Assembly (NCBI RefSeq): GCF_004216905.1
Contig: NZ_SGXJ01000002.1
Span: forward strand, 682,001 to 746,000
Source of the DNA: Kribbella sp. VKM Ac-2569
GTDB taxonomy: Bacteria; Actinomycetota; Actinomycetes; Propionibacteriales; Kribbellaceae
Reading direction: 5' to 3'
DNA length: 64,000 nt
A program made the translations under genes and the position numbers. The notes under the pieces were generated by a model. The model saw only the letters and a program-made list of their open reading frames with translations. It did no database searches and was not told where the DNA came from. Shown here piece after piece: positions 1 to 64,000 of this stretch (positions within the stretch are counted from its first letter, which is position 1; every line of letters begins with the position of its first letter).

Positions 1-4
1 AGTG

Positions 5-847
5 TTATTTACCAGGGTCCCGAGCAGCGAGTACGGCGTCGTACACGGTCCGTTTCGGGACGTTGAAGCGCTTCGCGACGTCGGAGATCGCCTGTTTGCG
101 CGGCGTACCCGCCTCCTCGTCCTTGGCCACCTCCCGCGCCAGGTCCTCCGGCGTCATGACCTTGTGCGGGTCCGCGCCGGCCACCACCAGGGTGATCTCG
201 CCCCGGACGCCCTCCTTCGACCAGGTCACGAGCTCGTCCAGCGGGCCGCGTTTCACCTCTTCGTACGTCTTCGTGAGCTCCCGGCACACCGCCGTACGCC
301 GGTCAGCGCCGAACGCCTCGGCCATCGCCTCCAAGGACTGCGTGAGCCGGTGCGGCGCCTCGAAGAACACCATCGTCCGCGGCTCGTCCTTGAGCTCGCC
401 GAGCCGTCGCGCCCGCTCGCCCGGCTTGCGCGGCAGGAACCCCTCGAACGTGAACCGGTCCACCGGCAGCCCGCTCAACGCGAGCGCCGTCAGCACCGCC
501 GACGGCCCCGGTACGGCGGTCACGATGACGTCGGCCTCGATCGCTGCCGCGACCAGCCGGTACCCCGGATCCGACACGCTCGGCATCCCCGCGTCCGTCA
601 CCACGACCACGGTCTGCCCGTCCAGGAGCGCCTGCAGCAACTCCGGCGTACGCTCCCGCTCGTTCCCCTCGAAGTAGCTGACCACCCGCCCACTCAGCTG
701 GATCGCCAGCCCGGACGTCAGCCGCCGCAACCGCCGCGTATCCTCCGCGGCCACCACGTCCGCCTCCGCCAGCACCCGCCCCAACCGCGGCGAAGCATCC
801 GACACGTCCCCAATAGGACTCCCAGCCAACACCAGCCGCCCGCTCAT
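5..847 (-). CDS. rsmI: 16S rRNA (cytidine-1402-2'-O)-methyltransferase RsmI
   Basis: The product (280 aa) is predicted to 2'-O-methylate C1402 of 16S rRNA using S-adenosylmethionine, tuning the ribosomal decoding centre. The sequence shows the tetrapyrrole-methylase fold of the family: an N-terminal LVLAGSPIGDVSDAS loop, the AEDTRRLRRL segment, VVTDAGMPSVSDPG, the VPGPSAVLTALALSGLP SAM-site loop, FFEAPHRL and a C-terminal GEITLVVAGA strand. The last about 45 residues form a helix-turn-helix-like tail (AISDVAKRFNVPKRTVYDAV), usual for the family. The ATG chosen is the only one that starts directly at the conserved N terminus; the open frame continues upstream only as a high-GC artefact. The gene is divergent from the mannosyltransferase, and its stop lies 5 nt from the window edge. 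Confidence 0.95.
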   Translation of the reverse strand: MSGRLVLAGSPIGDVSDASPRLGRVLAEADVVAAEDTRRLRRLTSGLAIQLSGRVVSYFEGNERERTPELLQALLDGQTVVVVTDAGMPSVSDPGYRLVAAAIEADVIVTAVPGPSAVLTALALSGLPVDRFTFEGFLPRKPGERARRLGELKDEPRTMVFFEAPHRLTQSLEAMAEAFGADRRTAVCRELTKTYEEVKRGPLDELVTWSKEGVRGEITLVVAGADPHKVMTPEDLAREVAKDEEAGTPRKQAISDVAKRFNVPKRTVYDAVLAARDPGK

Positions 848-906
848 CCGGTCATCATCCCAGCCGCTCGCACCGACGCGGGGAGGCGGTGGTACCGGGG
901 CGTCCG

Positions 907-919
907 TACGATGGCGGGC
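907..919 (+). promoter_or_regulatory. -10 element of leaderless PMT promoter
   Basis: TACGAT at 907-912 is followed by GGCGGGC and a GTG start. The same seven-base spacer GGCGGGC separates the proS -10 from its ATG. Inference from spacing; no mapped start site. Confidence 0.45.
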
Positions 920-2593
920 GTGGCTGCTGTGATCGAGGACGGAACGGTACGGCGGAGTGACGCCGGCGCGGAGCGGGAGACGCTCGGGCGGGACGTGCTC
1001 GGGAGACGGCTCCCGCCGCTCAAGGAGCGGTTGTACCCGGCGATGCCGCGGGACTTCGACGGCGGCTGGATCGCCACGCTGGTGATCACCGTGCTGGCCG
1101 GCGTACTGCGGTTCTGGCACCTCAGCACCCCGGTGAAGTTCGTCTTCGACGAGACGTACTACGCCAAGGACGCGTACAGCCTGCTCAAGTTCGGCTACGC
1201 ACGGCAGTTCATCGACCAGCCGGAGGGCGCCGCGGACAAGGCGATCCTGGCCGGCAACCTGGACGTCTTCAAGGACACCCCGAGCCTGACCGTGCACCCC
1301 GAGGTCGGCAAGTGGATGATCGCCGCCGGTGAGCAGCTGTTCGGGATGACCCCGTTCGGCTGGCGGTTCATGCCGGCGCTGTTCGGCACGCTGACCGTGC
1401 TGCTGCTGATCCGGACGGTACGCCGGATGACCCGGTCGACCCTGATCGGCTGCATCGCGGGCCTGCTGCTCGCGGTCGACGGCCTGCACTTCGTGATGTC
1501 CCGGGTCGCGCTGCTCGACATCTTCCTCGCGTTCTGGCTGGTCGCGGCGGTCTCCTGCCTGGTCGCCGACCGCGACTGGACCCGCCGCCGGCACGCCGAC
1601 ACCCTCGACAAGCCAGTCACCGACGGCGAGCGCCGTACGATCGGCCGCTGGCTGCTGATCCGGCCGTGGCGGATCGCCGCGGGTATCTGCTTCGGCCTCG
1701 CGCTCGGCACCAAGTGGTCGGCGGTCTGGGTGCTCGCCGCGTTCGGCGTGATGGCGTTCGCCTGGGACTTCGGGGCCCGGCGTGCGCTCGGCGTACGGTT
1801 CGCGTTCGTGAAGTCGGCCCTGGTCGACGGCATCCCGGCGTTCGTCAGCCTGGTGCTGGTCGCGGTCGTCACGTACGTCGCGACCTGGACCGGCTGGCTG
1901 CTGCACGACAACGCCTACGACCACAACTGGGCCGCGAGCAACCCGGCGCACGGCGTGATGAAGGTCGTGCCGGACGACTTCCGGTCGCTGCTGGCGTACC
2001 ACAAGGAAGTCCTCGCCTTCCACACCGGCGACTACATCAAGCACGCCACCCACCCGTACGCCTCGAACCCGGCCGGCTGGCCGATCATCGCCCGCCCGAT
2101 CGGTTTCGACGCGGTCAACGACATCAAGCCCGGTACGCCGGGCTGCAACGCACCCACCGGGACCAACTGTCTGCAGGTGATCTCTGCCCTCGGTACGCCG
2201 CTGTTGTGGTGGGGAGGTGCGCTCGCACTGATCGCGGCGCTGGTGCTGTGGATAGGCACGCGCGATTGGCGGCTCGGCATACCGATCGTCGGGTTCGTGA
2301 CGTGCTGGGTGCCGTGGTTCGCGTTCGACGACCGGCCGATCTTCTTCTTCTACGCCGTCACGATGATCCCGTTCACGGTGATGGCCCTGGCGCTGATCCT
2401 CGGCAAGGTCCTCGGCCCGGCTCGAGAAGCGATGAGTACGGCGACTCCGCGCCGGTTGATCGGCACTGCGGTGGTCGGCGCGTTCGTCGTCCTCGTCGTG
2501 CTGAACTTCGCCTACATCTGGCCGATCCTGACCGACGAGGTGCTCCCGCACCCGGACTGGCTCAGCCGCATGTGGTTCAAGACCTGGATCTAG
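920..2593 (+). CDS. dolichyl/polyprenyl-phosphate-mannose--protein mannosyltransferase (PMT, GT39)
   Basis: This polytopic membrane enzyme is predicted to transfer mannose from polyprenyl-phosphate-mannose to Ser/Thr of secreted proteins, as actinobacterial Pmt does. The sequence (about 557 aa) shows an N-terminal cytoplasmic tail, many hydrophobic segments, and the catalytic acidic loop FVFDETYYAKDAYS after the first membrane span. It also has the HPEVGKWMIAAGE motif and the second-loop SRVALLDIFLAFW motif. A strong -10-like TACGAT at 907-912 lies 7 nt before the GTG at 920, the spacing of other leaderless genes here, so I start there. An in-frame ATG at 911 would overlap that -10. The stop codon abuts, without overlap, the stop of the convergent DUF1707 gene. 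Confidence 0.9.
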   Translation: MAAVIEDGTVRRSDAGAERETLGRDVLGRRLPPLKERLYPAMPRDFDGGWIATLVITVLAGVLRFWHLSTPVKFVFDETYYAKDAYSLLKFGYARQFIDQPEGAADKAILAGNLDVFKDTPSLTVHPEVGKWMIAAGEQLFGMTPFGWRFMPALFGTLTVLLLIRTVRRMTRSTLIGCIAGLLLAVDGLHFVMSRVALLDIFLAFWLVAAVSCLVADRDWTRRRHADTLDKPVTDGERRTIGRWLLIRPWRIAAGICFGLALGTKWSAVWVLAAFGVMAFAWDFGARRALGVRFAFVKSALVDGIPAFVSLVLVAVVTYVATWTGWLLHDNAYDHNWAASNPAHGVMKVVPDDFRSLLAYHKEVLAFHTGDYIKHATHPYASNPAGWPIIARPIGFDAVNDIKPGTPGCNAPTGTNCLQVISALGTPLLWWGGALALIAALVLWIGTRDWRLGIPIVGFVTCWVPWFAFDDRPIFFFYAVTMIPFTVMALALILGKVLGPAREAMSTATPRRLIGTAVVGAFVVLVVLNFAYIWPILTDEVLPHPDWLSRMWFKTWI

Positions 2594-3265
2594 CTAGTGG
2601 AGCTCGTGGTGGCCTTTGCCTTTGAGTTTCTTGCCGTGGCGTTTGGCTGAGGACTGGCCGCCGACGCCGCCGAACAGGGCAAGGCCCTTGACCACGACGA
2701 CCGGCGCGTTCGGGTCCGGGTCGTCGCTGCCGCGGGCGCCGAAGCCGCCGAAGATGCCGACGCCCTCGTTGCGGACCGTCACGCCTTCCGGGACGGTGAT
2801 GTCGATGCCGCCGAACACCGCGAACGCCCAGATCGTCACCTCGCGGCCCTCGAAGACCGCGTTGGTCATGTCCAGATCGTGCCCGCCGAACACCGCGAAC
2901 GCATTCGTACGGCGCTTCACCCGCCAGCGGCCCTTCCGCTCGCCGCCGCCGAAGATCGCCACCATCGTGTCGAAGCTCTGCTCCGGGTCGGCCGGCTCCT
3001 CGATCGGCACCAGGCTGGTCGACGCGGCCGCGGCAGGCTGCGCCACTGGCGTCGGCTGACCGGGTACGACGAGGTCGCGGGTGATCGGCTCGAGCTCGCC
3101 GAGGGTCTTCGCCTCCAGGGTCTGCTCGAGACGCTCGGAGTGCTCCTCCTGCGTCAACCGGCCCGACATCAGGGCATCCCGCAGTACGTCGACCACCTGG
3201 TCACGATCGATGTCGGACGCCCGCAGATGTGCGTGCGGGTGCGGGCGGTCGGGCAGGTTCTCCAT
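2594..3265 (-). CDS. DUF1707 / LiaF-like C-terminal domain protein
   Basis: The product is 223 aa. Residues about 12-65 form a DUF1707 domain (LRASDIDRDQVVDVLRDAL, SGRLTQEEHSERLEQTLEAKT). A Pro/Ala linker follows, then a C-terminal beta-helix-like domain with repeated AVFGG/IFGG motifs (NAFAVFGGHDLD, FAVFGGIDITVPEG, VGIFGGFGARG, LALFGGVGG). This resembles the DUF2154/LiaF-C domain used in envelope-stress sensing. No membrane segment is evident. I chose the ATG immediately before ENLPDRP; the reading frame extends 37 codons further without homology. A perfect 12-nt palindrome lies 9 bp upstream of the start and matches the core of the operator before padR at 51.8 kb. The exact function is unknown. 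Confidence 0.8.
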   Translation of the reverse strand: MENLPDRPHPHAHLRASDIDRDQVVDVLRDALMSGRLTQEEHSERLEQTLEAKTLGELEPITRDLVVPGQPTPVAQPAAAASTSLVPIEEPADPEQSFDTMVAIFGGGERKGRWRVKRRTNAFAVFGGHDLDMTNAVFEGREVTIWAFAVFGGIDITVPEGVTVRNEGVGIFGGFGARGSDDPDPNAPVVVVKGLALFGGVGGQSSAKRHGKKLKGKGHHELH

Positions 3266-3273
3266 AAAACGGA

Positions 3274-3285
3274 ACGATATATCGT
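3274..3285. promoter_or_regulatory. putative PadR operator (ACGATATATCGT)
   Basis: This is a perfect 12-nt palindrome just upstream of the DUF1707/LiaF-like gene, overlapping its probable -10 region. Its ten-base core CGATATATCG is identical to the centre of the dyad upstream of padR at 51.8 kb. It is AT-rich in a very GC-rich background. PadR binding is inference. Confidence 0.55.
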
Positions 3286-3336
3286 AACGGGCTCCGTGAG
3301 GACCCCGATTAATCCCGGAACCGACCCTGATGAATG

Positions 3337-3401
3337 GCGTCCTTGAGCACCCACCAACCGTTTTCGGGCGGCTCAAATGGTTGATGGGTGCTCAAGGACG
3401 C
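3337..3401 (-). terminator. long hairpin ending the metallophore-like operon
   Basis: Two 23-nt arms (3337-3359 and 3379-3401) are inverted copies with one mismatch, around a 19-nt loop. The distal arm includes the TGA stop of the MFS gene. No clear U-tract follows, as is common for actinobacterial I-shaped terminators. It separates the operon from the DUF1707 gene on the same strand. Confidence 0.7.
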
Positions 3402-4621
3402 GGCTCACTCCGGCGCTGGACTTCGAGTGCGCAGATGACTGCGGTCAGCGTGATCGCGGCGAAGGTGATCGCCGTACCGGGGTAGCCGCCCAGGCCCAGG
3501 CCGAGGCCGCCGATCGCGGCGCCGAGGAACGTGCCGAGGCTCATGCCGGCCGCGTTGACGCTGAGCGCGGAGCCACGGAGATCACCGCTGCGACGGACCA
3601 GCAGGGTGGTGACACAGGCCGCGACCGTTGCGTGGCTGACGCCCATCAGAGCGGTGAGGAGCAGGGTGAGTGGGAGCGTCGGCGAGAAGTAGAACGCGGA
3701 GACCGCGAGCAGGGCGACAGTGATGCCGCCGACAAGCAGCCGCTCGGGGGTGATCCACGGACGATCGGTGGCGAGGTACCGGCCGGAGATGAGGTTGCCG
3801 AGGAAGAACGACGCGCCGCTGAGCGACCAGACCAGCGCGAACCAGCCCGGCGCGAGGTCGAACTTCTCGTCGTAGAACGCCGCGAGGTAAGCGAGGTAGC
3901 CCATGAAGGCCGCGGTCCGCAGCATCGCGATGGCCAGCAGTGGGAGCGCGCCAGGGATCCGAGCGAGCTCGCGGTACGTCGCCAGGTAGCTCATCCGCTC
4001 CCTGTTGGTGATCGGTGCTTTGCGCCCGCGCCCGCGCCAGAAGAAGGCCGCCGCCAGGACGAGCGAGATCGCTGCCGCCGCCAGCAGGTTGCCCCGCCAG
4101 CCCCAGATCAGGCCCGGCCCGGCGAGCACCGGCGCCGCCAGCATCGCCATCGCCGACGTCGTCGCGGACACCAGCGTCGCCGCACGGCCCGCCGCGGCCG
4201 GCGACCTGAACCGGTCTGCGGCCGCGGCCCCGATCGAGGGCGCCAGGATCGACGTCGACGCCCCGATCAGCAGGCAGAACGCGGCCAGCGCAAACACGTT
4301 GCCCACAGCCCCCAATGCGGCCGAGACGCCGAGCAGCGCGAGCCCGCCCGCGGCGACCAACTCCCGCGGCGCGCGGTCCATCAACGGCGCCAGCACCACA
4401 CCGACCGCTAGCGCTGCTAGCCCACCGAGCCCTCGCAGTCCACCGATCTCCGCGACGCTCCCGCCGGCCGCCTCGGAGATCGGCACCAGATACATCCCGA
4501 ACACCGTGAACGGGATCAGGCTCACCGTCGACGCCAGCAGGAACGGCCACAGCCGCCGGGCCATCCGAAGATCGCCCGGGACTGCTGCCGGGAGTGCGGT
4601 GAGGTTCTGCTGCGTGCTCAT
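3392..4621 (-). CDS. MFS transporter, probable small-molecule (metallophore) exporter
   Basis: The 409-aa protein has about twelve hydrophobic segments typical of the major facilitator superfamily (for example LWPFLLASTVSLIPFTVFGMY, LLTALMGVSHATVAACVTTLL). It has an MDRAPRE-type loop between TM2 and TM3 and a central charged loop (RGRGRKAPITNRERM). Its ATG overlaps the stop of the DUF364 gene by 4 nt (ATGA), so it is the last cistron of the seven-gene operon beginning at 11.3 kb. By analogy with CntE, the MFS exporter of the staphylopine cluster, I infer export of the product made by the two upstream enzymes. The substrate cannot be read from the sequence. Confidence 0.85.
   Translation of the reverse strand: MSTQQNLTALPAAVPGDLRMARRLWPFLLASTVSLIPFTVFGMYLVPISEAAGGSVAEIGGLRGLGGLAALAVGVVLAPLMDRAPRELVAAGGLALLGVSAALGAVGNVFALAAFCLLIGASTSILAPSIGAAAADRFRSPAAAGRAATLVSATTSAMAMLAAPVLAGPGLIWGWRGNLLAAAAISLVLAAAFFWRGRGRKAPITNRERMSYLATYRELARIPGALPLLAIAMLRTAAFMGYLAYLAAFYDEKFDLAPGWFALVWSLSGASFFLGNLISGRYLATDRPWITPERLLVGGITVALLAVSAFYFSPTLPLTLLLTALMGVSHATVAACVTTLLVRRSGDLRGSALSVNAAGMSLGTFLGAAIGGLGLGLGGYPGTAITFAAITLTAVICALEVQRRSEPRP
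4408..4420. repeat. CTAGC-N3-GCTAG palindrome, copy 1
   Basis: A 13-nt palindrome inside the MFS gene, reading two CTA leucine codons in an LAALA segment. It is one of four exact copies between 4.4 and 12.2 kb. Confidence 0.5.
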
Positions 4622-5427
4622 GTATCCGTCCTGTAGCGATAGAGGCTGCTCGGGCGGGAGCTGAACTGGGAAAAGGGAAAGGGTTCCGCGGACAGCGCGG
4701 TGACGCCGGCGCCGAGGAACGCGCGGGCCACGGCACTACCGGTCTGAGCGTAGACGGCGAGCGGCTTCGATTGCTCACGGCAACGAGTCAGGAGTACGTC
4801 GAAGCTGCCGTTGGACAGTGTCATACCGGTGGCGACAATCGCGTCGGCTGCGTCGACCACCTCGATCATGTCGCGGGACACGGGAAGGCCGGAGGCGGTC
4901 TCGCGGAGGTTGAGGTCGCACGGGAGACAGACACCGCCGCGCGCGGCGATCGCGTCGACGAGCGGGTTCACGACGCCGATCAGCGCGACTTTGGTGCCTT
5001 CGGCAACATAGAGCAGTCCGGCGACGGCTGCGTCACGGGCGCGGGCACGATCGTCCGGCGTACCGGCAGGAAGGACGACTTCCTCGGCGTACGGCGCGGT
5101 GTGGTGCGGCTCGACCGCGGCCAGGTAGGCGTCCAGCGCGGCGATGCGGACAGGGAGCGGGTCGTTGGAGGAGAGTACGTCGGCGAGCGTGCGGCCGGAG
5201 GTGTCGGCGCAGTACGCCGGGTCGAGCTCGCCCGACTCGAAGGAGCAGGCGCCGAACACCTCTCCTACTCGCAACAGCACGTAGTAGTTCCGGTAGGTGA
5301 CGTCGGCGCCGGGCAGGCGTGTCGTGTGGTGCAGCCAGAACGCACTGGTGATGTCGAGGTCCGCCGGGGACGGACCACGCGATCCGGCGAGTACCTCTGC
5401 GGTCAGATCAGCCACGGAAGCGGTCAT
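4618..5427 (-). CDS. DUF364 / Rossmann-like putative heavy-metal chelation protein
   Basis: The product is 269 aa. The N-terminal half resembles DUF4213 (FWLHHTTRLPGADVTYRNYYVLLRVGEVFG, then GRTLADVLSSNDPLPVRIAALDAYLA). The C-terminal half has the DUF364 pattern: KVALIGVVNPLVDAI, a CDLNLRE-type loop, DAADAIVATGMTLSNGSFDVLL and a late strand-turn segment. DUF364 is described in databases as a putative heavy-metal chelation domain; its chemistry is not settled. Two cysteines sit in CLPCD. The gene starts 39 nt after the PLP-enzyme stop and overlaps the MFS start by 4 nt. Its place between an amino-acid-type PLP enzyme and an exporter suggests it completes or handles a metal ligand (inference). 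Confidence 0.75.
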   Translation of the reverse strand: MTASVADLTAEVLAGSRGPSPADLDITSAFWLHHTTRLPGADVTYRNYYVLLRVGEVFGACSFESGELDPAYCADTSGRTLADVLSSNDPLPVRIAALDAYLAAVEPHHTAPYAEEVVLPAGTPDDRARARDAAVAGLLYVAEGTKVALIGVVNPLVDAIAARGGVCLPCDLNLRETASGLPVSRDMIEVVDAADAIVATGMTLSNGSFDVLLTRCREQSKPLAVYAQTGSAVARAFLGAGVTALSAEPFPFSQFSSRPSSLYRYRTDT

Positions 5428-5466
5428 GGGAGATCAGCCAGCCTTTCGGGGTTGTCGTGCCTCACA

Positions 5467-6525
5467 TTAATGCGACGGAGTCGCAGATGGAAACTCCTCG
5501 CGCCGGGCCTGCGTGGATTCCCGGCGGTCCCACGACATCGCCGACCAGGGCACCGCGAGCTCGTCCAGCGAGTCGATCTCCCGCGGCCGCATCGACGCCA
5601 TCGGCCGCGCCTCGGCGTGCCGGGCGAACGCGGATTCGACGTACCGCGTCCCGGTGTCCGCGGCCAGGAAAACGTGTTTCCGTCCGCGGTCGCAGTTGTG
5701 CTCCCACAACGCCGACAGGTACGCCGCCCCGGCGGACAGTCCCGCGAACACGCCGGACGTGCGGAGCAGATCCACCGCAGCCGACATCGCGTAGTCGAAT
5801 GAGACCCAGTGCAACCGGTCGTACAGCTCGTGGCGCACGTTCCGGAACTCGATCGAGCTGCCGATCCCTGCGATGATCATCTCCGGGTCCTGCGTGTGCC
5901 CGGCCCCGAACGTGACGCTCCCGAACGGCTGCACGCCGACCAGGTTGACGTCCCGGCCGCGCTCCCGCAGGTACGCCGCGATCGCGCCAGTCGACGCGCC
6001 CGTACCGACACCGCCGACCAGACACAGCGGACCGGTCGGCACCAACTCCGCCACAAGATCGGCGATCGCGCCGTACCCGAGGTAGTGGATGTCGTCGTGG
6101 TACTGCTGCATCCAGTGGTATGTCGGGTTGTCGCGGAGGATCTCGCCGATCCGGCGGACCCGGAGGTTCTGGTCGAGCTGCAGGTTGTTCGACGACGGCA
6201 CCTGCTCGATGGTCGCGCCGAGGATCTCGAGCTGGATCTTGAGCGTCCGGTCGACCGTGGTCGAGCCGACGATGTGGCACTTCATCCCGTACCGGTGGCA
6301 GGCGAGCGCGAGCGCGTGCGCGTAGATCCCGCTCGAGCTGTCGATCAGCGTGTCACCGGGCCGGACCTGCCCGGTCTCCAGGAGCCGGCGGACGGCGCCG
6401 AGCGCGGAGTACACCTTCATGGTTTCGAACCGCAGGCAGATCAAGTCGTCCCCGGACCCGGAACTGACGCGGATCGGGTCCGGGTCCTTGATGGCCTCCG
6501 CCAGGTGGTCGTGCAGTCGCGTCAT
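5467..6525 (-). CDS. divergent PLP-dependent enzyme, cysteine synthase / SbnA-like fold
   Basis: The 352-aa protein has the type II PLP-enzyme fold. LRFETMKVYSALGAVRRLLETG aligns with the KLE...S-x-KDR region of cysteine synthases, with the Schiff-base lysine retained in TMKVY (about residue 37). The phosphate/carboxylate loop is SSSGIYAHALAL instead of TSGNTG. The glycine-rich phosphate cup is GGVGTGASTG. Such enzymes replace a leaving group at C-beta of serine derivatives; SbnA uses O-phosphoserine and glutamate to make a siderophore precursor. The altered loop argues against housekeeping CysK. ATG overlaps the ATPase stop (ATGA). I infer synthesis of an amino-acid-derived metallophore precursor; the substrate is unknown. 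Confidence 0.75.
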   Translation of the reverse strand: MTRLHDHLAEAIKDPDPIRVSSGSGDDLICLRFETMKVYSALGAVRRLLETGQVRPGDTLIDSSSGIYAHALALACHRYGMKCHIVGSTTVDRTLKIQLEILGATIEQVPSSNNLQLDQNLRVRRIGEILRDNPTYHWMQQYHDDIHYLGYGAIADLVAELVPTGPLCLVGGVGTGASTGAIAAYLRERGRDVNLVGVQPFGSVTFGAGHTQDPEMIIAGIGSSIEFRNVRHELYDRLHWVSFDYAMSAAVDLLRTSGVFAGLSAGAAYLSALWEHNCDRGRKHVFLAADTGTRYVESAFARHAEARPMASMRPREIDSLDELAVPWSAMSWDRRESTQARREEFPSATPSH

Positions 6526-8057
6526 CGGCGCGGTTCGCTCCTTGGGTCGAGTGTCAGCACGGGCGGAGTATGGGGGTCGTCGCCGATCCGGGTGGCTGCG
6601 ACCAGCCGCCGGGTCAGCTCGTGGTGCGGCTCGGTCGTGATCGTCGCGGGCGGGCCTTGCTCGACCACCCGGCCGGCGTCGAGGACCAAGACCCGGTCCG
6701 CGACGGCTGCGACCAGGCGCAGGTCGTGGCCGATCCAGATCAGCGCCGTACCGCGGTCCTTGAGCTCGGTCAGGAGGTCGAGGACGAGCGCCGTACCGTG
6801 ATCGTCGAGGGCGGTGGTGATCTCGTCGCAGATCAGTACGTCGGGTTTTGCTAGCACTGCTCGCGCGAGGGCGGCGCGTTGCAGCTCACCGCCGGACAGG
6901 CGGCTCGGCGGGCGCGCGGCGGTGATCGCGGCGACCCCGAGACGGGCCAGCGTGGCGACGGCCTCGGCGTGGGCCTGGTCCGGCGCGAGTCCGCGGAGGC
7001 GTTGCGCCGTACGGGCGACCTGCTGATCGACGGGTCGCCGTTCGTCGAATGAGCCGCGGACCTCCTGCCAGACGTACTGGACGCGGCGGTGTTGGTCGGG
7101 GGTGCGCTTCCGGAGGACCGGGAGCGGTTCGTCGTCGAGCAGGATGGTGCCGGTGTAGCGCTCGTGCAGGCCAGCCAGGCAGCGGGCCAAGGTGGTCTTG
7201 CCGCTGCCGGAGCGACCGACGACCCCGAGACAGGCACCGGCGCGGACGGCGAGGTCAGCCTCGTGCAGGACGACATCGCGCCCGCGGGGACGCAGCGAGG
7301 CAGACAGGTTCATTGCCGTTAGCAACGGTTGCCCGGCGGCGGAGGTTCCCCTGACCTCCAGGTCCGGCGCAGGTGGGAGTACGTCGGTGGCGATCACCTG
7401 ACCGGCATCGAGGACTACGACGCGCGACGCGAGGGCGCGGACCAGGTCGAGATCGTGACTGAGCAGCAAGATGCCGAGTCCGGTGGCGGCGAGATCTCTG
7501 AGTTCGTGGACGAGTTGCAGCCGGGTGATCGAGTCGAGACCGGTGCTCGGCTCGTCGAGCACGAGTACCTGCGGCCGGCAGGTGAGCGTCTGCGCGAGCG
7601 CCACTCGTTGCCGCTGGCCACCGGAGAACTGATACGGAAAACGTTTGAGGGTTGCGCGATCCTGTGGCAGTTGGGCCGCACGGACGGCTTCGCGGGCGTC
7701 GCCGTCGTGCAAGTTCGCCAGCTCCTGCAGCGTCGTACCGATCCGTCGGGCCGGGTTCAGCGCACTGCCGGGATGCTGCGGCATGTAGGCGACGACGCGG
7801 CCGCGTACCGACGGCGCCGCGGCAGTCACACCATTGCTGTCGACAACCAGTTGCCCGTCGACCTCGACGTGTCCGGCCAGTCGTACGCCGTCACCGTGTT
7901 CGCCTAGCAGTGCTAGCGCCGAGGTGGTCTTCCCCGACCCGGAGGCGCCAACCAGAGCGGTCACGTCCCCCGCCACGACCTCGAACGAAACCCCATCGAC
8001 CAGCACCGCGTCCCCGGCGGTCGCGGACAGCCCGGTCACACGCACCACCGGCGTCAT
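6522..8057 (-). CDS. ABC transporter ATP-binding protein with two fused nucleotide-binding domains (Opp/Nik type)
   Basis: At 511 aa it contains two complete ATPase domains. The first has Walker A GASGSGKTT (about residue 37), signature FSGGQRQRVALAQ, Walker B VLVLDEPSTGLD and the LLSHDLDLV switch. The second has Walker A GRSGSGKTT (about residue 300), Q-loop YVWQEV, signature LSGGELQRAALARA, DVLICDEITTALD and WIGHDLRLV. It is equivalent to fused DppD/DppF or NikD/NikE and would energise the two permeases encoded just upstream. The ATG at 8057 overlaps the preceding permease stop and begins the conserved VRVTGLSATAG strand. The open frame upstream of it is spurious. Confidence 0.92.
   Translation of the reverse strand: MTPVVRVTGLSATAGDAVLVDGVSFEVVAGDVTALVGASGSGKTTSALALLGEHGDGVRLAGHVEVDGQLVVDSNGVTAAAPSVRGRVVAYMPQHPGSALNPARRIGTTLQELANLHDGDAREAVRAAQLPQDRATLKRFPYQFSGGQRQRVALAQTLTCRPQVLVLDEPSTGLDSITRLQLVHELRDLAATGLGILLLSHDLDLVRALASRVVVLDAGQVIATDVLPPAPDLEVRGTSAAGQPLLTAMNLSASLRPRGRDVVLHEADLAVRAGACLGVVGRSGSGKTTLARCLAGLHERYTGTILLDDEPLPVLRKRTPDQHRRVQYVWQEVRGSFDERRPVDQQVARTAQRLRGLAPDQAHAEAVATLARLGVAAITAARPPSRLSGGELQRAALARAVLAKPDVLICDEITTALDDHGTALVLDLLTELKDRGTALIWIGHDLRLVAAVADRVLVLDAGRVVEQGPPATITTEPHHELTRRLVAATRIGDDPHTPPVLTLDPRSEPRR
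7904..7916. repeat. CTAGC-N3-GCTAG palindrome, copy 2
   Basis: An exact 13-nt palindrome within the ATPase gene (ALALLG segment), using rare CTA codons. Confidence 0.5.
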
Positions 8058-8854
8058 CGCGCACTGTCCACGAGACGGCGTGACCGGTGCACGAGGCGGT
8101 CGGCGAGGAGGTTGAAGCCCAACGTGAACGACACGAGAAGGAGCGCCGGCGCGAGCACCGACCAGGGTTGGAGGAGCAGACCCTCGCGGTTGCGGGACAC
8201 GCTGACCGCCCAGTCCGGCGCGGTCGGGCTCAGTCCGAGACCGAGAAAGTTGACCGAGGCGACGAGGAACACCGCGAGCGTGATCCGCGTGCCGAGATCC
8301 GCCGCGACCGGGCCGAGAACCGAGCGTCCGACGTACCCGAGCTGGATCGTGCACCACGACTCCCGTTGCATCCGGAGCGCCTCGACCACCGGTCCGCTGG
8401 CCGCATCCAAGGCCGCGGCTCGGACGAGTCGCGCGACGGTCGGGACATTCACCATCGCTACGGCCACGGTGATTGCGAGCGCGGACGCGCGCCAGCCGAC
8501 AGCGACCACGCTGATGACCAGGAGGGACGGGAGCGGGAGCAGTACGTCGAGCGGGCGCATCATGCCTTCGTCCAACCATCGATGCCGGGTCGACGCAGCC
8601 GTCAGCCCGATCAGCCCGCCCACGACGTACGCCAGTACCACCGCCCCGATCGCCATTCCCAACGCCGACCGACCGCCCACCAGCAACAGCCCTAGAACAT
8701 CCCGACCCAATCCATCCGTGCCCAACGCGCCCTCGGACGAGTAGGGCAGGCCGGGCCGGGCGTCGTACGGCAGCAAGGGCCCAAGAACCGCAACGACCAA
8801 AGGCACCATCACCAAGGCCGCCGCGAACCAACCACGGACCGAACGCGGGCTCAT
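8054..8854 (-). CDS. ABC transporter permease, OppC/NikC family
   Basis: The 266-aa inner-membrane permease has about six hydrophobic segments. It has an N-terminal TM (WFAAALVMVPLVVAVLGPLL) and the GTDGLGRDVLGLLLVGGRSAL motif typical of OppC/NikC proteins. The EAL...-like coupling helix lies in VEALRMQRESWCTIQLGYV, and the protein ends in DRLVHRSRRLV. The start overlaps the previous permease by 4 nt and the stop overlaps the ATPase start by 4 nt. It forms the channel of the Opp/Nik-type importer with the 312-aa permease. Confidence 0.92.
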   Translation of the reverse strand: MSPRSVRGWFAAALVMVPLVVAVLGPLLPYDARPGLPYSSEGALGTDGLGRDVLGLLLVGGRSALGMAIGAVVLAYVVGGLIGLTAASTRHRWLDEGMMRPLDVLLPLPSLLVISVVAVGWRASALAITVAVAMVNVPTVARLVRAAALDAASGPVVEALRMQRESWCTIQLGYVGRSVLGPVAADLGTRITLAVFLVASVNFLGLGLSPTAPDWAVSVSRNREGLLLQPWSVLAPALLLVSFTLGFNLLADRLVHRSRRLVDSAR

Positions 8855-9789
8855 CGGAGGAGGGCCGTTCGGGGGACCAACCGGTTGCAGACGAGGTCTG
8901 CGCCGAGGTTGATGAGGAGGGCCGCGATGGCCAGCACGAGCGTCAGGCCTTGGACAGTCGGGATGTCTCGGGTTTCCACGCCGTCCACAAGGGCCGTGGC
9001 GAAGCCGGGGATGGCGAAGATGGCTTCGACGACCAGGACGCCGCCCAGGAGCGTGTCGCCGGTGCGGGCCAGTTCTTGTACGCCGGGAACCGCCGCGTTC
9101 GGGAGGACGTGACGCAGCAGGAGTTGGCGGCGCGGGATGCCGAGCCGTCGGGCCTGCGTCACGTACTCGGCGTTCAGAGCAGCAACCGTCCCGGCGCGGA
9201 CCTGACGCGACAGCAGGCAGACGGTCCGGCCGAAGAGTACGGCGATGGGGAGGATCAACAGGGCCGGCGAGGACAGGAGGTTGCCGCCGATCCAGGTCGC
9301 CGGCAACCAGCCGAGTTTGAGCGAGAACACGGCCACCAGGACGACTGCGATCACGAAGTCCGGGATCGCCGACAGGGCCAGCGTGATCGACGTGATCGTC
9401 CGGTCGACGCGCCCGTTCTCACGGGTTCCCATCACGATGCCCAGGGCAACGGCCAGCGGTACGACGATCGCTAGCGTTGCTAGCGTGAGTACGAGCGTCG
9501 CGCCGATCGAGTGCCGCACGATGTCGACCACAGGTCCCCCGCTGATCAACGACGTACCCAGATCGCCCGTCAAGACATTGCCCAGCCAGTGCACGAACCG
9601 CTCGACAGGCGGCTGGTCGAGACCAAGCTCACCCCGCAGCGCAGCGACCTGCGACGGCGTCAGCGTCTCGGTGAACCGCAAATCCGCCGCGTCTCCCGGC
9701 AGCAACGACGTCAGAACGAACACCAGCACCGAGAGCACAGCAAGCTGAACGACCGCGAGCCCCGCCCGTTGGGCGGCGTACGACCGCAT
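8851..9789 (-). CDS. ABC transporter permease, OppB/NikB family
   Basis: The 312-aa permease has an N-terminal TM typical of OppB (GLAVVQLAVLSVLVFVLTSLLPGD), a periplasmic RGELGLDQPPVERFVHWLGNVLTGDLGTS segment and five further TM regions. The cytoplasmic coupling motif is LNAEYVTQARRLGIPRRQLLLRHVLPNA. The start codon directly abuts the stop codon of the solute-binding lipoprotein gene, so the pair is probably translationally coupled. Partner of the 266-aa OppC-like permease. Confidence 0.92.
   Translation of the reverse strand: MRSYAAQRAGLAVVQLAVLSVLVFVLTSLLPGDAADLRFTETLTPSQVAALRGELGLDQPPVERFVHWLGNVLTGDLGTSLISGGPVVDIVRHSIGATLVLTLATLAIVVPLAVALGIVMGTRENGRVDRTITSITLALSAIPDFVIAVVLVAVFSLKLGWLPATWIGGNLLSSPALLILPIAVLFGRTVCLLSRQVRAGTVAALNAEYVTQARRLGIPRRQLLLRHVLPNAAVPGVQELARTGDTLLGGVLVVEAIFAIPGFATALVDGVETRDIPTVQGLTLVLAIAALLINLGADLVCNRLVPRTALLR
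9471..9483. repeat. CTAGC-N3-GCTAG palindrome, copy 3
   Basis: An exact 13-nt palindrome inside the OppB-like gene (LATLA segment). Same architecture as the copies at 4.4, 7.9 and 12.2 kb. Confidence 0.5.
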
Positions 9790-11331
9790 TCAGGCCAGCC
9801 ACACCTTGTCGAACCGGCCCTGGTCCAAGGTGTTCGGCGGCACCGCCTGCACCCCCTGCACCTTCGACGACACCGCGATCAGATAGTCCGGCAGACCCCA
9901 CGCGAGGATCCCGCCCTCGTCCCGCACGGTCTTCTGCAGTACGCCGTACTGCCTGGAACGCTCGGTTTCGTCCGTCACCGCCCGCGCTGCCGCGAACGCG
10001 GTGTCGAACGCCGGCCGCCGCCAATGCGTCACGTTGAACGGCGAATGCGACAGCAACCGATCGGTGACGTACTGCGGAATCGGCATCGCCCCCGACCGAT
10101 GGTTGCCAATGGCCCCCTTCGTGAGCAGGTCCTTCGCGTATGTCTGCGGGCTCCCGGTCGTCACCTTCAACCGGACCCCCGCCTCCGCGACCTGCTCCGC
10201 GAACAACGTCGCCGCCTCGACGAACCCGGCCGATGCGTCCGCGGTGAAGATCTCCACCTCTTTGCCCGCCAGCCCCGCCTTCTTCAGCAAGCTCTTCGCC
10301 TGCTCGACATCGCGCTCCCGCGCAGGCAGATCGGCCGGGTAGTACTGGTATCCCTTGCCGAACAGGTCGTTCCCCACCTCACCCCGTCCGGCGAGGACGA
10401 CATCCACCAGCCGCTGCCGGTCCGCCACCAGCTTGAACGCGCGCCGTACGTCGGGATTGTCGAACGGCGGCCGGTCGACCTTCATCACGAACGCCTGCAT
10501 CGTGCTGGCCTTCGCCGCCACGATGCGCACCGTCTTCCCGGCCTCCGCGGTCCGCGCGAACGTCGCGGTCATGTCGTTGGCGTACTCCGCCTGACCACCC
10601 TGTACGGCATTCGCCCGCGCCTCGGAGTCGGCCGACAGCAGGTGCAGCTCCTCGATCCGCGCGGGCTCGTCCCAGTAGTCGTCGTACCGCGAAGCGACCA
10701 TCGAGCGGCCGGCCTCGAACGACAGGTACCGGAACGCGCCGGTGCCGATGGGTTTGGACGGATCCTTGAACCCGTTGCGCACGATCTGCGTGCCGATTCC
10801 GGCCAGCAATGCGGGGAACTCGGCGTTGGGCTGGGTCAGCACCAGCTCGACCGTCGCGGGGCCGATCGCCTTGCTGCGCTTGAGATCCAGCGTCGCGAGC
10901 GACGACTGCGCGACCCGCTCCGGTACGGCGGGATCCACGATCCGGGCGATGCTGTACAGCACGTCCTCGGCGACCAGTTTCGCGCCGTCGTGGAAGGTCG
11001 CGGCGCGCAGGCTGAACCGCCAGGTGGTCGCGGTCCCGTCGTGTTCCCACTTCGACGCGAGCCGCGGCACCGGCTTCAGATCCGGGCCGAGTTCGACCAG
11101 TTTCTCGTAGATCGCCTTGTGCCGTGCGATGTCCACGAACAGGCTCTGCACGTGCGGGTCGAGCACCTCCTTCGCCCCGCCACCGGCGTACACGGCACGC
11201 AGCCGCCCGCCCTGCTTGGGTTGCGCGGCCGCACCCCCGTCCGCCCCGCATCCGGTGATCGCCGCCAGCCCGGCAACCCCGGCCATCCCCAGGAACCCAC
11301 GCCTACCCAAAGCCTCGGACACGCGCCACAT
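9790..11331 (-). CDS. ABC transporter solute-binding lipoprotein (SBP family 5, peptide/nickel/metallophore type), Tat-exported
   Basis: The protein (about 513 aa) has a twin-arginine lipoprotein signal (GRRGFLGMAG, lipobox LAAITGC) and a mature SBP_bac_5 domain. Visible family features are the DPHVQSLFVDIARHKAIYEKLVEL start, the LASKWEHDGTATTWRFSLRAATFHDGAKLVAEDVLYSI motif and a C-terminal IAVSSKVQGVQ segment. It is the extracytoplasmic receptor for the downstream importer. The ATG at 11331 has AAAGG 5 nt upstream. An alternative leaderless GTG at 11322 fits a -35 TTGACA/-10 GAGGAT pair and gives an equally good Tat signal. A Zur-like box lies just upstream, making this the first cistron of the operon. 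Confidence 0.9.
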   Translation of the reverse strand: MWRVSEALGRRGFLGMAGVAGLAAITGCGADGGAAAQPKQGGRLRAVYAGGGAKEVLDPHVQSLFVDIARHKAIYEKLVELGPDLKPVPRLASKWEHDGTATTWRFSLRAATFHDGAKLVAEDVLYSIARIVDPAVPERVAQSSLATLDLKRSKAIGPATVELVLTQPNAEFPALLAGIGTQIVRNGFKDPSKPIGTGAFRYLSFEAGRSMVASRYDDYWDEPARIEELHLLSADSEARANAVQGGQAEYANDMTATFARTAEAGKTVRIVAAKASTMQAFVMKVDRPPFDNPDVRRAFKLVADRQRLVDVVLAGRGEVGNDLFGKGYQYYPADLPARERDVEQAKSLLKKAGLAGKEVEIFTADASAGFVEAATLFAEQVAEAGVRLKVTTGSPQTYAKDLLTKGAIGNHRSGAMPIPQYVTDRLLSHSPFNVTHWRRPAFDTAFAAARAVTDETERSRQYGVLQKTVRDEGGILAWGLPDYLIAVSSKVQGVQAVPPNTLDQGRFDKVWLA

Positions 11332-11343
11332 CCTCACCTTTAG

Positions 11344-11358
11344 TGAAAACGATTGTCA
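11344..11358. promoter_or_regulatory. Zur-like box overlapping operon promoter
   Basis: TGAAAACGATTGTCA matches the actinobacterial Zur palindrome TGAAAATGATTTTCA at 12-13 of 15 positions. On the minus strand it contains most of a TTGACA -35 (11359-11354), so repressor binding would block the promoter. Identification as Zur rather than another Fur-family regulator is inference from the consensus. Confidence 0.6.
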
Positions 11359-11522
11359 AATCCAGCGCGCATCCGAACCCGACGCGATCATTCTTTCGGT
11401 CCCACTCCCCCCACCGCCCGCCGTAACGGCGTGTCACCACCGACTACCACCGAGTACCGGGAGTGACCCCGAGCCGACGGGTTCTCCCCGGCACGCGAAG
11501 ACCACCCGAAACCTGCGGGGTT

Positions 11523-11562
11523 GGGGAGGATTTCGTACCGAAATCGGGGGGTAATCCGCCCC
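11523..11562. repeat. 40-nt imperfect palindromic repeat, copy A
   Basis: It begins GGGGAGGATTT and ends CCGCCCC, with an inner CCGA/TCGG dyad. About 30 of 40 bases match the element at 26163-26202. It sits in the gap between the SBP promoter and the MarR gene, downstream of the MarR stop, so it may act as a terminator or be a dispersed repeat. The rest of the 11360-11602 gap shows nothing recognisable. Confidence 0.5.
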
Positions 11563-11602
11563 ATACCGCTTGAGGTCACGCGAAGTGCGAGAAGGGGCCG
11601 GG

Positions 11603-12085
11603 CTACAGGTCGCAGTCTGGGGTGGTGCAGGTGGTGGGGAGGTTGGCGGCTATGCGGTTGAGGAGGGTGGTGAGTTGGGTCTGCTCGTCCGCGGTCAGGT
11701 GGTCGAAGAAGTACGTGCGGACCGCGGCGACATGGTCGGGGGCGGCGGACTCGATCGCCTTGCGGCCGAGTGCGGTGAGGCGGATCATCGAGCCGCGCGC
11801 GTCGGAGGTGCATTCCTCGCGGGTGACCAGGCCGCGCTTCTCCATCCGGCTGACCTGGTGCGACAGGCGGCTGCGTTCCCAGCCGACCGAGCGGCCGAGA
11901 TCGCGGGTGCGGAGCAGGCCGTCCTCGGCCTCGGACAGCGGATGCAGGAGCGCGTAGTCAGCGCCGGACAGGCCCGAGTTCGTGATCATCCGCGCCTCGA
12001 GCGCACGCATCAGTTCGCGATGCGTGTCACGGTACGACTGCCAGAGCCCCGCCTCCTGCGCCCCGAGCCACTCCGGTTCCTTCAT
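11603..12085 (-). CDS. MarR family transcriptional regulator
   Basis: A 160-aa winged-helix regulator with MarR layout. Helix 1-2 is followed by LSGADYALLHPLSEAEDGLLRTRDLGRSVGWERSRLSHQVSRMEKRGLVTREECTSD, where WERSRLSHQVSRME is the recognition helix and the wing follows in DARGSMIRLTALGRKAI. The C-terminal dimerisation helix ends LLNRIAANL. It reads as leaderless: TACAAT lies 6 nt before the ATG. Ligand and targets are unknown. The copper-type operon ends 43 nt upstream on the same strand and could be read through. Confidence 0.9.
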   Translation of the reverse strand: MKEPEWLGAQEAGLWQSYRDTHRELMRALEARMITNSGLSGADYALLHPLSEAEDGLLRTRDLGRSVGWERSRLSHQVSRMEKRGLVTREECTSDARGSMIRLTALGRKAIESAAPDHVAAVRTYFFDHLTADEQTQLTTLLNRIAANLPTTCTTPDCDL

Positions 12086-12091
12086 CCATCC

Positions 12092-12119
12092 ATTGTACGG
12101 ACGGACGTTGACATGTCAC
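12092..12119 (-). promoter_or_regulatory. marR promoter with TGACATGTCA palindrome
   Basis: On the minus strand GTGACA, 16 nt, TACAAT, 6 nt, ATG. The perfect ten-base palindrome TGACATGTCA (12109-12118) overlaps the -35, consistent with autorepression (inference). Confidence 0.5.
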
Positions 12120-12128
12120 CGACTCACG

Positions 12129-13115
12129 TCAGGGGGTGCGCGAGAGGGCAACCGCGAGCCCGATGGTGCCGGCCATCACCGCGAGTTCTAGCACTGCTAG
12201 CTGCCGGAACGCCCCCGGGTCGCCGGTCGCCACGCGCGGGATCGTGCTCCGCCGATGCAGCCACCCGATGAAGACCAGGAGCGCGAACGCGAGCGTCTTC
12301 CCGAGCACAAGAACGCCATACCCGGAAGTCACCCATTGCGTGATCAGCCCCCAGCCGTCCTCGCGACCGCCGAGGTGGATCTCGGCCGTGAGCAGTCCGG
12401 TGATGCCCATCGTCACGGCGCACACGAAGGCGAGCGTGCTGAACAACTCGACGGCCTCGCGGGAGCGGGTGTAGCGCAGTACCGCGCCCAGCCCGCCGAT
12501 CCACGCGGTCGCGGCGACGACGTGAACGACGAGGGAGGCGGTGGCGAGGACCGACCACAGGCTGGTGCGGTCGATCGCGCCGTGACCGGTGAGGAGCGGG
12601 CCGATCAGGGCCGCGATCGTGAGTACGGCGGCTAGTCGGGCGGCTCGCAACGTGTTGGTACCGCTGAGGATCACGGCGAGTACGGCGGTGAGCACGACAG
12701 CCACTGCCAGCGCGCGGACCTGGCTCAGCTGGCCGGCCGCATCGGCGTGCTCGGCGAGGTGGGACAGCGGGATGCCGAGGATCACGGTGGCGGTCGCGAT
12801 CAGGCCGCCGATGCTCGCGACTGCCCAGATGCCCGCGGCCAAAGCGGCATCCTGACAGGCGCGGATCGCTTTGTTTCCGAGCTTTCCGTTCTTCGCGGGC
12901 AGGAACAGCACGACCGCCAGCACCGCTCCACCGGTTGCCACCGCCGCCGCATCCGCGAGAATCCGCAGTACCGGAACTGCCCAGGAAACAGCGGGTCCGG
13001 CGCCGAGCAGGCCGTCCGCCGCCCGCTTCGGCGCACCACCGGCGGCGAACAGCGCCACCACCATCATAACGATGCCGGCAGCAACTATCCCCACCGGGAC
13101 GAAAGCACGTTTCAT
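12129..13115 (-). CDS. copD: CopD-domain copper-resistance/import membrane protein
   Basis: The 328-aa protein has about eight to nine hydrophobic segments. The C-terminal CopD domain shows SLVVHVVAATAWIGGLGAVL and FSTLAFVCAVTMGITGL, followed by YGVLVLGKTLAFALLVFIGWLHR. The conserved His of the HVVAATAWIGG helix and later residues are the family's proposed copper ligands. The ATG start overlaps the copC stop by 4 nt; the 21 upstream codons in the open frame are unsupported. With YcnI and CopC it forms a periplasmic-copper handling and transport set. Confidence 0.88.
   Translation of the reverse strand: MKRAFVPVGIVAAGIVMMVVALFAAGGAPKRAADGLLGAGPAVSWAVPVLRILADAAAVATGGAVLAVVLFLPAKNGKLGNKAIRACQDAALAAGIWAVASIGGLIATATVILGIPLSHLAEHADAAGQLSQVRALAVAVVLTAVLAVILSGTNTLRAARLAAVLTIAALIGPLLTGHGAIDRTSLWSVLATASLVVHVVAATAWIGGLGAVLRYTRSREAVELFSTLAFVCAVTMGITGLLTAEIHLGGREDGWGLITQWVTSGYGVLVLGKTLAFALLVFIGWLHRRSTIPRVATGDPGAFRQLAVLELAVMAGTIGLAVALSRTP
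12188..12200. repeat. CTAGC-N3-GCTAG palindrome, copy 4
   Basis: An exact 13-nt palindrome near the 3' end of copD (QLAVLE segment), using two CTA codons. Confidence 0.5.
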
Positions 13116-13618
13116 GAGGCCGGGCGGCGGCGGACGATCACCACGGCCAACGCCACCACGACGAGCATTACCAGGCACATCGCGACGATCGTCACTGTGT
13201 TGGAGTTGCCCTCGGGCTGTACCGGCGCATCGGCCGGTTGAGTGGCGGGATGGCCGGCGTGCGTGACGGTGAAGGTGCCGCTGACGGTGATCGGGTGGCC
13301 GTCGGCCGAGACCACGCGGGCCTCGACCGTGTACTTGCCGGCCTCGATCATCGCGCCGACCGGCTGGGTGACCGTGTTGTCGACCACCTGGACGTCACCG
13401 TTCGCGACGTTCGTACCGTTCGGCGACTTCACCTGCACCTGCGTCCCGTTGGACCCGACCGGCTCGTTGAAGGTCAGCACCACCTTCGTCGGCGGCGCGG
13501 CCATCGACGAACCGTCGGTCGGCGTCATCGACTCGAGCTTGGCGTGCGCCGCTGCCACGCCGGCGGAAGCCACCAGCGTGAACAGCGACGCGACCAGAAC
13601 AGCGATCAATCGGCGCAC
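13112..13618 (-). CDS. copC: CopC-domain periplasmic copper-binding protein
   Basis: The 168-aa exported protein has a signal peptide ending SAGVAAA, so the mature chain begins near AHAKLESMTPTDGS. The N-terminal His is a copper ligand in this family. The Ig-like CopC domain follows (KVVLTFNEPVG, VVSADGHPITVSGTFTV with a second conserved Asp/His). A C-terminal TM (VTIVAMCLVMLVVVALAVVIV) with an RRR tail anchors it on the outer face. It lies 2 nt downstream of ycnI and overlaps copD by 4 nt. Confidence 0.92.
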   Translation of the reverse strand: MRRLIAVLVASLFTLVASAGVAAAHAKLESMTPTDGSSMAAPPTKVVLTFNEPVGSNGTQVQVKSPNGTNVANGDVQVVDNTVTQPVGAMIEAGKYTVEARVVSADGHPITVSGTFTVTHAGHPATQPADAPVQPEGNSNTVTIVAMCLVMLVVVALAVVIVRRRPAS

Positions 13619-13620
13619 GA

Positions 13621-14289
13621 TTACTGCTTCTCAACAGCGCGACGAGGCCGCAGCCCGAAAGCCAGGCCCAGCAGGCCCACCACCAGACCACCGCCGCCGA
13701 GCCAGCGCGCCAACGTGTCCGAAGAATCGGTGGACGCCGCGACTGGCGTGATCGCAGCCGCCAGCTTCAAAGTCGGCGCGGGATGTTCGGCCTCAGCACC
13801 GTCCTTCGCGACGTCGGCCCACTTCACCACCTCACCGTCGCTGTACGTCTGATCCGCCGGGAAGCTCAACGCATCCACGCCCTCGGGCAACTTCCCGACC
13901 GACAGCGAGAACTCGTCGAAGTCGTTCGGCGGGATCCCGGCCGCGGTCGCGGTCCAGGTGACCGTGGTGATCGCCTTGGTCAGCGTGACGTCACCGACCT
14001 TCACCGCGGCCGGCAGCTTCTCTTCCTTCTTCTCCACCTTCCATCCGTCCTTCACCTGCGCCCCCACGTGCGCGAACGGATGGTCCTTGGGCAACGAGAC
14101 AACGAGTTTCGTGGTGCTGGTGTTGTCCGACTCGGTCGGCACCCGGAACACCAGCTTGGCGTACCCACCGGGCTTGGCGTCCGGCGACGACACCGTGACA
14201 TGCGCCGACGCCGAGCTCGCGGCGCCGATCACGACGAGCGCGGACGCCGCGACGATCGCGCCTGCGCGCAGGGCGAATCTCTTGGGCAT
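13621..14289 (-). CDS. YcnI family (DUF1775) copper-associated membrane-anchored protein
   Basis: A 222-aa exported protein. The signal peptide ends ASSASA, then HVTVSSPDAKPGGYAKLVFRVPTES begins the DUF1775 domain, placing a His at the mature N terminus, the copper-coordinating residue of the YcnI family. The C terminus carries a TM (WLGGGGLVVGLLGLAFGL) followed by RPRR. The ATG has AAAGG 7 nt upstream. It precedes copC by 2 nt, and I infer a copper chaperone or delivery role in one operon with copC-copD. Confidence 0.92.
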   Translation of the reverse strand: MPKRFALRAGAIVAASALVVIGAASSASAHVTVSSPDAKPGGYAKLVFRVPTESDNTSTTKLVVSLPKDHPFAHVGAQVKDGWKVEKKEEKLPAAVKVGDVTLTKAITTVTWTATAAGIPPNDFDEFSLSVGKLPEGVDALSFPADQTYSDGEVVKWADVAKDGAEAEHPAPTLKLAAAITPVAASTDSSDTLARWLGGGGLVVGLLGLAFGLRPRRAVEKQ

Positions 14290-14336
14290 GAGAGAACCTT
14301 TCAAGGCATACGAGTAGTCTGGCGCGATCGGCCGGC

Positions 14337-14882
14337 TCAGAAAGCTGCAATTACTCGTAGGCCGGGAGGACCGCGCCCGGAGACGCTTGTGCCGAGTCGG
14401 GAACCGGCCGGGGTCCACGACGTGAAGACGCCGAGTGCTGCGGGGACGAGCAGCACGGGACGCAGTACCGGCAGCTCCGGAAGCAGTTGCGCGAAAACCC
14501 GCCGTACCCGATGGACCCAACGGTGCGCCTGGCCGATCGCGAGGACGCCCGCCAGCAACGCACCGAGGTGAGTCGCTGTCATCATCAGGCTGCTCGCGAT
14601 CGACATCCCGTGATGCATGGTCACCGAGTCCAGCGCGACATGCACAAACAGCTGCACCCCGGCCAGCACCAGCCCCGTCAGCAACAGCTCCCCCGCCAGG
14701 TACTCACCGAGCAACCAGCAGACACCGGCCAACGCCACCAGCGGAGGTACGACGCCCAGCGGCACGCCGCCACCCCCGACGAGCTCATGACCGACCACCG
14801 CCACCGCGACGCTCAGCGCCGCGACCACGGACGTCGTCCTGCTCTCGGTCACGGGAAAAGTCTGCCGTAGTCGTGCAACCAT
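14337..14882 (-). CDS. small polytopic membrane protein with His-rich helix, copper-operon neighbour
   Basis: The 181-aa protein has about four to five hydrophobic segments. One carries a metal-ligand-like cluster (FVHVALDSVTMHHGMSIASSLMMTATHLGALL) with four His and four Met. I do not recognise the family. It lies 47 nt upstream of ycnI on the same strand and is probably the first cistron of the copper-type operon. Its His/Met content fits copper handling (inference). It is divergent from the ECF sigma gene. The ATG at 14882 is the ORF start; an ATG one frame off upstream makes it uncertain. Confidence 0.65.
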   Translation of the reverse strand: MVARLRQTFPVTESRTTSVVAALSVAVAVVGHELVGGGGVPLGVVPPLVALAGVCWLLGEYLAGELLLTGLVLAGVQLFVHVALDSVTMHHGMSIASSLMMTATHLGALLAGVLAIGQAHRWVHRVRRVFAQLLPELPVLRPVLLVPAALGVFTSWTPAGSRLGTSVSGRGPPGLRVIAAF

Positions 14883-14930
14883 TCATGCGGCCCACCACGT
14901 TTGACTCGGCATGACTGGGGAGCGCCGCGG

Positions 14931-15452
14931 GTGAGAGCGGAGACGGAGCAGGACTACGTCGAGTTCGTGACGCACCACGCCAACTCTCTGTGCCGGACCG
15001 CTTACCTTCTGTGCGGGGATTGGCGGCGTGCCGAGGATGCGACGCAGGAAGCCCTGATCCGGCTGTACCGGGTCTGGGGCCGGATCCAGCGCAAGGGCGC
15101 GGTCGGCGCGTACGCGCGGAAGGTCGTCGTCTCCACCACTCTCGACGCGCTGCGCCGGAAGTCCAGCCAGGAGGTCGTCGGCGGAGACGAGTACTTCGCC
15201 AACGAGGCCGACGCCGACGCGTTGGGCATCGTCGAGAACCGGATGGTGATCACCAAGGCCCTCGCCGAGTTGCCGCCCCGCCAGCGTGCGTGCGTCGTAC
15301 TGCGGTATTTCGACGAACTGTCCGTCGAAGAGACTGCGAACGCCCTCGACTGCCGCCCCGGAACCGTGAAGAGCCAGACGATGCGCGCCCTGGACAAACT
15401 GCGCGCCCATCCGTCCCTGGCCGAGCTCTCCGACCTGGTGGGAATGAAATGA
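14931..15452 (+). CDS. ECF RNA polymerase sigma factor, SigE-family
   Basis: The 173-aa sigma factor has region 2 (YVEFVTHHANSLCRTAYLLCGDWRRAEDATQEALIRLYRVWGRI, with the DATQEALIRLY core) and region 4 (LAELPPRQRACVVLRYFDELSVEETANALDCRPGTVKSQTMRALDKLR). The GTG at 14931 has GGGGAG 8 nt upstream; ten extra codons from a TTG are possible but unsupported. Its stop overlaps the ATG of the membrane partner (ATGA), the usual sigma/anti-sigma arrangement. Confidence 0.9.
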   Translation: MRAETEQDYVEFVTHHANSLCRTAYLLCGDWRRAEDATQEALIRLYRVWGRIQRKGAVGAYARKVVVSTTLDALRRKSSQEVVGGDEYFANEADADALGIVENRMVITKALAELPPRQRACVVLRYFDELSVEETANALDCRPGTVKSQTMRALDKLRAHPSLAELSDLVGMK

Positions 15453-16222
15453 CGGGCGAACTGAAGACCCTGATGGACCAGGCCACCGAGCGCGGTACGT
15501 CGTTCGCGCCCGACGTGACCGAACTCGTAGCGGCCGGCCGGCACCGGACCCGCCGCCGGCGCGCGCTGGTGAGCGCAGCCACGGCCGTCGGCACCGCAAC
15601 TGCTGTGGTCGCCGTACTGCTGATGGGCCGAATCGGAGACCCCAGGCCGGAGCCGCAGCCCGCGGCGGTCCCCCAGCCTGCCGCGATCACCGACCTGTGC
15701 GCGAAGTCCGACGACTTCTTCCGGACCGCAAACGACGACGCCTGGCGACGGCAGGTGGTCGCCAACTGGACCGACAAGGTCGTCGAGGTGAGCGATGCCG
15801 ACGGCGCGATGACGGTGCGCCGGTCGGCCGATGGATCGCAGTACGCGTACTGCGTGGCGGGGGTACCGATCCAGAAGCAACCGCTGGGCGGGTTCGGCTC
15901 GGCGCTGCTCAACGTCGGCATCGTCAAACGCGAGTACCAGATCCAGCGCTACTGGAGCATGGGGTGCGGCAACGAACCGGTGGAAAGGATTCTCCAGCAA
16001 CCCAGCTGCCGGGGTGTGCGGTACAGCTACGCGGGCCGGGTGCCGGAGGGGGTCACCCGGATCGCGTTCACCGGCCTCGGGCAGCACGCCGACGCCACCG
16101 TCAAGGACGGCTACTGGGTGAACCGCGTCTACACGGACGACATCAGGAAGGGGAATACCGACCCGATCTACATCACGATGTACAACGACTCCGGACAGCA
16201 GGTCTTCAAGGAGCGGTACTGA
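15449..16222 (+). CDS. single-pass membrane protein paired with ECF sigma factor (possible anti-sigma)
   Basis: The 257-aa protein has a short cytoplasmic part (about residues 1-38, ending RHRTRRRR), one TM (about 40-58, ALVSAATAVGTATAVVAVLLM) and an extracytoplasmic domain with several Cys. No zinc-binding anti-sigma motif (HxxxCxxC) is present, so anti-sigma function rests on gene order and topology. The extracytoplasmic domain is not a family I recognise. It is translationally coupled to the sigma gene. Confidence 0.75.
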   Translation: MTGELKTLMDQATERGTSFAPDVTELVAAGRHRTRRRRALVSAATAVGTATAVVAVLLMGRIGDPRPEPQPAAVPQPAAITDLCAKSDDFFRTANDDAWRRQVVANWTDKVVEVSDADGAMTVRRSADGSQYAYCVAGVPIQKQPLGGFGSALLNVGIVKREYQIQRYWSMGCGNEPVERILQQPSCRGVRYSYAGRVPEGVTRIAFTGLGQHADATVKDGYWVNRVYTDDIRKGNTDPIYITMYNDSGQQVFKERY

Positions 16223-16242
16223 CGTCCTGCGATGATGTGCGG

Positions 16243-17079
16243 ATGGACGTAGCTGTGCTGGAGATCGGGGGAAGCCACGTCACGGCGGCCGTGGTGGCGC
16301 CCGGCACGTGGGACGTGACCGAGGTGGACCGGGCGAAGCTCGAGTCGCAGCAGGCGGCCGAGGTGGTGGTCGAGCAGCTCGCGGAGACGGCCCGGAAGTT
16401 GCCGCTGGCAAACGGTCTGGCGGTCGCGCTGCCCGGTCCGTTCGACTTCGCCACCGGGGTCGCGTGGTACCGCGGGCAGGGCAAGTTCGACCAGCTGTAC
16501 GGGTTCAACCTCGGCGCCGCGCTGAGCAGCGAACTCGGGATCGACCGGTTGCTGTTCATGAACGACGCGGAGGCGTTCGCGGTCGGCGAGTGGACCGCCG
16601 GCGAGGTCCGCGGCGTCGAGCGCTGCGTCGGCGTCACGATCGGCACCGGCATCGGTACGGCGTTCCTCGCCGACGGCCGCGTGGTCCGCGAGGGCAGCAG
16701 CGTCCCGCCGGGCGGTGAGCTCTACAAGACGACGTACGCCGGGAAGCCCCTGGAGGACTCGATCTCCGCGCGCGCGATCCTCCGCCGGTACGCCGAGAGC
16801 ACCGGAGCCGAAGCGCCCGGCGTCAAGGAGATCGCCGACCAGGCCCGCACCGGCGACACCGCCGCCTGCGAGGTCCTGACGGCATGCTTCACCGACCTGG
16901 CCGCTGCCCTGAAGCCCTGGCTGGAACGCTTCGGCGTAACGAAAACCGTCCTCGGCGGCTCGATCTCAGGAGCCTTCGACCTGGTCGAATCGGCCCTCGA
17001 CTTCCCCGCCTCCGCGACGCACGACACCGAGCAGTCCGCCTTGATCGGCGCCGCCGCCCACTACCTCCGCTCCTCGTGA
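16243..17079 (+). CDS. ROK family sugar kinase/regulator-like protein
   Basis: The 278-aa protein has the ASKHA fold: phosphate-1 loop VLEIGGSHVTAAVV, VALPGPFDF, LLFMNDAEAFAVGEW (the catalytic Asp region), the phosphate-2 motif VGVTIGTGIGTAFLADG and a C-terminal TVLGGSISGAFDLV. It lacks the CxCGxxGCxE zinc motif of repressor-type ROK proteins, and no HTH precedes it, so a sugar or sugar-derivative kinase is likely. Substrate is unclear. The ATG lies 21 nt after the sigma-partner stop, with GATGAT 6 nt upstream. Confidence 0.82.
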   Translation: MDVAVLEIGGSHVTAAVVAPGTWDVTEVDRAKLESQQAAEVVVEQLAETARKLPLANGLAVALPGPFDFATGVAWYRGQGKFDQLYGFNLGAALSSELGIDRLLFMNDAEAFAVGEWTAGEVRGVERCVGVTIGTGIGTAFLADGRVVREGSSVPPGGELYKTTYAGKPLEDSISARAILRRYAESTGAEAPGVKEIADQARTGDTAACEVLTACFTDLAAALKPWLERFGVTKTVLGGSISGAFDLVESALDFPASATHDTEQSALIGAAAHYLRSS

Positions 17080-17097
17080 ACTGTCGGCGACCCCCGC

Positions 17098-17110
17098 TAC
17101 GGTCGGGTGC
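17098..17110 (+). promoter_or_regulatory. -10 element of leaderless pentapeptide-protein promoter
   Basis: TACGGT at 17098-17103 lies 7 nt before the GTG. The surrounding sequence closely resembles that before the gene at 53482 (same TACGGTCG...TGCGTG). Confidence 0.45.
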
Positions 17111-17773
17111 GTGAAGATCGCCGGTCCCCGCCTGCGGGCGCAGCTCGAGTCCACCCTGCCCGACGAGATCGAGGACGAGGAGCGGTTGCTCGATCTGGGG
17201 CTGGAGGACGTGGACCTGAGTGATCTGGAGGCCGAGCACGTCGAGATCAGTGGTTGCCGGTTCACCCGGAGCAAGCTGGCCGGGTCCGATCTGGAGAAGC
17301 TGATCCTCGTCGACACCGAGCTCGCCCAGTGCGACCTGGCGAACTCCCGCTGGTCCGACGCGGCCCTGACCCGGGTCGCGATCACCGGCTCCCGCATGAT
17401 CGGGTTCGCCGGACCGGGCGCGAACCTCCAGCACGTGACGATCCAGGACACCGTGCTCGACTTCGCGTCCTTCCGGTTCGCCAAGTTCTTCAAGGTCGAG
17501 CTGACCGACTGCCGCCTGCAGAGCGCCGACTTCGTCTCGGCCGACCTGACCGGCGCCGTGTTCCGGCGCTGCGACCTGTCCGGCGTGGAGTTCTCCCAGG
17601 TCAAGGCGGCCAAAGCGGTGTTCGTGGACTGCACCTGGGACGGCGCCAAGGGCCTCGCCTCGCTCTCCGGCGCGACCGTGGCAGCCTCCTCCCCCATCGA
17701 CACGCTGGCGTTCACCAGCGCGGTCACCGTCGCGAGCGGCATCACCTTGGCACATCCCGACGACCTCGACTGA
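17111..17773 (+). CDS. pentapeptide-repeat-like protein
   Basis: The 220-aa protein is largely a right-handed quadrilateral beta-helix made of A(D/N)LxX-type pentapeptides. Examples are VDLSDLEAEHVEISGCRF, LAGSDLEKLILVDTELAQCDLANS and LQSADFVSADLTGAVFRRCDLSGVEFSQV. The last 35 residues are less repetitive. No signal peptide or membrane span. Pentapeptide proteins can mimic DNA or act as scaffolds, but nothing here assigns a target. A GTG start and no Shine-Dalgarno fit a leaderless transcript. Confidence 0.85.
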   Translation: MKIAGPRLRAQLESTLPDEIEDEERLLDLGLEDVDLSDLEAEHVEISGCRFTRSKLAGSDLEKLILVDTELAQCDLANSRWSDAALTRVAITGSRMIGFAGPGANLQHVTIQDTVLDFASFRFAKFFKVELTDCRLQSADFVSADLTGAVFRRCDLSGVEFSQVKAAKAVFVDCTWDGAKGLASLSGATVAASSPIDTLAFTSAVTVASGITLAHPDDLD

Positions 17774-17812
17774 GCGTGATCCGGCCCACGTAGGAGTACG
17801 ACGTACGCCGGA

Positions 17813-20041
<2,229 letters not shown>

Positions 20042-20050
20042 ACCTAAGTG

Positions 20051-20090
20051 ACAAGCCGCTGGCGCATCTTGACGGTCGCCAGCGGCTTGT
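20051..20090 (+). terminator. icd terminator hairpin
   Basis: A perfect 14-bp stem (20051-20064 with 20077-20090) around a 12-nt loop, starting 9 nt after the icd stop, followed by TGGTTG rather than a long U-tract. Confidence 0.85.
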
Positions 20091-20210
20091 TGGTTGCTCA
20101 GGCCTTGCTGGTGTCATGCGCCGAAAGTTCGCGTCGTAAGTCCGGCCCGGTGCGATCGCGGCTCCCCGCGCCCAGTCCGCCAGTCCGCCCAGTCCGCTCA
20201 GGCCCTCGAT

Positions 20211-20306
20211 GAGCCTCCCCAAACCGGTTTGGGGAGGCTCTTGCCTCCGACCGGGGAGCGCTACTGCCCGATTCGGGCAGGTAGGTCTCCCCAAACCGGT
20301 TTGGGG
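20211..20306. repeat. cluster of nested palindromes (AAACCGGTTT cores)
   Basis: The cluster starts with a perfect 30-nt palindrome at 20211-20240, centred on AAACCGGTTT. A CTGCCCGA/TCGGGCAG hairpin lies at 20264-20280. An 18-nt perfect copy of the first core follows at 20289-20306 (CCCC, AAACCGGTTT, GGGG). The middle hairpin and its flanks share CCCGAWTCGGGCAG and CTCCCC with the repeat at 26163-26202. The cluster occupies much of the 390-nt gap between icd and proS; the rest (20091-20210, 20307-20419) shows only the proS promoter. Confidence 0.75.
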
Positions 20307-20419
20307 GCCCGGAGCCAGCGGCTGGCGTGGTCACGTCCGTCCGACTCCGGACTTAGCGCACGAACTTCGGGCGCGGGACACTAGCTGGAAATGCGTGGCC
20401 GTGCCTACGATCTCGTTCC

Positions 20420-20432
20420 TACACTGGCGGGC
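20420..20432 (+). promoter_or_regulatory. -10 element of leaderless proS promoter
   Basis: TACACT at 20420-20425 then GGCGGGC then ATG, the same spacer as at the PMT gene. Confidence 0.45.
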
Positions 20433-21845
20433 ATGACAGCAACCCGATCCGTGCTTGCCGCGCAGGCGACGGACTTTCCGCGATGGTTCCAGGATGTGAT
20501 TGCCAAGGCCGAGCTCGCTGACAACGGGCCGGTGCGGGGGACCATGGTGGTGCGACCGTACGGGTACGGGATCTGGGAACTGTTGCAGGAGGCAATGAAC
20601 CGGCGAATCAAGGCGACCGGGGCGCAGAACGCGTACTTTCCGCTGCTGATTCCGGAGAGCTACCTGCAGCGCGAGGCCGAGCACGTCGAGGGATTCAGCC
20701 CGGAGCTCGCGGTCGTGACGCATGCCGGTGGCAAGCAACTCGAGGAACCCGCGATCGTCCGGCCGACGTCGGAAACCGTTGTCGGCGAGTATCTGTCCAA
20801 GTGGATCCAGAGCTACCGGGACCTCCCGCTGCTGCTCAACCAGTGGGCGAACGTCGTCCGCTGGGAGCTCCGTCCGCGGCTGTTCCTGCGCACCACCGAA
20901 TTCCTTTGGCAGGAAGGCCACACGGCACACGTTTCCGCCGAGGACGCCCGCGCCTACGCGACGAAGATCCTGTACGACGTCTACCGCGAGGTCATGCTCG
21001 ACGTCCTGGCGATCCCGGTCGTCGTCGGCCGCAAGACGCGGCGTGAGCGGTTCGCGGGCGCGGTGAACACGATGACGCTCGAAGCGATGACGGGCGACGG
21101 CAAGGCCCTGCAGATGGGTACGTCGCACGAGTTCGGGCAGAACTTCTCGCATGCGTTCGACATCGGATACCTGTCGAGCGAGGGACGCCGTGAGCTCGCG
21201 TGGACCACGTCCTGGGGCAGCAGCACCCGGATGATCGGCGGCTTGATCATGGTGCACGGCGACGACGCGGGCCTCCGGGTCCCGCCGGCGGTCGCTCCGG
21301 TGCAGGTCGTCGTACTCGCCGTGAAAGAGGAGGCGATCGCAGCGGCCCGCGGAATCGCCGACGAGCTGACAGCGGCCGGTCTGCGCGTCACCGTTGACGA
21401 CCGCGCCGACCAGCCGTTCGGACGCCGCGCGGTGAACTGGGAGCTCAAGGGCGTCCCGATCCGCATCGAGGTCGGCCCCCGCGACCTCGCCGCCGGCAAC
21501 GCAACCGTCGTACGCCGATTGCGCGACTCCGCCAAGACCGCCGTCAACCTGACCGAACTCACCACACACGTCGTCGCCGGCATCGAAGCGGACCAGGCAC
21601 ACCTGCTGGCCGAGGCAACCGCTCGCCAGACCTCCCGCATCACCGCCACATCCACCGTCGACGAGGCGATCGAGGCCGCCGCGTCCGGCTGGGCGCGAAT
21701 CCCGTACGACGCCGTCGGCGAACAGGGCGAGGACCGCCTGGCCGAGTCAGGCATCACAGTCCGCTGCCTACAACGCCCAGACGGCTCACTCCCGGTGGCC
21801 GACGACGAACCGGATCTGGTCGCCTACGTGGCCCGCTCGTACTAG
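20433..21845 (+). CDS. proS: proline--tRNA ligase (short, archaeal/eukaryotic-type)
   Basis: The 470-aa class II aminoacyl-tRNA synthetase charges tRNA-Pro. It shows the N-terminal DFPRWFQDVIAKAELADNGPVRGTMVVRPYGYGIWELLQ, motif 1 region, IVRPTSETVVGEYLSKW, motif 2 FLRTTEFLWQEGHTAH and motif 3 TSWGSSTRMIGGLIMVHGDD. The anticodon-binding domain and the C-terminal ProS domain follow. There is no bacterial-type editing insertion between motifs 2 and 3, so this is the archaeal/eukaryotic type. The ATG follows a -10-like TACACT by 7 nt. The stop overlaps the convergent GAF-LuxR gene by 4 nt. Confidence 0.95.
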   Translation: MTATRSVLAAQATDFPRWFQDVIAKAELADNGPVRGTMVVRPYGYGIWELLQEAMNRRIKATGAQNAYFPLLIPESYLQREAEHVEGFSPELAVVTHAGGKQLEEPAIVRPTSETVVGEYLSKWIQSYRDLPLLLNQWANVVRWELRPRLFLRTTEFLWQEGHTAHVSAEDARAYATKILYDVYREVMLDVLAIPVVVGRKTRRERFAGAVNTMTLEAMTGDGKALQMGTSHEFGQNFSHAFDIGYLSSEGRRELAWTTSWGSSTRMIGGLIMVHGDDAGLRVPPAVAPVQVVVLAVKEEAIAAARGIADELTAAGLRVTVDDRADQPFGRRAVNWELKGVPIRIEVGPRDLAAGNATVVRRLRDSAKTAVNLTELTTHVVAGIEADQAHLLAEATARQTSRITATSTVDEAIEAAASGWARIPYDAVGEQGEDRLAESGITVRCLQRPDGSLPVADDEPDLVAYVARSY

Positions 21846-22843
21846 CGGGCCAGGTATCTGCGGACGTCGTCGGCTACCTGGGAGCGGTAGCGGAAGGCGT
21901 ATTTGCGGAGGATCGCGCTGAGGTGGGTCTTGACGGTGTTGAGGCTGACGCCGAGCTCAGCCGCCAGTTGGTCGTTGTCGAGACCGTCGGTCAGCAGGAC
22001 GGCGACGGCCTGCTGGGCCTTCGTCAGGCTGGTGAACCGGCGCTCGGGGCCCTCGTCGGTCTCCATCAGCATCTCGATCAGCTCGGACTGGATGTGCTCG
22101 GCGGCATCGACGATCCGCTCCAGATGCGTGTGTACGGCGGTACTCACGTCCGGCTCGTCCAGCGCCTCGGCCGCGATCTCCCGGATCGACGCGATCCGGT
22201 GCGTCAGGTACTCCATCACGTGGTCGGACGTCAGCAGGTTCGGGCCGACGTCCCCCGCTGGCAGCCGGCGCAACGACTCCCGGTCCTCGCCCTCACGGGT
22301 CAGTACCCGCTCGACCACCTCGCACAGCCACTCGAACGCCCGCACCGCGATGTCGTCGTACGACCTGGGCTCGTAGCTCTGCATCGAGAGCATCCCGAAC
22401 AACTGACCGGGACCGTCCTTGGTCGGCCGGAAGATCGGCACCGTCACCGCGTCCTCGGACCGTCGCTTCAGGTCCCCCACCGGTACGCCGGCGTGCAGGG
22501 TGGAACCGTCGTCGTAGGCGAACCGGTACGTGTGCCGGTGCTTGATCAGCCAGGCCGTCTGCCCGTTCGGCCCGAAGATGTGGGTGTCCGGGTTCACGTA
22601 CTCGCCGTCGTCGTACCCGTACGGGAACCGCACCCGGCTACCGCCCTGCAAGAACCCGACGTAGAAGGCGTCGACGCGCGCGATCTTCCCGGCGACCACC
22701 CGGACGTAGTCATACAGACCGTAGTGGTCGGACCGGAACAACGCCTCGATCTTGTGGTATGCCTCGCGCAGGATGATCGCGGTCTCCGCGTCCACCCTCA
22801 GCGGGGCGACCTTGTCTGCCTCCACAACGTCGGCTCCCCACAC
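21842..22843 (-). CDS. GAF-like sensor with C-terminal LuxR-type HTH
   Basis: The 333-aa cytoplasmic regulator has an N-terminal GAF-like domain (about residues 20-180; YVRVVAGKIARVDAFYVGFL, AVTVPIFRPTKDGPGQLFGMLSMQS). A helical linker follows (about 190-260). The C-terminal HTH_LuxR motif is FTSLTKAQQAVAVLLTDGLDNDQLAAELGVSLNTVKTHLSAILRKY. No receiver domain, so the signal is probably a small molecule or a partner protein. The GTG start gives MWGADVVEADK; internal GTG starts are possible. No target can be named. Confidence 0.85.
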   Translation of the reverse strand: MWGADVVEADKVAPLRVDAETAIILREAYHKIEALFRSDHYGLYDYVRVVAGKIARVDAFYVGFLQGGSRVRFPYGYDDGEYVNPDTHIFGPNGQTAWLIKHRHTYRFAYDDGSTLHAGVPVGDLKRRSEDAVTVPIFRPTKDGPGQLFGMLSMQSYEPRSYDDIAVRAFEWLCEVVERVLTREGEDRESLRRLPAGDVGPNLLTSDHVMEYLTHRIASIREIAAEALDEPDVSTAVHTHLERIVDAAEHIQSELIEMLMETDEGPERRFTSLTKAQQAVAVLLTDGLDNDQLAAELGVSLNTVKTHLSAILRKYAFRYRSQVADDVRRYLAR

Positions 22844-23204
22844 ACACCTCGGCTGTATCGATCACTCGACTATCGCGCCGTACCAGCGACTTGCCAAGTG
22901 ATGCAGCCGAACATGTGCGTGAAAACCGCGGTCGCGGGTGGTGCCTGCGGGTTCCCGAGTCGCCCTCCCAAGCCTCGGCCGAACCCTGCACCACCCGCGA
23001 TCACGGTAGGACACCAGTGACTGTTGAGCCCCCGCGTCGATCGGTCCCGCCCCCGGCGCGACCCCGACCCCCCTACGGATGGTTCGGTGCCCTTCCTCCC
23101 CCTGTTGGCTACACCGTGCCACCGATCGCCCAGCGTGACCATCGCCCGGCGCATGATCTTGCCGGGCCCTCGATCTCATTCCGGGGATGAGACGTTGTAG
23201 TCGA
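22844..23204. other. 361-nt intergenic region without recognisable gene
   Basis: It lies between the start of the GAF-LuxR gene and the stop of guaB1. I see no conserved reading frame, tRNA or strong hairpin. It should hold the promoter of the GAF-LuxR gene; no convincing -35/-10 pair is visible. Confidence 0.5.
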
Positions 23205-25573
<2,369 letters not shown>

Positions 25574-25582
25574 CCTGCCAGT

Positions 25583-26005
25583 TCACCGTCTCGGGCCGGC
25601 GTCGTCGTCCCACGGCTCCTCGGCTGCCAGCTCCTGCAGCGCTTGCGCGCGTTCGGCATCGACGCGAGAACTCAATGCGAGAACGTCAGCGAGCTGGACC
25701 CAGTCGACGTACTGGCTCGTCCGGAACGGAATGTCACCGCGGCTCGCGTAGAGCCGTAGCTCCTCGCGGTCCATCTCGACCGCGTCGGCCGCGTCGTCGA
25801 TCGGCAGCTCGGTCCGCAACGGGGTGATCTGAACCGCGTACCCTTGCCGCAGCGCCGCCTCCACGAACCGCAACACCTCGTAGGCCTGGGGAGGCACCTC
25901 ACGCCGATCCCCACCGGCTCCGACCAAGGCCGGTCCGCCGGACGCGACCGTCCGCTCACCTTCTCCGAGCAAGAACACCTCGGGCCGTCCCGGCATCACA
26001 TCCAT
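25583..26005 (-). CDS. probable antitoxin with excisionase-like HTH
   Basis: The 140-aa protein is encoded immediately upstream of the PIN toxin. The central part (TELPIDDAADAVEMDREELRLYASRGDIPFRTSQYVDWVQLADVLAL) resembles a MerR/excisionase-like helix-turn-helix, and the acidic C terminus (QALQELAAEEPWDDDAG) suits toxin binding. The N-terminal ~40 residues are Gly/Val-rich without a recognised domain. Antitoxin and operon-repressor roles are inferred from gene order. Confidence 0.7.
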   Translation of the reverse strand: MDVMPGRPEVFLLGEGERTVASGGPALVGAGGDRREVPPQAYEVLRFVEAALRQGYAVQITPLRTELPIDDAADAVEMDREELRLYASRGDIPFRTSQYVDWVQLADVLALSSRVDAERAQALQELAAEEPWDDDAGPRR

Positions 26006-26162
26006 ACCGCGAGTCTAGGGCGACGCCACCCCACAAATCCGAGTTATCCACAGCGCCAGACCTCGCTCGATGCCACAACCAGATCCCGAGCGGTCGATTC
26101 CAGCGGTAAGTACATCCGACAGGTTCACCGACCTCGACGCCGTACTGATCCCCCTCCGATCT

Positions 26163-26202
26163 GGGGAGGATTTTCTACCCGAATCGGGCAGAAATGCTCC
26201 CC
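26163..26202. repeat. 40-nt imperfect palindromic repeat, copy B
   Basis: It begins GGGGAGGATTTTCT and ends GCTCCCC, with an inner CCCGAATCGGG hairpin. It matches copy A at 11523-11562 at about 30 of 40 positions, with both outer arms conserved. It lies between the katG terminator and the antitoxin start; the rest of that 262-nt gap shows nothing. Confidence 0.55.
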
Positions 26203-26220
26203 AACTCGAGGCCAAACGGG

Positions 26221-26256
26221 CGAACCGGCTCCCCCAGGAGAGGGGGAGCCGGTTCG
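26221..26256 (-). terminator. katG terminator hairpin
   Basis: A perfect 15-bp stem (26221-26235 with 26242-26256) with a 6-nt loop, 11 nt downstream of the katG stop on the minus strand. Confidence 0.9.
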
Positions 26257-26267
26257 GTTGGTTGGGG

Positions 26268-28948
<2,681 letters not shown>

Positions 28949-28984
28949 GTCCCAGAGTCTTCCGCGTTTTCTGGAATGAGTCAA
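28949..28984 (-). promoter_or_regulatory. leaderless furA-katG promoter
   Basis: Minus-strand TTGACT (28984-28979), 17-nt spacer, AAGACT (28961-28956), 7 nt, GTG. The AT-rich stretch further upstream (28985-29010) is a plausible FurA binding site (inference). Confidence 0.6.
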
Positions 28985-29012
28985 GATTAGCTGATGTCTC
29001 ATATTTAGACGG

Positions 29013-29894
29013 TCAGGGCTGGAGGTTCTCCAGGTCCTCGAGCAGGCTTGGGTACTGGGGGTGCCAGTTGAGCGCCTCGCGGGTGTGGGCGCTGGACGAC
29101 GGCTGGTCGGTTGCGAAGATCGGGCCGAGCGGACCGTACGTCGCCTCCGGGACAGCCTCGACCGGCAAGCCGAGGCGCCGGCCGATGACCGTTGCGATGT
29201 CGCGTACGGCGTCGCCCTCGTCATCCACCGCATGCCAGGCAGTTCCAGCCGGCGCGTTCTCGAGCACCAGCCGGAACAGGACCGCTGCATCAAGGGCGTG
29301 TACGGCGGGCCAGCGCTGCGTACCGTCACCTGGATACCCGGACACACCGCTCTGGCGCGCGATCTGAGTGAGCAGGCCGGCGAATCCACCGTCGCCCTGA
29401 TTGTGAACAGTGCGCGGCATGCGGACGGCCGCACTCCGGACACCGCGCGAAGCCAACTCCAGCGTCGCCATGACGGAGCGGCCGCGACCGCCGACCGGTC
29501 CGTCGATCGGCAGCGAGTCCGCTTCCGTAGACGTCCGGCCGGGCACCCACGGCGTACCCGACACCGTGACGAGCGGACGATCACTGCCCACCAACTCATC
29601 CCCCAACGTCTGCAGCGCGGCACCCTCCTCGGCGATCCCCGCCGCGAGCGCCTCCGGACTGCTGAAGTCGTTGCTGAAGGCAAGGTGAATCACACCGTCG
29701 GACTTGGCCGCACCGGTACGCAGCACATCCAGGTCAGCGAGGCCGCCGCGAACGGTCGCCGCACCCACCTCCCGGAGAGCCGCCTCGGACGAGTCGGAAC
29801 GGGCAAGCCCGAGCACCGAGTGCCCGTTGTCGAGCAGCTCGCGAACGACGGCCGAGCCGATCAGCCCGGTACCGCCAGTGATGAAGACCTGCAT
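29013..29894 (-). CDS. SDR-family NAD-dependent epimerase/dehydratase
   Basis: The 293-aa extended-SDR-like protein has nucleotide-binding motif ITGGTGLIGSAVVRELL at residues 4-20, then GLARSDSS (NADP-preferring Arg). It has DGVIHLAFSND, VTVSGTPWVPG and a C-terminal substrate domain ending HPQYPSLLEDLENL. The usual YxxxK is not evident, as in several atypical members, so the reaction is uncertain. GAGGAG lies 6 nt before the ATG. It is divergent from a tetR gene with two operator-like dyads between them, so it is probably the TetR target. Confidence 0.85.
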   Translation of the reverse strand: MQVFITGGTGLIGSAVVRELLDNGHSVLGLARSDSSEAALREVGAATVRGGLADLDVLRTGAAKSDGVIHLAFSNDFSSPEALAAGIAEEGAALQTLGDELVGSDRPLVTVSGTPWVPGRTSTEADSLPIDGPVGGRGRSVMATLELASRGVRSAAVRMPRTVHNQGDGGFAGLLTQIARQSGVSGYPGDGTQRWPAVHALDAAVLFRLVLENAPAGTAWHAVDDEGDAVRDIATVIGRRLGLPVEAVPEATYGPLGPIFATDQPSSSAHTREALNWHPQYPSLLEDLENLQP

Positions 29895-29912
29895 GAAACG
29901 CTCCTCAATGTC

Positions 29913-29962
29913 ATGGGACCTTTATCCCATCACCGTAGCACCCGACGGGACAAAGGTCCCAT
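29913..29962. promoter_or_regulatory. paired TetR operators GGGA-N6-TCCC
   Basis: Two dyads lie between the divergent epimerase and tetR genes: GGGA-N6-TCCC at 29915-29928 and again at 29947-29960, centres 32 bp apart. They are themselves inverted relative to each other (ATGGGACCTTT at 29913-29923 and AAAGGTCCCAT at 29952-29962). Confidence 0.7.
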
Positions 29963-29978
29963 CACCTAGAATGACCCC

Positions 29979-30686
29979 ATGGCTAGATGGCAACCCGGCG
30001 CACGCGATCGACTGGTCCTGGCCGCGGTCGACCTGTTCGCCGACCAGGGGTACGACGCCACGACCGTCGCGCAGATCGCCGAACGCGCCGGCGTCACCAA
30101 GAGCACGTTCTTCCGCCACTTCCCCGACAAGCGAGAACTCCTGGTAGCAGGCCAAGAAACCCTGAGCCGCCTACTGGTCGAAGGCATCACCACAGCCCCC
30201 GAGCACGCCACCCCCCTCGAGGCAGTAGCAGCCGGCCTGGAACGAGCCTCAAACGCCATGGGACCCATGAACCGAGACCTGGCGCCCCGCCTGAAAGCAG
30301 CCATAGCCACCAGCACAGAACTCCAGGAACGCGACGCCCTAAAAACCGTAGGCCTAGCCAAAGCCATGACAGACGCCCTAAAAACAAGAGGCGTCCCAGA
30401 CCCCATCGCCCACCTAGCAGCCGAGCTAGGAGTCCTAGCCTTCAAACAGGGCTACGCCACCTGGACAGCCCTAGAACAAGACGAAGCAGGCCTAGCCCCC
30501 CACACCGCAGCAGCCCTAAAAGACCTAAAAGCAGCAACCACAGCACTCAGCCAACCGCCAAACCCAGCCACAACAGGCGAGCTAGCTGCCCAACCCGACC
30601 CAGGAGCCGAGCGAAGCGAAGGCGCAGGGGGGGTGCGGGTGGCGGAGCCCCCGCTCGCGGCAAGCGAAGCGCTGCCGCACAAATGA
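29979..30686 (+). CDS. TetR family transcriptional regulator
   Basis: A 235-aa regulator with N-terminal TetR HTH (residues about 8-55; LVLAAVDLFADQGYDATTVAQIAERAGVTKSTFFRHFPDKRELL) and a helical ligand domain. The tail after about residue 190 is low-complexity and probably disordered. TAGAAT lies 6 nt before the ATG, so it seems leaderless. From about 30200 onward the codon use changes sharply to A-ending codons (CTA, CCA, GCA, AAA, AGA) unlike all neighbouring genes, without breaking the frame. Confidence 0.9.
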   Translation: MARWQPGARDRLVLAAVDLFADQGYDATTVAQIAERAGVTKSTFFRHFPDKRELLVAGQETLSRLLVEGITTAPEHATPLEAVAAGLERASNAMGPMNRDLAPRLKAAIATSTELQERDALKTVGLAKAMTDALKTRGVPDPIAHLAAELGVLAFKQGYATWTALEQDEAGLAPHTAAALKDLKAATTALSQPPNPATTGELAAQPDPGAERSEGAGGVRVAEPPLAASEALPHK

Positions 30687-30739
30687 CGAAGGCGACCCGG
30701 TCCCCGCTCTCTGGGGACACGAGTCGCCTATCGGCTTCG

Positions 30740-30812
30740 TGGAGCTGAGGGGATTCGAACCCCTGGCCTCTTCGTTGCGAACGAAGCGCGCTACCAACTG
30801 CGCCACAGCCCC
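30740..30812 (-). tRNA. tRNA-Ala (anticodon CGC)
   Basis: A complete 73-nt cloverleaf on the minus strand. The acceptor GGGGCTG pairs with CAGCTCC, the anticodon stem CTTCG/CGAAG encloses TTCGCAA (anticodon CGC), and the T arm is AGGGGTTCGAATCCCCT. The discriminator is A; the 3' CCA is not encoded. It decodes GCG. Confidence 0.96.
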
Positions 30813-30885
30813 AAAGCTGGTCGCCTGGTTTCCCTGGCGACCGCGAAACTCTAACACGTAGAGGCCCGCAGACTAAAACCGGTTA

Positions 30886-31677
30886 TCAGTCGCCGACGGC
30901 CCGCTTCACATCGACCTCTTCGGCCTGCTGGGGGGCCGGAGCTTCGGCTGCGGCGGGCCTCTCGGACGGGTCCGTCGTACGGGCGCTGGAGAAGACTTCG
31001 TCGTCGGTGAGGGAGATCGTCCGGACCGTGCGGTCGGGCGCCTTTTCCTTCATGACGTACGTCGGAAGCGTGACCGGCACCGGGTCCCACAGACCCTCAG
31101 CGGCCGGCTTCTCCTTCGCCGCTGCAGGCTTCGGATCGGGCTCGGCGGGGAGCTTGACCTCGATGGTCATCTCCTCGTCGGGCGACGGCGCCGGCTTGCC
31201 GGCCGGGCCGCGGTCGTGGCGAGCTTGCGCGCGGGCACGACGTTCGGCGGCGGTCTGCGTCCGCGTGCGAGCCTGCCGGCGCAGCTGCACTCGGGTGAGT
31301 ACGACGAAGCCGGCGATCAACGTGCCCGGGATCGCCACCGTCCACCACGGCAGCATCGCGAGACCTGCGAGCGCCACGACGGACAGCAGTGAAAGGGTCA
31401 GGATCGACAGCACCCGCCGGCGGCGCATGGCGGCCACCCGGCGGGCTCGGTTGGGGACGTACCGCTTGGGTGGCGACGAGTCGTCGGCGACGGTGGTTCC
31501 GGGCGGGCGTACGACGTACCGCGTCCGCGACGAGTCGCGGGACAGTACGCGCGCCTCGTCGGACGACGGCACGACCGGACGGCGCCGCGCCTCTTCGCCC
31601 CGCTTCAGCAACATCGGGACGAGGTAGGCGGCCCACGCGGCGACGATCGCCACATAGATCAGCCCTGTCGTCCCCAT
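30886..31677 (-). CDS. SepX/GlpR-like divisome membrane protein
   Basis: The 263-aa membrane protein starts with a TM (GTTGLIYVAIVAAWAAYLVPMLL), then a charged stretch (KRGEEARRRPVVPSSDEARVLSRDSS). Two further TMs lie at about 92-135, followed by a long, acidic/proline-rich cytoplasmic tail with DEVFSSART near the end. N terminus, topology and gene neighbourhood match SepX of Streptomyces and GlpR, the receptor of the gephyrin-like protein Glp, in Corynebacterium. Both act in cell division. The moeA/glp-like gene lies 1.7 kb upstream on the same strand. TTAGCG lies 7 nt before the ATG. Confidence 0.75.
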   Translation of the reverse strand: MGTTGLIYVAIVAAWAAYLVPMLLKRGEEARRRPVVPSSDEARVLSRDSSRTRYVVRPPGTTVADDSSPPKRYVPNRARRVAAMRRRRVLSILTLSLLSVVALAGLAMLPWWTVAIPGTLIAGFVVLTRVQLRRQARTRTQTAAERRARAQARHDRGPAGKPAPSPDEEMTIEVKLPAEPDPKPAAAKEKPAAEGLWDPVPVTLPTYVMKEKAPDRTVRTISLTDDEVFSSARTTDPSERPAAAEAPAPQQAEEVDVKRAVGD

Positions 31678-31774
31678 GCGACGACGCTAAGGTGCGGATA
31701 GGGCCAGATGAGGTACGTGGGACGGTGTGTCGCAAGAAGACTCGTGTGACTGATGTGAATAGCACGCAGGGTAG

Positions 31775-32392
31775 TCAACGCAATCGCGCTACGAGACCGG
31801 GCCCGACCTCTTCGACATTGAGCGCGAAGATGCGGTGATCGCGCCAGTCGCCGTCGATGTGCAGGAACCGCGGCCGCTCGCCTTCGAACCGGAAGCCGAG
31901 CTTCTCGACCACACGCAGACTTGCCTTGTTCTCCGGGCGGATCGCCACTTCGATCCTATGCAGGCCAAGGGTGAACCAGCAGTGATCGGCGGCCATCGCG
32001 ACTGCCGTCGGCACGATGCCGCGACCCGCGTACTGCTCGTCGACCCAGTAGCCGAGGTTCGCCCAGCGCGCCGATCCGTAGGTGATTCCGGACACGGTGA
32101 GCTGCCCGACCAGCGGCCATTTCGCTCGCGCGCCGGCGCCCGCTGCACCGCCGTACGTGATGACGAACGGCAGCATCCGTCCGTACCGCGCTTGCCGGTT
32201 CCAGTCGCGTGCCATCGCGCGGAACGTCCGCGCGCCGTCGTCCGCACCGGGTGGCTGGGTCGCGTCCCAGGGTCGCAGCCAACTAACGTTTCGCTGGCGC
32301 GCGGCGGCCCACTCGCTTCCGTCGCCGGCCCGCAGTGGCCGCAGCCCGACCTGCCCGTGCTTCAGCTCCACAGGCCACTGCACGACTGCCAT
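31775..32392 (-). CDS. rimJ: GNAT N-acetyltransferase, RimJ-like
   Basis: The 205-aa GNAT protein has VGLRPLRAGDGSEWAAARQRNVSWLRPWDAT (typical RimJ/RimL N terminus), the acetyl-CoA loop YAGRGIVPTAVAMAADHCW and NKASLRVVEKLGFRFEGERPRFLHIDGDWRDHRIFAL. RimJ acetylates ribosomal protein S5, but actinobacterial homologues are often of unknown substrate. The start overlaps the mog stop by 1 nt (TGATG). It belongs to the moeA-moaC-mog operon. Confidence 0.85.
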   Translation of the reverse strand: MAVVQWPVELKHGQVGLRPLRAGDGSEWAAARQRNVSWLRPWDATQPPGADDGARTFRAMARDWNRQARYGRMLPFVITYGGAAGAGARAKWPLVGQLTVSGITYGSARWANLGYWVDEQYAGRGIVPTAVAMAADHCWFTLGLHRIEVAIRPENKASLRVVEKLGFRFEGERPRFLHIDGDWRDHRIFALNVEEVGPGLVARLR

Positions 32393-32880
32393 CAGTCGAC
32401 GTCCGTCCGCACGTGGTCCCCACCGTGCACTTGCTCGACCGCATGTCGTAGCAGCGGCTCCAGTACGGCGAGACCGTCCTTCACACCGCCCCGCGAACCA
32501 GGCAGGTTGACGATGACCGTCGTACCCGCGACGCCGGCCAGCCCGCGTGACAAAGCAGCCGTCGGTACGCCGTTCGCCACGCCATACGCCCGGATGGCTT
32601 CAGCAATCCCCGGCACAACCTTCGACAGCACAGCGGCCGTCTGCTCGGGTGTCTCGTCAGTCGGCGAGATCCCGGTACCACCTGTCGTCAGCACTACGTC
32701 GTACGACGCCTCGACCGCCGCACGTAGCGCCTCCCCCACCGGTGCACCGTCCGGGACCACCTGAGGTCCTGAGACGTCAAAGCCCCAAGAGGCCAGCCGC
32801 TCCGCGATCAGCGGACCTGTGGTGTCGGTGTAGACGCCAGCGGCTGCACGGTTGGAGACGCTGACGACGAGAGCCCTCAC
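32392..32880 (-). CDS. mog: MoaB/Mog family molybdopterin adenylyltransferase
   Basis: The 162-aa protein binds and adenylylates molybdopterin before metal insertion. Visible motifs are VVSVSNRAAAGVYTDTTGPLIAERL, LTTGGTGISPTDETPEQTAAVL and TVIVNLPGSRGGVKDGLAVLEPLL. These give the characteristic TGGTG and PGS loops. The start overlaps moaC by 4 nt. Confidence 0.92.
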   Translation of the reverse strand: MRALVVSVSNRAAAGVYTDTTGPLIAERLASWGFDVSGPQVVPDGAPVGEALRAAVEASYDVVLTTGGTGISPTDETPEQTAAVLSKVVPGIAEAIRAYGVANGVPTAALSRGLAGVAGTTVIVNLPGSRGGVKDGLAVLEPLLRHAVEQVHGGDHVRTDVD

Positions 32881-33395
32881 GGTCGCTCCCAGTGCCCGGT
32901 CTTACCGCCTTCTTTCAGCTCCACCCGTACGTCGGTCAGTACGGCAGCCGGATCCAGCGCCTTCACCATGTCGATCACGGCCAGCCCGGCGACGGCGACC
33001 GCGGTCAACGCCTCCATCTCGACACCGGTCCGGTCGGTGGTCTTCACCTGAGCCTGGATCAGTACAGCGTCGTCCGCGACCTCCAGGTCGACCTTGGCCC
33101 CGGTGATCGCGATGGGATGGCACAGGGGAATCAGGTCCGGCGTCCGCTTCGCGCCCATGATCCCGGCGATCCGGGCGACGCCGAGCGCGTCCCCCTTCGG
33201 TACGCCGTCACCGCGCAGCGCCGCGACCACCTCGGCCGAGACGAGAACCTTGCCGCTGGCAACAGCTCGCCGGACCGTGGTGTCCTTCGCGGACACGTCC
33301 ACCATCCGCGCGGCCCCGGTCTCGTCGACGTGCGTCAGCCCACCGGGTCCCGGCGTACCGGAGCCGGTGGTCGTCGCGGCCGGGTCCTGCGTCAT
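32877..33395 (-). CDS. moaC: cyclic pyranopterin monophosphate synthase MoaC
   Basis: The 172-aa enzyme acts in molybdopterin biosynthesis, forming cyclic pyranopterin monophosphate. The canonical parts are LTHVDETGAARMVDVSAKDTTVRRAVASG, RTPDLIPLCHPIAITGAKVDLEV (active-site LCHP) and TGVEMEALTAVAVAGLAVIDMVKALDP. It is coupled by 4-nt overlaps to moeA upstream and mog downstream. Confidence 0.95.
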   Translation of the reverse strand: MTQDPAATTTGSGTPGPGGLTHVDETGAARMVDVSAKDTTVRRAVASGKVLVSAEVVAALRGDGVPKGDALGVARIAGIMGAKRTPDLIPLCHPIAITGAKVDLEVADDAVLIQAQVKTTDRTGVEMEALTAVAVAGLAVIDMVKALDPAAVLTDVRVELKEGGKTGHWERP

Positions 33396-34618
33396 CCCGT
33401 CTCCTTGTCCAGCAGCATCAGCTCGATCTGATCGCCGGCCCGGACCGAGGTCACGTCCTCGGGCACGACGATCAGTGCGTTCGCCCGGCTCAACCCGCCG
33501 AGCAGGTGCGAGCCGTGCCCGCCGACTGTACTGGCCATCCAGCCCTCGTCGCCGGACGTGGCCGCAGCGCGGACGAACTGCCGCCGCCCCGCAGGCGAGC
33601 TGAACCCGTCCAGCGTCACGCCGGGCACCAGGGCCCGCCGGTACGGCATCTGCCCCATCATCTTGCGCAGCGCCGGCCGCACGAAGACCTCGAACGAGAT
33701 GTACGCCGAGACCGGGTTGCCGGGCAGCGTGAAGATCGGCACCTCGTCCTCACCGATCACGCCGAACCCCTGCGGCTTGCCCGGCTGCATCGCGACCTGC
33801 GGGAAGTCCACCGTGCCGAGCTTCGAAAGCTCCTCCTTCACGATGTCGTACGCGCCCATGCTGACGCCTCCGGTGGTGATGACCAGGTCGGCACGCACCA
33901 ACTGGTCGGACAGCGTGTCCATGATCCGCTTCGGGTCGTCGTCGACGATGCCGACGCGGTACGCCACCGCCCCGGCGTCCCGCGCGCACGCCGCGAGGGT
34001 GTAGCTGTTCGAGTCGTAGATCTGCCCGTCACCCAGCCGGCTCCCCGGCTCCCGCAGCTCGGCCCCGGTCGAGATCACCACGACCCGTGGTCGCGGACGC
34101 GCCTTCACCCGGGCCCGCCCGACCGCGGCGAGAACGGCGATCTGCCGCGGACCGAGGACGGTGTCGCGGGCGAGCACCTGCGCCCCGGCCGTCACGTCCT
34201 CACCCGCGCGCCGCACCGAGGCACCGAGCGGTGGCTGCTGCGTGATCCGCACGGTGACTGTCCCGCCGTCGGTCCACTCGACCGGCACGACACTGTCCGC
34301 CCCACGCGGCATCGGCGCACCGGTCATGATCCGCACACAGGTCCCGGGGGTCACCACGATCGGCTCACTGCGCCCGGCCCGGAACTCCCCGACGACCGGC
34401 AGGCCGATCGGGTTCTCGTCCGAGGCCCCGGCCAGGTCACCCGCCTGAACGGCGTACCCGTCCATGGCGGAGTTGTCGAACCCCGGCAGGCTCACCCCCG
34501 AGACGATGTCCTCGCAGAGCACCAACCCGACCGCGTCCATCAACGGCTGGTCGAACGCCGGCAGGGCCGCCACCCGTCCGAGTACGACGTCTAGATGCTC
34601 ATCCACACTCCGTCTCAC
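33392..34618 (-). CDS. moeA: MoeA family protein (molybdopterin molybdotransferase / gephyrin-like Glp)
   Basis: The 408-aa protein has MoeA domains I-II (SGVSLPGFDNSAMDGYAVQ, VRIMTGAPMPRGADSVVPVEWT). Domain III is the MoCF fold (VVISTGAELREPG, YDSNSYTL, VITTGGVSMGAYDIVKEELS, FTLPGNPVSAYISFEVFV). Domain IV is C-terminal. It may ligate molybdate to adenylylated molybdopterin, or serve as the divisome protein Glp found next to its receptor gene glpR in Corynebacterium. Sequence alone does not separate the two. TAGGGT lies 7 nt before the GTG, indicating a leaderless first cistron. Confidence 0.92.
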   Translation of the reverse strand: MRRSVDEHLDVVLGRVAALPAFDQPLMDAVGLVLCEDIVSGVSLPGFDNSAMDGYAVQAGDLAGASDENPIGLPVVGEFRAGRSEPIVVTPGTCVRIMTGAPMPRGADSVVPVEWTDGGTVTVRITQQPPLGASVRRAGEDVTAGAQVLARDTVLGPRQIAVLAAVGRARVKARPRPRVVVISTGAELREPGSRLGDGQIYDSNSYTLAACARDAGAVAYRVGIVDDDPKRIMDTLSDQLVRADLVITTGGVSMGAYDIVKEELSKLGTVDFPQVAMQPGKPQGFGVIGEDEVPIFTLPGNPVSAYISFEVFVRPALRKMMGQMPYRRALVPGVTLDGFSSPAGRRQFVRAAATSGDEGWMASTVGGHGSHLLGGLSRANALIVVPEDVTSVRAGDQIELMLLDKETG

Positions 34619-34631
34619 GAGCTCGACCCTA
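34619..34631 (-). promoter_or_regulatory. -10 element of leaderless moeA promoter
   Basis: Minus-strand TAGGGT (34631-34626) followed by seven bases and GTG. Confidence 0.45.
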
Positions 34632-34695
34632 ATCCACGGCTCGCACGTTTCGACGCCAAGTTCCGGACGGGTGCGCGAAGAAGTCCGGTTGAGTT

Positions 34696-35175
34696 CTAGG
34701 CAGGGTCCGATTCGGGGTGATTGCCCCAGACCATGCGGACGTCCGGGGCACGTTCCTCGTTCGCCGAGCCGTCGGTACGGCGTACCTCACGGAAGTCGTG
34801 CCGCAGGTAGAAGGCCTGCGCGCGCGTGTTGGTCTGGAACGTCCACAACGCCAGACCGCCGGGGCGAAGATCCTTGGCGAGGTCGACGAGGGCCGAGCCG
34901 ATGCCCTGGCCGACCGCATCCGGGGCGACGTACAACTGGTCGAGGTCGTCACCGTCGAGGGTGAGGACCGCGACGATCCGGCCGTCGTCGAGGGCGACCC
35001 AGGTCTGCGCGTCCGGGAGCAGTACGTCGGTGAACCACGTGGCGACCTGCTCCGCGGTGTGGATCGCGGGCGGCAGCTGGGAGTCCTCTGTGTGCCGTGA
35101 GCGCCACCAGACCGCAGCGGCCTCGTCGGTGTCGTAGGGCTCCAGCGGCCGGACGAGCAGGTCGCCCACGCTCAA
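34696..35175 (-). CDS. GNAT family N-acetyltransferase
   Basis: The 159-aa protein has the GNAT core: LLVRPLEPYDTDEAAAVWWRSR, VLTLDGDDLDQLYVAPDAVGQGIGSALVDLAKDL (acetyl-CoA loop QGIGSAL) and LWTFQTNTRAQAFYLRHDFREV. The substrate is not evident. Its start overlaps the UGPase stop by 4 nt, so the two are co-transcribed. Confidence 0.88.
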   Translation of the reverse strand: MSVGDLLVRPLEPYDTDEAAAVWWRSRHTEDSQLPPAIHTAEQVATWFTDVLLPDAQTWVALDDGRIVAVLTLDGDDLDQLYVAPDAVGQGIGSALVDLAKDLRPGGLALWTFQTNTRAQAFYLRHDFREVRRTDGSANEERAPDVRMVWGNHPESDPA

Positions 35176-36557
35176 CGCAGTTCGGTCCCGTCCGGGATCA
35201 CCCGGCGCTCACCGTCCGGCGCGGTCACCTCGACGTCCCCGACCACCACCACATCCTTGCCGAAGGCAACATCGCCGTGCACCTCCAGCCGGTCGGCCCG
35301 GACCAGGGACGGCGACCCGGCGGGGAACCGGGCGTCGAAGTCGGCGAGGATCTTGAAGTACTCCGGGTCCAGGTCGACGTACGGCTCGTCGCCCTCGTGC
35401 GTCGTGGTCAGGTCGCCGGTCTCGTCGAGCTCGTACACGTCCGAGCGCAGCACCAGCAGGTCGTTCGTCGTCTTCACCGGCTTGAACCGGCTGCGGTCCA
35501 CGATCACCGCCTGGGACCCGTGGAAGGTCTCGATCGCGGTCCCCATCCCGGTCTCCAGCTGGATCACCTTCGGCGAGGACGGGTCGGCCGGGTCGACGGT
35601 CTTGCGGTTCACGAGGATCGGCAGCCCCAGGATCCCGTCGTGCCCGTCCATCAGCTCGGCGAGCCGGTCCAGGTCGATCCACAGGTTGTTCGTGTTGAAC
35701 ATCCGGTGCCGGGTGACGTCCTGGAAGTACTGCGTGTCCTCGTCGGCCACCTGCGCGCTGTCCCGCAGGATCAGCCGTCCGTCGGACTTCCGCACCGCGA
35801 CGTGCCCGCCTTTGCGGTCGGACCGCGTCCGCCGGCAGACCTCCATCCCGAACGGTACGTCGTGCTCCGCCATCCAGGCCGCGATCCGCGGGTCCGCGGT
35901 GGCGCCGAGATTGTCCGCGTTGGAGATGAACGCGTGCCGGAAACCGTGATCCCGCAGCGCGTCGAGGGTGCCCGAGGCAACCAACGCGGTGAACAGGTCA
36001 CCGTGCCCGGGCGGGCACCAGGCGAGCTCCGGGTCCGGCTCCCACTCGGCCGGCGTCAGATCGTCGGCGAGCAGCTTCGGCTCCATGTTCTGCAGGAAGT
36101 CGAGCGGCAGGCCGTCCACCGCGAGTCCGTCGTACTCGCTGAGGATCTGCAGCGACTCGGTCTTGGTGCGGAACGAGTTCATCAGCACCAGCGGCAGCGG
36201 TACGTCGTACGCGCGCCGGGTGCTCAGGATCTGGCGGGCGATGATGTCGAGGAAGCTCAGCCCGTCCTTGACCGGTAGTGCGGACTTCGGGCCGGTGACG
36301 CCCATCGACGTACCGAGACCGCCGTTGAGCTTGATGACCACAGTCTCGGCCAGCGCGGCGCGGAGCGCCTCCGGGTCGGTGTCCAGGTGCTCCAGGTGCG
36401 GCAGATCGCCCACCGGCTCGATGTCGTCCTCGCGGATCTTTCCCTGTTGTCCGGACTCGAGCAGCCGGTAGTAGTGCGTGAAGACACGTATCGCGACGTC
36501 GGCAGCACCGGCCGCGCGCATCTTCTCCTGCGCTTGTCTGAGACCCACCTCACCCAT
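35172..36557 (-). CDS. UTP--glucose-1-phosphate uridylyltransferase, eukaryotic-type (UDPGP family)
   Basis: The 461-aa enzyme makes UDP-glucose for envelope polysaccharides and trehalose/glycogen metabolism. It has the UDPGP-family signature VVIKLNGGLGTSMGVTGPKSALPVKDGLSFLDIIARQ, then LVLMNSFRTKTES, WCPPGHGDLFTALVASG and FISNADNLGA. RMFNTNNLWIDLDRL and the left-handed beta-helix C terminus complete it. It is not the ~300-aa bacterial GalU usually found at this conserved locus next to 5-FTHF cyclo-ligase. TAGGGT 6 nt before the ATG suggests a leaderless transcript. Confidence 0.92.
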   Translation of the reverse strand: MGEVGLRQAQEKMRAAGAADVAIRVFTHYYRLLESGQQGKIREDDIEPVGDLPHLEHLDTDPEALRAALAETVVIKLNGGLGTSMGVTGPKSALPVKDGLSFLDIIARQILSTRRAYDVPLPLVLMNSFRTKTESLQILSEYDGLAVDGLPLDFLQNMEPKLLADDLTPAEWEPDPELAWCPPGHGDLFTALVASGTLDALRDHGFRHAFISNADNLGATADPRIAAWMAEHDVPFGMEVCRRTRSDRKGGHVAVRKSDGRLILRDSAQVADEDTQYFQDVTRHRMFNTNNLWIDLDRLAELMDGHDGILGLPILVNRKTVDPADPSSPKVIQLETGMGTAIETFHGSQAVIVDRSRFKPVKTTNDLLVLRSDVYELDETGDLTTTHEGDEPYVDLDPEYFKILADFDARFPAGSPSLVRADRLEVHGDVAFGKDVVVVGDVEVTAPDGERRVIPDGTELR

Positions 36558-36569
36558 GCACCAACCCTA
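36558..36569 (-). promoter_or_regulatory. -10 element of leaderless UGPase promoter
   Basis: Minus-strand TAGGGT (36569-36564) then six bases and ATG. Confidence 0.45.
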
Positions 36570-36610
36570 GGGGACGGCAGGCAATCCCAGTGTTGCGCGC
36601 GTCACGCTCA

Positions 36611-36622
36611 TACGATCAGAAC
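36611..36622 (+). promoter_or_regulatory. -10 element of leaderless 5-FTHF cyclo-ligase promoter
   Basis: TACGAT at 36611-36616 then six bases and GTG. It is divergent from the UGPase promoter about 45 bp away. Confidence 0.45.
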
Positions 36623-37183
36623 GTGTTCCGGACGAAGGCCGCGGCGCGGCAGCATTTCCTGGAGGCGCGAAGGCTGCGGCCGCACGCGGCAGGACTGCTG
36701 GCGAGCGCCCAACAGGTGCTGCCCGAGGTGTACCGCGTCGCTCTCTACGTGTCCATGGGACCTGAGCCGCAGACCGGTGCCCTGATCGACTGGCTGCTCG
36801 CGACGAACCGCGAGGTGCTGTTACCGATCCTGTACGCCGACAACGACCTGGGCTGGGGCATTGCACCCGGCGCAGCCGACCTGGTGCCTGGCCGGCTCGG
36901 TCTGTCCGAGCCGCCGACCGACCTGGGCTCCGACGCGATCGCTACCGCCGATCTGGTCATCTGCCCAGCCGTAGCGGTTACCCATGACGGCGTACGCCTC
37001 GGCCGCGGCGGAGGCTCGTACGACCGTGCGCTCGCCCGCGTCCGCCCTGGTACGCCGGTCTGGGCCGCCGTGTACGACACGGAGATCGTCGACGCCCTGC
37101 CGTCCGACCCACACGACAGGCCGGTGGACGCCGCGCTGACGCCAAATCGCTTGATCCCGCTGCGAGGATCGGGGGATGACTGA
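36623..37183 (+). CDS. 5-formyltetrahydrofolate cyclo-ligase
   Basis: The 186-aa enzyme converts 5-formyl-THF to methenyl-THF with ATP. Features are the N-terminal RTKAAARQHFLEARR basic helix, VALYVSMGPEPQTGALIDWLL, LGWGIAPGAADLVPGRLGLSEPP, the conserved glycine-rich loop VRLGRGGGSYDRAL and VWAAVYDTEIVDALPSDPHDRPVDAALTP. The GTG start is supported by the adjacent -10 element. The stop overlaps the downstream phosphotransferase by 8 nt. Confidence 0.93.
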   Translation: MFRTKAAARQHFLEARRLRPHAAGLLASAQQVLPEVYRVALYVSMGPEPQTGALIDWLLATNREVLLPILYADNDLGWGIAPGAADLVPGRLGLSEPPTDLGSDAIATADLVICPAVAVTHDGVRLGRGGGSYDRALARVRPGTPVWAAVYDTEIVDALPSDPHDRPVDAALTPNRLIPLRGSGDD

Positions 37184-38081
37184 GACCGCGGTCCAAGCCG
37201 CAGCCACAGCCGCACGCACCCTCGGCCTCACGGTCACCGACCCGACTGTCCTCTACGAGGCGTTCTCGACAGTCGTGCACCTGCTGCCATCCCCAGTGGT
37301 CGCACGGGTGCCGATGAACCTCCCAGGCGGCCTACAGGAACCAGAGCCCGCCGTACGGCGCCAGCAGCGCGAGCTGGACGTAGTGGCGTGGCTGGCGGGA
37401 CAGGGGTTCCCCGTAGTGCCGCCGAGTCCACTGGTGCCGCTGGAGCCGAAGGAGCAGGACGGACTGTCCATGACCTTCTGGACGTACGTCGAGGTGGACA
37501 AGGCAGCTGAACCGGACTACGTCGGGGCGACCGCCCGCGTAGCCGAACTGCACGCCCAGCTCGCGAAGTACCCGGGAGAGTTGCCGTGGATGACTCCCCT
37601 GCGGCTGATCGGCCCGGGCCTGGCAGCGGCCGAGGCAGTGCCGGGTCTGCTCGAGCAGGAGGACGTGGACCGGGCAAGAGCCGAGTGGAAGGTGCTGGAG
37701 CCGATCCTGACCAGCAGGGCCGGGTTCGAGGCGGCCTTCCCGTCCGCGACCGTGCAGCCGCTGCACGGCGACGCACCGTCGTGGAACCTGATCACCGCCG
37801 TCGACGGCCCGCTGTGGGCCGACTTCGAGGACGTGACGATCGGTCCGCTCGAGTGGGACCTCGCGGGCTTCGGCCCCGACCTGTGCCGCGCGTACGACGA
37901 GGGCGCACGCTCCCGCGGTCTCCCGACGCTGGACCCGCAGGTCCAGCAGATGATGGACCTGGCTCGCGCACTGCAGGTCCTGGTCTGCACTCCCCTGGTC
38001 CCGCAGTTCCCGGCCCTGGCCGACGGCATCCGCATGTTCGCCGCCCAGTGGCGAGACATGCCGTTCGCAGGTGGCCGTTAG
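37176..38081 (+). CDS. aminoglycoside/choline-kinase-fold phosphotransferase
   Basis: The 301-aa kinase-like protein has TFWTYVEVD hinge, catalytic loop VQPLHGDAPSWNLITA (HGD..xxN) and the metal-binding ADFEDVTIGPLEWDLAGF. Proteins of this fold phosphorylate antibiotics, choline or other small alcohols; the substrate is not predictable. It overlaps 5-FTHF cyclo-ligase by 8 nt and is convergent, with a 4-nt overlap, with the acylase gene. Confidence 0.85.
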   Translation: MTETAVQAAATAARTLGLTVTDPTVLYEAFSTVVHLLPSPVVARVPMNLPGGLQEPEPAVRRQQRELDVVAWLAGQGFPVVPPSPLVPLEPKEQDGLSMTFWTYVEVDKAAEPDYVGATARVAELHAQLAKYPGELPWMTPLRLIGPGLAAAEAVPGLLEQEDVDRARAEWKVLEPILTSRAGFEAAFPSATVQPLHGDAPSWNLITAVDGPLWADFEDVTIGPLEWDLAGFGPDLCRAYDEGARSRGLPTLDPQVQQMMDLARALQVLVCTPLVPQFPALADGIRMFAAQWRDMPFAGGR

Positions 38082-40618
38082 CGCTCCGGCTTGGTGAAGG
38101 TCAGGGAGTGTTTGCGGGTCGCCTCCACGGCGCCCTTGGTGTAGGCCCACTGGAGGGTTTCGCCCTTGACCCACAGGTCGGTCTGGTCGGTGTAGTTCGA
38201 CGAGAACGCGTGGCCGGACACACCGGTCAGGTTGACCCAGCGGGACTTGTCGAAGTCCGACAGGTCCACGACCATCCGCATCGACGGGGTCGCGGTCACG
38301 TCGTACCCCTCGGCGGCGTCCCAGGCGGTGGCGTCGACGATCGACGTACCGCCGCCCAGCTCGTACGGGCCGCGGTTGAAGATCTTCTCGACCGGTCCGA
38401 TCCCGGACTTGCCCAGGGTCTGGTTGGTCAGCGTCAGCTTGTGCAGCCGGCCCCACTGCCAGTTGGCCGGCTCCCGCGCCATCTTCTGGGTGATCTCGGT
38501 CCGCGCGTTGATCAGGGCCTCGCGGAGGATGTCGTCCCGGCTCTCCCGCTGCGGCGTCCCGATGTTGTCCCACCAGCCGCTGTTCTGCTGCCCGATCAGA
38601 TTGTGGATCACCTCGAACCAGCGTGAGCCGCCGTCCGGCCAGGTGCCTTCGGGGAGCTGGTCGTGGAAGGTCAGCGCGAGCAGGTTGCGCCAGACCACGT
38701 TGAAGTACGCCGCGGCCGCCGAGTCCGGCGGCTGGGTGAAGTCCCAGTTCTTCAGGACGTCCTGGCCCTGCTTGTCGAACGTGTCGTCGATGCTGATCCG
38801 GAGCAGGTACGGCACCAGCATCTCGGCGGCCTTGCTCTTGGTGTCCAGCTGGATCGACGCCATCGCGTTCGCGTCCAGCTTCCCGGCCGCCTTGATCCGG
38901 TCGAGGATCTGCTGCGAGCGGTAGCCGTAGTCCCAGGAGTTGGTCAGGTAGTACGTGTACGTGTTCGGTACGACGGCCTGGTTCGCGGTGACGATGATGC
39001 CGTCCGGTGGGTCGAACTCGCTCGGCAACGCGTCGAACGGGACGTACCCCTTCCACGCGTACTTCGGATCCCATCCCGGGACCGGCCAGTCACCGCGGCC
39101 GGTGGTGCGGATCGGGATCAGTCCGGGCGCCTGGTAGCCGATGTGGCCGTCGGTGTCGGCGTACACCAGGTTCTGCGAGGGCACCTGGAACTGCTGCGCG
39201 GCGGCGCGGAACTGGCTCCAGTTCTGCGCGGTGTTGATCGCGAACAGCGCGTCAGCGGTCCGCCCCGGGTTCAGTGCCGTCCACTGCAGCGCGACGCCGT
39301 ACGCCGTCGGGTACTTCGCCTGCGCCGCAGCCGACTCGCCGATCTTGCGCTCGTCCTCGTCGACGTCCGAGATGAGCGGACCGTGCCGGGTCTCGCGGAC
39401 GGTGATCTTCACCGGCTCGTCCTGGCCGGCCACCTTGAACGTCTCCTCGCGGGAGGCCATCGCCCGCCACTTGTTGTTGTAGAGGACGTTGTTGCCCTCG
39501 ATCCGCTCCAGGTACAGGTCCTGGACGTCCGGGTCGAGGTTGGTGAAGCCCCAGGAGATCGCGTTGTTGTGGCCGATCACCACACCGGGCAGGCCGGAGA
39601 AGCTGAAGCCGGAGACGTCGAACGGACACGCCTTGCCGACGTTGTTGCAGTGCAGGCCGACCTGCGTCCAGATCCCCGGCATGGTCGCGCCGAGGTGCGG
39701 GTCGTTGGCCAGCAGCGGCTTGCCGGTAGTGGTGTGGTCACCCGAGACCACCCAGGAGTTCGATCCGACGCCGTCACCCTGGCCGAGCAGCTCGGGCAGG
39801 CCCTTGGCGACCTTCTGCACCGAGTCCAGCGACTTGAGCAGGTCCTGGGTGAGCATGCTCCGCCGTACCTCGGTGCTGACCGGAGCGGTGGTGAACTTGC
39901 CGTCCTTGCCGATCGAGCCGGCAGACATGATCGGCTGGTTCCGGTCGTACGGGTACTGCGGGTAGAGGCTCTCGACGTTGCGCGCCGGCATCGCGGCGAG
40001 CAGCTTCGTCCGGGTGACCTCCTCGTCCAGGTTGCCGCCCAGGTCCCACGCCATCGCCTTCAGCCAGGACAACGAGTCGGCCGCGGTCCACGGCTCCGGC
40101 GTGTAGTTCTTCGGCCCGCCGGGCTGGAGGGACAGTACGCCGTACTCGAGGCTGAGACCGGAGCCGCTGTGCGTGGAGAGGTACGCGTTGACGCCACGGG
40201 CGTAGTCGTCGAGGTACTGCCGGGTGGTCGGGCTGAGCAGCGGCAACTCTTTCTCCGCCACCCGCCGCCAGCCGAGCGTCCGGACGAACTTGTCGGTCTC
40301 GAGCGCGGTCTTGCCGAACAGCTCGCTCAACCGGCCGGACGTGACGTGCCGGCGGAAGTCCATCTCGAAGAACCGGTCCTGCGCGTGCACGTACCCCTGC
40401 GCCGCGAACAGGTCGGCGGGGGTGTCGGCGTAGATCTGCGGGATTCCGTTGGTGTCCCGGACCACGCTGACCTCGGCGTCCAGGCCGTTCAGCTCGATGG
40501 TTCCGTCGTACGTCGGGAACGAGTGGCGGACGACGAAGACGACGGTACCGGCGATCACCAGGAGGACCGTGGCGAGGGCGATTCCGCTGATGACGACGAC
40601 TCGAAGCAGGCGTGGCAC
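38078..40618 (-). CDS. penicillin acylase family protein (Ntn hydrolase, membrane-anchored or secreted)
   Basis: The 846-aa Ntn hydrolase has an N-terminal TM/signal (VVVISGIALATVLLVIAGTVVFVV), an alpha-chain region (VVRDTNGIPQIYADTPADLFAAQGYVHAQDRFFEMDFRRHV) and an autoproteolytic junction. The nucleophile Ser starts the beta chain in GVGSNSWVVSGDHTTTGKPLLANDPHL, near residue 289. ISWGFTNLDPDVQDLY and NAGYR-like late motifs follow. Members hydrolyse amides such as beta-lactams or acyl-homoserine lactones; the substrate is not determined. No partner gene. Confidence 0.92.
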   Translation of the reverse strand: MPRLLRVVVISGIALATVLLVIAGTVVFVVRHSFPTYDGTIELNGLDAEVSVVRDTNGIPQIYADTPADLFAAQGYVHAQDRFFEMDFRRHVTSGRLSELFGKTALETDKFVRTLGWRRVAEKELPLLSPTTRQYLDDYARGVNAYLSTHSGSGLSLEYGVLSLQPGGPKNYTPEPWTAADSLSWLKAMAWDLGGNLDEEVTRTKLLAAMPARNVESLYPQYPYDRNQPIMSAGSIGKDGKFTTAPVSTEVRRSMLTQDLLKSLDSVQKVAKGLPELLGQGDGVGSNSWVVSGDHTTTGKPLLANDPHLGATMPGIWTQVGLHCNNVGKACPFDVSGFSFSGLPGVVIGHNNAISWGFTNLDPDVQDLYLERIEGNNVLYNNKWRAMASREETFKVAGQDEPVKITVRETRHGPLISDVDEDERKIGESAAAQAKYPTAYGVALQWTALNPGRTADALFAINTAQNWSQFRAAAQQFQVPSQNLVYADTDGHIGYQAPGLIPIRTTGRGDWPVPGWDPKYAWKGYVPFDALPSEFDPPDGIIVTANQAVVPNTYTYYLTNSWDYGYRSQQILDRIKAAGKLDANAMASIQLDTKSKAAEMLVPYLLRISIDDTFDKQGQDVLKNWDFTQPPDSAAAAYFNVVWRNLLALTFHDQLPEGTWPDGGSRWFEVIHNLIGQQNSGWWDNIGTPQRESRDDILREALINARTEITQKMAREPANWQWGRLHKLTLTNQTLGKSGIGPVEKIFNRGPYELGGGTSIVDATAWDAAEGYDVTATPSMRMVVDLSDFDKSRWVNLTGVSGHAFSSNYTDQTDLWVKGETLQWAYTKGAVEATRKHSLTFTKPER

Positions 40619-40680
40619 GGACCAACCGTAGAGAATCCCCCCGCCCTCCCCAAATGGGGTCCCTCACAACTTTGCGTTGC

Positions 40681-40707
40681 TCTGCGTCCTCTGGACAGGG
40701 ACGCAGA
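40681..40707. terminator. hairpin in the acylase/fmdB divergent gap
   Basis: A 9-bp perfect stem (40681-40689 with 40699-40707, TCTGCGTCC arm) and 9-nt loop lie between two divergent genes, so it terminates neither. It could be a regulatory stem in the leader of fmdB or a protein-binding dyad; the type is assigned for lack of a better one. Confidence 0.3.
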
Positions 40708-40805
40708 GTTGAGGTAGGCGAGGGCGGGTTTGGAATACTTCGGTCGGCTGGCGCATTATTAGCAGTCGGGTAGTAGGAGTGCCAGCGGCTTGAAGGGAAC
40801 CGACC

Positions 40806-41156
40806 GTGCCGACGTACCAGTACCAGTGCACCGACTGTGGTGAAGCGCTCGAGGTGCGCCAGAGCTTCACGGACGATGCTCTGACCGTGTGCCCGAACTG
40901 CCAGGGGAACCTGCGCAAGGTCTTCAACGCCGTGGGCGTCGTGTTCAAGGGTTCCGGTTTCTACCGGAACGACAGCCGGTCGTCCGGCAAGAGCTCGGTG
41001 CCGGCGAAGGCCGAGTCGTCGTCCTCGTCGGGGTCCTCGTCCTCCGACTCGTCGTCCAAGGGTTCCTCCGGGTCGTCGAATGGTTCGTCGTCCTCCGGTT
41101 CCTCGTCTTCGGGTTCGTCCTCGAGCAGCTCGTCCTCGGGCACCAGCGCGGCCTGA
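40806..41156 (+). CDS. FmdB-family zinc-ribbon protein, Ruc-like
   Basis: The 116-aa protein has an N-terminal FmdB/CxxC zinc ribbon (MPTYQYQCTDCGEALEVRQSF and TVCPNCQGNLRKVFNAVGVVFKGSGFYRND). The long disordered tail is made mostly of Ser and Gly. The mycobacterial homologue at the same locus, Ruc (Rv0991c), is a redox-regulated chaperone that uses the four zinc Cys and a disordered C terminus. The tail here is far more serine-rich. Co-linear with the SAF-domain and mscL genes. Confidence 0.85.
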   Translation: MPTYQYQCTDCGEALEVRQSFTDDALTVCPNCQGNLRKVFNAVGVVFKGSGFYRNDSRSSGKSSVPAKAESSSSSGSSSSDSSSKGSSGSSNGSSSSGSSSSGSSSSSSSSGTSAA

Positions 41157-41202
41157 CCGCGCACCCTGTGGATAACTGAAGGGCGGCTGCCGGCGAAACT
41201 CG

Positions 41203-41215
41203 TATCTTCTCCGGC
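41203..41215 (+). promoter_or_regulatory. -10 element of leaderless SAF-gene promoter
   Basis: TATCTT at 41203-41208 followed by seven bases and ATG. Confidence 0.4.
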
Positions 41216-41833
41216 ATGAAAATCCCTTCCCTGCTTCGTGACCTGTTGCGTGCCGCCCGGTGGCACCGCCGGCTCCTCGCCGGCGTCGCCGCCGCGGCCG
41301 CCGTGTACTTCGGACTTCTCGCCCTCTCCCCCGCGCCGCCACCGACGGTCGCGGTGCTGGCCGCCGCGCGCGACCTCACCGGCGGCGTCGCCCCGACGCG
41401 CGACGACCTGCGGACCGTCGACCTGCCACCCGGCTCCGTGCCCGCCGGTGCACTCAGACCCGGCAGTGAACTGACCACCCGCGTGCTCAGCGGACCGGTC
41501 AGAGCCGGCGAACCACTCACCGACGCCAGATTCTTGGCACCACCCGCCGTGCCGCCCGGCTCACTCGCCTATCCGTTCCGCGTCGACGACGCGGACATCA
41601 CCGCGCTCCTCCGGGTCGGCGACCGCATCAATCTGTACGCCGCCGACAGCGCGACCGCAGGCGCCGCGAGCCAGCTCGCCCGCGCCGTGCCCGTGATCGC
41701 TCTGCCGACGCCTCGATCGACCACGTCCGGCGCGCTGATCGTGGTCGCGACCACCCCGGAAGTCGCCACCCGGTTGGCCCAGGCCAGTTCGAACTCACGT
41801 ATCACCGTGGCCCTGACGCCGGACACGAGCTGA
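41216..41833 (+). CDS. SAF-domain / RcpC-CpaB-like exported protein
   Basis: The 205-aa protein has one N-terminal TM (LLAGVAAAAAVYFGLLAL) and an extracytoplasmic SAF domain (VAVLAAARDLTGGVAPTRDDLRTVDLPPGSVPAGAL, then LSGPVRAGEPLTDARFL). A RcpC-like C-terminal part follows (LLRVGDRINLYAADS, ALIVVATTPEVATRLAQASSNSRITVAL). CpaB/RcpC proteins serve Flp pilus assembly, but no pilus genes are present here, and this gene is conserved at the mscL locus in Actinomycetes. The role is unknown. Confidence 0.82.
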   Translation: MKIPSLLRDLLRAARWHRRLLAGVAAAAAVYFGLLALSPAPPPTVAVLAAARDLTGGVAPTRDDLRTVDLPPGSVPAGALRPGSELTTRVLSGPVRAGEPLTDARFLAPPAVPPGSLAYPFRVDDADITALLRVGDRINLYAADSATAGAASQLARAVPVIALPTPRSTTSGALIVVATTPEVATRLAQASSNSRITVALTPDTS

Positions 41834-41949
41834 TCACTCTTCGGGATTGCGTCGGCACGATGTGTCGCGTTCCGGCGCGGTCGCTCGCCCTGACGGAAGT
41901 GCACCCCTACGTTGTCCGGGTACAACCACCCGCTTCGTGGAGGCACCAC

Positions 41950-42339
41950 ATGCTCAAGGGCTTCAAGGAATTCATCATGCGCGGCAACGTCGTCGACCTT
42001 GCGGTCGCCGTCGTCATCGGCGCAGCGTTCACCAAGATCATCGGCGCGATCGTCGACGGGCTGATCAACCCGCTGATCGCCGCGATCTTCGGCAAGGCGG
42101 ACCTCACCGGTGTCTGGAACTTCAAGATCAACGGCGCTCAGTTCTCGATCGGCCTGATCCTGGACGCGGCGTTGGGCTTCCTGTTCGTCGCCGCAGCCGT
42201 CTACTTCTTCATCGTGATGCCGCTGAACAAGCTGGCCGAGCGCCGCAAGCGCGGCCAGGAGCCCGAGCCGGACCCGCTCACCACCGAACAGGAGCTGCTG
42301 ACCGAGATCCGGGACCTGCTGCGCACCCGCCAGTCATAA
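41950..42339 (+). CDS. mscL: large-conductance mechanosensitive channel MscL
   Basis: The 129-aa channel opens on membrane tension to release solutes during hypo-osmotic shock. MLKGFKEFIMRGNVVDLAVAVVIGAAFTKIIGAIVDGLINPLIAAIFG is the canonical N terminus and pore helix. The second TM is LDAALGFLFVAAAVYFFIVMPLN, and the cytoplasmic bundle ends TEQELLTEIRDLLRT. The ATG begins the conserved N terminus; 30 upstream in-frame codons are not part of the family. Confidence 0.96.
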   Translation: MLKGFKEFIMRGNVVDLAVAVVIGAAFTKIIGAIVDGLINPLIAAIFGKADLTGVWNFKINGAQFSIGLILDAALGFLFVAAAVYFFIVMPLNKLAERRKRGQEPEPDPLTTEQELLTEIRDLLRTRQS

Positions 42340-42362
42340 CCCCAGCAGGTGGGCGCAAATCC

Positions 42363-42875
42363 TCAGCCCCTGAGCTCGCCGGCGCCCACCTGCTCACCGG
42401 CATAACGCATCCAGCGGTACGGGACCGGCTGCCCGTCGTTCCACTCCTCCATCAAGGCGGCAGGGACGTCGACGAAGCCACTGCCGTGGTAAGCCCGGAT
42501 CGCCGGGGCGTTCTCCGGACGGACCCTCACGAACACCTCCGAGTACCCGGCCTCCAGAGCCGGCCCGAGCAGTGCCCGCACGAGTTCACCGCCGACCCCA
42601 CGACCACGGACCTCCGGGTCCACGATGATCCGGGCGAGTTCGACCTCGTCCTCCTCGTCGTCGAGCCAGACCTCGCCGTACCCGACCGGCCGATCGCCGT
42701 CGAACAGCAGATAGGAGTGGATGTCCGAGTCGACCGTCCGCCAGCTCGTCCGCAGTTCCTCCGGGAACGGATAGACCACCCGCCCGGACAGCAACGCCAC
42801 TTCTTTCGCGTTCGCGGCCCAGTCCGCGACCTGCACGCCGTACCCGTCGGCGAACCCCCGAAGCTCCACGCTCAT
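42363..42875 (-). CDS. GNAT family N-acetyltransferase
   Basis: The 170-aa protein has SYLLFDGDRPVGYGEVWLDDEEDEVELARIIVDPEVRGRGVGGELVRALL (acetyl-CoA loop RGRGVGG) and NAPAIRAYHGSGFVDV. The ATG directly follows a GAGGGG run; other starts are possible. It lies 4 nt after the hydrolase stop and is co-transcribed with it. Substrate unknown. Confidence 0.85.
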   Translation of the reverse strand: MSVELRGFADGYGVQVADWAANAKEVALLSGRVVYPFPEELRTSWRTVDSDIHSYLLFDGDRPVGYGEVWLDDEEDEVELARIIVDPEVRGRGVGGELVRALLGPALEAGYSEVFVRVRPENAPAIRAYHGSGFVDVPAALMEEWNDGQPVPYRWMRYAGEQVGAGELRG

Positions 42876-42879
42876 CCCC

Positions 42880-43530
42880 TCAGTTGACGAACTCCACGAT
42901 CGTTCGCAGCAGCTGATCCAGGTACGGCGGGTCGTTCCTCGTACGGAAGGCGGGCGTCGGCGGTTCGGGACACCCAGCCAGCTCACGACTCCCCCGGATC
43001 GACCGCAGCAAGGCGTCGACCGTCTTCCGCTGATGCGATGGATTCTCCGGTACCGAAGGCAGCACCGCCACCCGAATTCGTGTCAGCGAAGCCAGCTCTG
43101 CATCCGATACGCCCCGCAGGATGCCGCCCGCGAGCAGTTCGTCCGCGGCCGCCGGCGGGCACCCACGGTTCACCATCCCGGCGTGCGCGCGCTCATTCGC
43201 GGCGGCGTCGTCGCCGGTCGCGGGCCACGCCAGGAGGAGGCGATCGACCAGCTCCGGAAACCTCAACGCCAGCAGGACCGCAACGGTACATCCATTGGAG
43301 GCCCCAACGATTCTTACCGGTCCGGAACGTTTCGCCAGCTGTTCACCCAGTGCCGCGACCTCGACGTCCCACGCACTGGCTCGCTGCGGCCGGTCGGGCG
43401 CCAGTAGCTCCATGCCCTCCGGCGCGAGCGCCGCGGACAGTCCGTCAATGATTCCCGTCGTACCCCAGAACGCTTCGGCGTCCATGGCGTCCCAGAGGCC
43501 GCCATGGACGAGGAACACCGACGCTGTCAT
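42880..43530 (-). CDS. alpha/beta hydrolase
   Basis: The 216-aa alpha/beta-hydrolase fold protein has oxyanion motif VFLVHGGLWDAMDAEAFWG and nucleophile elbow VRIVGASNGCTVAVLL (Ser in GASNG). The usual late catalytic His in a GH motif is not obvious, so activity is uncertain. Its ATG overlaps the stop of an upstream 46-codon ORF by 3 nt (ATGA type). Confidence 0.8.
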   Translation of the reverse strand: MTASVFLVHGGLWDAMDAEAFWGTTGIIDGLSAALAPEGMELLAPDRPQRASAWDVEVAALGEQLAKRSGPVRIVGASNGCTVAVLLALRFPELVDRLLLAWPATGDDAAANERAHAGMVNRGCPPAAADELLAGGILRGVSDAELASLTRIRVAVLPSVPENPSHQRKTVDALLRSIRGSRELAGCPEPPTPAFRTRNDPPYLDQLLRTIVEFVN

Positions 43531-43667
43531 CCGTGGTGCGGGGGGACCTCGTTCAGAATGCGCTCGTCGTCGTCGCTGCCGTGGTCGTTGTCACCCCAGG
43601 TCCGCGGGTCGTCGTCCCGCGTCTGCTCCGGCAGCAGCGGCTCGTCGTCTTCGTACGGGCTCGTCAT
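43527..43667 (-). CDS. small acidic protein (46 aa)
   Basis: The 46-codon frame encodes a very acidic peptide starting MTSPYEDDEPLLPEQTR and ending with EVPPHHG. It has strong third-position GC, GGAGG just before the ATG, and a stop that overlaps the hydrolase start (ATGA), as real genes here do. No domain is recognisable. Moderate confidence because of its length. Confidence 0.55.
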   Translation of the reverse strand: MTSPYEDDEPLLPEQTRDDDPRTWGDNDHGSDDDERILNEVPPHHG

Positions 43668-43880
43668 GCCTCCAGATTACCGAGTCACCGGAGCTCTCCG
43701 GGAGTGCTGCGCGGTGACCTGGGGGTAGGTGACCAGTGCGCGCACGTTACAGCTGTGCCACGGTTGGGGCTCGATCCCGCGGCGTGACCGGAAAGACGCG
43801 CCGCCGTGATGTTCCGGCACGCGCGGTGTGACCCCGTTCCACCATCATGGTGGACCTTGCCAACCCGGAAGGACCGAGTC

Positions 43881-44483
43881 GTGAGTGCACAACGGACACG
43901 GGGCCTGATCGGTGCGACGCTTGTCGTGGTTGTGCTCGGAGTTGCCGCCGCCTGCGGCACCGAGGACGCCTCGTCCCCGCCCGCCGCCCAGCCCACCCAA
44001 ACGGTGACCAGCACGCCGCCCACCCCGTCAGCCAGCCCCAGCGGTACGCCGAGCACGGACTGCCCCGAGACGATCACAGCCGTCCGCACTGCCACCGACA
44101 AGGTGGTGTGGGGACAGGGCGCGGCCACGTCGAAGTTCAACCCCGTCAGCGTGACGATCTGCCAGTACGACGCACAGGCGACCGGGCAGAACTACGCGAC
44201 GATCACCACCAAGCGCATGGGCAAGCAGGCGACCGACCTGTTCGCCCTGGTCAACGCGGCGAAACCCGTCGCGAAGAAGCCGAGCATGTGCACCAAGGAA
44301 CTCGGCCCCACGTACGTGCTGCGGTTCACCGACAACGATCGCGGCGTCCTGTCGTTCACCGCTGAATCCTTCGGCTGCCACCGTCTGGTGGCGACCTCGC
44401 TGGAAGGTCAGGGCAAGCCCGGCACACTGCCGGCGCCGCGCCAGGTGACCGCCGAGCTGACGAAGTCGCTCGGCCTGCGCTGA
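43881..44483 (+). CDS. secreted lipoprotein, DUF3558-like
   Basis: The 200-aa protein has a lipoprotein signal (IGATLVVVVLGVAAAC lipobox), then a Thr/Pro/Ser-rich linker (about 35 residues) and a folded domain with paired Cys (TDCPETITA, VTICQYDA, SMCTKELG, FGCHRLV). The GTG start has GGAAGGACC upstream. Resembles actinobacterial DUF3558-type surface lipoproteins, but I am not certain of the family. The 200 nt before it show nothing else. Confidence 0.7.
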   Translation: MSAQRTRGLIGATLVVVVLGVAAACGTEDASSPPAAQPTQTVTSTPPTPSASPSGTPSTDCPETITAVRTATDKVVWGQGAATSKFNPVSVTICQYDAQATGQNYATITTKRMGKQATDLFALVNAAKPVAKKPSMCTKELGPTYVLRFTDNDRGVLSFTAESFGCHRLVATSLEGQGKPGTLPAPRQVTAELTKSLGLR

Positions 44484-44624
44484 CCCCGCGCCGGACGCGC
44501 ACCCCGAAGCCGTCCGAAGTGGGGTCTACCCGCGCCTGCCTTGCGGGTCCCTTTCGAGGTCGACCCGCGAGGCAGGTTGCGGCGGACGCCGCGTGTGCCG
44601 CACCCTCGCACTGAGGGAGGGCGC

Positions 44625-45932
44625 ATGCGAACGATCCGGCTGCTGTGCGCGCTCGCCCTCGCCTGCACCGCCTGCTCGGCTCCGGCAGCCGACGAGAACA
44701 CACCCTGTACGCCGGGCTTCACCTGCACCACGCTGCACGTCCCGCTCGATCGACAACGCCCGGACGGCCCGTCGCTCGACCTCGCCGTCATCGCCGCCGA
44801 CAACGTCGACGCGTCCCGCGGCGTCCTCCTGCTGCTCACGGGCGGCCCGGGGCAACCCGGCGTACCGCTCCTCCCCAACCTGCGACGCAACGTGCACCCT
44901 GACGTGCTGCGCGAGTACCGACTCGTGAGGTTCGACCAGCGCGGCACAGGTCGCGACGGCATCAATTGCCCTTCTCTGCAAGAGACTGTGGGCGGTTCGG
45001 ACTTCCTGACTCCACCGGCCACGGCTGTCGACGAGTGCGCCGAGCACATCGGGTCCGGCGCCGGGTACTACGGAACGCCTGACACCGTCGACGACATCGA
45101 GCAGCTCCGCCAGGTCCTCAAGGTGGATCGGCTCACGATCGACGGGACGTCGTACGGCAGCTTCACCGCGGCGCAGTACGGCCTGAAGTACCCGGGCCAC
45201 GTGCAGGCGCTCGTGCTGGACTCCGTCGTACCGCACAAGGGATTCGACCCGATGGGTGCGGATCTCATGGCTGCGAGCACTGGTGTCCTCAAGGCCACCT
45301 GCGACCAGGATCCCGCGTGCAAGACGGACCCGGTGGCGGACCTGGCGTGGCTGGTGCAGCACGGCGTCAGCGGCACGGACCTGATGGAGTCGCTGGCCGT
45401 CGCGAGCCTCAACTCGGTCAACCCGTCTCTCAAGGGAATCCCGGCCGTCCTCCACTCCGCACGCAGCGGCAACGACGTCGGTTTGAAGAACCTGTTCCAG
45501 CGGACCACCAGCAAGGGCCTGTCCTTCGACACGCTGTCCGCAGGCCTCCACATGGCCACCCTCTGCTCGGACCTGCGCTTTCCCTGGTCCGGCAAGCCCG
45601 ACCGCAAGACCGCCCTCGACGACGCGGTACGTCGCCTGGACCCGAAGCAGCTGTACCCGTACGACGTGGCGACCGCACGCGACCAGCTGATGATCCAGGG
45701 CTGCCTACGCTGGCCGGCTGACCGCGTGTCGACGTACCCGGCCGGGAAGGAGTTGACGCCGCGCACGCTGATCCTGCACGGGAACAACGACCTGTTCTGC
45801 CCGCTCGACTGGGCCAGATGGGAGAAGGCGCACGCACGGGACGCCGAGTTGGTCGTCGTACCGGGAAGCGGTCACAGCGTGCAGCGGGACCCGCGCGGGA
45901 AGGCGGCGGTGCGGGAGTTCCTGCTCCACTAG
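44625..45932 (+). CDS. secreted alpha/beta hydrolase lipoprotein (tripeptidyl aminopeptidase / TAP-like)
   Basis: The 435-aa protein has lipobox LALACTAC, HG-type oxyanion motif LLLLTGGPGQPG, RLVRFDQRGTGRDG and nucleophile IDGTSYGSFTAAQYG (Ser near 173). A lid region follows, then the TAP-like C-terminal domain with TLILHGNNDLFCP (Asp) and VPGSGHSVQRDP (His near 416). Members release N-terminal tripeptides or hydrolyse esters outside the cell. It starts about 140 nt after the DUF3558-like gene; GAGGGAGGG precedes the ATG. Confidence 0.9.
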   Translation: MRTIRLLCALALACTACSAPAADENTPCTPGFTCTTLHVPLDRQRPDGPSLDLAVIAADNVDASRGVLLLLTGGPGQPGVPLLPNLRRNVHPDVLREYRLVRFDQRGTGRDGINCPSLQETVGGSDFLTPPATAVDECAEHIGSGAGYYGTPDTVDDIEQLRQVLKVDRLTIDGTSYGSFTAAQYGLKYPGHVQALVLDSVVPHKGFDPMGADLMAASTGVLKATCDQDPACKTDPVADLAWLVQHGVSGTDLMESLAVASLNSVNPSLKGIPAVLHSARSGNDVGLKNLFQRTTSKGLSFDTLSAGLHMATLCSDLRFPWSGKPDRKTALDDAVRRLDPKQLYPYDVATARDQLMIQGCLRWPADRVSTYPAGKELTPRTLILHGNNDLFCPLDWARWEKAHARDAELVVVPGSGHSVQRDPRGKAAVREFLLH

Positions 45933-46024
45933 AGATCGAACTGTGCGCGAACGGTTGCAGCACGTGGGCGGCTCGATGCGTCTAATAGGTGTGAGGAGTT
46001 GTACGCCCAGCCAGGGAGTGGCGA

Positions 46025-46537
46025 GTGGAGTTCGAGGAGTACGTGTCCGCCCGTGGACAGGAACTGGTGCGGCTCGGGTTCACGGTCTCCGGCGACTACC
46101 AGCGTGCGGAGGACCTGGCGCAGATCGCGCTGATGCAGGCGTTCCGCTCGTGGCGGAAGGTGCGCAACGCGGACGATCCGCATCACTACGTCCGGCGGAT
46201 CCTGGTGAACGAGTACTTGTCGATGACGCGCCGGCGCTCGTTCACCGAGGCGCCGACGGCCGACCTCGACCCGCAGCGCACCGTGCCCGACCACGCCACG
46301 AGTGTCGCCAACTCCGACGACCTGTGGCGCGCTCTGGCGACGCTGTCCGCCCGGGAACGGGTCGTTTTGGTCCTGCGCTACTACCAGGACCTGGACGACC
46401 AGACGATCGCCGACGTGCTCGGCATCAAACCGTCCTCCGTGCGTGCGACCGCGAGCCGAGCGCTCGCGTCGCTCCGGCGGCGGCCGGCCTATTCAGGGGC
46501 CAGCGAGTCCAACCGTGTTGATGAGAGGTTGTCGTGA
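46025..46537 (+). CDS. ECF RNA polymerase sigma factor, SigE-family
   Basis: The 170-aa sigma factor has region 2 ([47 protein letters not shown]) and region 4 ([49 protein letters not shown]). GTG start. Its TGA overlaps the GTG start of the META-domain membrane protein, the usual sigma/partner coupling. Confidence 0.9.
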
Positions 46538-47139
46538 GCAACACCGATCTCGAGGATGACCTGCGAGGTACCTTCGAACGCGCCGCGGCCTCAGTGCCGC
46601 AGGCCGTGGACCTGACCGAGCGCGCCACCACGGGCGCCCGTCGCGCGCAGCGGCGTACCTGGGTCGTCTCCGGCGCTGCCGCCGTCGCGGTGGCTGCGAT
46701 CGCGGTCGCCGGGTTCGGGCTGGCCGGGTCGCGGAACCAGCCGACGCAGCCGCCGGTCGCCGGCGGGCAGGCACCGGCGTCGGCGAGTGCGACACCACAG
46801 GTGGTCTCGGCCCAGACCGTGGCCGGCACTTGGCGACCAGTGCAGATGGTCGGCGCCAAGACGCTCAAGGCCGCCCGGCCGGAGGACCCGGTGCTGGTGT
46901 TCAAGCCGGACGGCACATGGACGGGCTCCGACGGCTGCAACGGGCTGCAGGGGACGTTCAGCATCGGTCAGCGTGGCGCGTTCAGCGCGACTTCCGGTCC
47001 GCAGCACCTCGTCGGGTGCGAGAACGTGCCGCACACCGGCGTACTGCACGCCGCCAAGCGGATCGCGATCAGCGCCGACACGCTGCAGTTCTTTGGTGCC
47101 GACGGGCGTCAACTTGCGAGTTACGCTCGCGCACGGTAG
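46534..47139 (+). CDS. membrane protein with extracytoplasmic META (HslJ-like) domain, sigma-factor partner
   Basis: The 201-aa protein has a cytoplasmic N terminus (about 1-38; [36 protein letters not shown]) and one TM ([21 protein letters not shown]). A Pro/Ala linker leads to a META domain (about 90-201; [40 protein letters not shown]). Two Cys in DGCNG and VGCEN match HslJ-type folds. Likely the sensor or anti-sigma of the coupled ECF factor (inference). No zinc anti-sigma motif is present. Confidence 0.78.
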
Positions 47140-47232
47140 TCGAATCTGTTCGCGGACGGTGATCAGGTCTTGACGGAACGGAGTTCTTGAACGGACCATC
47201 TAGTGGTTTGGTCCACCGATCTGGGGAGCTTT

Positions 47233-48522
47233 GTGCGACTCTCTGTAACCGTCCCGCTGGTCACACTCGGCTCCATCTCACTCTTCGCAGTCGCCCTCAC
47301 GACACCCTCCTCGGGCGCGGTGACGGGTGCTGCGGCGTGCTCCCACGCGCAACCGAGTGTGAGCTCGACCGAGGCGACGCGGCTGGCGCAGCCGACGTCC
47401 GCGTCCGATGCGCGACCGCTCGGTGAGTCGCTCGGTGACGGCATCTCCGCCGGGGTCCGTTCCCTCGAACCGCTGGACGCGACCGGCCGCCCGACGTCCG
47501 GTCTGCCGTACGGGCTGAGCCAGGGCGTCATCGGCGTGGTCGGCTCGGCCACGACCGGCTACAAGGTGGTGGTGGACTCCGCGAAGCTGGATTCAAAGAA
47601 GTACGAGTCCGCGATGACCCGCAACCTGCCCGCGGCCGGCAAGCCGTTGGTGAAGGTGGAGCGCAGCTGTCGTTCGGCCCAGTCGATCGCCGACGCCTGG
47701 AACGCGGTCGGCGACCGGTCATGGTCCTCCGACGCGTCGCGTACGACGTACGCCGCCGACCTCGACCCGGTGAGTGAGAACGTCGTCGTCGAGTACGACC
47801 AGGCGACGACCTCTCCCGCTTCGCTGGCCGGGCTCCGCGACCTGTCCGGCGTACAACTCGTCGCCGGCTCGCTCGCACGCACGTCCCGGCTGAGCGACAC
47901 CCCGAAGGGCGGCCACTGGGGCGGTGCCCGGATCACGTCCGCACTAAAGAACTGCACCGCCGGATTCTCCGTCGTACGGCGCTCCAACGGCCAGCGCGGC
48001 TCCGTCACCGCAGGGCATTGCGGCGGCCCTGGCACGGTCTGGAAGTCGGGCACCAATTACTACGGCACCACGACAGTGCGCACCAACTACCCGGACTACG
48101 ACCAGTCCCTGGTCACCGGCAGCGCGTACGGCGCCAAGATCTGGACCGACGGTCCCGGCGACACCGCCAACACGCGCACCGTCACCGGCGGTGGCGACCC
48201 CGGCGTCGGCACGGTGATCTGCCAGTCCGGCAGCTTCAGTACGTCGCTCTGCAATCTCACGGTCCGCTCGACGTCGGCGAAGTACTGCGACACCGACGGC
48301 TGCACGACGTACGTCATCCGCGCCACCCGCGGCGGTCTGGTCGCGATCGTCGGCGGCGACTCCGGTGGGCCCGTCTACTCCCGGCGCGGCACCAGCTCCG
48401 CCACCATCCGCGGCATCGCCTTCGCCGGCGCCGGCTGCGCCGCCTCCCGCTGCACCACCCTCTACGCCGAGCGCTACAACTCCATCACCGGCCACCTCGG
48501 CGTCACCGCCCTCACCGGCTGA
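47233..48522 (+). CDS. secreted chymotrypsin-fold serine protease (S1 family)
   Basis: The 429-aa protein has a signal peptide (LSVTVPLVTLGSISLFAVALTTPSSGAVTGAAA), a pro-region of about 200 residues and a C-terminal S1 protease domain. The triad is His in GSVTAGHCGG (about 259), Asp in YPDYDQSLV (about 289) and Ser in IVGGDSGGPVYS (about 376). Paired Cys suggest disulfides. GTG with GGGGAG 4 nt upstream. It follows the sigma/META pair by 93 nt and may be a target. Confidence 0.92.
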   Translation: MRLSVTVPLVTLGSISLFAVALTTPSSGAVTGAAACSHAQPSVSSTEATRLAQPTSASDARPLGESLGDGISAGVRSLEPLDATGRPTSGLPYGLSQGVIGVVGSATTGYKVVVDSAKLDSKKYESAMTRNLPAAGKPLVKVERSCRSAQSIADAWNAVGDRSWSSDASRTTYAADLDPVSENVVVEYDQATTSPASLAGLRDLSGVQLVAGSLARTSRLSDTPKGGHWGGARITSALKNCTAGFSVVRRSNGQRGSVTAGHCGGPGTVWKSGTNYYGTTTVRTNYPDYDQSLVTGSAYGAKIWTDGPGDTANTRTVTGGGDPGVGTVICQSGSFSTSLCNLTVRSTSAKYCDTDGCTTYVIRATRGGLVAIVGGDSGGPVYSRRGTSSATIRGIAFAGAGCAASRCTTLYAERYNSITGHLGVTALTG

Positions 48523-48558
48523 CCCACCCCCCAACTCCGCTAAGCTGTCCCCGCGTGC

Positions 48559-48631
48559 GCCCCCGTAGCTCAGGGGATAGAGCGTCGGTTTCCTAAACCG
48601 TGCGTCGCAGGTTCGAATCCTGCCGGGGGCA
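48559..48631 (+). tRNA. tRNA-Arg (anticodon CCT)
   Basis: A 73-nt cloverleaf: acceptor GCCCCCG/CGGGGGC, D arm GCTCAGGGGATAGAGC, anticodon loop TTCCTAA (CCT), T arm GCAGGTTCGAATCCTGC, discriminator A. It decodes the rare AGG codon. The following bases CC are partly CCA-like. Confidence 0.95.
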
Positions 48632-48658
48632 CCCAAGGCTGTCGGGCAGAATTGGTGT

Positions 48659-49138
48659 GTGACGAAGTCTGAGGCGGAGCCTGTTGTTGCGCGGAATCGG
48701 AAGGCTGCGCATGACTATCACCTGGGTGAGGCCTGGGAGGCGGGGATTGTGTTGCAGGGGCCTGAGGTGAAGGCGCTTCGGGCTGGGCGGGCTTCGCTGG
48801 TTGGTGGGTTCGCCATTGTCGAGGAGCGGGAGATCTGGTTGCACGGGGTGCACATCCCGCAGTACTCGCAGTCTCGCTGGTTCAACGGCGGATCGCGTCG
48901 TAAGCGGAAGTTGCTGTTGCATCGGGCTCAGATCGACAAGATCGAGCGCAAGGTCAACGAGGGTGGGCTGACGATCGTCCCGGTGAGCCTGTATTTCAAG
49001 GACGGTCGCGCGAAGGTGGAGATCGTCCTGGCGCGGGGCAAGAAGACCTGGGACAAGCGGCATACGCTCGCCGAACGCGAGGCGGCCCGGGAGGTCGAGC
49101 GTGCGGTGAGCCGTCGACTGAAGGGCCGTAGGGACTAG
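48659..49138 (+). CDS. smpB: SsrA-binding protein SmpB
   Basis: The 159-aa protein delivers tmRNA to stalled ribosomes. It has [120 protein letters not shown] and a basic tail (RRLKGRRD). GTG start. No tmRNA (ssrA) is seen downstream; the next gene is convergent and overlaps by 4 nt. Confidence 0.96.
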
Positions 49139-49680
49139 GCCTTCAGGTAGAGGTCGACCTCAGGCAGTACGTCGGACAGTGGGCGGTGCATGTCCAACAG
49201 GAGGTAGTTGTCCGCGGGACGTTGGACGCGGTCCAACCACTCGCGAAACCCCGTCTCCCCGTCATCCGGCTGGTCGCCGAGGTCGACCGGCGGAATGCTC
49301 ACGCCGCGACGCTGGCTCCGCAGCCGCGGCCGAGCGCTGAGGCGCTCGTCGACGACCTTCAGATCATGAACCTGGCATTCGATGTAGCGGTACGTCGCAT
49401 CGTGTGCCCGGGCGATTTCCATGCCCTCGTTGAGGATCCGCGGCCAGAAACACGGGCTGTCGACGACCACAGAGCGCCCCTGGCCGAGCACGCTGCGCGT
49501 CACCGCGTACAGGACTTCGTACGCCGCCTTGGAACGACCGGCAACGTCGACGCCTCCGTCGAGAACAGCGGTCAGAATCACGTCGTAGTCGATGGCAACC
49601 GCATCGAAGGTGTCGACGACGTGCGCTGCGACGGTGGACTTCCCAGACCCTGGAACGCCCGACATCTGAAGCAGGAACAT
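49135..49680 (-). CDS. P-loop AAA-family kinase-like protein
   Basis: The 181-aa protein has Walker [19 protein letters not shown] at the N terminus, [13 protein letters not shown] (nucleotide-monophosphate-kinase-like DYD), [10 protein letters not shown] and a LID-like [13 protein letters not shown] segment. It resembles chloramphenicol-phosphotransferase/zeta-toxin-like small-molecule kinases; the substrate is unknown. The ATG has GGAGG about 10 nt upstream; 21 further in-frame codons are possible. Confidence 0.8.
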
Positions 49681-49789
49681 CCTTTCCAAGCCTCCACCCA
49701 TTGCTAGTGCGGATAGACTGGCAGCATTCCGGAGCGATGGCATACCAGGCGGCGTGTCGGGAACCCGCGGGCCCTATGAGGCGATGCCG

Positions 49790-50059
49790 ATGTCTAGGCC
49801 AACTTCCCTCCTTGCCGATGTCGGCCGCCGCTCGGTTGTGAACGACGACCTCTCGCACCTGTTCGCGGAGGTCGTGTCCGCCCGCGCCGCCGAGCGCCTG
49901 GCGCGCGGTCCACGACGTCAGGGCGAGAACACCCGCAGCGACGCCGGACGTCTGGCGATGTCGCTGCGTGCCTACGCGAGGGCCCTGGAGAAGTACCGGC
50001 TGCCCGTGCCGCCCGTGATCCGTGACGAGCTTCGCCTGCGCAGCGGGATCCCGTCGTAA
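49790..50059 (+). CDS. conserved-looking small protein of unknown function
   Basis: The 89-aa, Arg/Ala-rich, mostly helical protein includes NDDLSHLFAEVVSARAAERLARG and a C-terminal LEKYRLPVPPVIRDELRLRSGIPS. I do not recognise the family. The ATG at 49790 has GAGG 8 nt upstream; a GTG at 49754 is also possible. It is divergent from the P-loop kinase. Confidence 0.6.
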   Translation: MSRPTSLLADVGRRSVVNDDLSHLFAEVVSARAAERLARGPRRQGENTRSDAGRLAMSLRAYARALEKYRLPVPPVIRDELRLRSGIPS

Positions 50060-50113
50060 ACGACCCGACGCCCCCGGGATACTGAGGGTTTCGTCGAGTC
50101 AAAGGGGTAAGGC

Positions 50114-51022
50114 GTGCAGGTTGTCGTCGGAGCTGGGGCCGTGGGGAGCGTGGTCGCCCGGCTGTTGGTGGCACGGGGTGAGCAGGTCCGAGTGATCACG
50201 AGGTCCGGAGGCGGGCCGGACGGGGCGGAGCGGGTCACCGCGGACGCCAAGAACGGGCTGACGGACTACGTCGCGGGCGCGACAGCGATCTACTCGTGCG
50301 CAGGCCCGCCGTACAACAAGTGGGCTAGCGAGTGGCCGCGGCTCGGTGCGGCTCTGGTCGCGGCAGCCGAGGCGTCGGGAGCGGTGCTGGTGAGCACCGG
50401 GAATCTCTACGGGTACGGCGCGGTGGACGGGCCGATGAGCGAAGACCTGCCGTTGCTGCCGAACACCGTGAAGGGGCAGGTGCGGGCGAAGGTCTGGGCC
50501 GCCGCCCTGGCCGCGCATCAGGCGGGGCGGATCCGGACCGCGGAGGTGCGCGGGTCCGACTACCTGGGTGCGGGCGCGGTCTCACCGTTCAGCGTGACGA
50601 TGTTGCCGAAGGTGATCGCCGGGAAACGCGGGATGATGCCGGGCGATCTCGACGTACCGCACAGCTGGACGTACGTCGGTGATGTCGCGCGGCTGCTGAT
50701 CGCGGTCGCCGACGACGAGAGCGCGTGGGGACGGGCCTGGCATGTTCCGACGCCGGAGCCGCTGTCGGTGCGCGAGCTGGCGACCAGCGCCGCCGAACTG
50801 GCGGGTGCGCCGCCGGCGAAGGTTGCGTCGATGCCTACCTTGGTACTGCGGCTTGCGGGACTCGTCGACCCGGCCGCGCGGGAGATGGTGGAGATGCTGT
50901 ACCAGTGGCAGCGGCCGTTCGTCGTCGACTCGACCGCCGCGACTGTTGCCTTCGGCATCAAGCCCACACCGACCGCCGACGCGCTCCGGGAAATGATCGG
51001 AAAGGGCAGGAATGAGCTCTAG
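50114..51022 (+). CDS. NAD-dependent epimerase/dehydratase family protein
   Basis: The 302-aa Rossmann protein has N-terminal GAGAVGSVVARLLVARGEQVRVITRS (GxGxxG variant), IYSCAGPPYNKW, LVSTGNLYGYG and VRGSDYLGAG. A substrate domain with LDVPHSWTYVGDVARLLIAV and HVPTPEPLSVRELA follows. The catalytic YxxxK is absent or moved (VKGQVRAKVW). GNLYGYG is typical of NAD(P)-binding isomerase-like proteins. The stop overlaps the DUF2993 gene by 11 nt. Confidence 0.85.
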   Translation: MQVVVGAGAVGSVVARLLVARGEQVRVITRSGGGPDGAERVTADAKNGLTDYVAGATAIYSCAGPPYNKWASEWPRLGAALVAAAEASGAVLVSTGNLYGYGAVDGPMSEDLPLLPNTVKGQVRAKVWAAALAAHQAGRIRTAEVRGSDYLGAGAVSPFSVTMLPKVIAGKRGMMPGDLDVPHSWTYVGDVARLLIAVADDESAWGRAWHVPTPEPLSVRELATSAAELAGAPPAKVASMPTLVLRLAGLVDPAAREMVEMLYQWQRPFVVDSTAATVAFGIKPTPTADALREMIGKGRNEL

Positions 51023-51731
51023 GAGACCGCGCCGGTGGTTGCGCCGCCTTGTCGTCACGCTGGTGGTGCTGGCGGTTCTGGCGATCGTCGTCGACCGCGT
51101 CGCCGCGTACGTGGCGGAGAACCAGCTCGCGTCGATGGCGGAGAAGGAGGCCAAGCAGTACGACGTACGCTCGGCCGGCACCTCGGTGAAGATCGGCGGC
51201 TTCGGGTTCCTGCCGCAGCTGATCAACGAGGACTTCTCCAAGGTCACGCTGACGATGGAGAAACCGACCTTCTCCGGCGTACCTGGTGAGGATCTGAAGG
51301 TCGAGCTGCAGAACGTGCACGTGCCGCGATCGCTGCTGACGCAGCAGTCCGGTGCGGTGACCGTCGACGCGACCGATCTGCGGCTGCAGTTGTCGCCGCG
51401 GGAGCTGGCTCGGCTCGCGGTGCGCAGTACCGGGCTCGAGGGGCTGTCGATGTCGGTCGTCAGCGGTCAGCTGCAGGCGAAGGCGACGGTGCGCGGCATC
51501 AGCATCGACGTACCGATCACGCCGCAGGTCAAGGACGGTCGGGTCGCACTGACGCTCGGGCAGTTGTCCGATTCGATCCCGTCGTACGTGCAGAGCGCGA
51601 TCCGCAGCCAGCTCGCCAGCGGCATCACGATCCCCGAACTGCCGTTCGGCGCCCAGCTCACCGGGATCAGCGTCGTGGACAACTCCGTCGTCCTGACCGC
51701 CGAGGTGAAGGACCTGAAGTTCAACGCGTGA
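51012..51731 (+). CDS. DUF2993 / LmeA-like lipid-binding envelope protein
   Basis: The 239-aa protein has a basic N terminus and one TM (RRLVVTLVVLAVLAIVVDRVAAYVAENQLA), then a long extracytoplasmic beta-rich domain typical of DUF2993 (VKIGGFGFLPQLINEDFSKVTLTMEKPTF, LKVELQNVHVPRSLL, VTVDATDLRLQLSPREL). LmeA of mycobacteria affects lipomannan/mannan elongation, so an envelope role is inferred. It overlaps the epimerase gene by 11 nt. Confidence 0.88.
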   Translation: MSSRRPRRWLRRLVVTLVVLAVLAIVVDRVAAYVAENQLASMAEKEAKQYDVRSAGTSVKIGGFGFLPQLINEDFSKVTLTMEKPTFSGVPGEDLKVELQNVHVPRSLLTQQSGAVTVDATDLRLQLSPRELARLAVRSTGLEGLSMSVVSGQLQAKATVRGISIDVPITPQVKDGRVALTLGQLSDSIPSYVQSAIRSQLASGITIPELPFGAQLTGISVVDNSVVLTAEVKDLKFNA

Positions 51732-51742
51732 GTCTCTTGGGT

Positions 51743-51779
51743 TGCGATCGTTCGCGATATATCGTCGAACTATCGCAAT
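51743..51779. promoter_or_regulatory. padR autoregulatory operator dyad
   Basis: A large nested dyad centred on 51761. Arms TTGCGAT (51743-51749) and ATCGCAA (51773-51779) enclose GTTCG (51751-51755) and CGAAC (51767-51771). The core CGATATATCG lies at 51756-51765, 33 nt before the padR GTG. The same core precedes the DUF1707 gene at 2.6 kb. PadR binding is inferred. Confidence 0.65.
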
Positions 51780-51797
51780 CACTTTCGTGAGGGACGG

Positions 51798-52505
51798 GTG
51801 GTCCAGATGACCGGATCGGCGTACGCCGCGGGCTGGCCTTGGGCGCAGTTCGCGCGGCACTGTTCAACCTTCGACGACATCAAGGACGAGTTGCGCGCGG
51901 CGATGAGCGGCCGCCGCGGGCACCAGGGACACAGTCACCAGCAGCACTTCGGGCCGCCGTGGGGCATGTTCGGCGGCGGGCAGATGTTCGGGCCGCCGTG
52001 GGGACCGCCGCCGCGCTGGCGGGGCCCGAAGGCGCGGCGCGGCGACGTACGGGCGGCGATCCTCGCCGTACTCGCCGAGCAGCCGATGAACGGCTACGGC
52101 ATCATCCAGGAGATCGCGGAGCGCAGCGGCGGCATGTGGAAGCCGAGCCCGGGCTCGATCTACCCGACGCTGCAGCAGCTCGAGGACGAGGGTCTGGTGA
52201 CGGCTGACGCGGAGGTCGGGCGGCGGACGTTCCGGCTGACCGACGAGGGACGTGCGTACGTCGCCGAGCACCAGGACGAGGTGTCCGCGCCGTGGGCCGC
52301 GATGAGCGCGCCGGCGGACGGTGACGACGAGAACGGGTTCAAGCCACTGTTCGGGCAGGTCGCGACGGCGATGTGGCAGATCTTGGCGAGCGGTACGCCG
52401 GAGCAGCAGGCGAAGGCGCGCGACGCGGTCGCCGACCTGCGCCGGAAGCTGTACGGCATCCTCGCCGAGGAAGACGACGGCACGGACCAGCAGGACCGTT
52501 CATGA
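51798..52505 (+). CDS. PadR family transcriptional regulator with His/Gly-rich N-terminal extension
   Basis: The 235-aa regulator has an unusual N terminus (about 1-75). It includes WPWAQFARHCSTFDDI, a His-rich RRGHQGHSHQQHFGPPWG and repeated FGPPWG. The PadR winged helix follows (RRGDVRAAILAVLAEQPMNGYGIIQEIAERSGGMWKPSPGSIYPTLQQLEDEGLVT). A C-terminal helical dimerisation part completes it. The GTG at 51798 follows GAGGGACGG; an ATG at 51807 is possible. The stop overlaps the downstream DUF1707 gene (ATGA). The operator upstream suggests autorepression. Confidence 0.9.
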   Translation: MVQMTGSAYAAGWPWAQFARHCSTFDDIKDELRAAMSGRRGHQGHSHQQHFGPPWGMFGGGQMFGPPWGPPPRWRGPKARRGDVRAAILAVLAEQPMNGYGIIQEIAERSGGMWKPSPGSIYPTLQQLEDEGLVTADAEVGRRTFRLTDEGRAYVAEHQDEVSAPWAAMSAPADGDDENGFKPLFGQVATAMWQILASGTPEQQAKARDAVADLRRKLYGILAEEDDGTDQQDRS

Positions 52506-53059
52506 GCCCCGCCGACCGGGACCGCCGACGCGGAGGCGGTCCCGGCAGGCGGCAAGGCTGGAACGGCCCGGGCTGGAGTGGTCCGGGCTGGTACGACGAG
52601 TCAGCCGGTGACTGGCGCGGTCGCGCGTGGAACCAGGCCGGCTGGGATCAGCCACAGGAGGCCGCGCGGGCCGACGTGCCTCGGAAGCGGGTGCGGATCG
52701 GTGACGCCGAACGGGACCAGGCCGTTTCGTTGCTGAGCGACCACTTCGTGGCCGGCCGGTTGACGCAGGTCGAGTTCGAGGAGCGGAGCGAGGTGGTGAC
52801 GCGGGCACGGTACGCCGATGATCTCGAGCCGTTGTTCGACGATCTGCCGAGCTCGACGGAACTGCGGGTCGTGCCGGGCCCCGCGAACCTCCGTCGCCGG
52901 CCCGGTCCGCCGCCGCCGTTCCTGATGATCGCGCCGTTCCTGATGATCGGTCTGGTGATCACCTCGGTCGCACTCACCGCTCCGTGGCTGCTCTGGGGCA
53001 TGTTCTGGATCGTCATGATCAGCGGCATGTCCCGCCGCCACTGGCATCACCACCGCTGA
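52502..53059 (+). CDS. DUF1707 membrane protein co-transcribed with padR
   Basis: The 185-aa protein starts with a Gly/Trp/Arg-rich disordered stretch (GRRQGWNGPGWSGPGWYD). The DUF1707 domain (about 65-115) is RIGDAERDQAVSLLSDHFVAGRLTQVEFEERSEVVTRARYADDLEPLFDDLP. Two hydrophobic segments follow (FLMIAPFLMIGLVITSVAL, WLLWGMFWIVMI), then a His-rich tail (RRHWHHHR). Its start overlaps the padR stop by 4 nt. Confidence 0.88.
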   Translation: MSPADRDRRRGGGPGRRQGWNGPGWSGPGWYDESAGDWRGRAWNQAGWDQPQEAARADVPRKRVRIGDAERDQAVSLLSDHFVAGRLTQVEFEERSEVVTRARYADDLEPLFDDLPSSTELRVVPGPANLRRRPGPPPPFLMIAPFLMIGLVITSVALTAPWLLWGMFWIVMISGMSRRHWHHHR

Positions 53060-53060
53060 G

Positions 53061-53444
53061 CTACCGCCGCTCACGAGCCCGCGGGATCTCCTCCGCGAAC
53101 TCGACGACGAACCCGTCCGGGTCGGCGACGTGGACCGTCCGGTGTCCCCACGGACGGTCTGCCGGCCCGCTCAGCACCGGTACGCCGGCCGCACGCAGCC
53201 GCTCGGCGTACGCATCCACGTCCGCCACCATCACCACCACTTCCCCACCGGCGCCCGGCGTCACCGCCCGCCCGGTCAACCACTCCGCCCGCCGCCGCTC
53301 GTACAACGCGAACCGCACCCCACCCGCGTCGAACTCCGCATACCCCGCATCCGTGAACTTGTACGCAAGCCCCACCACATCCCGGTAGAACCCCACCGAC
53401 GTCGCCAGATCCCCGACGTACAAGATGACGTACCCGATCTCCAT
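53061..53444 (-). CDS. VOC/glyoxalase-fold protein
   Basis: The 127-aa two-beta-alpha-beta3 protein has EIGYVILYVGDLATSVGFYRDVVGLAYKFTDAGYAEFDAGGVRFALYERR, then VVVMVADVDAYAERLRAAGVPVLSGPADRPWGHRTVHVADPDGFVVEFAEE. The conserved C-terminal Glu (VEF) and a His (GHRTVHV) could bind a metal. It could be an antibiotic-resistance or dioxygenase-like member; function is not assignable. Its stop lies 1 nt from that of the convergent DUF1707 gene. Confidence 0.87.
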   Translation of the reverse strand: MEIGYVILYVGDLATSVGFYRDVVGLAYKFTDAGYAEFDAGGVRFALYERRRAEWLTGRAVTPGAGGEVVVMVADVDAYAERLRAAGVPVLSGPADRPWGHRTVHVADPDGFVVEFAEEIPRARERR

Positions 53445-53468
53445 ACCGCAATTGTCGGTGCCGCCGCG

Positions 53469-53481
53469 TACGGTCGCTTGC
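53469..53481 (+). promoter_or_regulatory. -10 element of leaderless promoter
   Basis: TACGGT at 53469-53474 then seven bases and GTG, closely resembling the arrangement before the pentapeptide gene. Confidence 0.4.
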
Positions 53482-53841
53482 GTGTATGACGGTGTGTTGA
53501 TTCTTGAGAGTTTGAAGGTTGGGACCGTGTTGGACGGGGTCCCGTTGACGGTGACGAAGGTCAGTCGGGTGGCGGTTGAGGGTACGTCGACCGATCAGCC
53601 GGCCGTGTGGTCGTTGCTCGAGTTTTCGGTGGAGCGTGGGGAGGAGTTGGCCGACGTACTGGCGGGGGGTCTCGACGGTCCTGGGTGGTACGCCGACTTT
53701 CATGACGAGCACGAGATCTTCGTGATCTTCCCGGGGCGCGTGTTCCGGTACCGGCGGGGCGACGACGCGGCGCGCGAAGAGGCGAAGGAGTTCGGGCGCG
53801 GTCTGGCGATCCCGGAGGCGCAGCTGGACTGGACGCGATGA
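53482..53841 (+). CDS. unrecognised 119-aa protein
   Basis: The sequence begins YDGVLILESLKVGTVLDGVPLTVTKVSRV (strand-turn rich) and ends with REEAKEFGRGLAIPEAQLDWTR. A central WYADFHDEHEIFVIFPGRVFRYRRGD region has DFHDEHE, a possible metal cluster. No domain is recognised; a cupin- or DUF-type barrel is conceivable. The GTG start follows a -10-like element by 7 nt. It lies 12 nt before the PhzF gene and is probably co-transcribed. Confidence 0.7.
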   Translation: MYDGVLILESLKVGTVLDGVPLTVTKVSRVAVEGTSTDQPAVWSLLEFSVERGEELADVLAGGLDGPGWYADFHDEHEIFVIFPGRVFRYRRGDDAAREEAKEFGRGLAIPEAQLDWTR

Positions 53842-53853
53842 TTGGATGAGCAG

Positions 53854-54681
53854 ATGGTGACCGTTCTCCGCTACGCGGCTTTCACGTCCGATCCGGCCGG
53901 GGGCAATCCGGCCGGGGTGGTGCTCGACGCCCGCGGGCTCGACGACGCAACGATGCAGGCGATCGCGGCCGAGGTCGGGTATTCCGAGACCGCGTTCACC
54001 GACGAACCAGATACGAGCGGCGTGCGCCCGGTGCGGTACTTCTCCCCCAAGGCCGAGGTCCCGTTCTGCGGTCACGCCACCGTCGCGACCGCCGTCGCCC
54101 TGGCAGAGCGCGACGGCCCGGGCGAGATCGTCTTCGGAACGCAGGCCGGCCACGTCCCGGTCACGGTCGACGGCGCCCTGCGCGCGACCCTCACCAGCGT
54201 CGAGCCTTCCGTAGAAGAAGCCGGCGACCTGACTGACGTACTCGACATCCTCAGATGGTCACCCGACGACCTCAATCCCGCATTGCCGCCGAGGATCGCG
54301 TACGCCGGGGCGCGGCATCTCGTCCTCAGTACGGCGACCCGGCAACGACTCGCCGCGCTCGACTACGACTTCGACCGCCTGCTCGCGTACATGCTCGAGC
54401 GCGACCTCACCACGCTCCAGCTCGTCTGGCAGGAATCGCCGACCGTCTTCCACGTTCGCGACCCGTTCCCGGTCGGCGGTGTGGTCGAGGACCCGGCAAC
54501 AGGTGCCGCAGCGGCCGCGTTCGGCGCATATCTCCGGGAAATCGGCGAGGCGCAACCCACGATCACCCTGCATCAAGGCGACGACCTCGGACGGCCCAGC
54601 CTCATCACGGTCGAGCTCCGCCCGGACGACAACCGCGTCCGGGTCAGCGGCAACGCCGTCCCGATCACGGCACCCGCGTGA
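53854..54681 (+). CDS. PhzF family isomerase
   Basis: The 275-aa protein of the diaminopimelate-epimerase-like fold has YAAFTSDPAGGNPAGVVLDARGLDDATMQAIAAEVGYSETAFT (catalytic Glu in SETAF), VRYFSPKAEVPFCGHATVATAVALAE and VVEDPATGAAAAAFGAYLRE. PhzF isomerises a phenazine precursor; most homologues have unknown substrates, and no phenazine genes are here. Start ATG 53854; GTG 53857 is equally possible. Confidence 0.9.
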   Translation: MVTVLRYAAFTSDPAGGNPAGVVLDARGLDDATMQAIAAEVGYSETAFTDEPDTSGVRPVRYFSPKAEVPFCGHATVATAVALAERDGPGEIVFGTQAGHVPVTVDGALRATLTSVEPSVEEAGDLTDVLDILRWSPDDLNPALPPRIAYAGARHLVLSTATRQRLAALDYDFDRLLAYMLERDLTTLQLVWQESPTVFHVRDPFPVGGVVEDPATGAAAAAFGAYLREIGEAQPTITLHQGDDLGRPSLITVELRPDDNRVRVSGNAVPITAPA

Positions 54682-55723
54682 GCCACTCCTCGGTGCCGAA
54701 CTTCGCCGCGACCCGCTCCTCGGCCAGCGCGACGGTGTCCGGCGAGATCGCGCCCGCGGACAGGCCGTAGCGGTTCCGGAACGTGCCGGCCATCCGCTCG
54801 ATCACGTCCGCGCGGTCGAGACCGGTCTGGCTGCGCAACGGGTCGACACGCTTGTTCGCGCTCTTCGTACCCTTGTCGGACAGCTTCTCCCGGCCGATCC
54901 GCAGTACCTCGACCATCTTGCCGGCGTCCATGTCGTAGGCCATCGTCACGTGATGGAGGACGGCGCCGCCGGCGAACCGCTTCTGCGCGGCGCCCGCGAT
55001 CTTGCCGGCCGGTGACGTGATGTCGTTGATCGGCTGGTACGTCGCCGCGATGCCGAGATCGTTGAGCGCACCAATGACCCAGTCGTCGAGGAACGCGTAC
55101 GACTCGATGAACGACAATCCGGAAACGAGCGATTCCGGCACGTACAGCGAGTACGTGATCGTGTTGCCCGGCTCGACGAACATCGCGCCGCCGCCGCTGA
55201 TCCGCCGTACGACGGTGACGTCGTGACGGGCCGCGCCGTCCAGGTCGACCTCGTTCCGCAGCGACTGGAAGCTGCCGATGATGACCGCGTTGGACGCCCA
55301 CTCCCAGACCCGCAGCGTCGGCGGGCGCTCCCCCGATCCGACCTGCTCGGTCAGCACCTCGTCGAGCGCCATCTGCAGCGCCGGCTCACGCGGTACGTCG
55401 TGCACGAACTCCCACTCGTGGTCACGCCAACCGGTCGCGCCGGTCAACGCACGCCGTACGGCGACAGCGACCGCCTCGGGCGAGAACCCGAGCATCTCGA
55501 CGCCGTCGCCGAGCGCACCTCGCACCCGCGCGGCGATCTGAGCCGCGGAAGTGGCCACCTGCAGCCCCGCCAAGGCCCCATTGATCCGCTCCAGCGCGTC
55601 GTCCGGTTCGAGGAAGAAGTCGCCGGAGATCTGCGCGTTCCGGACGTGCGCGTCGACCACGTCGAGGTCGGCCACGACGAGCTTTCCGCCCGGGACCTTG
55701 TACTCACCATGCATATTCGTCAT
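54665..55723 (-). CDS. lipoate--protein ligase family protein with N-terminal accessory domain
   Basis: The 352-aa protein has, at the N terminus (about 5-85), the LplA accessory domain (EYKVPGGKLVVADLDVVDAHVRNAQISGDFFLEPDDALERINGALAG). The BPL/LplA catalytic domain follows (ALQMALDEVL, LRVWEWASNAVIIGSFQSL, VVRRISGGGAMFVEPGNTITYSLYVP, AGKIAGAAQKRFAGGAVLHHVTM). This reverses the E. coli LplA order. It may attach lipoate or octanoate to carrier proteins. Several starts near 55714-55723 are possible. Confidence 0.88.
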   Translation of the reverse strand: MTNMHGEYKVPGGKLVVADLDVVDAHVRNAQISGDFFLEPDDALERINGALAGLQVATSAAQIAARVRGALGDGVEMLGFSPEAVAVAVRRALTGATGWRDHEWEFVHDVPREPALQMALDEVLTEQVGSGERPPTLRVWEWASNAVIIGSFQSLRNEVDLDGAARHDVTVVRRISGGGAMFVEPGNTITYSLYVPESLVSGLSFIESYAFLDDWVIGALNDLGIAATYQPINDITSPAGKIAGAAQKRFAGGAVLHHVTMAYDMDAGKMVEVLRIGREKLSDKGTKSANKRVDPLRSQTGLDRADVIERMAGTFRNRYGLSAGAISPDTVALAEERVAAKFGTEEWLTRVP

Positions 55724-55784
55724 CAACTTGCTCTGGTCAACGGTTGTTCCCGGACGCATACTCCCGGCCATGGGGGAAATGAGC

Positions 55785-56402
55785 ATGAACAAGGCGATCC
55801 ATGCCGCCGTTCGACGGGACCTGGGTCGATTCCTGAATGCACTGGAGCGGTTCCCGGACGGGGATCGCACGCGCGCGGCGCAGTTGGGCGCGGCCTGGCA
55901 GAACTTCGACAGCCAGCTCACCCGGCACCACGAGGGTGAGCACGAGATCGCGTGGCCGGCGTTGCAGAAGCTCGGCGTGAGCCCGGAGCTGTTGGCGCAG
56001 CTGGATGCCGAGCACGACACGATGGCAGCCGCGCTCGCTGCGTCGCGGACGGCGCTGGGAGCGTTGCAGAACTCCGCCGGCGCGGCTGACGCGGCGACCG
56101 CACGCGCTGCGATCCAGGAGCTGCAACGGGTCACCGTCGACCACCTCGAACACGAGGAAGCGGAGATCGAACCCGTCTACCAGGCCAACGTCGGCTCGCC
56201 CGAAATGAAGGCGATGGGCCGCGAGTTCGCCAAGGTCGGCCCGGTCCAGGGCGGCACGTTCTTCGCCTGGGCCCTCGACGGTGCCGCACCCGCGGAGTCC
56301 GCGGCGATCACCAGCACCGTCCCCAAACCCGTCCTCACTGTGATCCTCGGGCTCTTCGGCCGCTCCTACCGCAGTTCGATAGCCCCCACCTGGCGCAGCT
56401 GA
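55785..56402 (+). CDS. hemerythrin HHE-domain protein
   Basis: The 205-aa four-helix protein has probable diiron ligands: HxxxE-type RHHEGEHEIAWPAL, HDTM, then HLEHEEAEIEPVYQAN. Residues before them (IHAAVRRDLGRFLNAL) supply the first His. The C-terminal ~60 residues are helical without a clear domain. Roles include O2/NO/redox sensing. The ATG at 55785 has GGGGA 7 nt upstream; ATG at 55770 is possible. It is divergent from the LplA-like gene. Confidence 0.87.
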   Translation: MNKAIHAAVRRDLGRFLNALERFPDGDRTRAAQLGAAWQNFDSQLTRHHEGEHEIAWPALQKLGVSPELLAQLDAEHDTMAAALAASRTALGALQNSAGAADAATARAAIQELQRVTVDHLEHEEAEIEPVYQANVGSPEMKAMGREFAKVGPVQGGTFFAWALDGAAPAESAAITSTVPKPVLTVILGLFGRSYRSSIAPTWRS

Positions 56403-56984
56403 TTACGCAGCCGGCTTGAGTTGTACGGCGACCTGCCAGACGCGGGTGCGGACCGTGTCGATGTCGGAGGAGGCGTCGACCTCGTGGTGGATGCCGCGGC
56501 CGGAGTAGAAGTGGATCAGCGGCGCGGTCTGCTCGTGGTAGACCTCGAAGCGGCGGCGGATGACTTCCTCGGTGTCGTCCGAGCGGTGCTCGATCACGGC
56601 GCGCCGGAGCAGCCGGTCGACGAGGGCGTCGGCCTCGACCTGCAGGACCAGGGCCGCGTCCAGCCCACGCCCTTGCGCACCGAGGATCTCGTCCAGGACG
56701 CCGGCCTGGTCGAGGGTGCGCGGGTACCCGTCCAGGACGAATCCCGGACGGGTGTCGGCGTCCGCGAGGCGGTCGCGGACCATCGCGTTGGTGACCTCGT
56801 CGGGCACGTACTCGCCCGCGTCCAGGTAGCCCTGCGCCGTCTTGCCGAGCTCGGTACCGTCCGCGATGTTGCGGCGGAACAGGTCACCGGTGGAGATGAC
56901 GGGCACACCGAGGTGAGCTGCCAGGTGGCCCGCGTGCGTACCCTTACCGGCCCCAGGAGGGCCCATCAGCAAGACAGTGGTCAC
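56403..56984 (-). CDS. adenylate kinase, short form
   Basis: The 193-aa kinase has P-loop LLMGPPGAGKGTHAGHLAAHL, AMP-binding ISTGDLFRRNIADGTELGK, VLDGYPRTLDQAGVLDEIL and a short LID (LLRRAVIEHRSDDTEEVIRRRFEVYHEQTAPLIHFYSGRG). The long zinc-type LID is absent. It is not in the ribosomal-protein operon where the housekeeping adk sits, so it is likely a paralogue. AGGAG lies 7 nt before the GTG at 56984; a GTG at 56990 is closer to the Shine-Dalgarno. Confidence 0.9.
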   Translation of the reverse strand: MTTVLLMGPPGAGKGTHAGHLAAHLGVPVISTGDLFRRNIADGTELGKTAQGYLDAGEYVPDEVTNAMVRDRLADADTRPGFVLDGYPRTLDQAGVLDEILGAQGRGLDAALVLQVEADALVDRLLRRAVIEHRSDDTEEVIRRRFEVYHEQTAPLIHFYSGRGIHHEVDASSDIDTVRTRVWQVAVQLKPAA

Positions 56985-57107
56985 GGGCACGCTCCTGACT
57001 CTCGGTAAGTCCCACAGAATAAGGGAGCCACCGCTCCGGCGGTACGGCGTACGTCACTCCGGATCCCCGGTTGGGTCACACTCGCTCGTTACTGTCCGGA
57101 ATCGCCC

Positions 57108-57485
57108 TCAGAACTCCATTTCCGGGCGGAGCTCGATGACGTCGCCGGGGCCGGCGAACTTGTCGGCGAGCTCCTCGGCCCGGGCGCGGGTGGCGCAGTC
57201 GAGGACGAAGAACCCGGCGAGCTGCTCCTTGGACTCGGCGTACGGCCCGTCGGTGCTGACCGGGCGCTTGCCCTCCCAGCGGTAGGTCCGGGCGGTTGAT
57301 GGTGCGTCCAACGCCAGGCCGCTGACCAGTTCGCCGGACGCGGACAGCTCGGCGAGCAGCTCGTCGAACTCCTTGCCCATCGCGGCCCGCTCGTCCGCCG
57401 GGATCGCGCGGCCGACCTCGGTGAAGTCGATCGTCGGGTGACCCCACGGCTGCATGTTGGAGTGGATCAGGACCACGTACTTCAT
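57108..57485 (-). CDS. YCII/DGPF-domain protein
   Basis: The 125-aa protein starts MKYVVLIHSNMQPWGHPTIDF and carries KRPVSTDGPYAESKEQLAGFFVLD (DGPF-like motif DGPYAESKE) and RARAEELADKFAG. It is a ferredoxin-like fold often linked to SigI-type sigma factors; none is adjacent here. AGGAGG lies 7 nt before the ATG. Function unknown. Confidence 0.88.
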   Translation of the reverse strand: MKYVVLIHSNMQPWGHPTIDFTEVGRAIPADERAAMGKEFDELLAELSASGELVSGLALDAPSTARTYRWEGKRPVSTDGPYAESKEQLAGFFVLDCATRARAEELADKFAGPGDVIELRPEMEF

Positions 57486-57662
57486 GAGAGAACCTCCTGT
57501 GTCGTGCCGGTACGCCGTACTGCGCCCGTGCACCCCGGACGTCGGAGGCGCGGACAGGCCCTCGACATTTTGCCTGGATGTATTCCAGCTCACATTCGGT
57601 CACACTCACCCACCCGGGTTCCGTCAGCGCTGCAGAGACCATGACGAGAACGGAGAAATTCG

Positions 57663-58418
57663 ATGAGCACGATCCTGGTGACAGGCGGTACGGGAACGAT
57701 CGGCCGTCAGGTGGTCCCGCTGCTCCAGGCGGCCGGCAGCAAGGTCCGTGTCCTCAGCCGGCACGCGGGCGATCGGGGCGACGGCGTCGAGTACCTGGCC
57801 GTCGACCTCCTGAACGGCGACGGCCTGGACCGGGCCGTGGACGGCGTCGACGTGATCCTGCACCTGGCCGGCGGTCCGAAGGGTGACGACCTCGGCACCC
57901 GCAACCTGGTCAAGGCGGCCGATCAGGCGAAGGTCGGTCATCTGGTGCACATCTCGGTGACCGCCGTCGACCAGCTGCCGCTGACGTACTTCAAGTCGAA
58001 GCTCGGCGCCGAGCAGGCCGTTCGCGGGTCGTCGGTGCCGTGGACGGTACTGCGGGTCGCCCAGCTCCACGACTTCGCCTGGAGGACGGTGCAGGCGATG
58101 GCGAAACTGCCCGTCCTGCCGATGCCGGGCGGCCTCCGGATGCAGCCCGTCGACGGCCGGGACGTGGCCGAACGGCTCGCCGAACTCGCACTCGGTGAAC
58201 CGCAAGGCCTCGTCCCCGACCTGGTCGGACCTAAGGTTTACAGCCTGTCGGAGCTGGCTCGCGACTACCTACGGGCCACCGGCAAGCACCGGTTGTCGCT
58301 GCCGATCCGTGTTCCCGGCAAGGCGGGCAAGGTGTACCGCGCAGGCGGCAACCTCACCCGCACCGGCGCCGACGTCGGCACTCACACCTGGGACGAGTTC
58401 GTCGCCGCACAGGTGTAG
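57663..58418 (+). CDS. NmrA-like NAD(P)-binding protein
   Basis: The 251-aa atypical SDR has ILVTGGTGTIGRQVVPLLQAAGSKVRVLSRH at residues 3-33, VILHLAGGPKGDD, LVHISVTAVDQLPLTYFKSKLGAEQAV (YFKSK in the catalytic position) and WTVLRVAQLHDFAW. Could be an oxidoreductase or a redox sensor. The stop overlaps the convergent DUF3800 gene by 37 nt. Confidence 0.87.
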   Translation: MSTILVTGGTGTIGRQVVPLLQAAGSKVRVLSRHAGDRGDGVEYLAVDLLNGDGLDRAVDGVDVILHLAGGPKGDDLGTRNLVKAADQAKVGHLVHISVTAVDQLPLTYFKSKLGAEQAVRGSSVPWTVLRVAQLHDFAWRTVQAMAKLPVLPMPGGLRMQPVDGRDVAERLAELALGEPQGLVPDLVGPKVYSLSELARDYLRATGKHRLSLPIRVPGKAGKVYRAGGNLTRTGADVGTHTWDEFVAAQV

Positions 58419-59263
58419 GGCTCCAACAGTTCGACCAAGTCCGGCGTACGACGGCGCGCGATGCCGGCCAGGAAATCGGCTACCTGCACCCGCGGATCGT
58501 GCTTGGAGTCGACCTGTACGAACGACCGCAACGGCGCCGGCTCCACGCGAGAAGCGAGGAACTCGCCCAGCCGTGCCACCCGGCCCGGTGTCAACGCACT
58601 CTGCTCGTCGTGCACCACGGCGACCGAACGACCGCCGGCGCTCCAGTACAGCACCGTCTCGGCGAGCGCCGGCACCAGCGGCTCCAACGGCGGCGGAAGC
58701 TCCGGATCCTCGTCGATCAGCCGCTGCATCACCTCTTCGACCCGAGCCCGGGTCACCGCACGCAGCGCAGGTATGTCGGCCGGCATTGTCGCGAAGAACC
58801 GGTCCACCGCCACGTGGTCCATCAGCCGCACGCGCTTCGTCCGAGCCAGGTCCACGAACGCCGCGAGGAAGCCGGTCCGGTGCCGCAGTGCCGCGGACAT
58901 CTCCGCGTGGTCCGTGCCGAGGCTGGTGCCGGCGCCGTACGACGGCTCCTCGGTGAACAGCTCGAACACCCGCGCGGCGACGTACGCGGTCTTGTCGATG
59001 GTGAGGACGTGCGCATGCCCACGCAGCGTGGTGAGCAACCATTCGAGCGCGGGCCGCTGCTCGGGTCGCAGCAACTGGTTGGACTTGTACTCCGTCCGGC
59101 GGCGCAGACGGTCTCGCAGTACGTCGATCACCTCGGCGGCCGCTGGTACGGCGAGATCGACACTGGCATGGGTGATGACGGGTGAGGTGGGGTCGAGCAG
59201 GTTGGTTCCGGAGAACCCCGACTCGTCACACGCGACCTCGACCCAAGGCGACTGAGAAGTCAT
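58382..59263 (-). CDS. DUF3800-domain protein (RNase H-like fold)
   Basis: The 293-aa protein has the DUF3800 pattern: VACDESGFSGTNLL at the N terminus (first acidic cluster), HVLTIDKTAYVAA in the middle, VAVVHDEQSAL, and DSKHDPRVQVADFLAGIARR near the end (Asp in VADFLAG). DUF3800 proteins are predicted metal-dependent nucleases, sometimes in mobile or defence islands; no defence gene is seen here. The ATG at 59263 begins the conserved part. Confidence 0.82.
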   Translation of the reverse strand: MTSQSPWVEVACDESGFSGTNLLDPTSPVITHASVDLAVPAAAEVIDVLRDRLRRRTEYKSNQLLRPEQRPALEWLLTTLRGHAHVLTIDKTAYVAARVFELFTEEPSYGAGTSLGTDHAEMSAALRHRTGFLAAFVDLARTKRVRLMDHVAVDRFFATMPADIPALRAVTRARVEEVMQRLIDEDPELPPPLEPLVPALAETVLYWSAGGRSVAVVHDEQSALTPGRVARLGEFLASRVEPAPLRSFVQVDSKHDPRVQVADFLAGIARRRTPDLVELLEPYTCAATNSSQV

Positions 59264-59437
59264 GGGAAGGCTGGCTCCAAGGCTGAAGGACTGCACGCTA
59301 CGGGGCCCGTCCTCGGGACGGGCTTGATCGGACGCGCCAGGAGTCATCGGGGCGCGGTGACGATCAGTAAGCGGCAGCAGCCTGAGCAGACATGCGACCC
59401 ATCATGGTCCGGCTGATCGCCGGACACCAGTGAATTC

Positions 59438-60274
59438 CTACGGCTTGCGGGCGAGGGCGACCAGGAGGAGCTGACCGGCGCCGGTCAGGTTGAGCTTCTG
59501 CTCGTCCTCCGGCCACCAGGACGTCAGGTCGACGAGCTCGGGCGCGACCAGCTCGAGCCCGGCGACGAGCTCCGCGATCTCGTCCCGGGTCCGGAACCGC
59601 ATGTGCGGGAACGCGTCCTGCAGCTTCTCCTCGATCGCGGTCGCGAACCCGGCCAGCCGGCCGCCGTCCCGCGGGTTGAGCGGATGCGTGAGCGCCAGGT
59701 AGGAGCCGGACGGTACGGCGGCCAGGTAGTCCGCGACGACCGGCACCGGGTCCGGCGTCGAGTGCAGGACCAGGCCGAGCAGGATCCCGACCGGGCGGCT
59801 CAGGTCGAGCGCCCCGGTCACGGACGGATGGGCGAGTACGGCGGCCGGGTCGTTGAGGTCCGCGTCGGCGAAGAAGCTGCGCTGCTCGTCGGCGAGCAGC
59901 GCCTGGCCGTGGGAGATCGCGGTCAGATCGTTGTCGACGTACACGACGGTCGCGGCCGGGTTGGCCCGGAGGGCGACGTCATGGGTGTTCTGCGCGGTGG
60001 GCAGCCCGGCGCCGAGGTCGAGGAACTGGTCGATCCGGCCCTCGGTGGTCATCCGGCCGATCGCGTCGGCCATCCAGCGGCGGTTCTGCCGGGTCAGCTC
60101 GGAGATCTCGGGCGCGATCTTCAGCAGTTCCTGGACGAACTGCCGGTCCACCTCGAAGTTGTTCTTGCCGCCGAGCAGCAGGTCGTACACCCGCGCCTGC
60201 GAGGCCCGTTCGAGATCGATGGTGGCCGGCTCGTCGGCACGCAGCGACCGGTGCGTGTCGTCGTACTCCGGCAT
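59438..60274 (-). CDS. SAM-dependent methyltransferase, DUF574 family
   Basis: The 278-aa protein has the actinobacterial DUF574 layout: RASQARVYDLLLGGKNNFEVDRQFVQEL, DQFLDLGAGLPTAQNTHDVALR (SAM motif I), VVYVDNDLTAISHGQALL, GALDLSRPVGILLGLVLH and the terminal DLTSWWPEDEQ. Such genes occur in many copies in Actinomycetes and have no known substrate. GAGG lies 8 nt before the ATG. Confidence 0.92.
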   Translation of the reverse strand: MPEYDDTHRSLRADEPATIDLERASQARVYDLLLGGKNNFEVDRQFVQELLKIAPEISELTRQNRRWMADAIGRMTTEGRIDQFLDLGAGLPTAQNTHDVALRANPAATVVYVDNDLTAISHGQALLADEQRSFFADADLNDPAAVLAHPSVTGALDLSRPVGILLGLVLHSTPDPVPVVADYLAAVPSGSYLALTHPLNPRDGGRLAGFATAIEEKLQDAFPHMRFRTRDEIAELVAGLELVAPELVDLTSWWPEDEQKLNLTGAGQLLLVALARKP

Positions 60275-60523
60275 CGCCGTACCTCGCTCCGTGATCCGAT
60301 TCCGCCATGCGAAAAGCTGGATTGCCGGAAAGGTTATCCAGGTGAGCGCGGGAGCGGCGCACCGGGGCCGTGTCGTGGCGTGATGTGGACGCGCAGGCAG
60401 GCAGAAGTCCCGAGATCGGCGCATCCGGCCGCGCTAATCGGGGGTTTGCATGCGCGCACGTCCACCGATGAGTTTTCTCCGGCTCATTCGTCTCAACAGG
60501 TACCTACCAAGCAGGAGGCCCCC

Positions 60524-61063
60524 ATGGCGAAGGTGCTGTACTCGGTGACGCTGTCGGTGGACGGCTTCATCACCGGCCCGGACGGCGACATGCAGTGGAT
60601 GCGCCCGTATCTCGGCCCCAATCCGGAGGTCGACGACCTGCTCCCCCGGATCGGGTCGCTGCTGATCGGCCGCCGGTCGCACGACGGCGACGACCCGCAC
60701 AAGGGCGAGGCCGGAGAGGGAGAGGCGTTCGGGGGCGGCTGGAGCGGACCGGCGTACGTCGTCACGCACCGGCCGCCGTCCGACCCGGAGGCCGGGGTCA
60801 CGTACGTCGACGACTTCGCGAAGGCCCTCGCCCAGGCCAAGGAGGCGGCCGGCGACAAGTACGTGAACGTGATCGGCGCGAACATCGCCAAGCAGTGCAT
60901 CGAGGTCGGCGAACTGGACGAGGTGCTGCTCTTCTATGCCCCGGTCATGCTGGGCGACGGCACCCGCCTGTTCGCCCAGTCCGGCGGACGAACCATCCGC
61001 CTCGAACGAACAAGCGTCACCGAAACCCCGCTGGCCACCAGTCTCTGGTTCAAGGTCGTCTAG
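60524..61063 (+). CDS. RibD/dihydrofolate-reductase-like protein
   Basis: The 179-aa protein starts AKVLYSVTLSVDGFITGPDGDMQWM and continues with SLLIGRRSHDGDD, PAYVVTHRPP, VNVIGANIAKQCIEVGELDEVLLFYAPVMLGDGTRLF. These are the RibD_C/DHFR-like NADPH-binding features. AGGAGG lies 6 nt before the ATG. Substrate unknown. Overlaps the convergent YCII gene by 4 nt. Confidence 0.9.
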   Translation: MAKVLYSVTLSVDGFITGPDGDMQWMRPYLGPNPEVDDLLPRIGSLLIGRRSHDGDDPHKGEAGEGEAFGGGWSGPAYVVTHRPPSDPEAGVTYVDDFAKALAQAKEAAGDKYVNVIGANIAKQCIEVGELDEVLLFYAPVMLGDGTRLFAQSGGRTIRLERTSVTETPLATSLWFKVV

Positions 61064-61353
61064 AAGTCGACGGCGGCGGGATGCATGACCGCGCGGATCT
61101 CGACCGACCGCCCGGCGGCTCGCGCGTCCGGTAGCAGGCGCGCGAGCTCGACGGCCCGGTCACGGTTCTCCACGTCGATCACGTAGTACCCGTCGATCTT
61201 GGTCGGCTCGCGGTCGGGCAGCCGGACGGACAGTTGGGCATCCGCGAGCAGCTCGCCGCCGACCAGTTCACCGGCGTCGTGGGCGACTCGCTCGAACTCG
61301 TCGCGCTGCAGGCGTGCCTCACCGTCACCCTGCAGGATCAGTAGAAACTTCAT
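61060..61353 (-). CDS. YCII-like protein
   Basis: A 97-aa ferredoxin-fold protein: MKFLLILQGDGEARLQRDEFERVAHDAGELVGG, then KIDGYYVIDVENRDRAVELARLLPDARAAG, EIRAVMHP. It lacks a clear DGPF motif. GGAGAG lies before the ATG. Divergent from the GNAT gene. Confidence 0.82.
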   Translation of the reverse strand: MKFLLILQGDGEARLQRDEFERVAHDAGELVGGELLADAQLSVRLPDREPTKIDGYYVIDVENRDRAVELARLLPDARAAGRSVEIRAVMHPAAVDF

Positions 61354-61413
61354 CGGCGCTCTCCTCTCACAGGTACGACGGAGTCGAACGCGCAGTCTTG
61401 ACATGATGTCCAG

Positions 61414-61965
61414 ATGTTCGCCCGCACCGACCGGCTGATCCTGCGCCGTTTCAAGCCCACGGACGCCGAGCGGTTCGCCGCGTACCGCTCGGATCCGCAG
61501 GTTGCCCGCTTCCAGTCCTGGGATGCGCCGGTGCCGCTCGCCGAGGCGCAGCGGACGGTCGAACGGTTCGCACAAGGCGATCCGGAGGCGCCCGACTGGT
61601 TCCAGTACGCGGTCGACCTGGACGGTGTACTGATCGGCGATCTCGGCCTGAATCTGAACGAGAACCTGATGCAGGCCGACCTCGGGTTCACTCTCGCGTC
61701 GGAGTACCAGGGCCACGGGTACGCATCCGAGGCCGTACGCGGACTGCTCCACCACTTGTTCGTCGACCGCGAGTTGCACCGGGTCTCTGCCGAGTGCGAC
61801 GCCCGCAACACCGCGTCGGCCCGGCTGCTCGAACGCGTCGGCTTCACCCGCGAAGGCGAGCGGCCGGCTAACACCTGGTTCAAGGGTGAGTGGACCGACG
61901 ACTGGCTGTACGGGCTACTCCGGGACGACTACCTCAGCCGGCAGCCGCCCACGCCCGCGCAGTGA
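61414..61965 (+). CDS. GNAT family N-acetyltransferase
   Basis: The 183-aa RimJ/L-type GNAT protein has RLILRRFKPTDAERFAAYRSDPQVARFQSWD, acetyl-CoA loop YQGHGYASEAVRGLLHHLF, ARNTASARLLERVGFTREGERPANTWFKGEWTDDWLYGLLRDDY. Function could be protein or small-molecule acetylation. Convergent overlap of 32 nt with the methyltransferase gene. Confidence 0.9.
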   Translation: MFARTDRLILRRFKPTDAERFAAYRSDPQVARFQSWDAPVPLAEAQRTVERFAQGDPEAPDWFQYAVDLDGVLIGDLGLNLNENLMQADLGFTLASEYQGHGYASEAVRGLLHHLFVDRELHRVSAECDARNTASARLLERVGFTREGERPANTWFKGEWTDDWLYGLLRDDYLSRQPPTPAQ

Positions 61966-62695
61966 GGCTGATCGACCCGTCAACAGAGATCGGCAGGCGC
62001 GACCGTACGGCGTCCCGCAGCGCTTCCTGATCCGCCGGATCCAGACTGCGCAGGTACGCCGGCGCCACGCCCTGCCCGCCCAGGAACGGCTGCCAGTAGT
62101 CGTCGAACGACGCGAACTCCGTCGGTACGACGATCTCGCGCGTCCGCACCTCGGTGAACCCGGCCTCGCGGAACAGCCCCTCGAGGCCTTCCGGCGTACA
62201 GAACGGGAACCGGCGGCCCTCGTCGTGGTCCCGGTCCTGCGGGCGTACGTCGGCCATCGCGTCGAAGAAGTACCGCATCAGCTGCATGCCGCCGGCGTAG
62301 TCCCAGACGTAGACCGCGACCGTCGTGCTGATCTCGCGCATCCGGCGCAGCGCCTCGACCCGCTCGGGGATGAAGTTGAGCACCAGCCCGGCGACGACCA
62401 CGTCGTACGGTCCGTCCGGGAGCTCGACCGCGGACCGGACCTCGAAGGCTGCCCGCGGATCGTTGACAGCCTGTTGCGCATAGCCGATGAAGCCCTCCGA
62501 CGGGTCGACGCCGAGCACGGACGCCGGATCCGCCGCACCAAGGATCGTGCTGGTCAAGGCGCCCGTACCGCAGCCGACGTCGAGCCAGCGCAGTCCGCCC
62601 GGCTGCTGCAGCCAGCCGATGAACTCCGGCGCGACGAGGCGGCTCCAGCGGCCCACATACGACTCGTAGATTCCACCACTCGACCACTCGCTCAC
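61934..62695 (-). CDS. class I SAM-dependent methyltransferase
   Basis: The 253-aa protein has SAM motif [37 protein letters not shown] (motif II), [29 protein letters not shown] and a C-terminal substrate cap with [18 protein letters not shown]. Ubiquinone-methylase-like fold; substrate not evident. The GTG at 62695 overlaps the SDR stop (GTGA). Confidence 0.9.
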
Positions 62696-63624
62696 TTTCG
62701 CAGGATAGACGGCAGCGAGACCCCCGTCAGTCCTTCTGAGACCGTCCACAGCCGGGCGCTGGTCTCGGCATCGAGGGCAGCCTTGGGCGGCTTGGCCAAG
62801 GCGGTGGGGCCGACGAGGCCGAATCGTCCGGACGGGCCGTAGTACGCACCGTGCTCGGCCGCGGGGTCGGCCGCGGCGAACAACAGTGGCTCGGTGCCGG
62901 TCTCGACGCCCTGCGAAGGGAGCGGGGCGAGGCGGAACAGCAGTCGCGAGGCCAGCGGCATCCGGTCGCGGCCGAGGCTCGGTCCGGTGGTCTGCAGGTT
63001 GGTGTTCGTGAAGCCGGGATGGGCCGCGACGCTGCGCAGGCCCCAGCCGTGCTCGGTCGACAGCCGGGCGAGCTGGTTGCTCAGCATCAGGTCGGCGAGC
63101 TTCGACTGCGAGTACGCCGCCGTCGACCGGTAGCGGCGCTCCCACTGGAGGTCGTCGAAGTGGATCCGGCCGAAGTTCGCCGCACCGCTGGCCATCGTCG
63201 CGACCCGCGGGGCCGGGGCCGCCAGGATCAGCGGCAGCAGCCGGACGGTGAGCGCGAACGGGCCGAGGTAGTTCGAGCCGAACTGCAGCTCGAAGCCGTC
63301 CTTGGTGACCATGCGATCCGGCGGGTTCATCACGCCGGCGTTGTTCACCAGCAGGTCCAGGTGCGGCACGTCGGCGGTCAACTGGTCGGCGAACTCCTGG
63401 ACCGAGGCGAGGTCGGCGAGGTCGATCCGCCGTACCTCGAGCTGGGCGCCCGGGTGCGCGGCGAGGATCTCGGCCTTCGCCGCCTCGCCCTTGGCGGGGG
63501 TCCGAACCGCCAGCACGACCCGCGCACCCGCGGCCGCGAGCCGCTTGGCGGCCTCCTTGCCGGTCCCGCTGTTGGCGCCGGTGACGACGGCGAGCTTGCC
63601 GGTCTGGTCGGGGACGTCGTACAT
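62692..63624 (-). CDS. short-chain dehydrogenase/reductase (retinol-dehydrogenase-like)
   Basis: The 310-aa SDR has [33 protein letters not shown] (TGANSGTG), [14 protein letters not shown], the YSQSK catalytic segment ([19 protein letters not shown]) and [16 protein letters not shown] lies 8 nt before the ATG. It is the first cistron of a pair with the methyltransferase, divergent from a tetR gene whose intergenic region holds three operator-like repeats. Confidence 0.92.
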
Positions 63625-63641
63625 GTTCCACACTCCATAAA

Positions 63642-63708
63642 AGACTGGTGGTCTCTTATGAGCGACATTATCAGACCGATGGTCCGATAACAACAGACCG
63701 ATGGTCTG
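63642..63708. promoter_or_regulatory. three AGACY-N3-GGTCY operators between SDR and tetR
   Basis: Copies at 63642-63654, 63673-63685 and 63694-63708. The last is the perfect arm pair CAGACC-GAT-GGTCTG and ends just before the tetR -10 TAGACT (63709-63714). They are likely sites for the adjacent TetR regulator, controlling both directions (inference). Confidence 0.7.
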
Positions 63709-63720
63709 TAGACTGTGGGC

Positions 63721-64000
63721 ATGACTTTTCAGCGCGCGCGCAGACCGGAGCAGCGGGCCGAGCGGCGCCGGGCGATCCTCGCGACCGCGGCCGCGATGCT
63801 GACCGAGATGCCGGTCGCGGACGTCAGCTTGAACGAGCTGAGTCGTCGCGTCGGCCTGGCGAAGTCGAACGTGCTGAACTACTTCGACTCCCGCGAGGCC
63901 GTCCTGCTCGAACTGTCGAGCAGCGAACTGTCGGCCTGGGTGCAGGACCTGGCGTCTGCTCTGCCGCACAAGGCACCCGAGGCTGAGGCGATCGACGAGC
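63721..64000 (+). CDS. TetR family regulator (truncated by window edge)
   Basis: The first 93 codons are present: a TetR HTH ([50 protein letters not shown]) and the start of the ligand domain. The ATG lies 6 nt after a TAGACT -10 element. Divergent from the SDR-methyltransferase operon, which it probably represses. Confidence 0.88.

Follow-up and report, generated by a model that had tools for sequence, protein, structure and literature searches.

The closest described counterparts of the system discussed here are LltR and LstR of Listeria monocytogenes, which are autoregulated PadR repressors encoded in operons with small membrane or envelope proteins; in an lltR mutant, expression was found to be raised for lltR itself and for one DUF1700 and one DUF4097 gene, and mildly also for liaI/liaH (PMC6624303). 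More widely, HAAS-PadR dyads have been tied to phage-shock and toastrack systems, and proteins with a toastrack domain (the C-terminal domain of LiaF) as well as SHOCT-like domains have been described among the components associated with them (PMC11237479).

A comparable arrangement occurs in the window, the 64-kb stretch of Kribbella DNA that was analysed here. The gene of a PadR-family repressor, padR1 (51807-52505, plus strand; PF03551, E 2e-21), is followed by a DUF1707 gene (52502-53059, plus strand) that overlaps its stop codon (ATGA) and encodes a protein with a hydrophobic C-terminal part; the two genes adjoin in the Kribbella loci that were scanned. Far away, on the minus strand, a gene at 2594-3265 encodes a DUF1707-LiaF protein of 223 aa, composed of a SHOCT-like DUF1707 domain (PF08044, E 6e-19) and a LiaF-like C-terminal (toastrack) domain (PF09922, E 6e-8), both above cut-off, and orthologues with an ATG start are present in 38 of 38 Kribbella genomes. 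The sequence-only reading, according to which both regulated loci encode DUF1707 proteins, was borne out by PF08044 matches with E values of 6e-19 and 2e-20 (68.2 and 72.8 bits, cut-off 27.6). The LiaF C-terminal domain reaches 33 bits against a Pfam cut-off of 29, whereas the NCBIfam LiaF profile gives 26.5 bits against a cut-off of 57, and the N-terminus of the protein consists of DUF1707 rather than of the membrane part of LiaF. An LmeA-like phospholipid-binding protein is encoded immediately upstream of padR1 (51012-51731); in some relatives a different gene occupies this position.

A perfect 12-nt palindrome, ACGATATATCGT, is present at 3274-3285 ahead of the DUF1707-LiaF gene, as had been noticed earlier, and is a candidate PadR operator of this gene. 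The 10-mer inside it, CGATATATCG (3275-3284), is separated by 9 nt from the ATG at 3265 and recurs 48 kb away at 51755-51764, where it would be the core of an autoregulatory operator. The occurrence of the same core at two loci in the window is confirmed, with two matches against 0.02 expected and no shuffle that gave two. In the whole 8.43-Mb genome three copies were counted against one for the reversed control; this bare number is barely above chance and is weak evidence, but the placement of the copies is strong evidence, as they precede the DUF1707-LiaF gene, padR1 and a second padR gene (padR2). The 37-nt dyad that had been described before padR does exist as an imperfect dyad, TTGCGAT...ATCGCAA, but its position is 51742-51778 instead of 51743-51779, and the 10-mer is not exactly central in it since the outer arms pair about base 51760, half a base away from the centre of the 10-mer. 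Within the genus, the part TCGCGATATATCGTCGA..TATCG is better conserved, the outer left arm is not retained throughout, and the DUF1707-LiaF site is devoid of the outer arms found in padR promoters.

The significance of the placement becomes clear from a comparison of 38 Kribbella genomes. These hold 81 copies of CGATATATCG (sum over the table), against 6 of the reversed control, and the core is neither common nor unrelated to gene starts: 74 copies precede padR1 (38), the DUF1707-LiaF gene (21) or padR2 (15), and the 7 copies elsewhere are at about background level. The 12-mer ACGATATATCGT occurs 17 times against none for the reversed control, in all cases before one of these three genes, and when one mismatch was allowed in six close genomes the same promoters were found plus one stray. 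No further targets were detected above background with the exact 10-mer in the 38 genomes, nor with the one-mismatch 12-mer in the six close ones. Since the copies are almost confined to these promoters, the regulon that can be read from the core is very small. Apart from the genome count of three against one, which could be taken to suggest chance coincidence of a 10-mer, the comparative data speak against such an explanation: 21 genomes share the 10-mer at 8-9 nt from the start codon while the flanks have diverged. We attach next to no probability to coincidence, which the placement in the genus and the conservation in the clade contradict.

Promoter anatomy gives an indication of what the palindrome may do. 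Upstream of padR1, a putative -35 hexamer TTGGGT (51737-51742, plus strand) is located 17 nt before TATCGT (51760-51765, plus strand), a proposed -10 hexamer which lies within the operator and forms the right half of the palindrome. TTG-N17-TATCGT is shared without exception by the 50 distinct padR promoters of Kribbella and resembles a promoter of the sigma-70 type whose -10 box is overlaid by the operator. At the DUF1707-LiaF gene, TATCGT (3274-3279, minus strand), again the right half of the palindrome, is separated from the ATG by 8 nt, or by 7 nt in three genomes, with no ribosome-binding site visible upstream of the start codon, which suggests that it is the -10 hexamer of a leaderless transcript. 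No TTG was found in this promoter at -35 distance. An ECF-type promoter was rejected for this gene, as inspection by eye revealed no GGAAC at a suitable distance.

The same anatomy raises the question whether the sequence at 3274 is a mere -10 box of a leaderless gene, palindromic by accident and with no role for a PadR. TATCGT, or a variant differing in one or two bases (TATTGT, TATTCT), indeed precedes the ATG in 38 of 38 orthologues, including the 17 that lack the palindrome, and TATCGT is also found before a Nonomuraea orthologue. The left half, however, is not needed by a -10 box, and its history differs from that of a plain promoter. On a tree of two concatenated proteins from the 38 genomes the full palindrome requires two changes, the simplest placing being a single gain of the left half (CGATA) in a clade of 24 genomes (SH-aLRT support 97) and a single loss in three of these (G005, G035 and G036). 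Inside this clade, the five columns of the left half underwent 5 parsimony changes, mostly due to the one loss, against 19-36 changes in each of sixteen stretches of equal width taken from the flank upstream; in the 14 genomes outside the clade the same columns show 18 changes, much like flank. Such constraint only where the palindrome exists is expected of an operator and not of a plain promoter. Since strong conservation of the left half is confined to a single clade, and since the same 10-mer otherwise occurs in the genus almost only at padR promoters, we regard an accidentally palindromic -10 box as improbable. The palindrome is present in 21 of 38 DUF1707-LiaF promoters and missing in 17; the padR1 core is found in 38 of 38 genomes. 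The DUF1707-LiaF site is not general in the genus and is an addition to an older putative -10 box. A PadR-type repressor very probably docks at the palindrome common to both promoters.

With respect to the identity of this repressor, the third genomic copy of the core is important, because its location before a paralogous padR implies that the regulon may be common to two PadR proteins. PadR2 has 46% identity to PadR1 over 142 residues (PF03551 scores 67.1 and 76.2 bits, respectively, cut-off 27), and the two proteins have almost the same recognition segment (PSPGSIYPTLQQLEDEGLV vs PSPGAIYPTINQLEDEGLV), which makes cross-binding by PadR2 at the DUF1707-LiaF site plausible. It could even be proposed that the palindrome is an operator of PadR2, or of both proteins, with the wiring running from PadR2 rather than PadR1 to the DUF1707-LiaF gene, and the 12-mer at 3274 is in fact identical to the padR2 site. 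Yet padR1 with its operator core is present in 38 of 38 genomes, as against 20 for padR2. The DUF1707-LiaF palindrome occurs in nine genomes from which padR2 is absent, and padR2 in eight that lack the palindrome. Most members of the clade, moreover, have T as the flanking base, where the padR2 site has A. We therefore consider wiring through PadR2 unlikely, and the presence/absence pattern disfavours PadR2 as the only binder. PadR1 is the likelier and simpler candidate, as nine genomes retain the site without padR2. In both PadR proteins the winged helix is preceded by a long N-terminal extension in which Gly, Pro, Arg and His abound (encoded at 51807-52040 for PadR1 and at L095:2324-2500 for PadR2); such an extension is unusual among PadR proteins and may be a sensing or disordered segment.

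The core is by no means restricted to Kribbella. It was found in 221 of 297 genomes of the class, against about 26 for the control; a padR gene is located within 1.5 kb of 20 out of 30 sampled core sites and near 17 of 20 further sites from several other families. This spread, together with the padR genes beside most sampled sites, makes CGATATATCG look like a general PadR operator of the Actinomycetia. A literature search, in which subscription journals were thinly covered, yielded no paper describing its general use by PadR proteins. Outside the genus, one core (L241 of G190, site at 1242) lies ahead of a DUF4097 (toastrack) gene, an independent link between the core and a toastrack protein. 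Members of other families (L146, L148, G131, G154, G185, G277) have two copies 25-29 nt apart, which suggests paired operators. In other families, ATGs that follow the core and seem to be leaderless were dismissed as mostly accidental, since the padR gene is on the opposite side.

Taken together, we consider it likely that CGATATATCG serves as core operator for a widespread actinomycete PadR subfamily and that PadR1 represses both the padR-DUF1707 operon and the distant DUF1707-LiaF gene. From promoter anatomy and studied PadR proteins (LltR, LstR), we infer that a PadR dimer binds the palindrome, the downstream half of which is the -10 hexamer TATCGT, and when bound makes the -10 box inaccessible to RNA polymerase. 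PadR1 would in this way repress its own operon and, in the Kribbella clade to which this genome belongs, also the leaderless DUF1707-LiaF gene, until an inducer, for which envelope stress or a ligand would be plausible, frees both targets together; a role in envelope stress is plausible in view of the domain content and the published links of SHOCT-like and toastrack domains with PadR. The small PadR regulon linking two DUF1707 loci, as originally suggested, is well supported as regards the shared predicted operator, which has near-exclusive placement, clade conservation and a class-wide padR link, with the amendments that possibly two PadR proteins take part and that the DUF1707-LiaF site is confined to part of the genus. 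The regulatory prediction is small, solid and of a familiar type. It provides a testable operator for a large group of actinobacterial PadR repressors that has mostly gone unstudied, ties two uncharacterised DUF1707 proteins into one predicted regulon, which offers a handle on their envelope role, and makes the DUF1707-LiaF promoter a clean case in which a -10 box has been extended into a predicted repressor site. More tentatively, and with somewhat more doubt than belief, it can be envisaged that this PadR subfamily uses one common promoter-embedded operator throughout the Actinomycetia and that envelope-stress genes (DUF1707, toastrack) enter its regulon in individual lineages through completion of the palindrome at an existing TATCGT -10 box; the Kribbella DUF1707-LiaF gene would then illustrate a single gain of this kind, followed by a single loss, on a branch that is resolved.

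PadR1 is a member of the PadR family (PF03551), with no claim to the phenolic-acid subgroup. The classical operator of phenolic-acid PadRs is ATGT-N8-ACAT, and between 51730 and 51790, where the conserved core is CGATATATCG, no ATGT/ACAT pair was found at this spacing. The palindrome in its own promoter is a PadR trait that padR1 displays in every Kribbella genome compared. The winged helix of PadR1 aligned with that of the Mycobacterium tuberculosis PadR-family protein Rv3488 (PDB 5zhc; residues 76-155, E 2.4e-7), and the score of 31.8 bits with the Rv3488 equivalog profile is under the curated cut-off of 140, so the Kribbella protein is not an Rv3488 orthologue. Unlike in the HAAS-PadR dyads, the operon partner of padR1 has no HAAS domain, since a Pfam domain search for one (DUF1700/DUF1048 type) found only DUF1707; as in those dyads, the PadR is encoded beside a small membrane-associated partner, and toastrack and SHOCT-like components are present. 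The partner also differs from the DUF1700 and DUF4097 proteins of the LltR and LstR systems, and the proposed second target is 48 kb away, but Kribbella padR1 shares with lltR and lstR its position in an operon with a small envelope protein and its predicted autoregulation.
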